From Flavobacteriales bacterium (GTDB lineage: Bacteria; Bacteroidota; Bacteroidia; Flavobacteriales; Flavobacteriaceae): a DNA stretch of 50,146 nt. The stretch lies in the NCBI GenBank assembly GCA_027065715.1, contig JAMONO010000027.1, positions 1 to 50,146 of the forward strand. The letters run 5' to 3'. A model generated the notes under the pieces. It saw only the letters and a program-made list of their open reading frames with translations, made no database searches and had not been told where the DNA came from. Positions 1 through 50,146 of the stretch are shown here, one piece after another. The number at the start of each line of letters is the position of its first letter. Positions within the stretch are counted from its first letter, which is position 1. A program made the translations under genes and the position numbers.

Positions 1-33
1 CTGGAAACAGAACTCAATCAATTGAAAAAATAA
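1..33 (+). CDS. C-terminal end of an upstream CDS (LETELNQLKK*), probably lpxD
   Basis: Open from base 1 to TAA at 31-33, 4 bp before the lpxC start; lpxD-lpxC/fabZ-lpxA order is typical of Bacteroidetes. Confidence 0.55.
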   Translation: METELNQLKK

Positions 34-37
34 TCTT

Positions 38-1432
38 ATGATAAAACAAAAAACTTTAAAAAAACCGGTATCTATTGAAGGAGTGGGTTTACATACCGGC
101 AAAAAGGTAACCATGACGCTTAAACCAGCACCCGAAAATTACGGTTTTAAGTTTGTAAGAGTGGACCTGGAAGGAAAACCCGAAATTGAAGCCAGTGCCC
201 AGTTTGTTACCAAAACACAAAGAGGAACCGTATTGGAAAAAAACGGCGTGCAAGTAAGCACTACCGAACACGTACTGGCAGCCTTAACCGGCATGGACAT
301 TGATAACTGCATGATTGAACTTAATGCAGGAGAACCCCCCATTAAAGACGGTTCAGCCAAGTATTTTGTCAAAATGATTGAAGAAGCCGGAATTGAAGAA
401 CAAGATGCCGAACGCGAAGAATTTGTTATCAAAAAAGTTATATCATACGTAGATCCCGAAACCGAAAGCGAAATATTAATTATGCCGTCCGACCATTATG
501 AAATTACTGCCATGGTCGATTTTGGAACCAAGGTGTTGGGCACTCAAAATGCATATTTAAAGGAATTAAAAGACTTTAAAAAAGAAATAGCTTCGGCAAG
601 AACTTTTAGTTTTTTGCACGAATTGGAAATGTTACTTAAAAACGGGCTCATCAAAGGAGGAGACTTGAGCAATGCCATTATTTTTGTCGATAAAGAAATA
701 TCGAACGAGACCAAAGAACTCTTAAAAGAATATTTCAAACAAGATGATTTTGAAGTAAAACCCAACGGAATTCTAAACAATCTCGATTTGCAATGGCCCA
801 ATGAAGCCGCCCGACATAAATTGCTCGATGTAATAGGCGATTTGGCACTGGTAGGTACCAAATTGCGCGGTAAAGTTATAGCCAACAAGCCCGGACACAA
901 AGTAAATACGGCTTTTGCCAAAAAATTGCAAAAAATTATCAAAAACGAAAAAAGAAATAAAGTACCCGAGTTCGATTTAAATCAACCTCCGTTGATGGAT
1001 ATTGAAAAAATCATGTCACTTCTACCCCACCGTCCCCCGTTTTTGTTGGTAGATAGAATTTTGGAACTGTCCGACAATCATGTTGTAGGAATGAAAAATG
1101 TAACCATGAATGAAGCTTTCTTTGTAGGACATTTTCCCGGAGCACCGGTTATGCCCGGAGTTTTGCAAGTTGAGGCAATGGCTCAAACCGGCGGTATATT
1201 GGTATTGAGCTCAGTACCCGACCCTCAAAATTATTTGACTTATTTTATGAAAATGGATAAAGTCAAATTCAAAAGAAAAGTTATGCCCGGCGATACTTTG
1301 ATTTTTAAAGCCGAATTGATATCACCTATTCGAAGAGGAATTTGTCACATGCAAGCTTATGCGTATGCCAATGGACACCTGGTAGCCGAAGCCGAAATGA
1401 TGGCACAAATAGTAAAAAAGGAAAATAAATAA
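38..1432 (+). CDS. lpxC-fabZ: Bifunctional UDP-3-O-acyl-N-acetylglucosamine deacetylase / 3-hydroxyacyl-ACP dehydratase
   Basis: N-terminal LpxC motifs (SIEGVGLHTGKKV, TEHVLAALTGMDIDNC) fused to C-terminal FabZ (LLPHRPPFLLVDRI, GHFPGAPVMPGVLQVEAMAQ). Confidence 0.97.
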   Translation: MIKQKTLKKPVSIEGVGLHTGKKVTMTLKPAPENYGFKFVRVDLEGKPEIEASAQFVTKTQRGTVLEKNGVQVSTTEHVLAALTGMDIDNCMIELNAGEPPIKDGSAKYFVKMIEEAGIEEQDAEREEFVIKKVISYVDPETESEILIMPSDHYEITAMVDFGTKVLGTQNAYLKELKDFKKEIASARTFSFLHELEMLLKNGLIKGGDLSNAIIFVDKEISNETKELLKEYFKQDDFEVKPNGILNNLDLQWPNEAARHKLLDVIGDLALVGTKLRGKVIANKPGHKVNTAFAKKLQKIIKNEKRNKVPEFDLNQPPLMDIEKIMSLLPHRPPFLLVDRILELSDNHVVGMKNVTMNEAFFVGHFPGAPVMPGVLQVEAMAQTGGILVLSSVPDPQNYLTYFMKMDKVKFKRKVMPGDTLIFKAELISPIRRGICHMQAYAYANGHLVAEAEMMAQIVKKENK

Positions 1433-1436
1433 ATAT

Positions 1437-2222
1437 ATGAATCAACCATTTGCATACATACACCCCGAAGCCAAAATAGCCAAAAACGTGGTTATTGAAC
1501 CCTTTGTTACCATCGACAAAGGAGTTGAAATAGGAGAAGGCACTTGGATAGGTCCCAATGTAACTATCATGGAAGGTGCTCGCATAGGAAAAAATTGCAA
1601 AATTTTTCCGGGTACTGTAATAGCCGCCGAACCGCAAGACTTAAAATTTGAAGGTGAAGAATCATTGGCTATAATTGGCGACAATACAACTATTCGCGAA
1701 AATGTAACCGTAAACAGAGGCACCAAAGCAAGTGGCAAAACCATAGTAGGCAACTACTGTTTGCTTATGGCTAATGCACATGTAGCTCACGATTGTGTAG
1801 TAGGTGATCATGCTATTCTGGTCAATAATGTAGCTCTGGCAGGACATGTCGAAATCGGTGAATGGGCTATTTTGGGAGGTCTGTCGGCTGTGCATCAATT
1901 TGTCAAAATTGGACGACATGTTATGGTATCGGGCGGAACCTTAGTCAGAAAAGATATTCCCCCTTTTGTAAAAGCTGCCAAAGAACCTATTCAATACGTC
2001 GGTGTCAATTCAATAGGACTAAGACGTCGCGGTTTTATGAGTGAAACCATCAACCAAATTCAAGATATTTATCGGGTCATTTTTCAAAAAGTAAACAATG
2101 TTTCTGCTGCTTTGGAAATGATTGAAGCCGAAATGCCCGCTTCTCCCGAAAGAGACGAAATTATTCTCTTTATCAAAAATTCACCAAGAGGCATCATTAA
2201 AGGATATAAACAAAAAATATAA
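1437..2222 (+). CDS. lpxA: Acyl-ACP--UDP-N-acetylglucosamine O-acyltransferase
   Basis: Left-handed beta-helix hexapeptide repeats, GLRRRGF motif, position after lpxC-fabZ. Confidence 0.96.
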   Translation: MNQPFAYIHPEAKIAKNVVIEPFVTIDKGVEIGEGTWIGPNVTIMEGARIGKNCKIFPGTVIAAEPQDLKFEGEESLAIIGDNTTIRENVTVNRGTKASGKTIVGNYCLLMANAHVAHDCVVGDHAILVNNVALAGHVEIGEWAILGGLSAVHQFVKIGRHVMVSGGTLVRKDIPPFVKAAKEPIQYVGVNSIGLRRRGFMSETINQIQDIYRVIFQKVNNVSAALEMIEAEMPASPERDEIILFIKNSPRGIIKGYKQKI

Positions 2223-2226
2223 TATT

Positions 2227-2790
2227 ATGGCAACAACCTCAGATATCAGAAAAGGACTTTGTATCAATTACAATAACGATATTTATAAAATTATCGATTT
2301 TTTACATGTAAAACCCGGCAAAGGACCGGCTTTTGTCCGAACCAAACTCAAAAGTCTGACAACAGGAAAAATAATTGACAATACTTTTTCTGCCGGACAC
2401 AAAATAGATGATATAAGAATAGAAACTCGTAAGTTTCAATACTTGTATAATGACGGCGATACCTATCATTTTATGGACGACGAAACTTATGAACAAATTC
2501 AATTGCCCAAAGCAATGATAGATGCCCCTCAATTTTTAAAAGAAGGCGAACTGGTAACCATACTTATCAAAGCCGACGACAATACACCATTAACCTTGGA
2601 AATGCCTGCCAGTGTCGTTATGGAAGTAACCCATACCGAACCCGGTGTAAAAGGCAATACCGCTACCAATGCCACAAAACCTGCAACTGTCGAAACAGGA
2701 GCAACCGTGAGAGTTCCACTGTTTATAAACGAAGGTGATAAAATAAAAATTAACACAGAAACCGGTGAATATCAAGAAAGAGTAAAATAA
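2227..2790 (+). CDS. efp: Elongation factor P (internal ATG of the 2122 ORF)
   Basis: MATTSDIRKGLCINYNNDIYKIIDFLHVKPGKGPAFVRTKLK; start at 2227 removes the overlap with lpxA. Confidence 0.95.
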   Translation: MATTSDIRKGLCINYNNDIYKIIDFLHVKPGKGPAFVRTKLKSLTTGKIIDNTFSAGHKIDDIRIETRKFQYLYNDGDTYHFMDDETYEQIQLPKAMIDAPQFLKEGELVTILIKADDNTPLTLEMPASVVMEVTHTEPGVKGNTATNATKPATVETGATVRVPLFINEGDKIKINTETGEYQERVK

Positions 2791-2792
2791 TT

Positions 2793-2815
2793 TGACAAAA
2801 AATGATATTTTGTCA
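2793..2815. promoter_or_regulatory. Perfect inverted repeat TGACAAAA-N7-TTTTGTCA between efp and sucD
   Basis: Read directly; 8-bp perfect arms, no following T tract. Confidence 0.4.
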
Positions 2816-2865
2816 TAAAATTATTCGACAAATTATTTGATATTTACGAACAAAAAATTATAAAT

Positions 2866-3741
2866 ATGAGTGTATTAGTAAATAAAGATTCCAAGATTAT
2901 AGTGCAAGGTTTTACCGGTGGTGAAGGAACTTTTCATGCCCAACAAATGATTGACTACGGAACCAACGTTGTTGGTGGGGTTACTCCCGGAAAAGGAGGA
3001 CAAGAGCATCTGGGCAAACCGGTTTTCAATACCGTTAAAGAAGCCGTTGAAACAACCGGAGCGGATACTTCCATTATTTTTGTTCCGCCGGCTTTTGCTG
3101 CCGATGCCATTAAAGAAGCTGCCGAAGCAGGTATTAAAACCATTATAGCCATAACCGAAGGTATTCCGGTTGCCGATATGGTCAAAGTAATGGATTATAT
3201 CGATGACAAAGATGTGCGTTTGGTTGGACCAAACTGCCCCGGCGTTATCACGCCCGAAGAAGCCAAAGTAGGTATTATGCCCGGTTTTGTATTTAAAAAA
3301 GGTAAAATCGGTTTGGTTTCCAAATCGGGAACTTTGACTTATGAAGCTGCCGACCAAATTGCCAAACAAGGATTAGGTATTACAACAGCAATAGGTATCG
3401 GAGGAGACCCTATTATAGGAACTACTACCAAAGATGCCGTTGAAATGTTTATGAATGATCCTGATACAGAAGCAATAGTAATGATTGGAGAGATAGGCGG
3501 TAACTTGGAAGCCGAAGCAGCCAAATATATCAAAGAAACAGGCAACAAAAAACCTGTTATAGCTTTTATAGCCGGTCAAACCGCTCCCAAAGGAAGAACC
3601 ATGGGACATGCAGGAGCCATTGTCGGAGGTAAAGCCGATACGGCACAAGCCAAAATGGAAATTTTAAGAGCTCACGGAATCCATGTAGTTGAATCACCTG
3701 CCGAAATCGGTAAAAAAGTAGCAAAAGTTCTTAATAAATGA
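2866..3741 (+). CDS. sucD: Succinyl-CoA synthetase alpha subunit
   Basis: [52 protein letters not shown]. Confidence 0.96.
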
Positions 3742-3757
3742 TTTTTAATTACAAACA

Positions 3758-3792
3758 ACAATAAAAGCCGGCTTTTTGCCGGCTTTTATTGT
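3758..3792. terminator. Bidirectional intrinsic terminator between convergent sucD and pnp
   Basis: ACAATAAAAGCCGGC-ttttt-GCCGGCTTTTATTGT, 15-bp perfect stem. Confidence 0.85.
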
Positions 3793-3807
3793 ATTGTACA
3801 TAACGAT

Positions 3808-5955
3808 TTATTTTTCGTTATTATTCGCTCTTTTGTTTTTACGAGGAGGGCGGGGTAATAAAACTTTTCGAGATAATTTCATTTTACCTCTGTCCATTCC
3901 CAACAATTTTACTTTGACCGTATCACCTTCTTTTAATACATCGGATACATTGTTGATGCGTTTCCAATCAATTTCGGACACATGCAAAAGTCCTTCCGTT
4001 CCGGGAGCAATTTCTATAAATGCACCAAAATCTTTAATGGAAACAACTTTACCTTCATATATTTCGCCAACTTCGGGTTCAAAAGTTATTACATCAATAC
4101 GGTCTATAACTTGTTGAATCTTATCCATGTCAGTTCCCATAATCTCAATAATTCCTTTACCGTCCACTTCTTCTATAACAATGGTAGTGTCGGTTTCTTC
4201 TTGAAGTTGTTGGATATCTTTACCGCCTTTGCCGATTACGGCACCAATATATTCTTTTGGTATTTCTATTTTGACCATTTTAGGCACAAAATCTTTAACT
4301 TGCGGTCGTGGTTCCGAAATGGTTTTCTCCATTTCACGCATAATATGCAAACGTCCTTCTTTGGCTTGATGCAAGGCTTTTTCAAGGATTTCTCTTTTTA
4401 AGTCCTTAATTTTGATGTCCATTTGACAAGCCGTTATACCGTCTTTGGTTCCCGTTACTTTAAAATCCATATCACCCAAATGATCTTCATCTCCCAAAAT
4501 ATCGGATAATACGGCATATTTTTTGGTTTCTTCGTCATAAATTAAGCCCATGGCAATACCCGATACGGCTTTTTTCATTTGGATACCGGCATCCATAAGT
4601 GCCATTGAACCGGCACAAACTGTTGCCATGGAACTGGACCCGTTCGATTCCAAAATATCGGAAACAACACGTATGGTATAAGGCGAATCTTCGGGAACCA
4701 TAGGTTCAAGAGCTCTTTGTGCCAAATGACCGTGTCCGATTTCTCTTCGCGATGTGCCTCTTAATGGACGTGCTTCACCGGTTGAAAATGGAGGAAAATT
4801 GTAGTGCAAGTAAAAACTTTCTTCGTCTGATTGGGTAGCTCCGTCAATAATATTTACTTCTCGCGAAGTTCCAAGCGTAACGGTTGCCAAAGCTTGTGTT
4901 TCACCACGCGTAAAAATAGCTGACCCGTGAACCGAAGGCAAATAATCGGTTTCGGTCCAAATAGGTCTGATTTCGTCGGTTTTTCTTCCGTCCAATCTCA
5001 AACCTTCGTTGAGAATTAAGTCTCTGACGGCTTTTTTCATTACTTTGTGAAAATATTCACCAATTATTTTTTCTTTTTCTTCCAACTCTTCTTCCGAAAA
5101 AGTTTCTATCAGTTCGTCTTTTACGGCATTAAATTTTTCGGAACGTTCTTTTTTTCCGGTTCCTTCTTTGGCTATGTTGTAAATTTTGTCGTAAACGGAT
5201 TTTTCAATTTGTTCATACAAAGCTTCGTCTTCTTCGGCTTTTGGATAGTCTCTTTTAGGAAAAGCTTTGCTTACTTGTTCAGCCAATTTTTTTTGAACTT
5301 CAATTTGTTTTTTAATGGCTTGATGGGCAAATTCAATAGCTTCAATCATTTCTTCTTCACTGACTTCTTGCATCTGTCCTTCAACCATGGTAACCGAATC
5401 TTCGGTGCCGCCGACCATTAAATCTATCGTAGCTTTTTCGCCTTCTTCATAACTGGGATTAATGACCAATATGTCGTCAATTTTTGCAACCCGCACTTCT
5501 GATATGGGACCTTCAAAAGGTATATCCGAGACTGCCAAAGCTGCCGAAGCGGCTAAACCGGCAAGTGAGTCGGCTTGCACATTGGGGTCGTGCGACATTA
5601 ATTGAATCATTACTTGTGTTTCGGCGTGATAATCTTTAGGAAAGAGCGGACGCAATACGCGATCTACCAGTCGCATAACCAAAATTTCTTCGGTGCTCGG
5701 TCTTCCTTCTCTTTTAAAAAAACCACCGGGGAACTTGCCTGATGAGGCAAATTTTTCGCGGTAATCAACGGTTAAAGGTAAAAAATCAATATCCGGATTT
5801 ATTTCTTTTGAAGCTACGGCTGTTGCCAAAAGCATGGTATTTCCCATTCTTACTACTACGGAACCATCGGCTTGTTTGGCTAACTTTCCGGTTTCAATAC
5901 TGATGGTTCTGCCATCGTCAAGTTGTATGGTTTCTTTGATTGGTTTTGGTGTCAT
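3808..5955 (-). CDS. pnp: Polyribonucleotide nucleotidyltransferase
   Basis: Two RNase PH domains, KH ([16 protein letters not shown]) and S1 ([32 protein letters not shown]). Confidence 0.97.
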
Positions 5956-5977
5956 ATATAATAATTTGTTTTGTAGT

Positions 5978-5995
5978 TCAGTTTGATTAAACTGA
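5978..5995 (-). promoter_or_regulatory. Hairpin in the pnp leader (7-bp stem)
   Basis: TCAGTTT-gatt-AAACTGA on the + strand, about 23 nt upstream of the pnp start. Confidence 0.35.
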
Positions 5996-6009
5996 TAAAA
6001 ATAAGATAA

Positions 6010-6035
6010 AAAAAGGGCAGTTGCCTGCCCTTTTT
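6010..6035 (-). terminator. Intrinsic terminator after rpsO, in the rpsO-pnp interval
   Basis: AAAAAGGGCAG-ttgc-CTGCCCTTTTT, 11-bp stem. Confidence 0.75.
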
Positions 6036-6047
6036 AAATGGTTAAGC

Positions 6048-6317
6048 TTATTTTCTTAAGCCTAATTCTTTAATGATTTTACGGTATCTTTCAATATCGT
6101 TGTTCTTCAAATAGTTTAAAAGACTACGTCTTTTTCCTACTAATTTTACTAAAGCTTTTTCGGTGCTGTAGTCGTGTTTGTTTCTTTTTAAATGTTCGGT
6201 CAAATGGTTGATGCGGTAAGTAAATAACGCAATTTGACCTTCGGGTGATCCTGTGTCTTTTTCTGATTTCCCGTACTTTGCAAAGATTTCTTTTTTTACT
6301 TCTGGTGTTAAATACAT
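6048..6317 (-). CDS. rpsO: 30S ribosomal protein S15
   Basis: [50 protein letters not shown]. Confidence 0.97.
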
Positions 6318-6358
6318 GCCAATATTTTTTTAATGATTATTATGTATATTTCAAGCTG

Positions 6359-6388
6359 CAAAGATACAATAAATTTATTATAAAACAA
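6359..6388 (-). promoter_or_regulatory. Bacteroidetes-type promoter of rpsO
   Basis: Minus strand reads TTG-N19-TATCTTTG, matching the -33/-7 consensus (TTG N17-23 TAnnTTTG). Confidence 0.6.
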
Positions 6389-6415
6389 GATTTTAGTCGG
6401 TTTTAGTTTTTCTGC

Positions 6416-7510
6416 TTATTTGTCAATAGCTTTAATGATAATGATGTATGTAGGAAAATGGTCACTGTATCCGCCCAAAAATTCTCCACCGGCAAATGTT
6501 CGTTTCGGATATCCTTTGTAACGACCTTTTTTGTTTTTCATAAATTCGCGACTGTATATGCCCGATTTCCAAAGATGAAATTTGTTATCCGAATCATTCA
6601 CTAAGGCGGGGGTTATCATTATTTGGTCAAACAAATTCCAACTGTCGCGGTATGCCAATGTGCCAATACCTCGATTAAAAAAGTGTTCCATGGCATTGTA
6701 AAGGCTGCCTTTGTTTACATCGGATTTTTTGGCTTTGGTGTTTAAAACCCGTTTGACACTGGGGCTACTCGGATCGTCGTTCAGGTCGCCCATAATTACA
6801 ATTTTAGCCTTAGGTTCTTGTGCCAAAATAGAATCTTTGATATGTTTGGTTAGTTTGGCGGCTTTAACCCGTTTGGGCAAACTGCGGGCTTCACCTCCTC
6901 GACGCGAAGGCCAGTGGTCCACGATAATACTGATGAGTTCACCGTCCATAATTCCCGTTACAACCAATTGGTCACGAGTGTAAATTCTGTATCCGGTGTC
7001 GCTGTCACGTAAATACAAAGGATAGGTGGTGAAATTTACCGGATTAAAAATCTTTTTTCGATACAAGAGTGCTACATCAATACCGCGTCGATCGGGCGAA
7101 TCAAAATGGATTATGCCGTATCCCAAACCTTTTAAATCGCCGGTAGTTATCAGGTCTTCCAATACTTTTTTGTTTTCTACTTCGGCAACGCCTATGACTG
7201 CCGGGGGGGCATGGGTTTCGCGTTTGCCTATATCAGCTAATACTTTGGACAGGTTATTCAATTTTATATGATATTTTTTAGAAGTCCAATTGTTACGTCC
7301 TTCGGGGGTAAAATCTTCATCTCTTGTTTTGGGGTCGTCAATGGTGTCAAAAAGATTTTCCAAATTGTAAAAAGCAATGGTTCTGGCCAAATATTTTTTT
7401 ACTTCTTTGGTTTGTCGCTGGTTGGTTCGGGCGGTTGTCGTTGTATTTTTTTGACTGCCGCAGTTCCATACTAAAACGGCTAAAATCAAGCCTATAAAAA
7501 CTTTCTTCAT
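6416..7510 (-). CDS. Endonuclease/exonuclease/phosphatase family protein, probable lipoprotein
   Basis: AFYNLENLFDTIDDP, GVAEVENKKVLEDL, VDHWPSRRGG, IVIMGDLNDDPSSPS, SDHFP; N-terminal hydrophobic segment ending in Cys. Confidence 0.85.
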   Translation of the reverse strand: MKKVFIGLILAVLVWNCGSQKNTTTTARTNQRQTKEVKKYLARTIAFYNLENLFDTIDDPKTRDEDFTPEGRNNWTSKKYHIKLNNLSKVLADIGKRETHAPPAVIGVAEVENKKVLEDLITTGDLKGLGYGIIHFDSPDRRGIDVALLYRKKIFNPVNFTTYPLYLRDSDTGYRIYTRDQLVVTGIMDGELISIIVDHWPSRRGGEARSLPKRVKAAKLTKHIKDSILAQEPKAKIVIMGDLNDDPSSPSVKRVLNTKAKKSDVNKGSLYNAMEHFFNRGIGTLAYRDSWNLFDQIMITPALVNDSDNKFHLWKSGIYSREFMKNKKGRYKGYPKRTFAGGEFLGGYSDHFPTYIIIIKAIDK

Positions 7511-7625
7511 GGTCTAAAATTTAGTTATCGTTAATTTTTTTATTTTATGACCAAAAATACTAAATTAAGTTTGAAAAATAATGTAAATTTGTTGGAAATA
7601 ATAATCATAAATAAAAAAACGAAAT

Positions 7626-10373
7626 ATGAAGAAGTATTTAATGTCAATGGCACTACTGGTTTCATTTTTCGGTTGGTCGCAAATCACAGGCGTAAAAGGT
7701 TTTGTGCAAGACACCGAAAACAAAGAAAATATCAGCGGGGCTGTTGTTACAATCAAAGGAAGTAACTTAAAATATGTTACGACAGACGATGGTTTTTTTG
7801 AAATATACAAAATTCCAGCCGGAAAACAAGAATTGTATATTACAGCCGAAGGCTATCAGTCTCAACAAATACCCATTGTTGTGGTAAACGGAAAAGTTTT
7901 GGATTTGGGTGAAATTATGCTCGATCCGATTAATGAATTTGAAGGGCAAAGTATCATTACCTTGTCATCGGACGATCTTTCGGATGACGAAACAAGCAAC
8001 AGTAATGAAAATATTGCCGGTATTTTACAATCGTCAAAAGATACTTATCAGCGTATTGTTGCTTTTAATTTCGGTCAGGTTTGGTTCAAATCGCGAGGTT
8101 ATGATTCTGACCAAGGTGAAGTAATGTTTAACGGTATTCCCATGAACAAAATATCTAACGGACGTCCGCAGTGGAGCGATTGGGGCGGTTTAAACGATGT
8201 TTTGCGTAATCAGGAATTTACCGACGGATTGGCACCTTCCGAAAGTCGTTTTGGTGGTGTTTTGGGTTCGACCAATTTTATAACACGCGCTTCCAAAATG
8301 CGTAAAGGTGGTCGTATATCAAATGCTTTTACCAATTCCAATTACACGGGACGCCTTATGGCATCTTATAACACCGGTATGCAAAAAAACGGTTGGGCAC
8401 TAAGTGTATTGGGGTCGCGTCGATATGGACATGAAGGCTATTTTGAAGGAACAACTTACAATGCTTGGGGTGGTTTTATTGCCGTTGAAAAAAAGTTGAA
8501 CGATAAACACAGCTTGAACGTAACGGCTTTTTATACACCTAACCGTCGCGGTAAAAATTCGCCCAATACACAAGAAGTTTTCGATTTGGGAGGCACCCGA
8601 TACAATGCTTATTGGGGCTGGCAAGGTCCTTACAAACGAAATGCCCGCATGAAAGAGATAAAAGAACCTACTTTTATGCTCAGTCATTATTGGGATATTG
8701 ACGATAAAACCAGTTTAAATACCAATATAATGTATCAATACGGCACTATTGCCAACAGTCGTATCGATTACAGAGGGCTCAATCCGGATCCTACTTACTA
8801 TCAAAAGTTACCCAGTTATTTTTTACGTCATGAAGGAGCAGAAGATTACGAAAATGCTTTTATTCGAACCGAATATTTTTTAAACGATGCTCCGCAAAGT
8901 CAAATTATGTGGGAAGAATTATACGATGCCAATAACTTGGCTAATATTCACAATCAACCGGCTTACTATTTGCTATACAATGATGTAAATAACGATAAAG
9001 TATTGGCTGCCAATACGATATTTTTCAAAGAATTGACCGACAAAATCACCTTGAATGCTTCGGCTCTGTATAAAAAAGTAACTTCGGACAACTATGCCGA
9101 GATAACTGACCTGTTGGGAGCCAACTACTATTTAGATGTCAATAAATATGCCTTGGATTCGGAAAAAGATAATGACATAAATAATCCCAACCGTAAAGTG
9201 TTTGAGGGAGATAAATTCAAATACAACTATACAATTGATGCCCATATTGCCGATGCTTTTGCACAATTGAGTTTTACTTACAACAAAGTCGATTTTTATA
9301 TTGCCGGAAATGTTGGCAATACGACTTATCAACGCGACGGTAAATATTTAAACGGCGAATATCAACAAACTTCATACGGCAAAGGTGAACAAATCGATTT
9401 CTTAACCTACGGAACCAAAGGAGGTTTAACTTATAAAATCACCGGAAATCATTTGTTAAATTTTAACGGAGGCTATATGACCAAAGCCCCTTCGTTGCGT
9501 AACACCTATGCCAATTCGCGTGTATCCAACGAAATAGTGCCCGATATTACCACTACCAAAATTGCTTCGGTTGATGCCAGTTATTATTACAGAACACAAG
9601 CAGTTAAATTGCGTTTAACCGGTTATTATACCCGGTTTAAAGACATGACCGAAGTTAGTTTTTATTACGTGCAAGGTATCAGCGGAGTAACCAAAACCGA
9701 TGATTTTTTGACCGCTGCTTTATACGGTATTCAAAAGAAAAATATCGGTATGGAAATGGGCGTTGAAGCCAAATTAACACCTACGGTTAAATTTTTGGGT
9801 GGTATTGCCATAGGTCAATTTACCTATGATAACAATCCGAAATTAAAAGTATCCGCCAGCGAAAACGACGAAGCTACTTTTACTTCTTATCTCAAAGATT
9901 ATAAACAATCGGGGTCGCCTCAACGCGGATATTCAGTCGGATTTGAATACAGAGACCCCAAATATTGGTGGGTATCTGCCAATGCCAACTTATTGACCAA
10001 CAATTATGTAGGTTTATCATCTTTGCGAAGAACCGACAATTTTTATATCGACCCCGATGACGGAACGCCCATAACCGGAGTAACCCAAGAAGAAGTTGAT
10101 AGATTGTTGGCACAAGAACGCTTGGACGATATCTTTTTGGTTAATATTGTCGGTGGAAAATCGTGGAAAATCGATAAATATTATCTCGGTTTTTTTGCCA
10201 GTATCAACAATTTGTTGGGTGAAAAATATCGTAGCGGCGGTTTTGAACAATCGCGTAAAGGTAATTTCGCCAACTTTAAAGAAGATGCCGAACTCGAACA
10301 CCCCTTATTCGGAAATAAATATTGGTATGGACGCGGCACCACTTATTATTTAAACTTTTATGTCAGATTTTAA
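7626..10373 (+). CDS. TonB-dependent outer membrane receptor with carboxypeptidase-like regulatory domain
   Basis: Signal peptide, N-terminal Cna-B-like domain (GVKGFVQDTENKENISGAVVTIKG), plug/barrel features, terminal aromatic YLNFYVRF. Confidence 0.88.
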   Translation: MKKYLMSMALLVSFFGWSQITGVKGFVQDTENKENISGAVVTIKGSNLKYVTTDDGFFEIYKIPAGKQELYITAEGYQSQQIPIVVVNGKVLDLGEIMLDPINEFEGQSIITLSSDDLSDDETSNSNENIAGILQSSKDTYQRIVAFNFGQVWFKSRGYDSDQGEVMFNGIPMNKISNGRPQWSDWGGLNDVLRNQEFTDGLAPSESRFGGVLGSTNFITRASKMRKGGRISNAFTNSNYTGRLMASYNTGMQKNGWALSVLGSRRYGHEGYFEGTTYNAWGGFIAVEKKLNDKHSLNVTAFYTPNRRGKNSPNTQEVFDLGGTRYNAYWGWQGPYKRNARMKEIKEPTFMLSHYWDIDDKTSLNTNIMYQYGTIANSRIDYRGLNPDPTYYQKLPSYFLRHEGAEDYENAFIRTEYFLNDAPQSQIMWEELYDANNLANIHNQPAYYLLYNDVNNDKVLAANTIFFKELTDKITLNASALYKKVTSDNYAEITDLLGANYYLDVNKYALDSEKDNDINNPNRKVFEGDKFKYNYTIDAHIADAFAQLSFTYNKVDFYIAGNVGNTTYQRDGKYLNGEYQQTSYGKGEQIDFLTYGTKGGLTYKITGNHLLNFNGGYMTKAPSLRNTYANSRVSNEIVPDITTTKIASVDASYYYRTQAVKLRLTGYYTRFKDMTEVSFYYVQGISGVTKTDDFLTAALYGIQKKNIGMEMGVEAKLTPTVKFLGGIAIGQFTYDNNPKLKVSASENDEATFTSYLKDYKQSGSPQRGYSVGFEYRDPKYWWVSANANLLTNNYVGLSSLRRTDNFYIDPDDGTPITGVTQEEVDRLLAQERLDDIFLVNIVGGKSWKIDKYYLGFFASINNLLGEKYRSGGFEQSRKGNFANFKEDAELEHPLFGNKYWYGRGTTYYLNFYVRF

Positions 10374-10394
10374 TCACAAAAAAAACTTAAAAAA

Positions 10395-11813
10395 ATGAAA
10401 AATAAATTAAAAATGAAAAATATAATTTACAGCTTTTTAGGCTTAACAATTGTTGCCCTTACCCTTAATTCGTGTGTCAAAGATACGGATTATGCAACTC
10501 CGCAAATCAAATGCGAAGAACCCGCCATTGACGCTTCTCAAATGACCTCCATTGAAACGGTTTTGAACAACTGGCATGCGTTAAATCCCGGTGCTTACGA
10601 CAGAACCGTATATGAGTTTCCAGCAGAAGATAACACTCCCTTATATTTGACCGGTTACGTTGTATCTAATGATGAAACCGGAAACTTTTACAAAGAACTT
10701 TTTATACAAGATAACCCGACCGACCCGCAACATGCCGTAAAACTGGCAATAGACATGCGCAGCTTGTTTACCAAATACGACGTAGGACGAAAAATTTATG
10801 TTCAACTCAACGGTTTGGGGCTGAACAAAGTGCACGGCGAATACGTTATAGGTGAATTGGACGGGGGCGATATTATTAATATCAGAGAAAACAAAGCCAA
10901 AAAAATGATAAAAAGAGCTTGTGAACCCGCCGAAATATCTCCGAAAATATTGAATTCGCCCAACGAAATAACCGATGATATGATTGGTATGTTTGTGCAA
11001 ATAAACGATATGCAATTTGATAGAACCGAATTGGGAAAAACTTTTGTCGATCCGGCAGATAGTTATGACAGTCATCGTTTAATGGTAAATTGCAATGACG
11101 ACGCCGAACTTAAACTGGAAACCAGCACATTTGCTGCTTTTAAAGACAATTTGTTGCCCCAAGGAAAAGGAAGTGTAAAAGGAATCGTATCGCGTGATTA
11201 TCGCGATGACTACTATGTATTGCGAGTGTTAAATCCGCAAGCTTTCGATTTTACCGGTGATCGCTGTGATCCGCCCATGCTCGACTGCAACGGAACAAAT
11301 GTAGGTGGAAATACCGTAGTGTTTTTTGAAGATTTTGAATCGTATGCCTCTAACAGCACTTCCATACCGGGTTGGACTAATGTTAATATAACCGGAGGAA
11401 ATACTTTGTTTAAAGTAGGTAGTTACAGCGGTAACAAATTTGCCAAATGCAGTGCTTACAATACCGGCGAAAACCCTATGGAAGTATGGTTGGTAAGTCC
11501 GGCTATCAATTTGGACAATTCCGACGGCGAAATGTTGAGTTTTAAAACCAAAACCGGATATAACAACGGTGCCGCTTTGAGCGTATATGTTTCAACGGAT
11601 TTTACAGGTGATGTTTCAACAGCTACTTGGTTGTTGGTCGATGCCGATATAGCCGACGGACCTGCCACAGGCTACATGACCAATTGGGTTGAAGGAACCG
11701 CAGATATGTCTTGTTTGTCCGGCAATGTTTACATCGCTTTTCAATACAAAGGCGGCGACGGTGGCATAACAACCACTTTTCAAATTGACGATGTTAAAGT
11801 ATCGGCCAACTAA
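10395..11813 (+). CDS. DUF5689 / choice-of-anchor J domain lipoprotein
   Basis: Lipobox LTLNSC; YVVSNDETGNFYKELFIQD region; C-terminal FFEDFESY...WLVSPAINLD cleaved-adhesin-like domain. Confidence 0.75.
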   Translation: MKNKLKMKNIIYSFLGLTIVALTLNSCVKDTDYATPQIKCEEPAIDASQMTSIETVLNNWHALNPGAYDRTVYEFPAEDNTPLYLTGYVVSNDETGNFYKELFIQDNPTDPQHAVKLAIDMRSLFTKYDVGRKIYVQLNGLGLNKVHGEYVIGELDGGDIINIRENKAKKMIKRACEPAEISPKILNSPNEITDDMIGMFVQINDMQFDRTELGKTFVDPADSYDSHRLMVNCNDDAELKLETSTFAAFKDNLLPQGKGSVKGIVSRDYRDDYYVLRVLNPQAFDFTGDRCDPPMLDCNGTNVGGNTVVFFEDFESYASNSTSIPGWTNVNITGGNTLFKVGSYSGNKFAKCSAYNTGENPMEVWLVSPAINLDNSDGEMLSFKTKTGYNNGAALSVYVSTDFTGDVSTATWLLVDADIADGPATGYMTNWVEGTADMSCLSGNVYIAFQYKGGDGGITTTFQIDDVKVSAN

Positions 11814-11837
11814 GGTATCGATAAATGAAAATATATT

Positions 11838-11870
11838 AATCCGCTTGCTGTTTGGCAGGCGGATTTTTTT
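11838..11870 (+). terminator. Intrinsic terminator
   Basis: AATCCGCTTGC...GCAGGCGGATTTTTTT. Confidence 0.7.
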
Positions 11871-11983
11871 GTTATATCAAATCGATTTATAAAATAGTCC
11901 AAAATATTTTGTATGTCGTTTTGGTATGACTATTAGTTTCACTTCAAATCAATTGAGAAAAAATGAAAAGTCTATAAAAGCTT

Positions 11984-12544
11984 TCAAGAGATTGTGCCGA
12001 ATAAATTTATTTTTCGGTAGAAATATTTACCCGAACAACACAACAATAATCCCCAAACAATTCCGGCAATGATGTCTGTCGGATAATGAACACCCGTGTA
12101 TATACGGCTATACATAAACAACAGCCACCAAATTACCAATGCATAAATCCAACGTGTATATTTGCGAAGCAAAAAAATACTAAACCACACAAACAACGTA
12201 GAGTTGGAAGCATGTCCCGAAATAAAACTAAAATTATGCGGGTGCAAAAGTTCTCTTATTTGTCCTTCCAAAGCCGGATCTTGCGAAGGTCTTAGCCGAT
12301 GAAAATAAGATTTAAAAAAATCGGTGGTTTCATTGCAAATACCTAACAAAATAGCAAGATATACAATTGTAAACAAAGCTTTTTTCCAGCCCATATAGTA
12401 AAAATATGCTCCTATAATTATCAGGTATAAAAAAATCCAATGTCGTTGGTTGGTTACAAACAGCCAAAAATCGTCAAAGTGCGTATTGCCCAAATTATTT
12501 AAAAATATCAATATTTGTTCGTCCCAATGTAAAAGTTGTTCCAT
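11984..12544 (-). CDS. PAP2 superfamily phosphatase
   Basis: RLRPSQDPAL, FISGHASNSTLF, GVHYPTDIIAG. Confidence 0.9.
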   Translation of the reverse strand: MEQLLHWDEQILIFLNNLGNTHFDDFWLFVTNQRHWIFLYLIIIGAYFYYMGWKKALFTIVYLAILLGICNETTDFFKSYFHRLRPSQDPALEGQIRELLHPHNFSFISGHASNSTLFVWFSIFLLRKYTRWIYALVIWWLLFMYSRIYTGVHYPTDIIAGIVWGLLLCCSGKYFYRKINLFGTIS

Positions 12545-12843
12545 TATTGCCGTTTGATTGTATTGGTAATTTCTTCTTTGATGTTCATTATTTTTTTGGC
12601 ATCTTTCATTTCTTTTTTCAATTTTTCAATTGCCTCGGTATCCAAACCGGCTTTTTGAGTTTCTTTAAACATCTCTTTTTTTACACTGTTACTGGCATCT
12701 CTGAGTTGCCGAATGCCTTTACCTAAATTTCGGGCTATTTCGGGAAGTTTTTCCGGTCCGAAAATCAACAGCATGACAAAAAAAATGACAAATATTTCAC
12801 TATAACTGATAAAGAGTAACATGGGCAAATTATTTAAATACAA
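12544..12843 (-). CDS. Twin-arginine translocase TatA/TatB-family protein
   Basis: SYSEIFVIFFVMLLIFGPEKLPEIARNLGKGIRQLRDA. Confidence 0.88.
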   Translation of the reverse strand: MYLNNLPMLLFISYSEIFVIFFVMLLIFGPEKLPEIARNLGKGIRQLRDASNSVKKEMFKETQKAGLDTEAIEKLKKEMKDAKKIMNIKEEITNTIKRQ

Positions 12844-12990
12844 ATGATAAACACCGAAAAACTTTTTTACAAAGTTACACGATTTTTTTTTAACACTTTA
12901 AAATTTTGACGATACTTTCTTATTATACCAAGTAGCAAATTATTGTCCCTTAATTTTTACAGAAATATATCGGTTATTGCTATTGGTAGT

Positions 12991-13104
12991 TTATTTCTGT
13001 TTTTTTCGTTTGTTATCTTCTTGTTTTCTGAAAATGAATACGATAAGTCCCAGCAAAACAATGCCGGTAACGAATCCGGAAAGAGCAGTTTTTATTATTT
13101 CCAT
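12991..13104 (-). CDS. 37-aa single-pass membrane microprotein MEIIKTALSGFVTGIVLLGLIVFIFRKQEDNKRKKQK
   Basis: Complete ATG-TAA frame read by eye; start is 3 nt after the truA TGA (TGACACATG); one TM segment then a basic tail. Confidence 0.65.
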   Translation of the reverse strand: MEIIKTALSGFVTGIVLLGLIVFIFRKQEDNKRKKQK

Positions 13105-13107
13105 GTG

Positions 13108-13851
13108 TCAGCGTTTTAGATGTTCGGGATAAGTAATTTTTTCTAAAAAAAGTCCGTGTGCGGGTACCGAAAAACCGGCTTTGTTACGATTGCGTGCTTC
13201 GATTATTTTCACCATATCGGTCGGGGTTATTTTACCCAATCCGACATTGATCAAAGTGCCCGCTATTGCTCTCACCATATTACGCAAAAATCGATCTGCC
13301 GTAATGGTAAATACCAATTGGTCATTTTCCTTTTGCCAATATGCCTCTTCAATATGACAAATATACGTTTTGACATCGGTATGAGTTTTTGAAAAACTTT
13401 TGAAATCGGTAAAAAACAACAATGATTTGGCAGCTTCATTCATGGCTTTTAAGTCCAATTCGGGTTTGTAGTACCATGAAAAATCGTTCAAAAAAGGATT
13501 TTTTTTGGAATGTATGTAATATTTATACTGTCTTGAAACGGCATCAAAACGAGCATGCGCTTGATCTTGAACGGCAAATATTTGATGAATGGCAATATCA
13601 TGGGATAAAAATGAATTAAGTTTATAGACCAAATCATTGGGGTCAAAAATAAGATTTGTATCAAAATGGGCAAACATTTGACGGGCATGAACTCCGCTAT
13701 CTGTGCGTCCGGCACCGGTAATTGGGGTAGGAAAACGCAATAAGAGCGATAGGGCTTTTTCGATATTGTTTTGCACCGTATCGGCATTGGGTTGGGTTTG
13801 CCAACCGTGGTAACGAGTTCCCGCATACGAAAGTTCGATGAAATAACGCAA
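13108..13851 (-). CDS. truA: tRNA pseudouridine(38-40) synthase
   Basis: ELSYAGTRYHGWQTQPNADTVQNNIEKAL, GAGRTDSGVHARQMFAHF. Confidence 0.95.
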   Translation of the reverse strand: MRYFIELSYAGTRYHGWQTQPNADTVQNNIEKALSLLLRFPTPITGAGRTDSGVHARQMFAHFDTNLIFDPNDLVYKLNSFLSHDIAIHQIFAVQDQAHARFDAVSRQYKYYIHSKKNPFLNDFSWYYKPELDLKAMNEAAKSLLFFTDFKSFSKTHTDVKTYICHIEEAYWQKENDQLVFTITADRFLRNMVRAIAGTLINVGLGKITPTDMVKIIEARNRNKAGFSVPAHGLFLEKITYPEHLKR

Positions 13852-13886
13852 TTAATTGTATTTTTGTATTTATTAGAACAAAATTA

Positions 13887-14381
13887 ATGAAAAAAATTCT
13901 TTTGCTTTCCGACACCCACGGTCATCTTGATGAGGTCATGCTCAAATACATTAAACAAGCCGACGAGGTGTGGCATGCCGGTGACATAGGCAATGTATCG
14001 GTTACCGATCAAATAAAAAAATGGAAACCCGTCAGAGCGGTTTACGGCAATATTGACGGAGGTGATTTGCGTAAAGAGTTTCCCGAAAAACAATTGTTTA
14101 GTCTCGAAGGTGTAAAGGTTTTTATAATACATATCGGAGGTTATCCCGGACGATACACGCCCAAAGCTATTGAAATTATCAATAAGTTTTCGCCTCAATT
14201 ATTTATCTCGGGACATTCGCATATCTTAAAAGTGATGTATGACAAGAACAATAATATACTACACATGAATCCCGGAGCCGCCGGCAAAAAAGGATTTCAT
14301 CACAAACGCACTATGCTCAGGTTTGAATTGGACAAAGGCAATATTCAAAATTTGGAAGTGATTGAATTGGGAAACCGATAG
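13887..14381 (+). CDS. YfcE-family metallophosphoesterase
   Basis: LLLSDTHGHLDE, HAGDIGN, VYGNIDGG, FISGHSHI, MNPGAAG. Confidence 0.9.
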   Translation: MKKILLLSDTHGHLDEVMLKYIKQADEVWHAGDIGNVSVTDQIKKWKPVRAVYGNIDGGDLRKEFPEKQLFSLEGVKVFIIHIGGYPGRYTPKAIEIINKFSPQLFISGHSHILKVMYDKNNNILHMNPGAAGKKGFHHKRTMLRFELDKGNIQNLEVIELGNR

Positions 14382-14501
14382 CATGTCATTTATGTATTAA
14401 TATTGGCTGTTTACAAATTTATTTGGCACATTGGTAAAGTTTAATTTAAATAACTATGTTTTATAATTAAATTTACAATGTTAATTTAAAAAATATAAGT
14501 T

Positions 14502-15437
14502 ATGAAAAAAACAATTTTACTATTTGTAGCCTTTTTAATGGCAAGTTTAACCGGAGCACAAACCAATCACGGATTTAATTACAAGGCTTTGGTAACCGAT
14601 AATGGAAACCCTGTTGCTAACGCCATTATTTCGGTTAAAGTTAATATCAGACAAGGAAGCACTACCCGTTGGGCGGAAACCCACAATAATGTTCATACCG
14701 ATGCCAATGGTATTTTTAGCATTATTATCGGTGAAGGAACCCGAACAGGTGGCGTATCGCAATTTAAAGATGTCCCTTGGGGGTCAGGCAACTTGAAACT
14801 GACAATTTTGGTAGATACCGGAACAGGTTATGTTACATTGGTTAATAATGAAATTTTTAAATATGTGCCTTATGCCAAAACCGCCGAAAAAATCACCGGT
14901 GAGCAAGACAAATTAGGAGTAGGTGATTATCCAACTAATTCTGAATTAGTTAGATTTAAATACAATACTCCGATTTCAGGTCAAGATGTATTGGATTTGG
15001 AAATTGGCACAGCACCTTCATCAGGAACAGCACAGTTTATTGAATGTAACTTATCAAATAGCACTATGTTTAAAGTAGATCACAACGGAGATATTTATAC
15101 AAAAGGCGAATTGCACCATAATGATACCGGTGATGCCAATATGATGCCTATTGCTTATGGATTTATTTCAAATGATGGAACCATCAAAACAGGTTCCGGC
15201 AATTTTACGGTTGATAAAACCGCGGCCGGAGTATATAAAATAACTCTGAATACTTATACCGATATGAACCAATCTAATACTGTAATAATTGCCACTGCGG
15301 GATACAATTCCAGTCAAGTTTACGTTAGAGCTTATGTTCTTCCTACGGGAAATAATGATCATGTTTTTGTCAAAACTGAAAATTCATCGGGAACTCAAGT
15401 TGATAAAGCATTTAACTTTGTAATTTATAAAAAATAA
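14502..15437 (+). CDS. Secreted hypothetical protein with N-terminal Ig/carboxypeptidase-regulatory-like domain
   Basis: Signal peptide; GFNYKALVTDNGNPVANAIISVKVNIRQGS. Confidence 0.6.
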   Translation: MKKTILLFVAFLMASLTGAQTNHGFNYKALVTDNGNPVANAIISVKVNIRQGSTTRWAETHNNVHTDANGIFSIIIGEGTRTGGVSQFKDVPWGSGNLKLTILVDTGTGYVTLVNNEIFKYVPYAKTAEKITGEQDKLGVGDYPTNSELVRFKYNTPISGQDVLDLEIGTAPSSGTAQFIECNLSNSTMFKVDHNGDIYTKGELHHNDTGDANMMPIAYGFISNDGTIKTGSGNFTVDKTAAGVYKITLNTYTDMNQSNTVIIATAGYNSSQVYVRAYVLPTGNNDHVFVKTENSSGTQVDKAFNFVIYKK

Positions 15438-15446
15438 TTTAATGTC

Positions 15447-15929
15447 ATGAAATATTTATTTACATTATTAACATTATTGACTGTAAGTTTGGGATTTAGC
15501 CAAGTTGAATTTCGCAAAAGCAGTCTGTCAAGTGGTGGCGGTTCGGCATCAAGTGGTAACTTGTATATGGTTTATGCCATTGGCGAAATAGGAGTGCAAG
15601 AAACCACACAAGGTAACCTGCACTTGTCCGAAGGATTTGTAGGACCCGATATCGCTTCCATAGTAGGAATTGAAGATTACGGCGTATTGGAAGGTTTGAA
15701 AATATACCCCAATCCCGTTCGTAACAATCTAAGTATCCAATTGCCCGATTACGGCAATTATGAAATTTACTTGTTTGATATGACCGGCAAGCAATTGTGG
15801 CAAAACAATATAGAAGATGAAAATCAAGCTTCTTACAATATGTCCAATTACAAAACCGGTGTTTATATCTTAACCATAGTAGATAGACAAAACAAAAAAG
15901 CCAAAACCATTAAAATACAAAAATTATAA
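15447..15929 (+). CDS. T9SS type A sorting domain-containing protein
   Basis: Signal peptide and C-terminal IYPNPVRNNLSIQLPDYGNYEIYLFDMTGKQLW...GVYILTIVDRQNKKAKTIKIQKL. Confidence 0.88.
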   Translation: MKYLFTLLTLLTVSLGFSQVEFRKSSLSSGGGSASSGNLYMVYAIGEIGVQETTQGNLHLSEGFVGPDIASIVGIEDYGVLEGLKIYPNPVRNNLSIQLPDYGNYEIYLFDMTGKQLWQNNIEDENQASYNMSNYKTGVYILTIVDRQNKKAKTIKIQKL

Positions 15930-15950
15930 GAAGTTTCAAATTTCTTAATA

Positions 15951-15978
15951 AAAGCTGTCCGGTCGGGCAGCTTTTTTT
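15951..15978 (+). terminator. Intrinsic terminator
   Basis: AAAGCTG...CAGCTTTTTTT. Confidence 0.7.
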
Positions 15979-16029
15979 ATTGTATATTTTTTTATTACTT
16001 TTACATTCGCATATTAAGTCTGCTGCTTT

Positions 16030-16683
16030 ATGAACACTATCAATATTTTACCAATCGGATTTTCAAAAAAAGCCTTAAACAAATTGCAAAAAGCTTTGGG
16101 TAACACATTCGTGTTATTATCTTCCGACAACTTGAACACGGTTAAAAAAAAACATTTGATATTGTTAAACTGGAAAACCGATGATGTTTGTCAAAAAATG
16201 GCGGATATTACAAAAAACAATCATGCACAAAACATACCCGTAGTTTTATACACACCTTTGAATGAAACTTTGATATTGCAGTGTTTTCAAAACGGTATTG
16301 TAGATTTTGTCGATGAAAACTTGTCAAATGAATTGTTGAAAGCCAAACTCAAAGCTTTGATCAATTATCATAAAAAAATAAATACCGGCAAGAAAAAAAT
16401 CAAAATAGGAAGTGTTACCATCAATCCCAAAAAGCGAAAAGTAACCCGCAAAAACAAAGAAGTTGATTTGACAAAAATCGAATATGATATATTAAATTTA
16501 TTGGCTTCCGATCGCGGCAAAATATATTCGCGTGACGAAATTTACGAACATATCTGGGGCAGAAACGTAATTGTTGGTGAAAGAACCTTAGACGTACACA
16601 TGAATAACTTACGCAAAAAGATAGGTAAAAACAAAATTAAAACCAAAAAAGGCATAGGTTTTGGTATTAATCCCGATTTGTAG
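16030..16683 (+). CDS. OmpR-type winged-helix response regulator with degenerate receiver domain
   Basis: C-terminal EVDLTKIEYDILNLLASDRGKIYSRDEIYEHIWG...RTLDVHMNNLRKKIG; receiver lacks the expected Asp (LILLNW). Confidence 0.85.
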   Translation: MNTINILPIGFSKKALNKLQKALGNTFVLLSSDNLNTVKKKHLILLNWKTDDVCQKMADITKNNHAQNIPVVLYTPLNETLILQCFQNGIVDFVDENLSNELLKAKLKALINYHKKINTGKKKIKIGSVTINPKKRKVTRKNKEVDLTKIEYDILNLLASDRGKIYSRDEIYEHIWGRNVIVGERTLDVHMNNLRKKIGKNKIKTKKGIGFGINPDL

Positions 16684-16761
16684 TCTTAGTAAATACTTAT
16701 TCTTTTAAGAATTTTTATAAATCGATTGAAAATTAATTGTAAAGCCTTATTGAATTCTTAA

Positions 16762-17472
16762 TTAAGAAAAGATTTTACACAAATCGGTTCCACTACGTAT
16801 TTCTCTTATATTTTTCAAATTGAGATAAATCCGAGCCGGAAATTTTCCTTTCAAAATACATTGTTTATCTCCGGCTTCAATCCAACTACCTTCTCTAAGG
16901 GCAACCACAGGTATTTTGTTAAAGTGCAAATACTCCCTTAGACGAGTATCGCGAGTTTCACCCATGTGTTGCAACAAATCGGGTTCGGGATCGAGGTAGT
17001 GCGGATTGATGTTAAACGGAAATAATCCCAAAGTTTGATATGAAGGAACGGAAACTATGGGCATATCATTGGTAGTTTGCATACTTTGACCGGTAATGTT
17101 AGAACCGGCACTGGTTCCCAAATAAGGTGTGCCTTTTTGAATAGCGGTCTTCAACGGTTCCCATAAATTTAATTTATACAATTGTTGAACCAACAAAAAT
17201 GTATTGCCGCCTCCTGTAAAAATAGCTTGTGCCGACAACAAAGCTTTTTTCGGGTCATCAAATTGGTGCAAACCTTTAATTTCAATGTTTAATTTTTCAA
17301 AATACCGGCGTGCAATATCGGTATATGCCTCGTGTGTCAATCCGCTTGGGCGTGCAAAAGGTATAAAAACGATATGTTTGATACCGGCAAAAAAATCGGT
17401 AAGTGCCGGCGTCATATATTCCAAATATTTGCCGCCGTAAACGGTTGATGTGCTGGCAATGATTACTTTCAT
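16762..17472 (-). CDS. pepE: Dipeptidase E (peptidase S51)
   Basis: FTGGGNTFLLVQQL, YLGTSAGSNITGQSMQTTNDMPI, FNINPHYLD. Confidence 0.93.
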   Translation of the reverse strand: MKVIIASTSTVYGGKYLEYMTPALTDFFAGIKHIVFIPFARPSGLTHEAYTDIARRYFEKLNIEIKGLHQFDDPKKALLSAQAIFTGGGNTFLLVQQLYKLNLWEPLKTAIQKGTPYLGTSAGSNITGQSMQTTNDMPIVSVPSYQTLGLFPFNINPHYLDPEPDLLQHMGETRDTRLREYLHFNKIPVVALREGSWIEAGDKQCILKGKFPARIYLNLKNIREIRSGTDLCKIFS

Positions 17473-17473
17473 C

Positions 17474-20107
17474 TTATTGTATTTTTTTCAATACCAGTTC
17501 TTTGGCTTTTTGCAAGGCTTTGGGCAGACCTGCCGGATTTTTACCACCCGCTGTGGCAAAAAACGCTTGTCCTCCACCGCCGCCTTGTATTTCGCCGGCA
17601 GCTTCACGAACTATATTTCCGGCGTGTAAACCGTATTTTTCAATCAAATTTTTGGATATATAAAGACTGATAACAGCTTTGTTGTTTTGATGCGTGCCTA
17701 CAACGGCTACAATATTGTCGAGCTCTTTTCCAAACGAAAATAATAAGTCTTTGACGGTGGCACTGTCCAATTCGAGTTCTTTTGCCAAAAAGCGAATATT
17801 GCCCAAATCTTCAAATTCGTTTTTAAGCTGCGCTTGTATAAAACGTGCTTTTTCTTTTTTTAGTTTATCAATTTCTTTACGAAGTGCTTGATTGTCATTT
17901 TGCAAATTTTGAACACTTTGGGTCAGATCGGTTGGATTTTTAAGAATTTTTTTGAGCTGTTTCATCTCTTGATCTTGCTGCAAATAATAGTCTTTTACGG
18001 TTTTTCCGGTTATGGCTTCAATTCGGCGGATACCGGCGGCAATGGCACTTTCGCTCAGTATTTTGAATTGCCAAATATCACCGGTATTGGCAACATGCGT
18101 ACCACCGCATAGTTCGGCATGATTGCCAAATTTAATCATACGCACCGTATCACCGTATTTTTCGCCAAACAGTGCCATGGCACCTTCTTTCATGGCTTGT
18201 GCAATGGGAATATTGCGTTTTTCTACCAATGGCAATTTGTCATTTATACGGGCATTGACAAAATTTTCAACCTTTTGTATTTCATCTTCCGTCATTTTGC
18301 CGAAGTGCGAAAAATCAAAACGCAAATGAGTAGGTGCAACCAATGAACCTTTTTGTTCGACATGTTTACCGAGTACTTCTCTGAGAGCTTGATGAAGCAG
18401 ATGCGTAGCAGAGTGATTGGCAGCCGTTTTTTCACGTGCATCTTTATCGACTACGGCTTTAAAAAGTTCATTAACATTTTTGGGTAAAGTTTTTGACAGA
18501 TGAACTATCAGGTTATTTTCTTTTTTGGTGTCTGTAATGTAAGTAACTTCACCATTGGGGGCTTCCAAATAACCGCGATCGCCGACTTGTCCGCCACTTT
18601 CGGGATAAAAAGGGGTCAGATTAAAAACCAATTGATACATATCGCCGTCTTTTTTTGACGAAACTTTACGGTATTTGGTTATTTTTACCAAAGTTTCCAA
18701 ATTGTCATATCCTACAAATTCTTCTTCGTCATCTTCATTGACAATTACCCAGTCATCAGTCGAAATTTCTGCTGCCGATTTGCTGCGTTGTTTTTGTTTT
18801 TGCATTTCGGTTTCAAATTCGGTTTCGTCAAACGTATAGCCTTTTTCGCGCAAAATAAGTGCGGTTAAATCTTTTGGGAAACCATAAGTATCATACAGTT
18901 CAAAAACCTTGCTGCCCGAAATTTTATTGGACGAAGCTGTTTCAATGATGCGGTTGAGTAATACCAAGCCTTGTTCCAATGTGCGTAAAAACGACTGTTC
19001 TTCTTCACGAATTACATTGCTAACCAAGTCTTTTTGTTTTTGTATTTCGGGAAAGGCTTCACCCATAATTTGCACCAAGGTAGGCACCAGTTTGTATATA
19101 AAAGCTTGTTTCAAATTTAAAAACGTAAAACCGTATCTGATAGCACGTCGCAAAATACGTCTAATTACATAACCGGCTCCGGTATTGGAAGGCAATTGAC
19201 CGTCGGCAATTGAAAAAGCAACGGCACGCAAGTGGTCGGCTATTACGCGCATGGCAATGTCGGTTTTTTCGTCTTTGCCGTAAGTTCTGTTCGAAATATT
19301 TTCTATTTCTTGAATCAAAGGCACAAAAATATCTGTATCGTAATTTGATTTTTTTCCTTGTAAAACCATGGTCAAACGTTCAAATCCCATACCCGTATCG
19401 ACGTGTTTGTCGGGAAGCTTTTCCAAACTTCCGTCGGCTTTACGATTAAATTCGATAAAAACCAAGTTCCAAATTTCAATTACTTCGGGGTGGTCTTTAT
19501 TGACCAAATCCTTGCCGGGAATTTTGGCTTTTTCTTCATTCGAACGCAAATCGACATGTATTTCGGACGAAGGTCCGCAAGGTCCTGTATTGCCCATTTC
19601 CCAAAAATTGTCTTTTTTGTTGCCTAACAGAATTCTATCTTCGGATATATGTTGTTTCCAATAATTGTAAGCTTCGGTATCTTTTTCAAGTCCTTCATTT
19701 TCAGCACCTTCAAAAATAGTTACATAAAGATTGTCCGGATTTATTTTATATACTTCGGTCAGTAGTTCCCATGCCCAAGCTATAGCTTCTTTTTTAAAAT
19801 AATCGCCGAAACTCCAATTGCCCAACATTTCAAACATGGTATGGTGGTAAGTATCAAGCCCTACTTCTTCCAAGTCATTGTGTTTGCCCGATACACGCAA
19901 GCACTTTTGGGTATCGGCTATTCGTTTGTGTTCCGGAACTTTATAACCCAAAAAATACTCTTTAAACTGATTCATGCCTGCATTGGTAAACATCAATGTA
20001 GGGTCGTCTTTTAAAACAATAGGTGCCGAAGGGACAATTTTATGATCTTTTGACGCAAAAAAATCTAAAAAAGTCTGTCTAATCTCTTTGGAATTTAACA
20101 TTTTCAT
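17474..20107 (-). CDS. alaS: Alanine--tRNA ligase
   Basis: [60 protein letters not shown]. Confidence 0.97.
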
Positions 20108-20133
20108 TTCAATATTTTTTTTAACTTTGCAAC

Positions 20134-20154
20134 ATTACAAGCCAAACTTGTAAT
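20134..20154 (+). promoter_or_regulatory. Stem-loop ATTACAAG-ccaaa-CTTGTAAT followed by a T tract, in the alaS/M23 divergent interval
   Basis: Perfect 8-bp arms just downstream of TAACTTTG (20122-20129) and 30 nt before the M23 gene start. Confidence 0.4.
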
Positions 20155-20183
20155 TTTTTGGAGCAACAAAAATAAGACAAAAT

Positions 20184-21155
20184 ATGGCGAAACGGAAATT
20201 TATTTACGATCCCGAAACACTTTCTTATCAACAATTGGAAACCGGTTCAACCAAATGGATTATGGTTTTTATTGCCGGTGCTATTGTTGGTGTCGGGGTA
20301 TTTATGGTTTTGCTGTCTTCACCCAAAGCTTTTTTTCAAACCCCTCGCGAAAAAGAATTGGTTCGCGAAAACGAAAATTTGAAATTAAACTATGAGTTGC
20401 TCGATAAAAAAATGAAAAATATCGAATTGGTGCTCAATGACATCAAACAAAGGGATAATAATATATATCGAACTATTTTGGAAGCAGATCCCATTCCCGA
20501 TGATGTTAGAAAAGCAGGTTACGGCGGAGTTGATTTGTATGAAAACTTATCGGGTTATGACAATTCGGAATTGATAAAACAGTCTCTTAACAAAGCAGAA
20601 CAGATTGAAAAACAATTAGTTGTGCAATCCAAATCGTTTGATGAAGTTGTAAAGTTAGCCAAAAACAAAGAAAAAATGTTGGCCCATTTACCTGCCATTC
20701 AACCGGTACAAAATAAAGATTTAACTCGTATGGCATCGGGCTATGGTATGCGTATTCACCCTATTTTAAAAACACGTCGCATGCACTACGGTATGGATTT
20801 TACCGCCAAAACAGGAACCCCGATTTATGCCACCGGAGACGGTATTGTAAAACATGCCGGTTGGAAATCAAACGGTTTTGGCAAGCATGTGGTTATTGAC
20901 CACGGTTTTGGTTATGAAACTTTATATGCACACATGAGTAAAGTAGCCGTAAGAAACGGTCAAAAAGTCAAGCGCGGACAAATAATAGGATATGTTGGAA
21001 ATACCGGATTGTCGGCAGGACCGCACTGTCATTATGAAGTGCATGTTAATGGCAAGCGAGTAAATCCTATTAATTATTACTACAACGATTTGTCGGCTAA
21101 ACAATATGCCGAATTACGAAAAATGGCTTCCGAAGAAAATCAATCACTCGATTAA
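20184..21155 (+). CDS. M23 family metallopeptidase
   Basis: GYGMRIHPILKTRRMHYGMDFTAKTGTPIYATGDGIV, GFGYETLYAHMSK, GPHCHYEVHVNG. Confidence 0.92.
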   Translation: MAKRKFIYDPETLSYQQLETGSTKWIMVFIAGAIVGVGVFMVLLSSPKAFFQTPREKELVRENENLKLNYELLDKKMKNIELVLNDIKQRDNNIYRTILEADPIPDDVRKAGYGGVDLYENLSGYDNSELIKQSLNKAEQIEKQLVVQSKSFDEVVKLAKNKEKMLAHLPAIQPVQNKDLTRMASGYGMRIHPILKTRRMHYGMDFTAKTGTPIYATGDGIVKHAGWKSNGFGKHVVIDHGFGYETLYAHMSKVAVRNGQKVKRGQIIGYVGNTGLSAGPHCHYEVHVNGKRVNPINYYYNDLSAKQYAELRKMASEENQSLD

Positions 21156-21484
21156 TGAAAACTTTACCCGAAAAGGTATATTATCGTATCAACGAATTAG
21201 CCGATGCCTTTGACTTAAAACCTTCGGTGTTACGCTACTGGCAAAAAGAATTTTCGTTTTTAATCAAACCGAAAAAAAATGCCAAAGGCGAAAGCCTTTT
21301 TACGCAAAAAGATGTCGAAAATTTTAAGTTGATTTACCATTTGGTTAAAGAAAACAAATACAAACTCGAAGGAGCCAAGAAAAAATTACGCACCGAACGT
21401 CAAAAAATAAGTAAGAATATAAACGTAATTGAGCGTTTGGTAAACATAAAACAGCAGTTGATAAAAATACGGGATAACTTATAG
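21155..21484 (+). CDS. MerR family transcriptional regulator
   Basis: YYRINELADAFDLKPSVLRYWQKEFSFLIKPKKNAKGESLFTQKDVENFKLIYHL; start overlaps the M23 stop. Confidence 0.88.
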   Translation: MKTLPEKVYYRINELADAFDLKPSVLRYWQKEFSFLIKPKKNAKGESLFTQKDVENFKLIYHLVKENKYKLEGAKKKLRTERQKISKNINVIERLVNIKQQLIKIRDNL

Positions 21485-21529
21485 GTATTTTTTAATATCT
21501 TTGTTGCACAATCTAAAATTAAAATAGTT

Positions 21530-22120
21530 ATGAAAAAACTTTTAACTGCCTTAGCTCCTTTTTTAGCCATAGCCTTTTTGTTATATGTAACCGTAGGTCG
21601 CTACTATAACAATGCCATTGTTTATCAAGAAGATGCCAAAACCGCTTGGTCAAAAGTCGAAAGTGCTTATCAACGACGAGCCGATTTGATACCCAATTTG
21701 GTCAATACCGTTAAAGGATACGCCAAACACGAAAAAGAAACCTTGGAAGCCGTTATAAAAGCTCGTGCCGCTGCTACCCAAACCAAGATTGATCCTACCA
21801 ATATAACACCCGAACAATTGGCACAGTTTCAACAAGCCCAACAAGGTTTAAGCGGAGCCCTGTCCCGTTTGTTGGTTACCGTTGAAAAATATCCCGAATT
21901 AAAAGCCGATAAACATTTTCTCGAATTACAAAGTCAATTGGAAGGAACCGAAAACCGTATAAAAGTCGAAAGAGACCGGTTTAACGATGCGGTAAATGTT
22001 TACAATATACACATTAAAAAATTCCCCGGACGCTTATTTGCCGGTTTATTCGGATTTAAAGAAATGGCACGTTTTTCAAGCGAAAAAGGCGCCGAAAAAG
22101 CACCCAAAGTCGAATTTTAA
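21530..22120 (+). CDS. lemA: LemA family protein
   Basis: YQRRADLIPNLVNTVKGYAKHEKETLEAVIKARAAA, ELQSQLEGTENRIKVERDRFNDAVNVYN. Confidence 0.95.
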   Translation: MKKLLTALAPFLAIAFLLYVTVGRYYNNAIVYQEDAKTAWSKVESAYQRRADLIPNLVNTVKGYAKHEKETLEAVIKARAAATQTKIDPTNITPEQLAQFQQAQQGLSGALSRLLVTVEKYPELKADKHFLELQSQLEGTENRIKVERDRFNDAVNVYNIHIKKFPGRLFAGLFGFKEMARFSSEKGAEKAPKVEF

Positions 22121-22557
22121 TGACAACCGGACAGTTTTTAACACCGCAACAAGAACAACGTATTATAAAAGCAATTCAAACAGCCGAAAAAAATACTTCG
22201 GGTGAAATACGTGTTCACTTAGAATCAAAAAACAAAGAAAAACCTTCGATGCCTTATGTCGAATCGGTTTTTGACCGGATAGGTATGACCCAAACCAAAG
22301 ATCGAAACGGAGTTTTGTTTTATGTCGATATAAAACACAAAGTTTTTACCGTTTTGGGTGATAAAGGTATCGATGCCAAAGTGCCGCCCGATTTTTGGCA
22401 AGATGTAAAAAAAGAGGTGTTGAAGCACTTTAAAACAGGAGATTATACACTGGGGTTGGAACGTGGCATCTTAATGGTTGGCAAAAAGCTCAAAAACTTT
22501 TTTCCATACCAAAATGATGATGTCAATGAACTTCCTGACGAAATTTCAAAAAACTGA
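22120..22557 (+). CDS. TPM domain protein
   Basis: IIKAIQTAEKNTSGEIRVHLESK, NGVLFYVDIKHKVFTVLGDKGIDAKVP; overlaps the lemA stop (TAATG). Confidence 0.85.
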   Translation: MTTGQFLTPQQEQRIIKAIQTAEKNTSGEIRVHLESKNKEKPSMPYVESVFDRIGMTQTKDRNGVLFYVDIKHKVFTVLGDKGIDAKVPPDFWQDVKKEVLKHFKTGDYTLGLERGILMVGKKLKNFFPYQNDDVNELPDEISKN

Positions 22558-22560
22558 TTC

Positions 22561-23376
22561 ATGTCAAAACTGAAATTTATTGTTCTATTTTTTGTAATAT
22601 ATTCCGGTTTTTTGTCCATGTCCGGACAAGATCGTTATATGTTGGCACCGGTGCCTAAATTGGTCATTGAAAAAGACGGTTTGCCTCAAAAACCAACCTT
22701 GCAACAGCAACAAACCGTTTCGGTATATGATTATGCGCACATGCTAACCGATGCCGAACGCAAAAAACTGCAAGAAAAAATCAGTAAATACAACGACTCT
22801 ACTTCTACTCAAATAGTTATTGCCACCATAAAAAAACTCAATGACGATATTTCGTTATATGCTACCGAATGGGCTCATAAGTGGGGTATCGGTCAAAAAA
22901 ACAAAGGTAACGGAATATTCATTCTCATATCGCGTGACGATCACAAAATAACCATCCGAACCGGTTACGGAGTAGAACATTTGCTAACCGACGCACTGTC
23001 GAGACGTATTATTGAACGCGACATTATCCCTTATTTTAAACAAGGAAAATTTTATGAAGGACTGAATGCCGCTTTGGATACCATTCAAAAAATATTGTCG
23101 GGTGAATTTACCAATGATACGAGCGATTCCGAATCGTGGCCTTTTTGGGCTGTATTTTTATTTATTTTTTTCATGATTATTATTATTGCTTTGGTTTTTG
23201 GAAATTCATCAGGAAGTTCTGGAAGTTCGTCCGGTGGCGGTCCTATTATTTATACCAGTAGTGGTAGCAGCAGCTCGTGGGGAAGCAGTTCGGGAAGCAG
23301 TAGCTTTGGCGGTGGCTTTTCGGGCGGATTTGGCGGCGGCGGATTTGGCGGTGGCGGTGCTACCGGAAGTTGGTAA
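22561..23376 (+). CDS. TPM domain protein with Ser/Gly-rich C-terminal tail
   Basis: VYDYAHMLTDAERKKLQEKISKYNDSTSTQIVIATI, NGIFILISRDDHKITIRTGYGVE, one TM, tail ending GGGGFGGGGATGSW. Confidence 0.9.
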   Translation: MSKLKFIVLFFVIYSGFLSMSGQDRYMLAPVPKLVIEKDGLPQKPTLQQQQTVSVYDYAHMLTDAERKKLQEKISKYNDSTSTQIVIATIKKLNDDISLYATEWAHKWGIGQKNKGNGIFILISRDDHKITIRTGYGVEHLLTDALSRRIIERDIIPYFKQGKFYEGLNAALDTIQKILSGEFTNDTSDSESWPFWAVFLFIFFMIIIIALVFGNSSGSSGSSSGGGPIIYTSSGSSSSWGSSSGSSSFGGGFSGGFGGGGFGGGGATGSW

Positions 23377-23379
23377 CTA

Positions 23380-23844
23380 TTACAATAAATCTTTTCTTTT
23401 TATTTCGACACCTTTTAACGACAGGAAGGAACCGTTTTGTTTGATTTCGCGTGCAAAATCCAATATGGTTTGATTTTGAAATTTATTCCACAAAGCATCT
23501 TTAAACGGAGCAACTATGTGATGAACCGGACACGGATTTTCGTCGCTGCATCGAGGCAATCCCAAAAAACAACCCTCAAAAATATTCTCATTTTCAATTT
23601 CTTTTAATATCGAATTGATATTATTTTGCATATTTTGCGGTGTCATAAAAAAACCGCCTTTGGGTCCTTTGGTTGATGAAATAACACCGGCTTTAGCCAG
23701 TTGTTGTAGCAATTTGGCTATAAATGACAAAGGAATTTCGAGTTCTTCGGCAATTTGTTTTGAACCGTATTTTTTGTGGTAAGAACTGTTTTCGGCCAAA
23801 AATAAAACCGCTCTTATGGCATATTTGGAAGCATTGGATAACAT
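23380..23844 (-). CDS. Rrf2 family transcriptional regulator
   Basis: MLSNASKYAIRAVLFLAENS...KQIAEELEIPLSFIAKLLQQLAKAGVISSTKGPKGGF; CFLGLPRCSDENPC cysteines. Confidence 0.92.
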   Translation of the reverse strand: MLSNASKYAIRAVLFLAENSSYHKKYGSKQIAEELEIPLSFIAKLLQQLAKAGVISSTKGPKGGFFMTPQNMQNNINSILKEIENENIFEGCFLGLPRCSDENPCPVHHIVAPFKDALWNKFQNQTILDFAREIKQNGSFLSLKGVEIKRKDLL

Positions 23845-23959
23845 AAATGGATATTTTAAGGTAAAAATAACAAAAACAATAAAAGACCAATTGATATTTT
23901 ATAGTTTTGTCAAATATTTTTCAACTAATTAATGTATATTTGTTGTAAAAGCTTTTGGT

Positions 23960-24607
23960 ATGCAAAAGGATTTAAGTAATTATCGAAAAATATATAGGCG
24001 TGCCGAATTGGACGAAAGTACGGTTCCGGATAATCCGTTGGAACTCTTTCGAGATTGGTTTGTCGACGCCGAAAAAAATGAAGATTGTATAGAAGTCAAT
24101 GCCATGAGTTTGGCTACAAACGGCTTGGACGGTTACCCGCGTATCAGAGTGGTTTTGCTTAAAAAATTTACATGGGAAGGTTTTGTTTTTTATACCAATT
24201 ACAATAGCGAAAAAGGTAAAGCCATTGCATATAATCCCAAAGTATCGTTGGCGTTTTTTTGGCCTAAAATGGAAAGACAAATAAAAATAAAGGGTATGGC
24301 TGAAAAATTGCCCGTAAATTTATCTGACGGATATTTTGAACAACGTCCGCGTGGCAGTCAAATAGGCGCTTGGGCATCACCACAAAGCGAAGTCATACCT
24401 CATAAACAATTTTTGCAACAACGATACGCCGAATTTGAAAAAAAATTTGAAGGCAATGAAGTGCCGCGCCCCAATCATTGGGGCGGATATTTGGTCAAAC
24501 CGGTCGAAATTGAATTTTGGCAAGGACGCCCCAACAGGCTACACGACCGCATACGATACCGTTTGCAAGATGATTATACTTGGAAAATAGAACGTTTGGG
24601 TAGCTAA
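23960..24607 (+). CDS. pdxH: Pyridoxamine 5'-phosphate oxidase
   Basis: PRIRVVLLKKFTWEGFVFYTNYNSEKGKAI, EFWQGRPNRLHDRIRY. Confidence 0.95.
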   Translation: MQKDLSNYRKIYRRAELDESTVPDNPLELFRDWFVDAEKNEDCIEVNAMSLATNGLDGYPRIRVVLLKKFTWEGFVFYTNYNSEKGKAIAYNPKVSLAFFWPKMERQIKIKGMAEKLPVNLSDGYFEQRPRGSQIGAWASPQSEVIPHKQFLQQRYAEFEKKFEGNEVPRPNHWGGYLVKPVEIEFWQGRPNRLHDRIRYRLQDDYTWKIERLGS

Positions 24608-25842
24608 TTGTTTAACAAGGCAACAACCGAAATAACCAAAAAACCCATGGCTGTCATAATCAAATAAACAGGCATTACCAAAAACAATACTTTTCCTGTT
24701 GTTTTTAGAAAATTCTGTTTGTAAAAAACTTCAAAACTTTTAACAATATAATATACAAACCACAAATTTGCCGTTATGCTAAATATCAAACCGGTTGCTT
24801 TGGGAAGAAGTTCCATTATTAAACCTGTCAAAAGTAGCAAGAAATAGACACTTTGTAAATAGAAAACAAAAATTAAAGTTTCGGTATAAGAGTGAGCCTT
24901 TTTATAGTATAACAAATAAACCCACAACGAAAAAACAGGTAAAACAAAAAATAATCCGATACTGATTTTTGACATAACGGCTTGTTTATATTGCCTTTGG
25001 TTTTGCTTGGTTGTAAAAAGTGTTTTTAAACGACGAGGAAAAGCAATAGCCAATCTGTTTTGCCAATTGTCATTGATTTGCAAATAATGTGCTATATCTT
25101 TTTCTTCCATGTATTTGTATGGTTCGTTGGTTACTAATCCCGACAGTTCGGCAATTTTTTTTAAAAAAGACATTTTTTCAAATTCCAAATTGTTTTTTAA
25201 TGCCGGATAATAATAATCAATATGTTTTCCTTTTAAATACTGATACAACAAACTTTCAAAGGTGTAATCATTGTGCGAAAAACTTTGATTGGTAAAACTG
25301 AAACTATTGCTTATTTTGCCGGAATTAACTTGCAAAATCTTGTTTATCAAACTGTCTTTTTGTTTATTGTTAAGAGTATCGGATTGCAGTTTTTGACAAA
25401 ATTGAATTTCTTTGTCCAAACTATCCAATTTTTGAACGAACCTTTGTTCTATTTGTCGGGGAATTGCCAAACTGTCATTTATACTTGTATTGATATTGAT
25501 AAAAGAAGGTTTATCTTTGACCGACAACATATTGATAAGTCCCGAAAATAAAAAATAAATAAGGCTCACTTGCAACAAAAAACGAAACGGATTGCTGTAT
25601 CGTACCCTTTTGCCTTGTATATATTCCAAAGGAACTTTACCGGGATTTTTTAACAAATTAGTAAGGGTTTGCCATATTTTGTTGTCAAAATTAAAAAAGT
25701 TGTCCAGCATATTTTGAAAAAACAATTGTATGCTCAATGGACGAATGTCATTTTTTTGTCCGCAATACGGACAATAATTTTCATCACCTTTTAGAGGGTA
25801 ACCGCAATTGTAACATTTTATGTCTTTTTTTATTTTTAACAT
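24604..25842 (-). CDS. DUF3667-like zinc-ribbon membrane protein
   Basis: CYNCGYPLKGDENYCPYCGQKN near the N-terminus followed by multiple TM segments; likely start MLKIKKD at 25842. Confidence 0.65.
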   Translation of the reverse strand: MLKIKKDIKCYNCGYPLKGDENYCPYCGQKNDIRPLSIQLFFQNMLDNFFNFDNKIWQTLTNLLKNPGKVPLEYIQGKRVRYSNPFRFLLQVSLIYFLFSGLINMLSVKDKPSFININTSINDSLAIPRQIEQRFVQKLDSLDKEIQFCQKLQSDTLNNKQKDSLINKILQVNSGKISNSFSFTNQSFSHNDYTFESLLYQYLKGKHIDYYYPALKNNLEFEKMSFLKKIAELSGLVTNEPYKYMEEKDIAHYLQINDNWQNRLAIAFPRRLKTLFTTKQNQRQYKQAVMSKISIGLFFVLPVFSLWVYLLYYKKAHSYTETLIFVFYLQSVYFLLLLTGLIMELLPKATGLIFSITANLWFVYYIVKSFEVFYKQNFLKTTGKVLFLVMPVYLIMTAMGFLVISVVALLNN

Positions 25843-26076
25843 GACATAAATATACCAAAATATCATAAATTATTTTAATAATTGTTTAATTTTTTTAATC
25901 TCTCGGATTATTGAGAGGCTTGATTTATTAAAAAAAGGCAAAAAACATTGATTAACAGATTAACTAATACCAAAGACAAACAATAGGAGGATTGATAAAA
26001 ATATCTTATCTTTACCCTCGAAAAGCGTTCATTGAAAAAGTCCATTGAGGTCAAAAAAAACCGAAAAAAAGCATAA

Positions 26077-27048
26077 AGGAGTTATAGATATGGGTTTAAC
26101 GGCATGGAGAAAGATGATGAAGTCAAAGGTGTTGGAAACAGCTTAAATTTTGGTAGCAGAACCATTTACGACCCGAGATTAGGGCGATTTAATTCCGTAG
26201 ATCCACGAGCACGACAATACCCAAGCATGTCGCCTTATGTTTATGCCTCAGACAATCCACTATATTACAATGATGAAGATGGTGAAGGTCCAATACCTTT
26301 TAGATTAAAAGACTTACTTACTGAAAATTCATCTTACCTTACAGGTTTATTGGCAGGAATTGGTGATGGAATAATTGAAACCATAGATTTAGTTGCCGGT
26401 ATGGCACAAACTTCTAATGCTTTTAATCCAATTTTTAATCCCATATTTTTCTTTTCTGATGAAGCCAAAAAAATAAGAAGCGAAGCAATGGAAACAGCCA
26501 AAATGGCTTTAAATGCTTTAACCAATGAAGATTTAAGAAATAAGATTTGGACAAACATCAAAAAAGAATTTGGCGAATGGCTTGACCAAACAACCTTTCA
26601 AGGCACAGCAGCCGAAGCGGGCTACCAACACGGTAAGCTAATTTTTGACGGACTAACGGCACTTGTTGGAGTAAGTGAAGTTAAATACCTGTTAAAAACG
26701 GGTGAGTTCTCTTTAAGTGGAAAGAAATTATTAGGGGTATGGAAAAAGGCAAAAAAGTCGTTTAAAACTGCTGCATTAAATGAATTAAAAAACTTTTTAA
26801 AATTAAATGCAGGAGAATCTATTGATGTTATCAAAAAAAGATTAAAAAGTTCGATAAAATCACACACTAAACAAATAGAGAAACATAAAAAATGGTTAAT
26901 AAATCCTAAATTAAAATATGGTGATAAATGGGATAAATTTTCAGAACAACATAAAAAAAATATAATACACCATTGGAAAGAAGATATTAGAAGAAATAAA
27001 GAATATAAAAAAGTAAAAGAACAGGCATTAAAAGAATTAAATAATTAA
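26077..27048 (+). pseudogene. Orphan RHS repeat-associated core tip with C-terminal candidate toxin domain; ATG ORF 26104-27048
   Basis: After TAA at 26074-26076 the frame reads RSYRYGFNGMEKDDEVKGVGNSLNFGSRTIYDPRLGRFNSVDPRARQYPSMSPYVYASDNPLYYNDEDGE, the RHS core signature; no N-terminal RHS repeats upstream. Confidence 0.8.
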
Positions 27049-27050
27049 AA

Positions 27051-27302
27051 ATGGAAAATACAGATTATAAATTATTATTATTTGAAATAATTTCTGCACT
27101 TAAAGATAAAGCATTATATTTAAAAAATATAAATGCTAATAATTACGATAGCTCATATTATGAAGGTATGAAATTTGCATACCATATTACATTAGATACT
27201 ATAAAAGAATACCTTAATAATTACAGTGTTGATGAAGAAATATTTGGATTAAAAGATTTTGATCCAAAAGAAATTTTGGATTATAAACCAATAAGCAAAT
27301 GA
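27051..27302 (+). CDS. Small acidic protein, candidate immunity protein
   Basis: 83 aa, starts 2 nt after the RHS-CT stop codon, strongly AT-rich. Confidence 0.55.
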   Translation: MENTDYKLLLFEIISALKDKALYLKNINANNYDSSYYEGMKFAYHITLDTIKEYLNNYSVDEEIFGLKDFDPKEILDYKPISK

Positions 27303-27709
27303 AATTATTTGTAACTATAACATTATTAATTTTACAATATATATTATCCGCCCAAAGCGTATATGATGCGTTAATAGAAAAAACGCAAACGGTTGCACAA
27401 TCGCAAGTAATGATAAGTCAAATCTTGTCTTATTATGCCAAACAAAGACCGGATGTACCCCAAAAAGTATGGCAAGAAATACAATCGGAAATTAACTATC
27501 AATCATTTGTAACGGAAGTAAAAGAAATATACCGCCAATATTATACAGAAACCGAAGCGCAAGAAATCATAGATACCATAGACCAATACGGGATAAATGC
27601 CGTTACATATAAACCCGAAATAACAGAAGCAATGTATGAATTGGGCAGAAAATTTGGTAAGCAAATAGGCGAACACGTAAAAGAAAAGTTAAAAGAATTA
27701 GGATATTAA
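27299..27709 (+). CDS. Secreted DUF2059-like protein
   Basis: Signal peptide; YRQYYTETEAQEIIDTIDQYGINAVTYKPEITEAMYELGRKFGKQIGE; ATG overlaps the preceding TGA. Confidence 0.55.
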   Translation: MKLFVTITLLILQYILSAQSVYDALIEKTQTVAQSQVMISQILSYYAKQRPDVPQKVWQEIQSEINYQSFVTEVKEIYRQYYTETEAQEIIDTIDQYGINAVTYKPEITEAMYELGRKFGKQIGEHVKEKLKELGY

Positions 27710-27717
27710 AAAAAAAC

Positions 27718-27753
27718 CGCCCCCAATCCCCAACTATGTTGGGGAGGGAGGGG
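27718..27753. repeat. GC-rich imperfect hairpin with perfect core CCCCAAC-TAT-GTTGGGG
   Basis: GCCCCCAATCCCCAACTATGTTGGGGAGGGAGGGGC, conspicuous in an AT-rich context. Confidence 0.6.
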
Positions 27754-28001
27754 CATATTTTTATTATGAGCTACCCATTTTATCTAAAAAACTTTTACAA
27801 GAGCTTTACGCATCACATAGCATAACACCTCGCCGCTGTCGCTCCTTTACGGGGATTGTATGCTTAGGCACTGTATTACGTTTCAATGGGTATATCTCGA
27901 AGCATAAGGGACGTCGATTTATCGGTCTGTTTTTCTCAAAACTTCGTCATAAAATAGCAAAAAACCCGATAATAAAGTAAAAATATTTTAGTCTAACTGT
28001 C

Positions 28002-28523
28002 TTATTGTAATAATTTTCGTAAACAATAGACGGAAAAATTAAAAAAAGGCACATTTTTTTTGTATTGACGGTATGCTTCACCAAATTTTTTTTCGGCTTC
28101 GGGTTCTTCGACCAATTTTATCATGATAAACATAAAAAACATTTCCAAAGGCGCCAATATCACGATAAAAAACGGACTACCCAGCAACAGCGCAAAGGCC
28201 AAGGGAAAAAACATTAAACCCAAGTGCATGGGATGTCGCATGCAGCCATACAATCCGGTTGTTACCAGTTTGTTGGTTTGCAACCGCGAAATATTTCCCT
28301 CTCTACCCATACGGGCTAAATATCGACCTGTATTGCGACTGGCTTTTAATACCATGCGAAGCAAAATATAACCGGGAATAAGAGTAACAATGTGAAATTG
28401 CAGGCTGTTGAACAGCGAATAAAAATAAATTTTGTCCAAATAAATACTCACCAGTGCACCGCCAATGAGCATCACAAACCATACAACGATACGAAAAATG
28501 TTGCCTTTGTCTAATTTAATCAT
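28002..28523 (-). CDS. Isoprenylcysteine methyltransferase/NnrU-like membrane protein
   Basis: TTGLYGCMRHPMHLGLMFFPLAFALLLGSPFF, EEPEAEKKFGEAYRQYKKNVPFF. Confidence 0.75.
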   Translation of the reverse strand: MIKLDKGNIFRIVVWFVMLIGGALVSIYLDKIYFYSLFNSLQFHIVTLIPGYILLRMVLKASRNTGRYLARMGREGNISRLQTNKLVTTGLYGCMRHPMHLGLMFFPLAFALLLGSPFFIVILAPLEMFFMFIMIKLVEEPEAEKKFGEAYRQYKKNVPFFNFSVYCLRKLLQ

Positions 28524-28709
28524 AATTTTCGGAGGTGTTTATTGTTATTTTATTTATTTTTTTTTAGACTGATAATCAAATTGTTATATAATATATTTAT
28601 GAATATTTGACATAAGCAAATGAAATTGCTTTTATTATTTTAATCGGCAAAAATATCATATATTTGCCGGTAACAAAATTAATCGATTTTCTTTGAAAAA
28701 ACATTTTAT

Positions 28710-29993
28710 ATGAGTGATAAAAAATTAGCCGTTATAGGTTTGGGTTATGTAGGTTTGCCTTTGGCGGTGGCTTTTGCTTCAAAGTACAAAGTAACCGGAT
28801 TTGATATAAATACTCAAAGAGTAAACGAACTCAAACAAGGAATGGACAGCACTTTGGAAGTAGAACAAGATTTGTTAAAAAGCGTTTTGGTTAATGATTA
28901 TGACCGCAAAGGGCTATCATTGACTGACGATTTGCAAGATATTGCCGATGCTCAAATTTATATCATAACGGTTCCAACGCCTATTGACAAACATAAAATT
29001 CCGGATTTAACACCACTCTACAAAGCCAGTGAAAGTGTTGGGAAGATTTTGAAAAAAGGCGATATCGTTATATACGAATCAACTGTTTTTCCGGGGGCAA
29101 CCGAAGAAGAGTGTATTCCTATTTTGGAAAAACAATCGGGATTGCGTTTTAATATCGATTTTTTTGCAGGTTATTCTCCCGAACGTATCAATCCGGGTGA
29201 TAAGGAACGAACCGTAACCAAAATATTAAAAGTTACTTCGGGTTCGACTCCCGAAATTGCCGATGAAATTGACCGGTTATACCAAAGTGTAATTGAAGCG
29301 GGCACTCATAAAGCTTCTTCGATAAAGGTAGCCGAAGCCGCCAAAGTTATTGAAAATGCCCAACGCGACATCAATATTGCTTTTGTCAATGAACTTTCCA
29401 AAATTTTTAGGTTAATGAACATAGATACCATTGAAGTTTTGGAAGCTGCCGGTACCAAATGGAATTTCTTGCCGTTTCGCCCCGGTTTGGTTGGCGGACA
29501 TTGCATAGGGATTGACCCGTATTATCTGGCACACAAAGCCAAAGAATATGATTATAATCCCGAAATTATCTTGGCAGGACGTCGTATGAATGACAGTATG
29601 GGACAGTTTGTAGCACAAGAAACGGTTAAAGCCATGCTCAAAAAAGATATCAAAGTAAAAGGTGCCAAAGTTTTGGTTTTGGGAATAACTTTTAAAGAAA
29701 ATTGTCCCGATATTCGCAATTCGAGAGCAATTGACGTTGTTCGTGAATTGCAAGACTATCAAATGGAAGTCGATGTATATGATCCATGGGCTTCACCACA
29801 AGAAGTTAAAAACGAATACGGATTGGATTTGATCGCGGACATTAAACCCGAACAAAAATATGATGCCGTATTGGCAGTAGTGGCACACAACGAATTTAAA
29901 AGCATGGATTTGAAACAATATGTTCGCCCCAAAGCTTTGATATACGATGTAAAAGCCATTTACCCGAAAGAAATGAGTGATATGCGTTTATAA
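28710..29993 (+). CDS. UDP-glucose/UDP-N-acetyl-hexosamine dehydrogenase (TviB/WbpA-like)
   Basis: KLAVIGLGYVGLPLAVAF, ITVPTPIDKHKIPDLTPL, SPERINPGD, GLVGGHCIGIDPYYLAHKA, FKENCPDIRNSR. Confidence 0.93.
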   Translation: MSDKKLAVIGLGYVGLPLAVAFASKYKVTGFDINTQRVNELKQGMDSTLEVEQDLLKSVLVNDYDRKGLSLTDDLQDIADAQIYIITVPTPIDKHKIPDLTPLYKASESVGKILKKGDIVIYESTVFPGATEEECIPILEKQSGLRFNIDFFAGYSPERINPGDKERTVTKILKVTSGSTPEIADEIDRLYQSVIEAGTHKASSIKVAEAAKVIENAQRDINIAFVNELSKIFRLMNIDTIEVLEAAGTKWNFLPFRPGLVGGHCIGIDPYYLAHKAKEYDYNPEIILAGRRMNDSMGQFVAQETVKAMLKKDIKVKGAKVLVLGITFKENCPDIRNSRAIDVVRELQDYQMEVDVYDPWASPQEVKNEYGLDLIADIKPEQKYDAVLAVVAHNEFKSMDLKQYVRPKALIYDVKAIYPKEMSDMRL

Positions 29994-30013
29994 AATATTT
30001 TGTAATTTCTTAT

Positions 30014-30052
30014 AAAAAGCTTATTATTCTTTTTTTGAATAATAAGCTTTTT
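30014..30052. terminator. Bidirectional terminator between convergent genes
   Basis: AAAAAGCTTATTATTC-ttttttt-GAATAATAAGCTTTTT, perfect 16-bp stem. Confidence 0.8.
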
Positions 30053-31643
30053 TGTTTGGTATGGGTTGTGGATAATAACCGAATTCTTTTTCAAAAAAAC
30101 GAAGCATACGCGGCGCAATGGCAGGAAGCGGTGCGTCGCCGGTTTGCCAAAATAAATCCGGTTGTTGCGGAGCATGGTAGTGCAAACGGGCTTTGGTATA
30201 TGTTTTGAAACGGTTCGGCAAACCCGAAACCCGAGGCACCATAATTTGACGGTAATTAAATCCTTTCAAAAACAATAGTGCCGCTAAACTTGTTGCTAAG
30301 AACGGAAAGCTTGCTTTTTGTAATAATTTACCTGATTTTTCGGGTAAAATACGGTGTAATATCAACAAACTCATAAACATTAAACCGTGCATAAAGAAAC
30401 GACTGTTGGGATTGATAAATAAAATGATTGTTAAATATACCGTGTTTGTTAAATATATCCAAAGTAAAGCTTTGCGGTTTTGTTTTTTTCGATTGATAAT
30501 GAAAGGAAAAATCAATATAAAGATTAACATTGCCGGATTAAATATTTTTTCGGGAAATTTGTCGGGAAATAACCATTGCACAAAGGCTTTACTCGATAAA
30601 TTGTTCCATACCAAAGCATGACTTTCATTTTGCCCGGCTGTTTTCAAAAAATGTAAAAGCTCGGGAGGATATTGCCATACGGGTTGTAATACTTTGCCAC
30701 CCCAATTAAAAGGATAAAAGGCATAACCGGTCAGTATGAAGTTTTTGCTCAACCAAAAAACTGCAAAAAGCAAACCGAAACTTGTCAAAAACCACAGGTT
30801 TTTTTTTAATTTCTTAAAATATTTAATCCACAAAACCATAAGCAAAAACAAGTTTACAATTGTCGTAGGTTTGATTAACAGACCGAAAAAAGTTAAGATA
30901 ATAAATTGATTAAAATATTGATTGTCAATTCTTTTATAAAGCTTTACAAATAAATCAAAGACGGTTAATGAAAGTAACCAAACCGGCAAATCGGGAGAAG
31001 GTGCTCCGGTGGTAACCACCCAAACAGGAGCAAACACCAATCCGTAGCGAAGCCAACCGGAAAAATATTGATCGGAATCGGAAAATACCCAAAAAACAAA
31101 CCAGATCAATAAAAAACCGTTTAACGCATTAGCTGTAAATTCGGCTTGATGTCCATTGATGCCGGCTTGTAAAATATGCCAGCCGGAAAATTGACCTAAA
31201 AACGGGTGAATATTCATGAGCCCGTAAACAAAACCCTGTTCATTAGCCCATTTTACGGTTTGTATATAGTAACTTTCGTTATCGGGCAGTAACGAAACGG
31301 TGCTCGAAACAGCAGCCGACAAAACAAATATAACGAGTGTGAAAAACTTTTCAAATCCGTGAAAGGTATGCCACTGTTTCAATATTTGTTTTTTTATTTG
31401 ACAATTTGAACGTAATACATACAAAATCAACATTGATGCAACGCCTACAATTGCCTGAAAATAAACATTATAACCACGAAAATATAAAATTGTCCAGATG
31501 ATAATCATGTAAACAAACATGCCGTTGAGAATTATCCAAAACGGGTGTGTTGCTTCATTTTTTAAGACAAAGCGTTGAAATAAACAACCCAAAGCCGAAA
31601 AAACAAGCCAAGCATATAACCAAGTGAATAACACTAACAACAT
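30024..31643 (-). CDS. Multi-pass membrane protein, glycosyltransferase-C-like
   Basis: About ten hydrophobic segments; SLLPDNESYYIQTVKWANEQGFVYGLMNIHPFLGQFSGWHILQ. Confidence 0.55.
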   Translation of the reverse strand: MLLVLFTWLYAWLVFSALGCLFQRFVLKNEATHPFWIILNGMFVYMIIIWTILYFRGYNVYFQAIVGVASMLILYVLRSNCQIKKQILKQWHTFHGFEKFFTLVIFVLSAAVSSTVSLLPDNESYYIQTVKWANEQGFVYGLMNIHPFLGQFSGWHILQAGINGHQAEFTANALNGFLLIWFVFWVFSDSDQYFSGWLRYGLVFAPVWVVTTGAPSPDLPVWLLSLTVFDLFVKLYKRIDNQYFNQFIILTFFGLLIKPTTIVNLFLLMVLWIKYFKKLKKNLWFLTSFGLLFAVFWLSKNFILTGYAFYPFNWGGKVLQPVWQYPPELLHFLKTAGQNESHALVWNNLSSKAFVQWLFPDKFPEKIFNPAMLIFILIFPFIINRKKQNRKALLWIYLTNTVYLTIILFINPNSRFFMHGLMFMSLLILHRILPEKSGKLLQKASFPFLATSLAALLFLKGFNYRQIMVPRVSGLPNRFKTYTKARLHYHAPQQPDLFWQTGDAPLPAIAPRMLRFFEKEFGYYPQPIPNKKAYYSKKE

Positions 31644-31708
31644 ATCGGAAGTTTATAAGCAAAAATACATTATTTTAACCAAAATTAAATAAGTTGGTTC
31701 CAACCAAA

Positions 31709-34234
31709 CTAAAAAGGATAACTGATGCCCAAGTTTAAAACACCGTCGGTTAGTTTGGTATTTTTTAAATCAATCCAACGTTGTTGCAAGGGTTTGGAAG
31801 GATCGTAAGTTTTGTAAGCCAAGTCAAAACGGATGATAAAATAAGTAAAATCCACTCGCAGTCCGAAACCGGTTGCCAGAGCAATATCTTTTAAGGAAGA
31901 AAGACCGTGAAAAGCACTTTCGGGTTCGGTTTCGTTATTGTCTATATTCCAAATATTGCCGGCGTCGGCAAACAAAGCACCTTTAAAATAACCTGCCAGC
32001 GGAAAACGATATTCCAGGTTGGTTGTTATTTTAAAATTAGCTTCATTAAACTCATTGGGACCGCCCGTAGTGCCGGGACCCAATGAATATGCTCGCCACC
32101 CGCGTATATCGTTGGAACCGCCTGCAAAATAACTCGACACAAAAGGTACGCTATGCGAATTGCCGTAGGGTATGGCATAGCCGACAAATGCCCTGTAAGC
32201 CAAAATATGTTCTTTGTGTAGTTGCCAATGTCTTACAAAACTCAAATCGGTTTTGAAATATTCGGCATAAGGCACACCGTTTATGGTATATTGTGCCAAA
32301 TCGTTGCGAGGCAAATCCAAAGCGGTAGCAAATAATCCCAGTGCGGTACCCGACAATTCAAATGAAGAATTGAACAGATAAAAATCAGATTGTAAGGCTT
32401 GTTTGCGACTGTCGTAAAAAAAATCGAATTTGTTACTGAGAATAAAAATGTTTTGCGTAATGCGTTCTTCTCGTTCTCGAATAGCTTCAAGTTCTTCACA
32501 AACATCGGGATATTGATTGCAAAACGTCGGGTTATTTTCGTCAATTAACGAATCTATGACCAAATCGGCTGTTTCGGGTGTTACGGATTGTCCGATACCA
32601 TTGAGCAAAGTTTTTAATCTTTCGTATGAAAGCGTATAAATTTTAAAATAATTTTCGGCTTTACGATTGGTAATAAATTCATAATTTATCAGGTCTATTT
32701 TAAATTTTCGTTCTTTAATGGGACGCCATTGAAAACCAAAAATACCCGCATATTTGCTTCTGTCCAAACCGATATTGGTTTGTGTGTTTGCCAAAAAAGT
32801 AATATACGTGGAAGGCAACATGTATTTGGGTATGTATTTGTTTAATCCGAAAGGTAATAGCAATCGCGGAAAACGTAAAGTAACATCGGTTCCCAATTCG
32901 CTGACGTCAAATAATTGTTCTTCCGATTTGTCCAAACTTTTGGACGAAGCAGTCATAAAATATAATGAAGTATTTAAAACTTCGGCACCTCTGAACAGAT
33001 TTTTGGCACTAAATGACATACTGCTCTTGATACCGAAATCGTGTATGTTGGAATGTGTAAAATCGACGCTTCCTTTCCAACTGAAACGTTTTTCGGCTAT
33101 TAAATAAATGTTGGTTGTCAGAGTGGTATCGATTTTGTTTTCGACATATTGAATATATGCCTGTTTAAAATTTTGTAAACTCATCAACAATCGGTGTGTA
33201 CGCAAACGGTCTATATCGCTGTAAAACTTACCTTTTTTGATAAATACCGAACCGGTAAGCAATTTGGGTTTGTAGCGAAGTTTGTCATCGATACTATATA
33301 AATTTATTTGGTCAAAATAAAGCGAATCTTGTTTTTTAATAGTATCAAAATTTTTGTTTTTTGAGATATAAATATTTACGTTTTTGATACGATACGGCAA
33401 AAACGGTTCGGTATATACCGTATCTTCTTTGGTAATGGTTCGATTGGGAATGTTCAAAAAAGTTTCCAAATCGTAGCGGTTATTAATGGTGTCGTAAACC
33501 AAGTCAAAATTGACATACGAAGGTTGAAAGTGATATACTCCTTTGTTGCGAAACAAATCGGTTAAACGTTCCTTTTCTTTGACAAAATTGTTTCGGTTAT
33601 ATCTTTCGCCGGTTTTGATATATGTTTTATCTTCGTATTCATTGTAAAGTTTTTGCAAATATGTCGAACTGATTTCTTGTTCGTATTTTTTTATAACATA
33701 AGGCTTATTTTTTTTGATGTGAAAAACAATATCGGCTTTGTGCTTGTTTACAGTGTCTATTTGATAAGATACTTTGGTATCGAGATATGCGTGACTTACG
33801 TAGTAAAAATGCAAGCGTTCGGCTGAAAGTTTGGTTTTGACGGTATCTATAAAAACAGGTTTTTCGCCGTTGTTCATAATGGTTTTGTTGATGTCTTTGT
33901 AATAGCGTTGCAATTGCACGATTTGTTTACGCGAAATAAACCTTTGCAAAAAGCGGTAAGTCTTCGGGTGGTTTTTAATCCAATGATAATAAGTGTAATC
34001 GGGATGCAGGTCAGCCAGCATATATAAGTCGGCTAAATACGGATAGCCGAAAACCGTTGTATTGGGTTGTTGTAACAATAAAGCATCAATTTCATCCGAT
34101 TTTTCGTTTTGCTTATCAACTATAATTTTATTTTTGCGTAACAAACGTTTTCCTTCGGGTATTTTTCGATACAAATTGCATGAACCCAATCCCAGTATTA
34201 AAAAAAATAATAATATTTTTGTAAAATATCTCAT
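31709..34234 (-). CDS. TamL/BamA-like outer membrane lipoprotein (surface antigen D15 family)
   Basis: Lipobox LGSCNLY; POTRA-like N-terminus; C-terminal YFAGGSNDIRGWRAYSLGPGTTGGPNEFNEANFKITTNLEYRFPL...GISYPF. Confidence 0.88.
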   Translation of the reverse strand: MRYFTKILLFFLILGLGSCNLYRKIPEGKRLLRKNKIIVDKQNEKSDEIDALLLQQPNTTVFGYPYLADLYMLADLHPDYTYYHWIKNHPKTYRFLQRFISRKQIVQLQRYYKDINKTIMNNGEKPVFIDTVKTKLSAERLHFYYVSHAYLDTKVSYQIDTVNKHKADIVFHIKKNKPYVIKKYEQEISSTYLQKLYNEYEDKTYIKTGERYNRNNFVKEKERLTDLFRNKGVYHFQPSYVNFDLVYDTINNRYDLETFLNIPNRTITKEDTVYTEPFLPYRIKNVNIYISKNKNFDTIKKQDSLYFDQINLYSIDDKLRYKPKLLTGSVFIKKGKFYSDIDRLRTHRLLMSLQNFKQAYIQYVENKIDTTLTTNIYLIAEKRFSWKGSVDFTHSNIHDFGIKSSMSFSAKNLFRGAEVLNTSLYFMTASSKSLDKSEEQLFDVSELGTDVTLRFPRLLLPFGLNKYIPKYMLPSTYITFLANTQTNIGLDRSKYAGIFGFQWRPIKERKFKIDLINYEFITNRKAENYFKIYTLSYERLKTLLNGIGQSVTPETADLVIDSLIDENNPTFCNQYPDVCEELEAIREREERITQNIFILSNKFDFFYDSRKQALQSDFYLFNSSFELSGTALGLFATALDLPRNDLAQYTINGVPYAEYFKTDLSFVRHWQLHKEHILAYRAFVGYAIPYGNSHSVPFVSSYFAGGSNDIRGWRAYSLGPGTTGGPNEFNEANFKITTNLEYRFPLAGYFKGALFADAGNIWNIDNNETEPESAFHGLSSLKDIALATGFGLRVDFTYFIIRFDLAYKTYDPSKPLQQRWIDLKNTKLTDGVLNLGISYPF

Positions 34235-34296
34235 ATAATTTTAAGTCGTTACAAAAGTAAATTTTTTAAATGACATTTCTAAATTTTTAATTCCGA

Positions 34297-35025
34297 ATGA
34301 CCCAATCCGAAAAAAAACATATCAAACAACTGCAGCAAAAAAAATACCGAAATTTATATGGTTCATTTGTTGTTGAAGGACTAAAAAGCATTCGTGATTT
34401 TTTGGCGGCAGGTTATATACCCGAAAAAATTTATTCGACGGTGCCGTTTGAGCAAATGAAAAATCAGGATTTGCCGGTCGAAATCATCTCCGAAAAAAAT
34501 TTGCGACAAATCAGTTTTTTAAAGAACCCGAAAGATGCTTTGGCAATTATTAAAATACCCAAATCTTTGTCGTTGCCACAATCCGGTTGGATTATTGCCT
34601 TGGATAATTTGCAAGATCCGGGTAATTTGGGCACCATAATTCGAACGGCAGATTGGTTTGGTATAAAAAATATTGTTTGTTCTTTGGATACGGTGGACTG
34701 CTATAACCCGAAGGTTGTTCAAGCTACCATGGGTTCTCTGGCAAACGTATCGGTTTTTTATACCGATTTGTCAAATTTTTTGTCAAAAAGCCGTTTACCG
34801 ATTTTCGGTGCTTGTATGCAAGGAAAAAATATCTATCAAAGTCTTTTTCCTCATCAAGGTATTTTGGTCGTAGGCAATGAAGGCAATGGCATAAGTAATC
34901 ATATTAAAGGTTTGATAACCAACAAGATAACCATACCTAAACATCAGAAAAGTACCGCCGACAGCTTAAATGCAGCAATAGCAACTACTATTTTTGTCAG
35001 CAAAATAATGAGAGAAATAAATTAA
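34297..35025 (+). CDS. TrmH/SpoU family RNA methyltransferase
   Basis: LDNLQDPGNLGTIIRTADWFGI, VVGNEGNGIS, ADSLNAAIATTIFV. Confidence 0.92.
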   Translation: MTQSEKKHIKQLQQKKYRNLYGSFVVEGLKSIRDFLAAGYIPEKIYSTVPFEQMKNQDLPVEIISEKNLRQISFLKNPKDALAIIKIPKSLSLPQSGWIIALDNLQDPGNLGTIIRTADWFGIKNIVCSLDTVDCYNPKVVQATMGSLANVSVFYTDLSNFLSKSRLPIFGACMQGKNIYQSLFPHQGILVVGNEGNGISNHIKGLITNKITIPKHQKSTADSLNAAIATTIFVSKIMREIN

Positions 35026-35170
35026 TGTTGCAAAAAACATACTTAAAACAAAGGCACATAACTTGTCCCGTAAAACCTTATCTTTTTTTCAATAAAAATT
35101 TTCAAAAAAAGTTTATTTAAAACAATTCCAAATAAATAAAAAGTAGTATTTTAGCGTCGTCAAAATCAAG

Positions 35171-35201
35171 GTGGGAATTAGGATTATTTTCCCGCTTTTT
35201 T
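35171..35201 (+). terminator. Terminator-like hairpin in the leader of the DUF1858/DUF2249 gene
   Basis: GTGGGAA-N11-TTCCCGC followed by TTTTTT, 56 nt upstream of ATG 35257. Confidence 0.55.
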
Positions 35202-35204
35202 GTA

Positions 35205-35236
35205 GAAAGGAAGACCGGTTGTAGGCTTTGCCTTTC
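35205..35236 (+). promoter_or_regulatory. Second leader hairpin, GAAAGG...CCTTTC
   Basis: Perfect 6-bp arms flanking a 20-nt loop, 20 nt before the start codon. Confidence 0.35.
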
Positions 35237-35256
35237 ATTCTAATTTAATTGCAACA

Positions 35257-36153
35257 ATGAAAATAAACGCAACTACCAAAATTTCAAAAATATTAAAAGA
35301 AAATCCCCAAGCCATTGATGTAATTGCAGGGATAAATCATAATTTTAGGAAACTGCAAAATCCGATTTTGCGTCGTAGTTTGGCTACCCGCGTTTCGGTG
35401 GCAGATGCTGCCAAAATAGGCAAAGTGCCGGTTGAAGATTTTTTAAAAGCTTTGGAAAAAATAGGTTTTGAAGTGGATTATCACATACCCGATACCGACA
35501 AAAAGAATATTTATATCATGCCACCCGATTTTTCGAATCGTGAAATTGTAAAACTGGATGTTCGTCCAATTATTGCACAAGGAAAAGACCCTTTTGGTTA
35601 CATCAACAAAGCAGCCAAAAACCTCAAACCCGAACAAATATTGCTCATTATCAACGACTTTGAACCCATACCGCTGATTGATTATCTTATAAGCAAGAAC
35701 TTTGTGCACTGGATGAAACAAGATGATGAAGGCAATTATTTGACATATTTTAAATTGAATTGTAAAAAACCCGGATTTTGGCAACGATTGTTTGGCAAAA
35801 AAGAAGTACCTTGTCGTTTTCACAGCCTCGATAAGGAAGTAAGCAGCTCGAAACAAAACGAAAAAGCACCGGTTTCCGTGCCACATCAAAAAGAAGGTGA
35901 TTTTGAAAAAATTGAAAAACAATATGACGGCAAAATGAAACAAATTGATGTGCGCGATTTGGAAATGCCCATGCCCATGCAACGTATTTTGGAAAGTATT
36001 GAACAATTGCCCGAAGGCTATGCCTTGTTTGTGCATCACAAACGAATTCCGCAGTTTTTGTTACCCGAACTAAAAAAACGAAATTACAGTTATGTAGCAA
36101 AAGAAATCGAACCGGATTACACTTATTTAATTGTTTATAAATCAAATAGTTAG
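35257..36153 (+). CDS. DUF1858 - DUF2249 - DUF2249 protein
   Basis: N-terminal TTKISKILKENPQAIDVIAGINHNFRKLQNPILRRSLATRVSVADAAKIG; two copies of a (K/Q)(L/I)DVR...L/F-type domain (35540s and 35940s). Confidence 0.75.
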   Translation: MKINATTKISKILKENPQAIDVIAGINHNFRKLQNPILRRSLATRVSVADAAKIGKVPVEDFLKALEKIGFEVDYHIPDTDKKNIYIMPPDFSNREIVKLDVRPIIAQGKDPFGYINKAAKNLKPEQILLIINDFEPIPLIDYLISKNFVHWMKQDDEGNYLTYFKLNCKKPGFWQRLFGKKEVPCRFHSLDKEVSSSKQNEKAPVSVPHQKEGDFEKIEKQYDGKMKQIDVRDLEMPMPMQRILESIEQLPEGYALFVHHKRIPQFLLPELKKRNYSYVAKEIEPDYTYLIVYKSNS

Positions 36154-36181
36154 AATATAAATTTTTATAACAAATACTACT

Positions 36182-37507
36182 ATGGCAAAAAATTTACACA
36201 CCGATAACGCCCCCGATATCAGCACCGTTAAACCTCATTTTTTGTTTGCCGCCATCGGTTTTTTGGTATTGGGCATATTGATGGTTGTTTCGGCTTCGGG
36301 TTTTTTTCAAGCATATTATAATCATCGACTTTTAGCCATAACGCATACAGCTGTATTAGGTTGGTTAATGATGTTGATATTCGGTTCGCTTTATCAGTTG
36401 ATACCCGTTATTTTCGATACGGCTTTGTATAGTGAGCGATTGGCTAAATTTACCTTTTGGTTCACAGCCGCAAGTATTATTTTTTTGGTTTATACTTTTT
36501 GGATAGGCGATTATGTTCGTTTACTTCCTTATGCAGCTACATTTATGTATTTGTCTTTGTTTTTCTTCGTGTTTAATATTATGATGAGTTACAAAAACGC
36601 CCGCATCAAAAATATAAAAGCTTCTTTTATTTTATCGGCGGTGTTTTGGTTGTTAATGGCTGAAACCGAAGGTTTATTAACGGCTCTTAATTTCAAATTT
36701 AATTTTTATAATGCCATACACGTGGCACATTTGCATACGCATGCCATTATGGGATTGGTCGGTTTTTTTGTAATGATGATTTTCGGAGTGGGCACTACCT
36801 TGATACCCATGTTCTTAATTTCGCACCGCCTCAATGAAAAATTATTAAACAAATCATTTTATCTGCTTAATACGGGTATAGCCGGATTGGTTTTAAGCAA
36901 ATATCTTTATCCGAACCGGTTTGTAATTTTGGTATTTTGGTCGATAATTATTGCCGGCGTTATTTATTATTTGCTTTACATCAACGATTCGTATAAAAAA
37001 AGGATGAAAAAAACACTCGATGTAGGCATGAAATACACCATGCTTTCGTTGGTATTTCTCGGGTTGCCTGTTTTGTTAAGTTTAATTTTAATTTTATTGC
37101 CGAAATCAAATGGTTCCCGATATGCCGAAATCATTATGTTATTATACGGTTTGAGTATGATATTCGGTTTTTTTACTACCATTGCTTTGGGACAAACTTA
37201 CAAAACACTGCCTTTTATTATTTGGCTCGAAAAATATCAAAAACTGGTCGGTAAATATCACACCCCACTACCCCGCGAATTGTATTCGGAAAAAGTGGCG
37301 GGTGTACAGTTTTATTTGTATATGTTATTTTTGCTTTTTACACCGATTGCTTTAATTTTGCAAAACCAAAATTTGATGCTGATAGCAACGGTATTGTTTT
37401 TGATTGTAAGCGTCTTGTATAATTATAATGTATGGAAAATGTTTTTTCACGATTCGGAACAATATATCAACAAACGAGAAAAAGAAATTTTGAAAGATCA
37501 TAATTAA
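36182..37507 (+). CDS. Haem-copper oxidase subunit I-like / NnrS-like membrane protein
   Basis: 12-TM-like hydrophobic pattern with ITHTAVLGWLMMLIFGSLYQLIPV and HVAHLHTHAIMGLVGFFVMMIFGVGTTLIPMF. Confidence 0.65.
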   Translation: MAKNLHTDNAPDISTVKPHFLFAAIGFLVLGILMVVSASGFFQAYYNHRLLAITHTAVLGWLMMLIFGSLYQLIPVIFDTALYSERLAKFTFWFTAASIIFLVYTFWIGDYVRLLPYAATFMYLSLFFFVFNIMMSYKNARIKNIKASFILSAVFWLLMAETEGLLTALNFKFNFYNAIHVAHLHTHAIMGLVGFFVMMIFGVGTTLIPMFLISHRLNEKLLNKSFYLLNTGIAGLVLSKYLYPNRFVILVFWSIIIAGVIYYLLYINDSYKKRMKKTLDVGMKYTMLSLVFLGLPVLLSLILILLPKSNGSRYAEIIMLLYGLSMIFGFFTTIALGQTYKTLPFIIWLEKYQKLVGKYHTPLPRELYSEKVAGVQFYLYMLFLLFTPIALILQNQNLMLIATVLFLIVSVLYNYNVWKMFFHDSEQYINKREKEILKDHN

Positions 37508-37736
37508 TACACCGGTGCATAAGTTTACCAAGAAAGCGATTATTTTATTAAAATTATTGGCAAAACATTAAATTGACGGATAAAATGATACCAACGTGTC
37601 AAAATAAATACAGTGAAAAAAATTATCTCATTATTGAATAATATTTTCACCCACATGGCAATATTGAAATAATAAACAAAACAATAAATTATCGATTCAC
37701 CATGGTACCCAAACGAACTTAGCGTATCAAATAACC

Positions 37737-37751
37737 TCCCGAATTTCGGGA
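37737..37751. promoter_or_regulatory. Palindrome TCCCGAA-T-TTCGGGA upstream of the DUF59 gene
   Basis: Perfect 7-bp arms, 20 nt before ATG 37772; could form a TCCCG-AATTT-CGGGA hairpin. Confidence 0.45.
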
Positions 37752-37771
37752 CATCAAAAAAATAAAGAATT

Positions 37772-38098
37772 ATGAGTAAAAAAGATATGACTGCCATAAG
37801 AAAAGTAGAAAACGATATTTATGAACTGTTAAAAACCGTAATGGACCCCGAAATTGAATTGGACATTATCAATTTGGGATTGGTTTATAATATTTTATAC
37901 GATGGCGACAAAGATGTGCGTATCGAAATGACCCTATCTACTCCGGCTTGCCCCTTAGGTGATGCCATAACCGACAACGTAAAAAATACGATTAATAAAA
38001 AATATCCCGATTTTAATGTCGATGTCGATTTGACCTTTGACCCGCCTTGGGACGCTTCTATGATTAGTGAAGAAGGTCGTAAAAAATTGGGAATGTAA
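37772..38098 (+). CDS. DUF59 (MIP18/SufT/PaaD-like) Fe-S assembly factor
   Basis: LKTVMDPEIELDIINLGLVYN...MTLSTPACPLGDAITDNV...VDLTFDPPWDASMISEEGRKKLGM. Confidence 0.9.
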   Translation: MSKKDMTAIRKVENDIYELLKTVMDPEIELDIINLGLVYNILYDGDKDVRIEMTLSTPACPLGDAITDNVKNTINKKYPDFNVDVDLTFDPPWDASMISEEGRKKLGM

Positions 38099-38131
38099 AA
38101 TCGGATTAAAATAACATCAATAAAAAAGATA

Positions 38132-38219
38132 GTCTCAAAAGTTTAAACAACTTGGTATCTCCCGAAAATCGAGGTATCGAAACTTTTGCGACAACTTCTA
38201 ATTGATATTCGTTGTTGCG
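38132..38219. repeat. Compound inverted-repeat region between convergent genes
   Basis: GTCTCAAAAGTTT (38132-38144) / AAACTTTTGCGAC (38180-38192), 12 of 13 matched; TGCGACAAC (38187-38195) / GTTGTTGCG (38211-38219). Confidence 0.55.
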
Positions 38220-38222
38220 AAA

Positions 38223-39671
38223 CTAAATTTTTTTTCCAAACAAAGTAGCCGATGTGCAATCGTCTATTAGAACTTTAACCAAATCGCCGGGTTTTTCTTG
38301 TCCGGTTTTTTCAAAAATAACCACGGCATTTTGCGAGTTGCGTCCCATCCAATGACGGTCTGATTTTTTTGAATTACCTTCAATCAATACCTCAACTTCT
38401 TTGCCTACAAACTGTTGCATACGATACAAACTATGTGCTTGTTGTTTGTCGATTATTTGGCGTAAGCGACGCAATTTGACATGATGCGGAACGTCATCAT
38501 TGAGTTTTTTGGCGCCCAATGTGCCCGGACGCACCGAGTAGGCAAACATAAATCCGAAATCATATTTAACGTAATCCATTAAATCCAAAGTTGCACGATG
38601 ATCTTCTTCCGTTTCGGTGCTAAAACCTGCGATCAAGTCTTGCGAAATGGCAACGTCGGGAATGTATCGACGAATGGCATCGATTTTGGCTTTGTATTCG
38701 GCAACGCTGTGTTTGCGGTTCATCAATTTTAAGATGCGGTCACTTCCCGATTGTACAGGCAAGTGAATATGCTTGGCAATATTGGGGTGTTTTGCCATGG
38801 TTTTGATTACATCGAGACTAAAATCTTGCGGATTGGAAGTTGAAAAACGAATACGAATATCGGGAAATCGAGTGGCAACTTTGTCGAGTAATTGAGCAAA
38901 ATCAACAGCTTGTGCCTTGATTTCATCAGGTTGTTTGTCAAAATCTTTTTTTAATCCGCCACCATACCACAGATAACTATCAACATTTTGCCCCAGCAAA
39001 GTTACTTCTTTAAAACCCTTACTTTGCAAGTCCTGTATTTCGAACAAAATACTTTCGGGATCGCGGCTTCTTTCACGTCCACGAGTAAAAGGCACGACAC
39101 AAAACGTGCACATATTGTCACAACCGCGCGTAATGGATACAAAGGCGGAAACTCCATTAGAATTTATCCGAACAGGCTCAATATCGGCATAGGTTTCTTC
39201 TTTGCTGAGCAAAACGTTTACCGCTTTTCGTCCATCTTCCAATTCGTTAATCAAATTGGGCAAATCGCGGTATGCATCAGGTCCTACAACCAAATCGACC
39301 AATTTTTCTTCTTCCAAAATCTTTTCTTTTAAACGTTCGGCCATACAACCCATTAACCCGATTTTGGTTTGGGGTTTGTTTTGTTTCAACTTGTTAAAAT
39401 GTTTCAGCCGGTTACGAACCGTAGTTTCCGCTTTTTCGCGTATCGAACATGTATTGATGAGTATCAAATCGGCATCATCAACATTGTCGGTTGTATTGTA
39501 ACCTTGTTTTAACAAAATGGAAGCAACAATCTCCGAATCGTTCATATTCATTTGACAGCCGTAGCTTTCAATAAAAACTTTTTTGCGATTTTCGGGTTTT
39601 TGAGAATATTGCAATGATTTTCCTTGCAATTTTTCGTCTATATGTTTCGTTATATGCTTATCTCTGTTCAT
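38223..39671 (-). CDS. miaB: tRNA-2-methylthio-N6-dimethylallyladenosine synthase
   Basis: FIESYGCQMNMNDSEIVASIL, RGCDNMCTFCVVPFTRGRERSR, QSGSDRILKLMNRKH, TRAM-like C-terminus; internal ATG at 39671 preferred. Confidence 0.95.
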   Translation of the reverse strand: MNRDKHITKHIDEKLQGKSLQYSQKPENRKKVFIESYGCQMNMNDSEIVASILLKQGYNTTDNVDDADLILINTCSIREKAETTVRNRLKHFNKLKQNKPQTKIGLMGCMAERLKEKILEEEKLVDLVVGPDAYRDLPNLINELEDGRKAVNVLLSKEETYADIEPVRINSNGVSAFVSITRGCDNMCTFCVVPFTRGRERSRDPESILFEIQDLQSKGFKEVTLLGQNVDSYLWYGGGLKKDFDKQPDEIKAQAVDFAQLLDKVATRFPDIRIRFSTSNPQDFSLDVIKTMAKHPNIAKHIHLPVQSGSDRILKLMNRKHSVAEYKAKIDAIRRYIPDVAISQDLIAGFSTETEEDHRATLDLMDYVKYDFGFMFAYSVRPGTLGAKKLNDDVPHHVKLRRLRQIIDKQQAHSLYRMQQFVGKEVEVLIEGNSKKSDRHWMGRNSQNAVVIFEKTGQEKPGDLVKVLIDDCTSATLFGKKI

Positions 39672-39781
39672 GTTTGCAAAGATAAAATTTATTCTCAATC
39701 AACCGGCAATGTTATATAAGTAACTTTTCATACAAAAAAAATATCTAATTTTGCACCATATCAACACAAACAAATAAAACA

Positions 39782-40327
39782 ATGAAACATAGTCTTTCGT
39801 TTATTTTCATCATGCTTTTGACCGGAGCATGTTCTAGTAAACTCGATTTGGATCAAGCCAAACAGTTGGATATACAACCTGTGGTTGAAGTCGATATCTT
39901 GTATTTTGACCTTCAAAAAGAAAATTTGACCGACAGCAACGCCCTTTTTAGACAACAAATTTCGGACACGGTCGATTTCGGAATTTTTGAAGACGGAAAA
40001 ATCAGAGACGGATTTGTAAAAGCCGAAATTAGTGTGGCTTACCGCAATACTTTTTACCGTCAATTCGATACCGATTTTTATTTTATAGACGAACATGACA
40101 GTGCTGTCGAAACAGGAAATTTCACGATTGATGCCGCTAATAGTTCGCAACCCGAAGTAACAGGTGAAACAACTTTTGTTTTTGATAAAACAAACAATCC
40201 CGAATTTGTCAATTTTAGAAAAATTGTTGTCAAGGTAACCGTAACACCCGACAATCTTCCGGTTGAAGACAAAAGTTTGCACATGCAAGCCAAAGGAAAA
40301 TTTTATACTCGTATCACCGTTGAATAA
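39782..40327 (+). CDS. Hypothetical lipoprotein
   Basis: Signal peptide with lipobox LTGAC. Confidence 0.65.
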   Translation: MKHSLSFIFIMLLTGACSSKLDLDQAKQLDIQPVVEVDILYFDLQKENLTDSNALFRQQISDTVDFGIFEDGKIRDGFVKAEISVAYRNTFYRQFDTDFYFIDEHDSAVETGNFTIDAANSSQPEVTGETTFVFDKTNNPEFVNFRKIVVKVTVTPDNLPVEDKSLHMQAKGKFYTRITVE

Positions 40328-40335
40328 ATAACCTT

Positions 40336-41706
40336 ATGAAAAAGATATTTGCAGTTTTAATAATTTGGGTTTTATTTCAAAACAAACTTTTGGCACAATT
40401 TGAAGCGGTTTCTTACGATTTTTGGGGCAATGCCATGGCACTCAATACCAATCCGGGCGCTTCACTCGAATACAAATCCGTTTTTGCCATTCCTTTTTTT
40501 GGCAATACACAGGTTTTTGCCGGCAATTCGGCTTTTTCGCCTTATGATTTATTAGCCGAAAACACTTCATTTCAAAAAAACGTACCTATAATCTTATCGG
40601 GCTTAAAAAATACCGATAACCTTTTGTTATACATACGCTACGATTTGGCTAATGTGGTTTGGACAGCTGCCAACAACAATGTTTATAATATTGGTTTGTA
40701 TTGGGAGTTGTATAACATTACTTATTTTCCGGCAGATTTGTTGCGTTTGGGATATGACGGTAATGCCATGCACCTAAACGATGTATTTGACGCCAAATAT
40801 TTAGCTTCCAAAACCGATTTGGTGCAAACATTGTATTTTGGTATTCAAAAACGTTTCAATAACCGGTTTACATTGGGTTACAGATTTAAGTTATACAACG
40901 GACTTGCCAATGCACAAACCGGAGGAAACAGCGGCAAATTATACACAACCGAAAGTAACAATAATTATTATATCCATCATTTGGAAGATGTCGATATCAA
41001 TGTGCAAACTTCGGGTTACAGCGAACACGGAGATACACAATATTATTTATCAAAATTATTGTTAAGCGGCAATATGGGTTTGGGAACCGATTTAGGTTTT
41101 TCTTTTCACCCCAACCAAAGAACAATTGTAACGGCTTCGATATTGGATTTGGGTTTTATTTATTTTTCAAAAGACATCAAAACTTACAGCTACCATGGCA
41201 GTTTTCAATATGAAGGGGTTGCTTTGCAATTTCCCGAAACAGGAGCACAAGATTATTGGCAAACTTTAAAAGATGATTTTAATACGCATGTAGTCAAAAC
41301 CGAAGGTTTTGATTCGTATATTTCGTGGCGTCCCGTTCGATTTTATACTTCGATTAAATATGGAACCGATAATTTGAAAAAAATTTCATGCGAAGACTTT
41401 GTAGATCCCAAAACCGAATACTCAAGCTATATAGGATTGACCGGTTTTGCACAAGTGCGTCCCATCAAAATTTATGCAGGCGCAAGTGTTTTTTATGAAA
41501 AAAAATGGTCAAAACACTTTTATACCAAGTTAAACTTAACAGCCGATAATTATTCGTTTTATGCACTGGGAGGTGCCGTGGCACTCAATTTGGGACGCTT
41601 GCACTTTTATGTAACGGGTGATAACTTATTGAGTTTGTCCGACTTGGCAAAGTCACAAAAGTTAGGACTGCAATTCGGTATAAGTTGGATAAGTTTCAAA
41701 CCTTAA
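40336..41706 (+). CDS. DUF5723-like outer membrane beta-barrel protein
   Basis: Signal peptide; N-terminal ALNTNPGASLEYKS; repeated amphipathic beta strands; 8 bp after the lipoprotein gene. Confidence 0.55.
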   Translation: MKKIFAVLIIWVLFQNKLLAQFEAVSYDFWGNAMALNTNPGASLEYKSVFAIPFFGNTQVFAGNSAFSPYDLLAENTSFQKNVPIILSGLKNTDNLLLYIRYDLANVVWTAANNNVYNIGLYWELYNITYFPADLLRLGYDGNAMHLNDVFDAKYLASKTDLVQTLYFGIQKRFNNRFTLGYRFKLYNGLANAQTGGNSGKLYTTESNNNYYIHHLEDVDINVQTSGYSEHGDTQYYLSKLLLSGNMGLGTDLGFSFHPNQRTIVTASILDLGFIYFSKDIKTYSYHGSFQYEGVALQFPETGAQDYWQTLKDDFNTHVVKTEGFDSYISWRPVRFYTSIKYGTDNLKKISCEDFVDPKTEYSSYIGLTGFAQVRPIKIYAGASVFYEKKWSKHFYTKLNLTADNYSFYALGGAVALNLGRLHFYVTGDNLLSLSDLAKSQKLGLQFGISWISFKP

Positions 41707-41808
41707 ACCTTATGTTACTTTTGTAGCCCAAAAAATCTTTTTTATGTAACCTATGTAGCTGTATTTCAGTCAAATATAGCTTAATTTTGTCAAAAAAAAA
41801 ATTAAGTT

Positions 41809-42264
41809 ATGCTAAAAAAATATCTTTCAAAAGTTTTGATGGGCAACATCGTTAGCAAGCATATTGTTGATGCTCCTTTTGATCGGGTTATCGAAGCCTT
41901 GGACAAAGCGGTTACCGAAAATCAATTCGGCATACAAGCCATACATGATTTAAAAGACACCTATGTCAAAAAACACTTGACATTGGACGATGATTTTGAA
42001 TACAAAATCGTACAGATATGCAATGCCCCAAAATCACACAAAGCCTTAACCCAACTAAGTTACGATATGGGTTTGATGATGCCCAAAAGTATAGTGGTAG
42101 CCCGCGAAAACGGCAAAACCGTTTTGCGTTTTATGAAAATGAAACCCTGGATGGTATCGCTTATGTTTCCCGAACTTGAAGTGGCTTCACTGTCAAAACA
42201 CGTAGCGGCTATTATGGAAAAAATCATAAAAGAAACCATTGCAACGGCAACAACCGATAAATAA
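41809..42264 (+). CDS. DUF302 domain protein
   Basis: PFDRVIEALDKAVTENQFGIQAIHDLKDTYVKK...EYKIVQICNAPKSHKAL...MPKSIVVARENGKTVLRFMKP-like pattern. Confidence 0.75.
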   Translation: MLKKYLSKVLMGNIVSKHIVDAPFDRVIEALDKAVTENQFGIQAIHDLKDTYVKKHLTLDDDFEYKIVQICNAPKSHKALTQLSYDMGLMMPKSIVVARENGKTVLRFMKMKPWMVSLMFPELEVASLSKHVAAIMEKIIKETIATATTDK

Positions 42265-42369
42265 TACGATAAAACAACTCGTTTTTTTTGATAAAACCAT
42301 AAACGATTTGGTGATTATTTGATGATTACAGCGTTATTTTTTGAAGTAAATCGATTATTTTATTTATAT

Positions 42370-42400
42370 TTTGTTAATTTAGCAATCAATAATATATTTG
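42370..42400 (+). promoter_or_regulatory. Bacteroidetes-type promoter of yifB: TTTG-N19-TATATTTG
   Basis: TTTG 42370-42373, TATATTTG 42393-42400, 16 nt before ATG 42417. Confidence 0.65.
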
Positions 42401-42416
42401 CTAAAATTTTATTGAT

Positions 42417-43952
42417 ATGCTAACAAAAGTTTTTGCCGCCGCCATATACGGAATTGACGCCCATGCAGTAACCGTTGAAGTCAACGTCGATAAAGGAATA
42501 GGTTATCATTTGGTAGGTTTGCCCGACAAAGCTGTAAGCGAGAGCAACTATCGTATTTCGGCGGCACTGCAGAACGTAGGATATCGTATTCCGGGCAAAA
42601 AATACATTATCAATATGGCACCCGCCGACTTGCGTAAAGAAGGTTCGGCTTATGATTTAACCATTGCCATAGGTATATTGCATGCAACCGGACAAATAGT
42701 TTCGGACGAACTGAAAAAATATATGATTATGGGCGAACTGTCGTTAGACGGCGGTTTACAGCCTATAAAAGGAACTTTGCCTATTGCTCTAAAAGCACAA
42801 GAATTGGGTTTTGAAGGAATCATACTACCCAAACAAAATGCCAAAGAAGCGGCTATTGTTGAAGGCTTAAAGGTTTACGGAGTTGAAAATATTTTGGAGG
42901 TAATTCACTTTTTTGAAAGCAAAACCGAATTGCAAGCCGAACATATTGATTTGCATGAAATTTTTTATAAACAATTGGAAACGCCCGAATTTGATTTTGC
43001 CGATGTCAAAGGACAAGAAACCGTTAAACGTTGTTTGGAAATAGCGGCAGCCGGCGGACACAATATCATTATGATAGGACCGCCGGGAAGTGGCAAAACC
43101 ATGTTGGCCAAACGTATATCAGGTATTTTGCCGCCAATGGAATTACAAGAAGCCTTGGAAACAACCAAAATACATTCGGTAGCCGGAAAACTCAAAAACG
43201 GAATAGGAATTATAGGACAACGCCCGTTTAGAAGTCCGCATCATACCATTTCGGATGTTGCTCTGGTTGGCGGAGGCAGTTATCCGCAACCCGGTGAAAT
43301 TTCGTTGGCACACAACGGCGTTTTGTTTTTGGACGAATTACCCGAATTTAAACGGACGGTTTTAGAAGTGATGCGACAACCTTTGGAAGATCGTGAAGTT
43401 AATATTTCGCGTGCCCGTTTTTCGGTAACTTATCCTGCCAGTTTTATGTTGGTTGCCAGTATGAATCCCAGTCCTTCGGGATATTTTAACGACGGAGACA
43501 GCCGCATGACATCAAGCCCTGCCGAAATGCAACGTTATTTGAGCAAAATTTCGGGTCCGTTGTTAGATCGTATCGATATACATGTCGAAGTTAATCCGGT
43601 TCCGTTTGACAAACTTTCGGATGAAAGACGAGGAGAACCCAGCAAAGTTATCAGACAACGAGTGATAAAAGCACGTCATATCCAAACCAAACGCTTTGAA
43701 AATCACGATAAAATACATTACAATGCTCAAATGAATTCAAAAGAAATCAGACAATATTGCCGTTTGGACGAAACTTCGCTGCAACTGCTCAAAAATGCCA
43801 TGGAAAAACTCAATTTGTCGGCACGAGCTTATGACCGTATTTTAAAAGTGGCACGAACCATAGCCGATTTGGAAGCCGAAGAACATATTCAAAGCAACCA
43901 TATTGCCGAAGCTATTCAATACAGAAGTTTGGATAGAGACGGTTGGATATAG
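42417..43952 (+). CDS. YifB/ComM family Mg-chelatase-like AAA ATPase
   Basis: VEVNVDKGIGYHLVGLPDKAVSES, MIGPPGSGKTMLAKRISGILPP, FRSPHHTISDVALVGGG, SLAHNGVLFLDELPEF, MNPSPSGYF. Confidence 0.95.
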   Translation: MLTKVFAAAIYGIDAHAVTVEVNVDKGIGYHLVGLPDKAVSESNYRISAALQNVGYRIPGKKYIINMAPADLRKEGSAYDLTIAIGILHATGQIVSDELKKYMIMGELSLDGGLQPIKGTLPIALKAQELGFEGIILPKQNAKEAAIVEGLKVYGVENILEVIHFFESKTELQAEHIDLHEIFYKQLETPEFDFADVKGQETVKRCLEIAAAGGHNIIMIGPPGSGKTMLAKRISGILPPMELQEALETTKIHSVAGKLKNGIGIIGQRPFRSPHHTISDVALVGGGSYPQPGEISLAHNGVLFLDELPEFKRTVLEVMRQPLEDREVNISRARFSVTYPASFMLVASMNPSPSGYFNDGDSRMTSSPAEMQRYLSKISGPLLDRIDIHVEVNPVPFDKLSDERRGEPSKVIRQRVIKARHIQTKRFENHDKIHYNAQMNSKEIRQYCRLDETSLQLLKNAMEKLNLSARAYDRILKVARTIADLEAEEHIQSNHIAEAIQYRSLDRDGWI

Positions 43953-44012
43953 TTTGAGATAACTTTGATATGTCCGGTCAAATTTTTTTTACTTCTTTTT
44001 TGGTAATTATCT

Positions 44013-45269
44013 TTAATCGTATTTGAGCACCTTTGCCGGTGCAATTTTGCTAATAACCAAAACCGGTAATAACAACATAAACAATATCGAAATCAAAACA
44101 CCGGCATTGAGCATCAAAACATATTTCAAATTGATATAAACCGGTGCGGTTCTTACATAATAAGTTTCGGGATTGAGATGTATAATTCCAAAATATTTTT
44201 GCAACAAAATCAAACTTAATCCCAAAATATTGCCTATCAGTAATCCGATACCGATAATATATGCTGCTTGTATCAAAAAAATACGTTGCAAACGGCGATT
44301 ATTACTGCCCAAAACTTTCAGTATGGCTATAAAACTTCGTTTTTCAAGTATCATAACCAACAATGTCGTTATCATATTTAAACCTGCAATAAAAATGATG
44401 ATGCTCAAAATCATCAATATATTGAAATCAAACATTTGTAACCAATTGAAAATCAACGGATATTTTTCTTTTATAGAAGTTGTATTTAAGGTTGAAGATA
44501 TATTTTCGTATATTTGATTGGTTTTTTCGTCTATTTGATCAAAGTCATTAAGTATCACTTCAAATCCGCCTGTCAAAGTATCTTGCCATTTGTAAAGTTT
44601 TTGCACCATACGGAGGTCTCCCAAAATATAGGTTTTGTCAAAATCATCAAAACCCGAATCGTAAATTCCGGCAATTTTAAAGACACGTAATTGAGGTTTT
44701 TGCGAGCCTTTACGAATAAAATAAGTGTTGAATTTGTCGTGCAGATGCAAATTCAATCGTTTGGCAATGGTATTTGAAATCAATACACTGTCGTTTGGTT
44801 TGGACAATCCGAAGTCAGGTATTTTGCCTTCAATAATGTAGGGTTTAAACAAATCTTTATCATACAAGCTATCTACTCCTTTGTATATGATACCTTCAAA
44901 ATCTTTTGAAGTGCGTATAATTCCGCCTATGGTAGCAAAAGCTTGCACGTTTTTAATACCTTCGATATTTTTAAATCGGGGATAAAATTCTTGCCGTAGC
45001 GAAACCGGTTCCAAAGTCAACCCCGAACGGTTGGTATCAAAATTGCTGATAATAATATGTCCCGAAAAAGCCGAAATTTTTTCGCGAATTTTATGTTGCA
45101 ACCCCATACCTGTTGCCATTGATATAAGCATGATAACCATACCGATGGCAATTGATACTATCGCGATTTTTATAATCGGCGAAGAAATCTTATTTTTGTT
45201 GTCCTTGTCGGCAAGCAGTCGCCCGGCTATAAAAAAATTAACTTTCAAAATTACACTACATTTATGCAA
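44013..45269 (-). CDS. LolE/FtsX-family ABC transporter permease
   Basis: NKISSPIIKIAIVSIAIGMVIMLISMATGMGLQHKIREKISAFSGHI, C-terminal FtsX TM block; start uncertain (ATG 45269 or TTG 45248). Confidence 0.88.
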   Translation of the reverse strand: MHKCSVILKVNFFIAGRLLADKDNKNKISSPIIKIAIVSIAIGMVIMLISMATGMGLQHKIREKISAFSGHIIISNFDTNRSGLTLEPVSLRQEFYPRFKNIEGIKNVQAFATIGGIIRTSKDFEGIIYKGVDSLYDKDLFKPYIIEGKIPDFGLSKPNDSVLISNTIAKRLNLHLHDKFNTYFIRKGSQKPQLRVFKIAGIYDSGFDDFDKTYILGDLRMVQKLYKWQDTLTGGFEVILNDFDQIDEKTNQIYENISSTLNTTSIKEKYPLIFNWLQMFDFNILMILSIIIFIAGLNMITTLLVMILEKRSFIAILKVLGSNNRRLQRIFLIQAAYIIGIGLLIGNILGLSLILLQKYFGIIHLNPETYYVRTAPVYINLKYVLMLNAGVLISILFMLLLPVLVISKIAPAKVLKYD

Positions 45270-46460
45270 GTCAAAAATACATATTTAATATTGATTCTCC
45301 TACTTTTAGTTTCTTTTTCGTGCAAAAGTTCGGATAAACAAGCCGATACTTTCAAAAAAAATACGGCAAAATCATTACCGATACGCCCCGGTGCTTATCA
45401 ACTTCATTCTTATTTGCCCTTGTTACAAGGCAAACGGGTTGCCGTTGTGGGCAATCAAACCAGTGAAATAAACGGTGTGCACTTGGTCGACACACTTGTC
45501 AGTTTGCAGATAAACATCGTAAAAGTTTTTGCGCCCGAACATGGATTTAGAGGACAAGCTTCTGCCGGTGAACAAGTCAATAATTCGATTGATATTAAAA
45601 CCGGTTTACCAATTATTTCACTTTACGGCAAGCATAAAAAACCTACTCGTGAGGATTTAAAAAATGTCGATGTTTTGTTGTTTGATATTCAAGATGTCGG
45701 CGTACGTTTTTATACTTACCTTTCGACCTTGCACTATGTATTGGAAGCCGGTGCCGAACACGATATTCCCGTTATTGTTTTAGACAGACCCAATCCCAAC
45801 AGCGATTATATTGACGGTCCGGTTATGCAATCGGATTTTATCTCTTTTGTAGGATTACACCCCGTTCCCATAGTATATGCCATGACCATAGGCGAGTATG
45901 CCCGAATGATTAACGGCGAACATTGGTTAAAAAACGGAGTGCAAGCCACTCTAAAAGTTATTCCGGTTCAAAATTACTATCACGGTGCTGTTTACAAATT
46001 GCCCGTAAAACCTTCGCCCAATTTACCCAATTATCAATCCGTTCGACTGTATCCTTCATTGTGTTTGTTTGAAGGAACGGATGTCAGTGTAGGCAGAGGC
46101 ACTGATTTTCCTTTTCAAGTTTACGGTGCACCGTGGTTGCCCGATACAGGATTTAAATTTATACCCCGACCGAATGCCGCCAGCAAATGGCCCAAACATC
46201 AAGAAAAAATATGTTACGGAAAAGATTTAAAACAAATAACTCCGCCTGCCGAAATCCATTTGCAATGGTTGATCGAAACTTACAAGCAATGTCCCGATAC
46301 GCTTACATATTTTAACGGATTTTTTAATCGTTTGGCAGGTAATGAAACTTTGCAACAGATGATTAAAGCAGGTAAAAATACGAAACAAATCAAAAAAACA
46401 TGGCAAAATGATTTGAATGAATTTAAAAAAATACGCAGCAAGTATTTGATTTACAATTAA
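45264..46460 (+). CDS. DUF1343 (NamZ-like exo-beta-N-acetylmuramidase) lipoprotein
   Basis: Lipobox SFSC; VAVVGNQTSEINGVHLVDTL, FAPEHGFRG, DVLLFDIQDVGVRFYTYLSTL, VLDRPNP, FEGTDVSVGRGTDFPFQ. Confidence 0.92.
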   Translation: MQVKNTYLILILLLLVSFSCKSSDKQADTFKKNTAKSLPIRPGAYQLHSYLPLLQGKRVAVVGNQTSEINGVHLVDTLVSLQINIVKVFAPEHGFRGQASAGEQVNNSIDIKTGLPIISLYGKHKKPTREDLKNVDVLLFDIQDVGVRFYTYLSTLHYVLEAGAEHDIPVIVLDRPNPNSDYIDGPVMQSDFISFVGLHPVPIVYAMTIGEYARMINGEHWLKNGVQATLKVIPVQNYYHGAVYKLPVKPSPNLPNYQSVRLYPSLCLFEGTDVSVGRGTDFPFQVYGAPWLPDTGFKFIPRPNAASKWPKHQEKICYGKDLKQITPPAEIHLQWLIETYKQCPDTLTYFNGFFNRLAGNETLQQMIKAGKNTKQIKKTWQNDLNEFKKIRSKYLIYN

Positions 46461-46476
46461 TTACCTTATCACATCA

Positions 46477-47112
46477 TTAAATCCAACCCAAACTTCCAAA
46501 AACCACAAAACTCGTCAAAACAACTGCAAATATGCCACCTACAATTTTGAGTTGTTTTTGAAGTGACGGAGTATCATGCACCCAAAAAGCCACCAAAAAG
46601 AAAGTTAAATATCCGAAAATGATAATCAAACAAGGACAAACTACACTCCACCAAGAATATTCCCAAATGAGCAATCCTGCTTTATTGAGCAAAATTTCGG
46701 TAAAAACCGAAAATAAAGAACCGGCAATTGCTACAAACCAACGGTTATTTATGCCCAAATATTTGGTTTTCGGATCGGGTGCCAAAAATTTGCTCCAAAC
46801 AATTCCGGCAATGGCAAACATAAACATGATTTCAATATTTAATCCTACTAATATAATGTATGCCGATTTATGAGGAGTTATCCATAAGGGTGCAAAACGA
46901 CTAAAATGCAAAATCAAAGCGTTGATTATTTCATTGACCCAATCCATACCCCAAAATGCCAAGCCGGTTAATATGACATGAAAATTTTTCTTTTGAAATT
47001 CGGCAGCATAAACATACAATACCAGTGCCAATAACGGAATGATATACCAACTTATATGGTCGGTTTTTCTCAGATTTTCAAGTGCTATTTGGGTATATTG
47101 CGAATATGACAT
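46477..47112 (-). CDS. Conserved multi-pass membrane protein of unknown function
   Basis: About seven TM segments; start MSYSQYTQ at 47112, because the longer ORF runs into the tRNA. Confidence 0.7.
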   Translation of the reverse strand: MSYSQYTQIALENLRKTDHISWYIIPLLALVLYVYAAEFQKKNFHVILTGLAFWGMDWVNEIINALILHFSRFAPLWITPHKSAYIILVGLNIEIMFMFAIAGIVWSKFLAPDPKTKYLGINNRWFVAIAGSLFSVFTEILLNKAGLLIWEYSWWSVVCPCLIIIFGYLTFFLVAFWVHDTPSLQKQLKIVGGIFAVVLTSFVVFGSLGWI

Positions 47113-47126
47113 GACAAATAATGTAG

Positions 47127-47210
47127 TGCCCGAAACAGGAATCGAACCTGCACGTCCTTGCGGACACATGACCCTGAATCATGCGCGTCTACCAGTTCCG
47201 CCATTCGGGC
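47127..47210 (-). tRNA. tRNA-Leu (anticodon CAG)
   Basis: Reverse complement GCCCGAATGGCGGAACTGGTAGACGC...CATGA-TTCAGGG-TCATG...GTCC-GCAA-GGAC...GGTTCGATTCC...TTCGGGCA; class II variable arm; CCA not encoded. Confidence 0.95.
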
Positions 47211-47626
47211 AAATCTTGTTTGCGTGATGCAAATTTACAACTAATTTTTGGTTTTTACCAATTGAATTAATGGCTTTGGCTCCGCCGGTCGAACGCTTTT
47301 GAAACTTTATCAAAATAAAAAAATTGTAGCTAAAAACCCATATTTATCGGAAAATATTTCGGAAACAAAATTATGACCAATGTAACACAAAAAAAGTCTA
47401 AATATATTAAACCGGTAATCACTTCGTAGGCACAAAATAATATTGTTTGAAAACACTTTCTTATGCACCGAATTGATGCAAATTTTACCAACTTACGAAT
47501 GATGCCGAGTAACACCTTATTAATCTAAAAGCAACTATTTTGCTTGCTTTCTGATGATAACGGTAATCAATATACAAAAATCCTTAATTTTTTTTCGTAA
47601 ATTTGTAAAGAACAAAAAATACATTT

Positions 47627-48088
47627 ATGACTCACTTAAAAGAAGGTGATAAAGCTCCTTTTTTTGAAGCTACAAATTGTCTCGATAAAACCATAAAACT
47701 TACCGATTTTGCCGGCAATAAGCTTATTTTGTATTTTTATCCCAAAGCCATGACGCCGGGTTGCACTGCCGAAACGGTAAATTTGGCTACACATTATGAT
47801 TTGCTTCGTTCAAAAGGATTTGATGTATTGGGAGTAAGTCCCGATGATGTCAAAAAACAGAAACGATTTAAAGAAAAGAAAAATGTCCCGTTTTCGCTGA
47901 TACCCGACCCGCAAAAGGAAATTATCGACAAATATGGTGTTTGGGGACCCAAAAAATTGTATGGACGCGAATATGACGGATTGCATCGCACAACTTTTAT
48001 TATTGATGAAAACGGAATAATAGAACATATCATCAAAAAAGTTAAAACTAAGGCACATGCCGAACAAATATTAGCACTTTATGAATAA
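47627..48088 (+). CDS. bcp: Thioredoxin-dependent thiol peroxidase (Bcp/PrxQ)
   Basis: EGDKAPFFEATN, YFYPKAMTPGCTAETVNL, GVSPDDVKKQKRFKEKKNVPFSLIPDP. Confidence 0.94.
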   Translation: MTHLKEGDKAPFFEATNCLDKTIKLTDFAGNKLILYFYPKAMTPGCTAETVNLATHYDLLRSKGFDVLGVSPDDVKKQKRFKEKKNVPFSLIPDPQKEIIDKYGVWGPKKLYGREYDGLHRTTFIIDENGIIEHIIKKVKTKAHAEQILALYE

Positions 48089-48305
48089 TCAAAAAGTAAA
48101 ATGGGTAAAAATTTACAGTTGTGAAGACGGCTTGGAAGCACAATTGATAAAAAATCTTTTTGAATTGGAAGAAATTCCGGTAAAATTGCTCAACGTCAAT
48201 TCCAATAATATTTTTCCCGATACCGGTATCGCCCAAGTCGATATATATGTTCCTCAATCTTATACGGAGCGTTCAAAACAATTGATAGTTGAAAATTTTG
48301 AATAA
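48081..48305 (+). CDS. DUF2007-like small protein
   Basis: VKIYSCEDGLEAQLIKNLFELEEIPVKLLN...VDIYVPQSYTERSKQLI; overlaps the bcp 3' end by 8 bp. Confidence 0.75.
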   Translation: MNNQKVKWVKIYSCEDGLEAQLIKNLFELEEIPVKLLNVNSNNIFPDTGIAQVDIYVPQSYTERSKQLIVENFE

Positions 48306-48393
48306 AAATCAAACAATTCATAATTTATTATCAAACATTACGTTTGCTTTATTAACGAACAAGCCGGCTTAAGCCGATAGTCCAATAATCATA

Positions 48394-48864
48394 ATGTTTA
48401 TGTCAATTCGAAAATATATATTCACATACACCTTCATTTTGTTTTCAAACTTGTTATCGGCTCAATATCTCATTGCAGTTGGATTGCGAGGCGGCTTGCA
48501 CAGCGGTATCGGTTTTAGGCACATGCTAACCAATGATACGGCACTCGAAGGGATTTTGCACTCCCGTTGGCACGGTGTTGAATTGGTGGGATTAATTGAA
48601 TATCAACAAGATTTATCATCCGACGGATTATATTGGTACTACGGTTATGGTGCACATGCAGGATTTTATGACAACAAATATACTTATTGGGAACCCGACG
48701 GAAATACGACGGTTATCGGAATTGACGGTATTTTGGCTATCGAATACAAATTTTTCAATGCACCGGTGGCTATTGCCATGGATTGGAAACCATATTTTAA
48801 TTTGTTAGGCAATACGGGGTTTTTTGGTAACGGAGGTGCTATTTCTTTGCGTTTCACTTTTTGA
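48394..48864 (+). CDS. Small outer membrane beta-barrel-like hypothetical protein
   Basis: Signal peptide, alternating aromatic/Gly strands, C-terminal SLRFTF. Confidence 0.6.
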   Translation: MFMSIRKYIFTYTFILFSNLLSAQYLIAVGLRGGLHSGIGFRHMLTNDTALEGILHSRWHGVELVGLIEYQQDLSSDGLYWYYGYGAHAGFYDNKYTYWEPDGNTTVIGIDGILAIEYKFFNAPVAIAMDWKPYFNLLGNTGFFGNGGAISLRFTF

Positions 48865-48973
48865 TTGTTTCCGAAAATTTTACGATAAAATATTGAATTG
48901 ATTTGTAAGGTGTTTTGGCACTAATATTGTGTTTTTTTCATTAAATTTGTATTTTCACATGTAAAAATAAGTC

Positions 48974-50146
48974 ATGAATAAATTGTTTGTCTTTCTTCTT
49001 TTGATACAAAGTTTAAAAAGTTTTGCCCAATATGAAACCCATTTGATAGAACCGCCTTATTACATCAAAACCATAAAACTTGACGACGGCAAAATACCAA
49101 AAGCATCTCCGATTATACAATTGGGACACCCTGTATATCTTTCATTTGACGACTTACAAGCCGACGAAAAAGAATACCGTTATCAAATCGTTCGATATGA
49201 TGAAAACTGGCAACCCACCCAACTCAACGAATCGGAATACATCAGCGGTTTTGCTTCCGACATCATTACCGATATTACCCAATCGAGCGGCACATTGCAA
49301 TCATATACCCACTATCAATTGACCATACCCAACGAAAATACCCGAATATTGTTAAGTGGCAACTACATAATTCAAGTTTTGGACGAAAACGATGAAGTGG
49401 TTTTTTCAAAAGCTTTTATTTATTACGAAAAAAAAATAAACGTAGGTGTGCAAGTCAAATGGGCAAACAATGTCAGTATGAAAGATCGCTTGCAAATGAT
49501 AGATTTTAACTTGTATAAAACCGGCTTTACCATTTTAAATGAAAGCCAAAATTTAACTGTCAAAATTTTTCAAAACAACGATTTGGGTTATGCCCTCACC
49601 TTTCACAAGCCAACTTATTATCAAGGCGATACATGGATATATCACTATCCGCAAAAAGCTCTTTTTGAAGGAATTAATGAATTCAGACGCTTTGAAACCA
49701 AAGATTTAAGAGGTTATAATTATGGTATAGCGCTAAAAAAACTCAACAACTTGTATGATTTTTATCCCTATACCGGGACTTTCAGAACCCATTATATTTT
49801 TAACAAAGACATTGACGGAAACTACATACTCAATGCCGCCCAAGCATACGACGATGTAAATACCGAAGCCGATTATGTCAATGTGCACTTTAGTTTTGAC
49901 GGATATTTGGAAGAAAATGAAAATATATACGTCATAGGACGTTTCAATGACTTTAACCCAACCGATGATTACCGCTTGCAATTAAACGAACAAACCGGAA
50001 GATATGAAGTAAGTGTTTTGCTCAAACAAGGTTATTACGATTATATGTTTGTTACCAAAAATGCTCAAAATCAAATAGATGTAACATCTATCGAAGGAAG
50101 TTTTGCACAAACCGAAAACGACTATACCGTAGTGGTCTATTACCGT
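48974..50146 (+). CDS. Type IX secretion system plug protein (DUF5103 family), truncated by window edge
   Basis: Open ATG frame to the window end, missing from the ORF track; MNKLFVFLLLIQSLKSFAQYETHLIEPPYYIKTIKL...YRYQIVRYDENWQPTQLNESEYISGF...GQFNDF-like IGRFNDFNPTDDYRL. Confidence 0.8.
   Translation, partial: MNKLFVFLLLIQSLKSFAQYETHLIEPPYYIKTIKLDDGKIPKASPIIQLGHPVYLSFDDLQADEKEYRYQIVRYDENWQPTQLNESEYISGFASDIITDITQSSGTLQSYTHYQLTIPNENTRILLSGNYIIQVLDENDEVVFSKAFIYYEKKINVGVQVKWANNVSMKDRLQMIDFNLYKTGFTILNESQNLTVKIFQNNDLGYALTFHKPTYYQGDTWIYHYPQKALFEGINEFRRFETKDLRGYNYGIALKKLNNLYDFYPYTGTFRTHYIFNKDIDGNYILNAAQAYDDVNTEADYVNVHFSFDGYLEENENIYVIGRFNDFNPTDDYRLQLNEQTGRYEVSVLLKQGYYDYMFVTKNAQNQIDVTSIEGSFAQTENDYTVVVYYR

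What the first reader, a model, noticed from the sequence alone, without database searches (positions are those of the whole stretch)
25900..27900. Orphan RHS tip, candidate toxin, immunity and secreted third gene in an AT-rich island
Seen: a canonical RHS core (YRYGFNGMEKDDEVKG...IYDPRLGRFNSVDP...YVYASDNP) starts directly after an in-frame stop, with no RHS repeats upstream. Downstream is a roughly 200-aa variable tail ending SIKSHTKQIEKHKKWLINPKLKYGDKWDKFSEQHKKNIIHHWKEDIRRNKEYKKVKEQALKELNN. An 83-aa acidic ORF follows after 2 nt, then a secreted DUF2059-like ORF with an overlapping start (ATGA). AT content rises over the distal toxin and the 83-aa gene. Knowledge: polymorphic toxins carry variable C-terminal toxins next to immunity genes, and displaced orphan tips are known in RHS/CDI systems. 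Inference: this is a transferable toxin-immunity cassette, with a secreted third gene as an unusual passenger.
Basis: partly seen in the sequence, partly recalled or inferred. Interest (0 to 1): 0.75.

Follow-up and report, generated by a model that had tools for sequence, protein, structure and literature searches.

The report
Orphan RHS tip with new toxin–immunity pair
A broken-off end of a bacterial weapon protein carries a small, so far unnamed toxin and its antidote gene, and the same toxin-antidote pair turns up on unrelated weapon proteins in very distant bacteria, which makes it a real, mobile warhead of a known kind.

Summary
At 26077-27048 an open frame starts directly after a stop with an RHS core and ends in a toxin-like tail. 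An 83-aa acidic gene and a secreted 136-aa gene follow.

The main prediction passed. The last ~91 aa occur in eight independent loci from Bacteroidota, Chlamydiota, Spirochaetota and Myxococcota. They sit on at least four carrier types, including a full-length 1570-aa RHS protein in another family of the same order (56% identity). A homologue of the 83-aa gene follows directly in 8 of 8. Neither matches Pfam, NCBIfam, PADLOC or a PDB sequence, so this is an uncatalogued toxin-immunity family. AlphaFold2 gives a confident four-helix domain with no PDB fold match.

Two corrections. Residues ~63-206 are not variable: they form a conserved pretoxin linker shared with a non-RHS secreted toxin. The third gene is probably not a random passenger: its three closest relatives all lie in toxin-immunity loci, while weaker DUF2059-type relatives do not.

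Most likely this is a displaced orphan RHS tip: a silent or poorly delivered toxin cassette with immunity. Toxicity and mechanism are untested. The kind is known; the toxin-immunity family and the candidate constant third gene are new.

The parts
26077..26289 (+). RHS-associated core (TIGR03696), opening in frame right after a stop; no RHS repeats upstream
26290..26721 (+). Conserved pretoxin linker (TGLLAGIGDG..ET.DL ... GYQHGKL ... LLKTG.FS), 41% identical to part of a non-RHS secreted toxin carrier in G064; weaker relatives in G111 and G098
26773..27048 (+). Toxin domain of the tip (about 91 aa, all-helical; invariant across 7 loci: I251, S253, I258, H261, P268, K271, W276, W291, I295 of the 314-aa protein)
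   Evidence: low-GC block
26104..27048 (+). Orphan RHS tip ORF as a whole (314 aa from the first ATG)
27051..27302 (+). Cognate immunity gene, 83 aa, acidic; homologue directly downstream of the toxin domain in 8 of 8 loci
27299..27709 (+). Third gene: 136-aa helical protein with a signal-peptide-like N-terminus, distantly DUF2059-like; its three closest relatives are all in toxin-immunity loci
27721..27818 (+). Hairpin/terminator-like repeat just after the operon; 86% identical over 97 bp to the sequence after the immunity gene of another RHS locus (C36) of this genome

Best explanation
[quoted passage not shown] On intact carriers (full-length RHS protein in G542, RHS-HINT protein in Leptospira, TPR protein in Simkania, lipoprotein in Archangium) the domain would be delivered to a neighbouring bacterium, released from the carrier, and act in the cytoplasm. 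The small acidic immunity protein would bind and block it in the producer and its kin (inferred from conserved linkage and charge). In this genome the tip has no delivery part, so the toxin is probably not exported. The locus most likely works as an immunity reserve and as a stored toxin cassette that recombination could attach to a full-length carrier. The toxin's chemistry is inferred only weakly: a nuclease, most likely an RNase using the invariant His261 and Lys271, is my best guess (about 40%). Shown here: domain homology, linkage, modular exchange, composition block, predicted fold. Inferred: toxicity, immunity, delivery, silence of the orphan, and any role of the third gene.
For: RHS core over the curated cut-off. 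Toxin domain plus immunity homologue adjacent in 8 of 8 independent loci: window; G542:C14; G542:C18; G063:C10 (toxin copy broken); Simkania pSn; Leptospira weilii pDO6; Archangium lansinium; a Chlamydiae MAG. The same pair is on a full-length 1570-aa RHS protein, 56% identity for toxin and 51% for immunity. Carriers differ while the cassette is conserved. The low-GC block ends at the same junctions as the homology blocks. Immunity is acidic in all eight; the toxin domain is basic or near neutral. AlphaFold2 pLDDT 97, pTM 0.83, four helices. Orphan Rhs toxin-immunity modules, core recombination and immunity linkage are documented (PMC5727410).
Against: No toxicity or protection data. No catalytic signature or fold match, so the activity is a guess. 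The tip's core has no DNA-level match to the four other RHS loci of this genome (best blastn E 0.27), so re-recruitment by homologous recombination within this genome looks difficult. No full-length RHS carrier was seen in the 50-kb contig, although other RHS loci lie on other, mostly short contigs.
Confidence: 0.85

Rival explanations
1. Decayed RHS remnant: the tip is a neutral relic of a broken rhs gene with no present function beyond, at most, immunity.
For: No start codon keeps the whole core in frame and no delivery region is present. A related copy in G063:C10 is visibly broken.
Against: All three ORFs are intact with tight coupling (2-nt gap, ATGA overlap). The toxin domain keeps every residue that is invariant in the other six aligned loci.
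Confidence: 0.25
2. Self-contained type II toxin-antitoxin module: the orphan tip and the 83-aa protein act inside the same cell rather than as a stored delivery cassette.
For: Compact two-gene arrangement without an export signal on the tip. Rhs elements in Salmonella have been reported to act as type II toxin-antitoxin modules (PMC7043789, title and abstract).
Against: Homologues of the domain sit on carriers with RHS, HINT or lipobox-like features. The toxin comes first and the antidote second, the order of polymorphic toxins.
Confidence: 0.15
3. Third gene as an unrelated passenger that happens to lie next to the cassette.
For: DUF2059-type proteins are ordinary chromosomal genes; ten weaker relatives are not near RHS genes. 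Toxin-immunity pairs in G542, Simkania, Leptospira, Archangium and the Chlamydiae MAG show no such third gene next to them. The pretoxin linker in G111 and G098 also lacks it.
Against: The three best hits with the window protein (E 8e-15, 4e-13, 1.6e-9) are all in toxin-immunity loci, each directly after a small variable gene; the next hit is at 3.5e-4 and is not. With RHS loci covering roughly 1-2% of a genome this is unlikely by chance (rough estimate, not computed on annotated genomes).
Confidence: 0.35

Closest known systems
Orphan Rhs tips (C-terminal displacement; Snodgrassella, Serratia, Salmonella, E. coli)
   Same: Truncated rhs gene with core and toxin domain, cognate immunity gene directly downstream, no delivery part (PMC5727410).
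   Different: Not downstream of a visible parent rhs gene; core unlike the genome's other RHS cores at DNA level; toxin domain of an uncatalogued family; extra conserved linker and secreted third gene.
[quoted passage not shown] 2012, PMC3482391)
   Same: One toxin domain shared among different carriers and phyla, next to its immunity gene.
   Different: Toxin and immunity domains match no Pfam or NCBIfam model; to my knowledge those libraries hold many of the Ntox and Imm families of that survey.
SitBAI of myxobacteria (PMC5562445)
   Same: The Archangium relative has the toxin domain at the C-terminus of a protein with a lipobox-like signal, with immunity downstream; SitBAI also has an accessory gene of unknown role.
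   Different: Window carrier is RHS, not a lipoprotein; the accessory gene is downstream, not upstream, and homology to SitA or SitB was not tested.
DUF2059 proteins (PDB 3OAO)
   Same: Third gene: signal-peptide-like start, all-helical, best PDB fold hit is 3OAO.
   Different: That match is not significant (E 0.98, TM 0.32); Pfam scores are below the cut-off.

Membership tests
RHS polymorphic toxin | RHS-associated core domain above curated cut-off | tested here: met
RHS polymorphic toxin | C-terminal toxin domain exchanged between carriers | tested here: met
   same domain on RHS, RHS-HINT, TPR and lipoprotein-like carriers
RHS polymorphic toxin | Immunity gene directly downstream and co-inherited | tested here: met
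   8 of 8 loci
RHS polymorphic toxin | Toxicity of the domain and neutralisation by the immunity protein | not testable with these tools
   needs bench work
Orphan Rhs tip | No N-terminal delivery region or RHS repeats | tested here: met
   stop just before the core, other-strand gene upstream
Orphan Rhs tip | Core homologous to a full-length rhs gene of the same genome, able to recombine | tested here: inconclusive
   no DNA match to the cores on C36, C20, C99, C39; protein identity only 46-52% to C20 and C36; the genome is a 175-contig draft, so a parent may be missing
Known catalogued toxin family (Pfam/NCBIfam/PDB) | Significant profile, sequence or fold match | tested here: not met
Known catalogued immunity family | Significant profile or sequence match | tested here: not met
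DUF2059 (third gene) | Pfam PF09832 gathering score | tested here: not met
   11.8 bits against 23.6; 3 of 4 relatives match weakly, best E 0.011
DUF2059 (third gene) | Fold like PDB 3OAO | tested here: inconclusive
   rank 1 but E 0.98

The most novel reading that the evidence does not exclude
The loci form a four-part design in one lineage: a constant pretoxin linker on one side, a constant secreted DUF2059-like protein on the other, and a freely exchanged toxin-immunity pair between them. The secreted protein would be a shared working part, for example a periplasmic helper for export or release, or a general envelope-side protector, and the two constant flanks would be the arms for swapping cassettes.
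Probability: 0.35. Interest if true: 0.6.

Novelty: new member of a known kind. Interest (0 to 1): 0.42.

Why it matters
It adds a toxin-immunity family, small enough to express and crystallise, that no Pfam or NCBIfam model covers and that links Bacteroidota with Chlamydiota, Spirochaetota and Myxococcota. It also points to a secreted protein that recurs beside exchanged cassettes, a testable candidate for a general helper of RHS-type toxins in Bacteroidota, whose export is poorly understood.

Tried and rejected
Single-sequence searches with the tail in 150 genus-to-order relatives and ~396 phylum genomes gave only spurious hits (BshC-like, TetR-type, undecaprenyl-synthase-like ORFs); the break came from a weak plasmid hit and profiles built on it. 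First genome-contig scan with the single tail: nothing. Viral contigs and phages: nothing. PDB sequence and fold searches: nothing significant. The Tis1_ImmP match of the third gene (E 0.0014, below cut-off) was seen in only one of four members and dropped. Direct repeats or target-site duplications around the island: only short AT-rich chance matches. Empty-site comparison: in G012 the DUF3667-pdxH-Rrf2 block is conserved, but the gene order breaks on the RHS side, so no clean empty site could be shown. The relative L041 (G288) has two stops and was not counted.

Full report
WHAT IS THERE. The window is one whole contig (G000:C27) of a 2.2-Mb, 175-contig genome. An S15-Flavobacteria leader at 6315-6366 suggests a member of Flavobacteriia. 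At 26077 an open frame starts right after a TAA with an RHS core and runs to 27048. The core scores above the curated cut-off of TIGR03696. An 83-aa ORF follows after 2 nt and a 136-aa ORF overlaps it by ATGA. No RHS repeats lie upstream; the neighbour is a DUF3667 gene on the other strand.

THE TAIL IS A REAL, MOBILE DOMAIN. Single-sequence searches failed in close relatives and in a phylum sample. A weak tblastn hit on the Simkania negevensis plasmid pSn proved to be real: the ORF directly after it is a homologue of the window's 83-aa protein (phmmer E 5.9e-5). From there the same pair was found in Leptospira weilii plasmids, Archangium lansinium and a Chlamydiae MAG, and with a profile in two genomes of the window's own order. 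In all eight independent loci the immunity homologue is directly downstream; in G063 the toxin copy itself is broken.

THE FULL-LENGTH TEST. G542:C14 encodes a 1570-aa RHS protein whose last 91 aa are 56% identical to the window tail, followed by an 88-aa immunity gene 51% identical to the window's, with an ATGA overlap. The sequence between core and toxin aligns poorly in the two proteins, so the clear homology begins at the toxin domain. Directly after it lies another orphan tip with a different tail.

CARRIERS. The domain sits on an RHS tip (window), a full-length RHS protein (G542), an RHS-core plus HINT protein (Leptospira), a TPR protein (Simkania) and a 440-aa protein with a lipobox-like signal in Archangium. 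Exchange of one toxin domain among delivery proteins is the mark of polymorphic toxins (PMC3482391, PMC5562445).

LINKER AND COMPOSITION. Residues ~63-206 of the tip are 41% identical over 144 aa to a region of a 604-aa secreted-looking, non-RHS protein in G064 that ends in a different tail. Weaker relatives are in G111 and G098. This stretch is a conserved pretoxin linker, not a variable tail. GC is 0.39 in the core, 0.36 in the linker, 0.217 in the toxin domain, 0.210 in the immunity gene and 0.32 in the third gene. The homology boundary and the composition boundary agree at about 26720-26775 and at the end of the immunity gene.

TOXIN STRUCTURE AND ACTIVITY. AlphaFold2 on the allowed alignment gives four helices with mean pLDDT 97 and pTM 0.83. 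Nothing in the PDB matches significantly by sequence or fold (best E 0.32, a VanR regulator). Pfam and NCBIfam do not know it. Across seven loci I251, S253, I258, H261, P268, K271, W276, W291 and I295 are invariant. A His/Lys nuclease is my guess; it is not shown. All eight immunity proteins are acidic, pI 4.4-5.0.

THIRD GENE. With the window protein as query, the three best relatives in 120 genomes (E 8e-15, 4e-13, 1.6e-9) are all inside RHS or pretoxin-linker loci and each directly follows a small variable gene. The next hit is an unlinked gene at 3.5e-4. A profile finds ten weaker DUF2059-type proteins (26-58 bits), none near an RHS gene. The profile was trained on the linked four, so only the single-sequence result is independent. 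The gene is absent beside the toxin in G542, Simkania, Leptospira, Archangium and the Chlamydiae MAG, so it goes with the linker/RHS context of some Flavobacteriia-like genomes and not with this toxin. The model is all-helical (pLDDT 89) with PDB 3OAO, a DUF2059 protein, as best but insignificant match.

HOW IT PROBABLY WORKS. Without a delivery region and with no start codon covering the whole core, the tip is probably not exported. Orphan Rhs tips are thought to serve as stores re-recruited by recombination between cores, and some are expressed (PMC5727410). Here the core has no DNA match to the other RHS loci of the genome, whereas the C20 orphan matches the C36 core at 85% over 199 bp. So the window tip looks foreign to those carriers. 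Its most likely present value is immunity against neighbours that carry the same toxin, with the toxin as a reserve.

NOVELTY. The kind is known. New are the toxin-immunity family, its spread over four phyla, the conserved linker and the candidate constant third gene.

Noticed in passing
L008 (G000:C20:1-3828), tip at 701-1753 minus strand, recombinases at 1770-3107: A second orphan RHS tip of this genome lies directly after two tyrosine-recombinase-like ORFs (XerC/D-like by eye), and its core is 85% identical in DNA to the C36 RHS core.
   Followed up: partly
window 27721-27818 and L009 (G000:C36:294-388): A ~97-bp hairpin repeat (86% identical) follows the last gene of both this locus and the C36 RHS locus; 33-bp pieces of it recur on C93 and C130.
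   Followed up: partly
L053 (G542:C18:1-6000): Array of RHS tips with different tails and immunity genes, including a second copy of this toxin domain without an RHS core of its own.
   Followed up: partly
L036 (Simkania negevensis pSn, complement of 127976-132038), 1-1575: The toxin-bearing TPR ORF has no listed gene in the plasmid table, although its immunity gene (SNE_RS00640) is listed; the table is incomplete.
   Followed up: no
L068 (G008:C33), 4953-7544: RHS protein of the same genus whose tail reads like a PD-(D/E)XK nuclease (VVDGIVIKNGKILGFVEAKL, by eye), with the third-gene relative about 2.4 kb downstream.
   Followed up: partly
L102 (G111:C9) and L103 (G098:C16): The pretoxin linker occurs in a 1.7-Mb lineage of the same order, with other toxins and without the third gene; L102 also holds a second partial linker-toxin copy after the first immunity gene.
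   Followed up: partly
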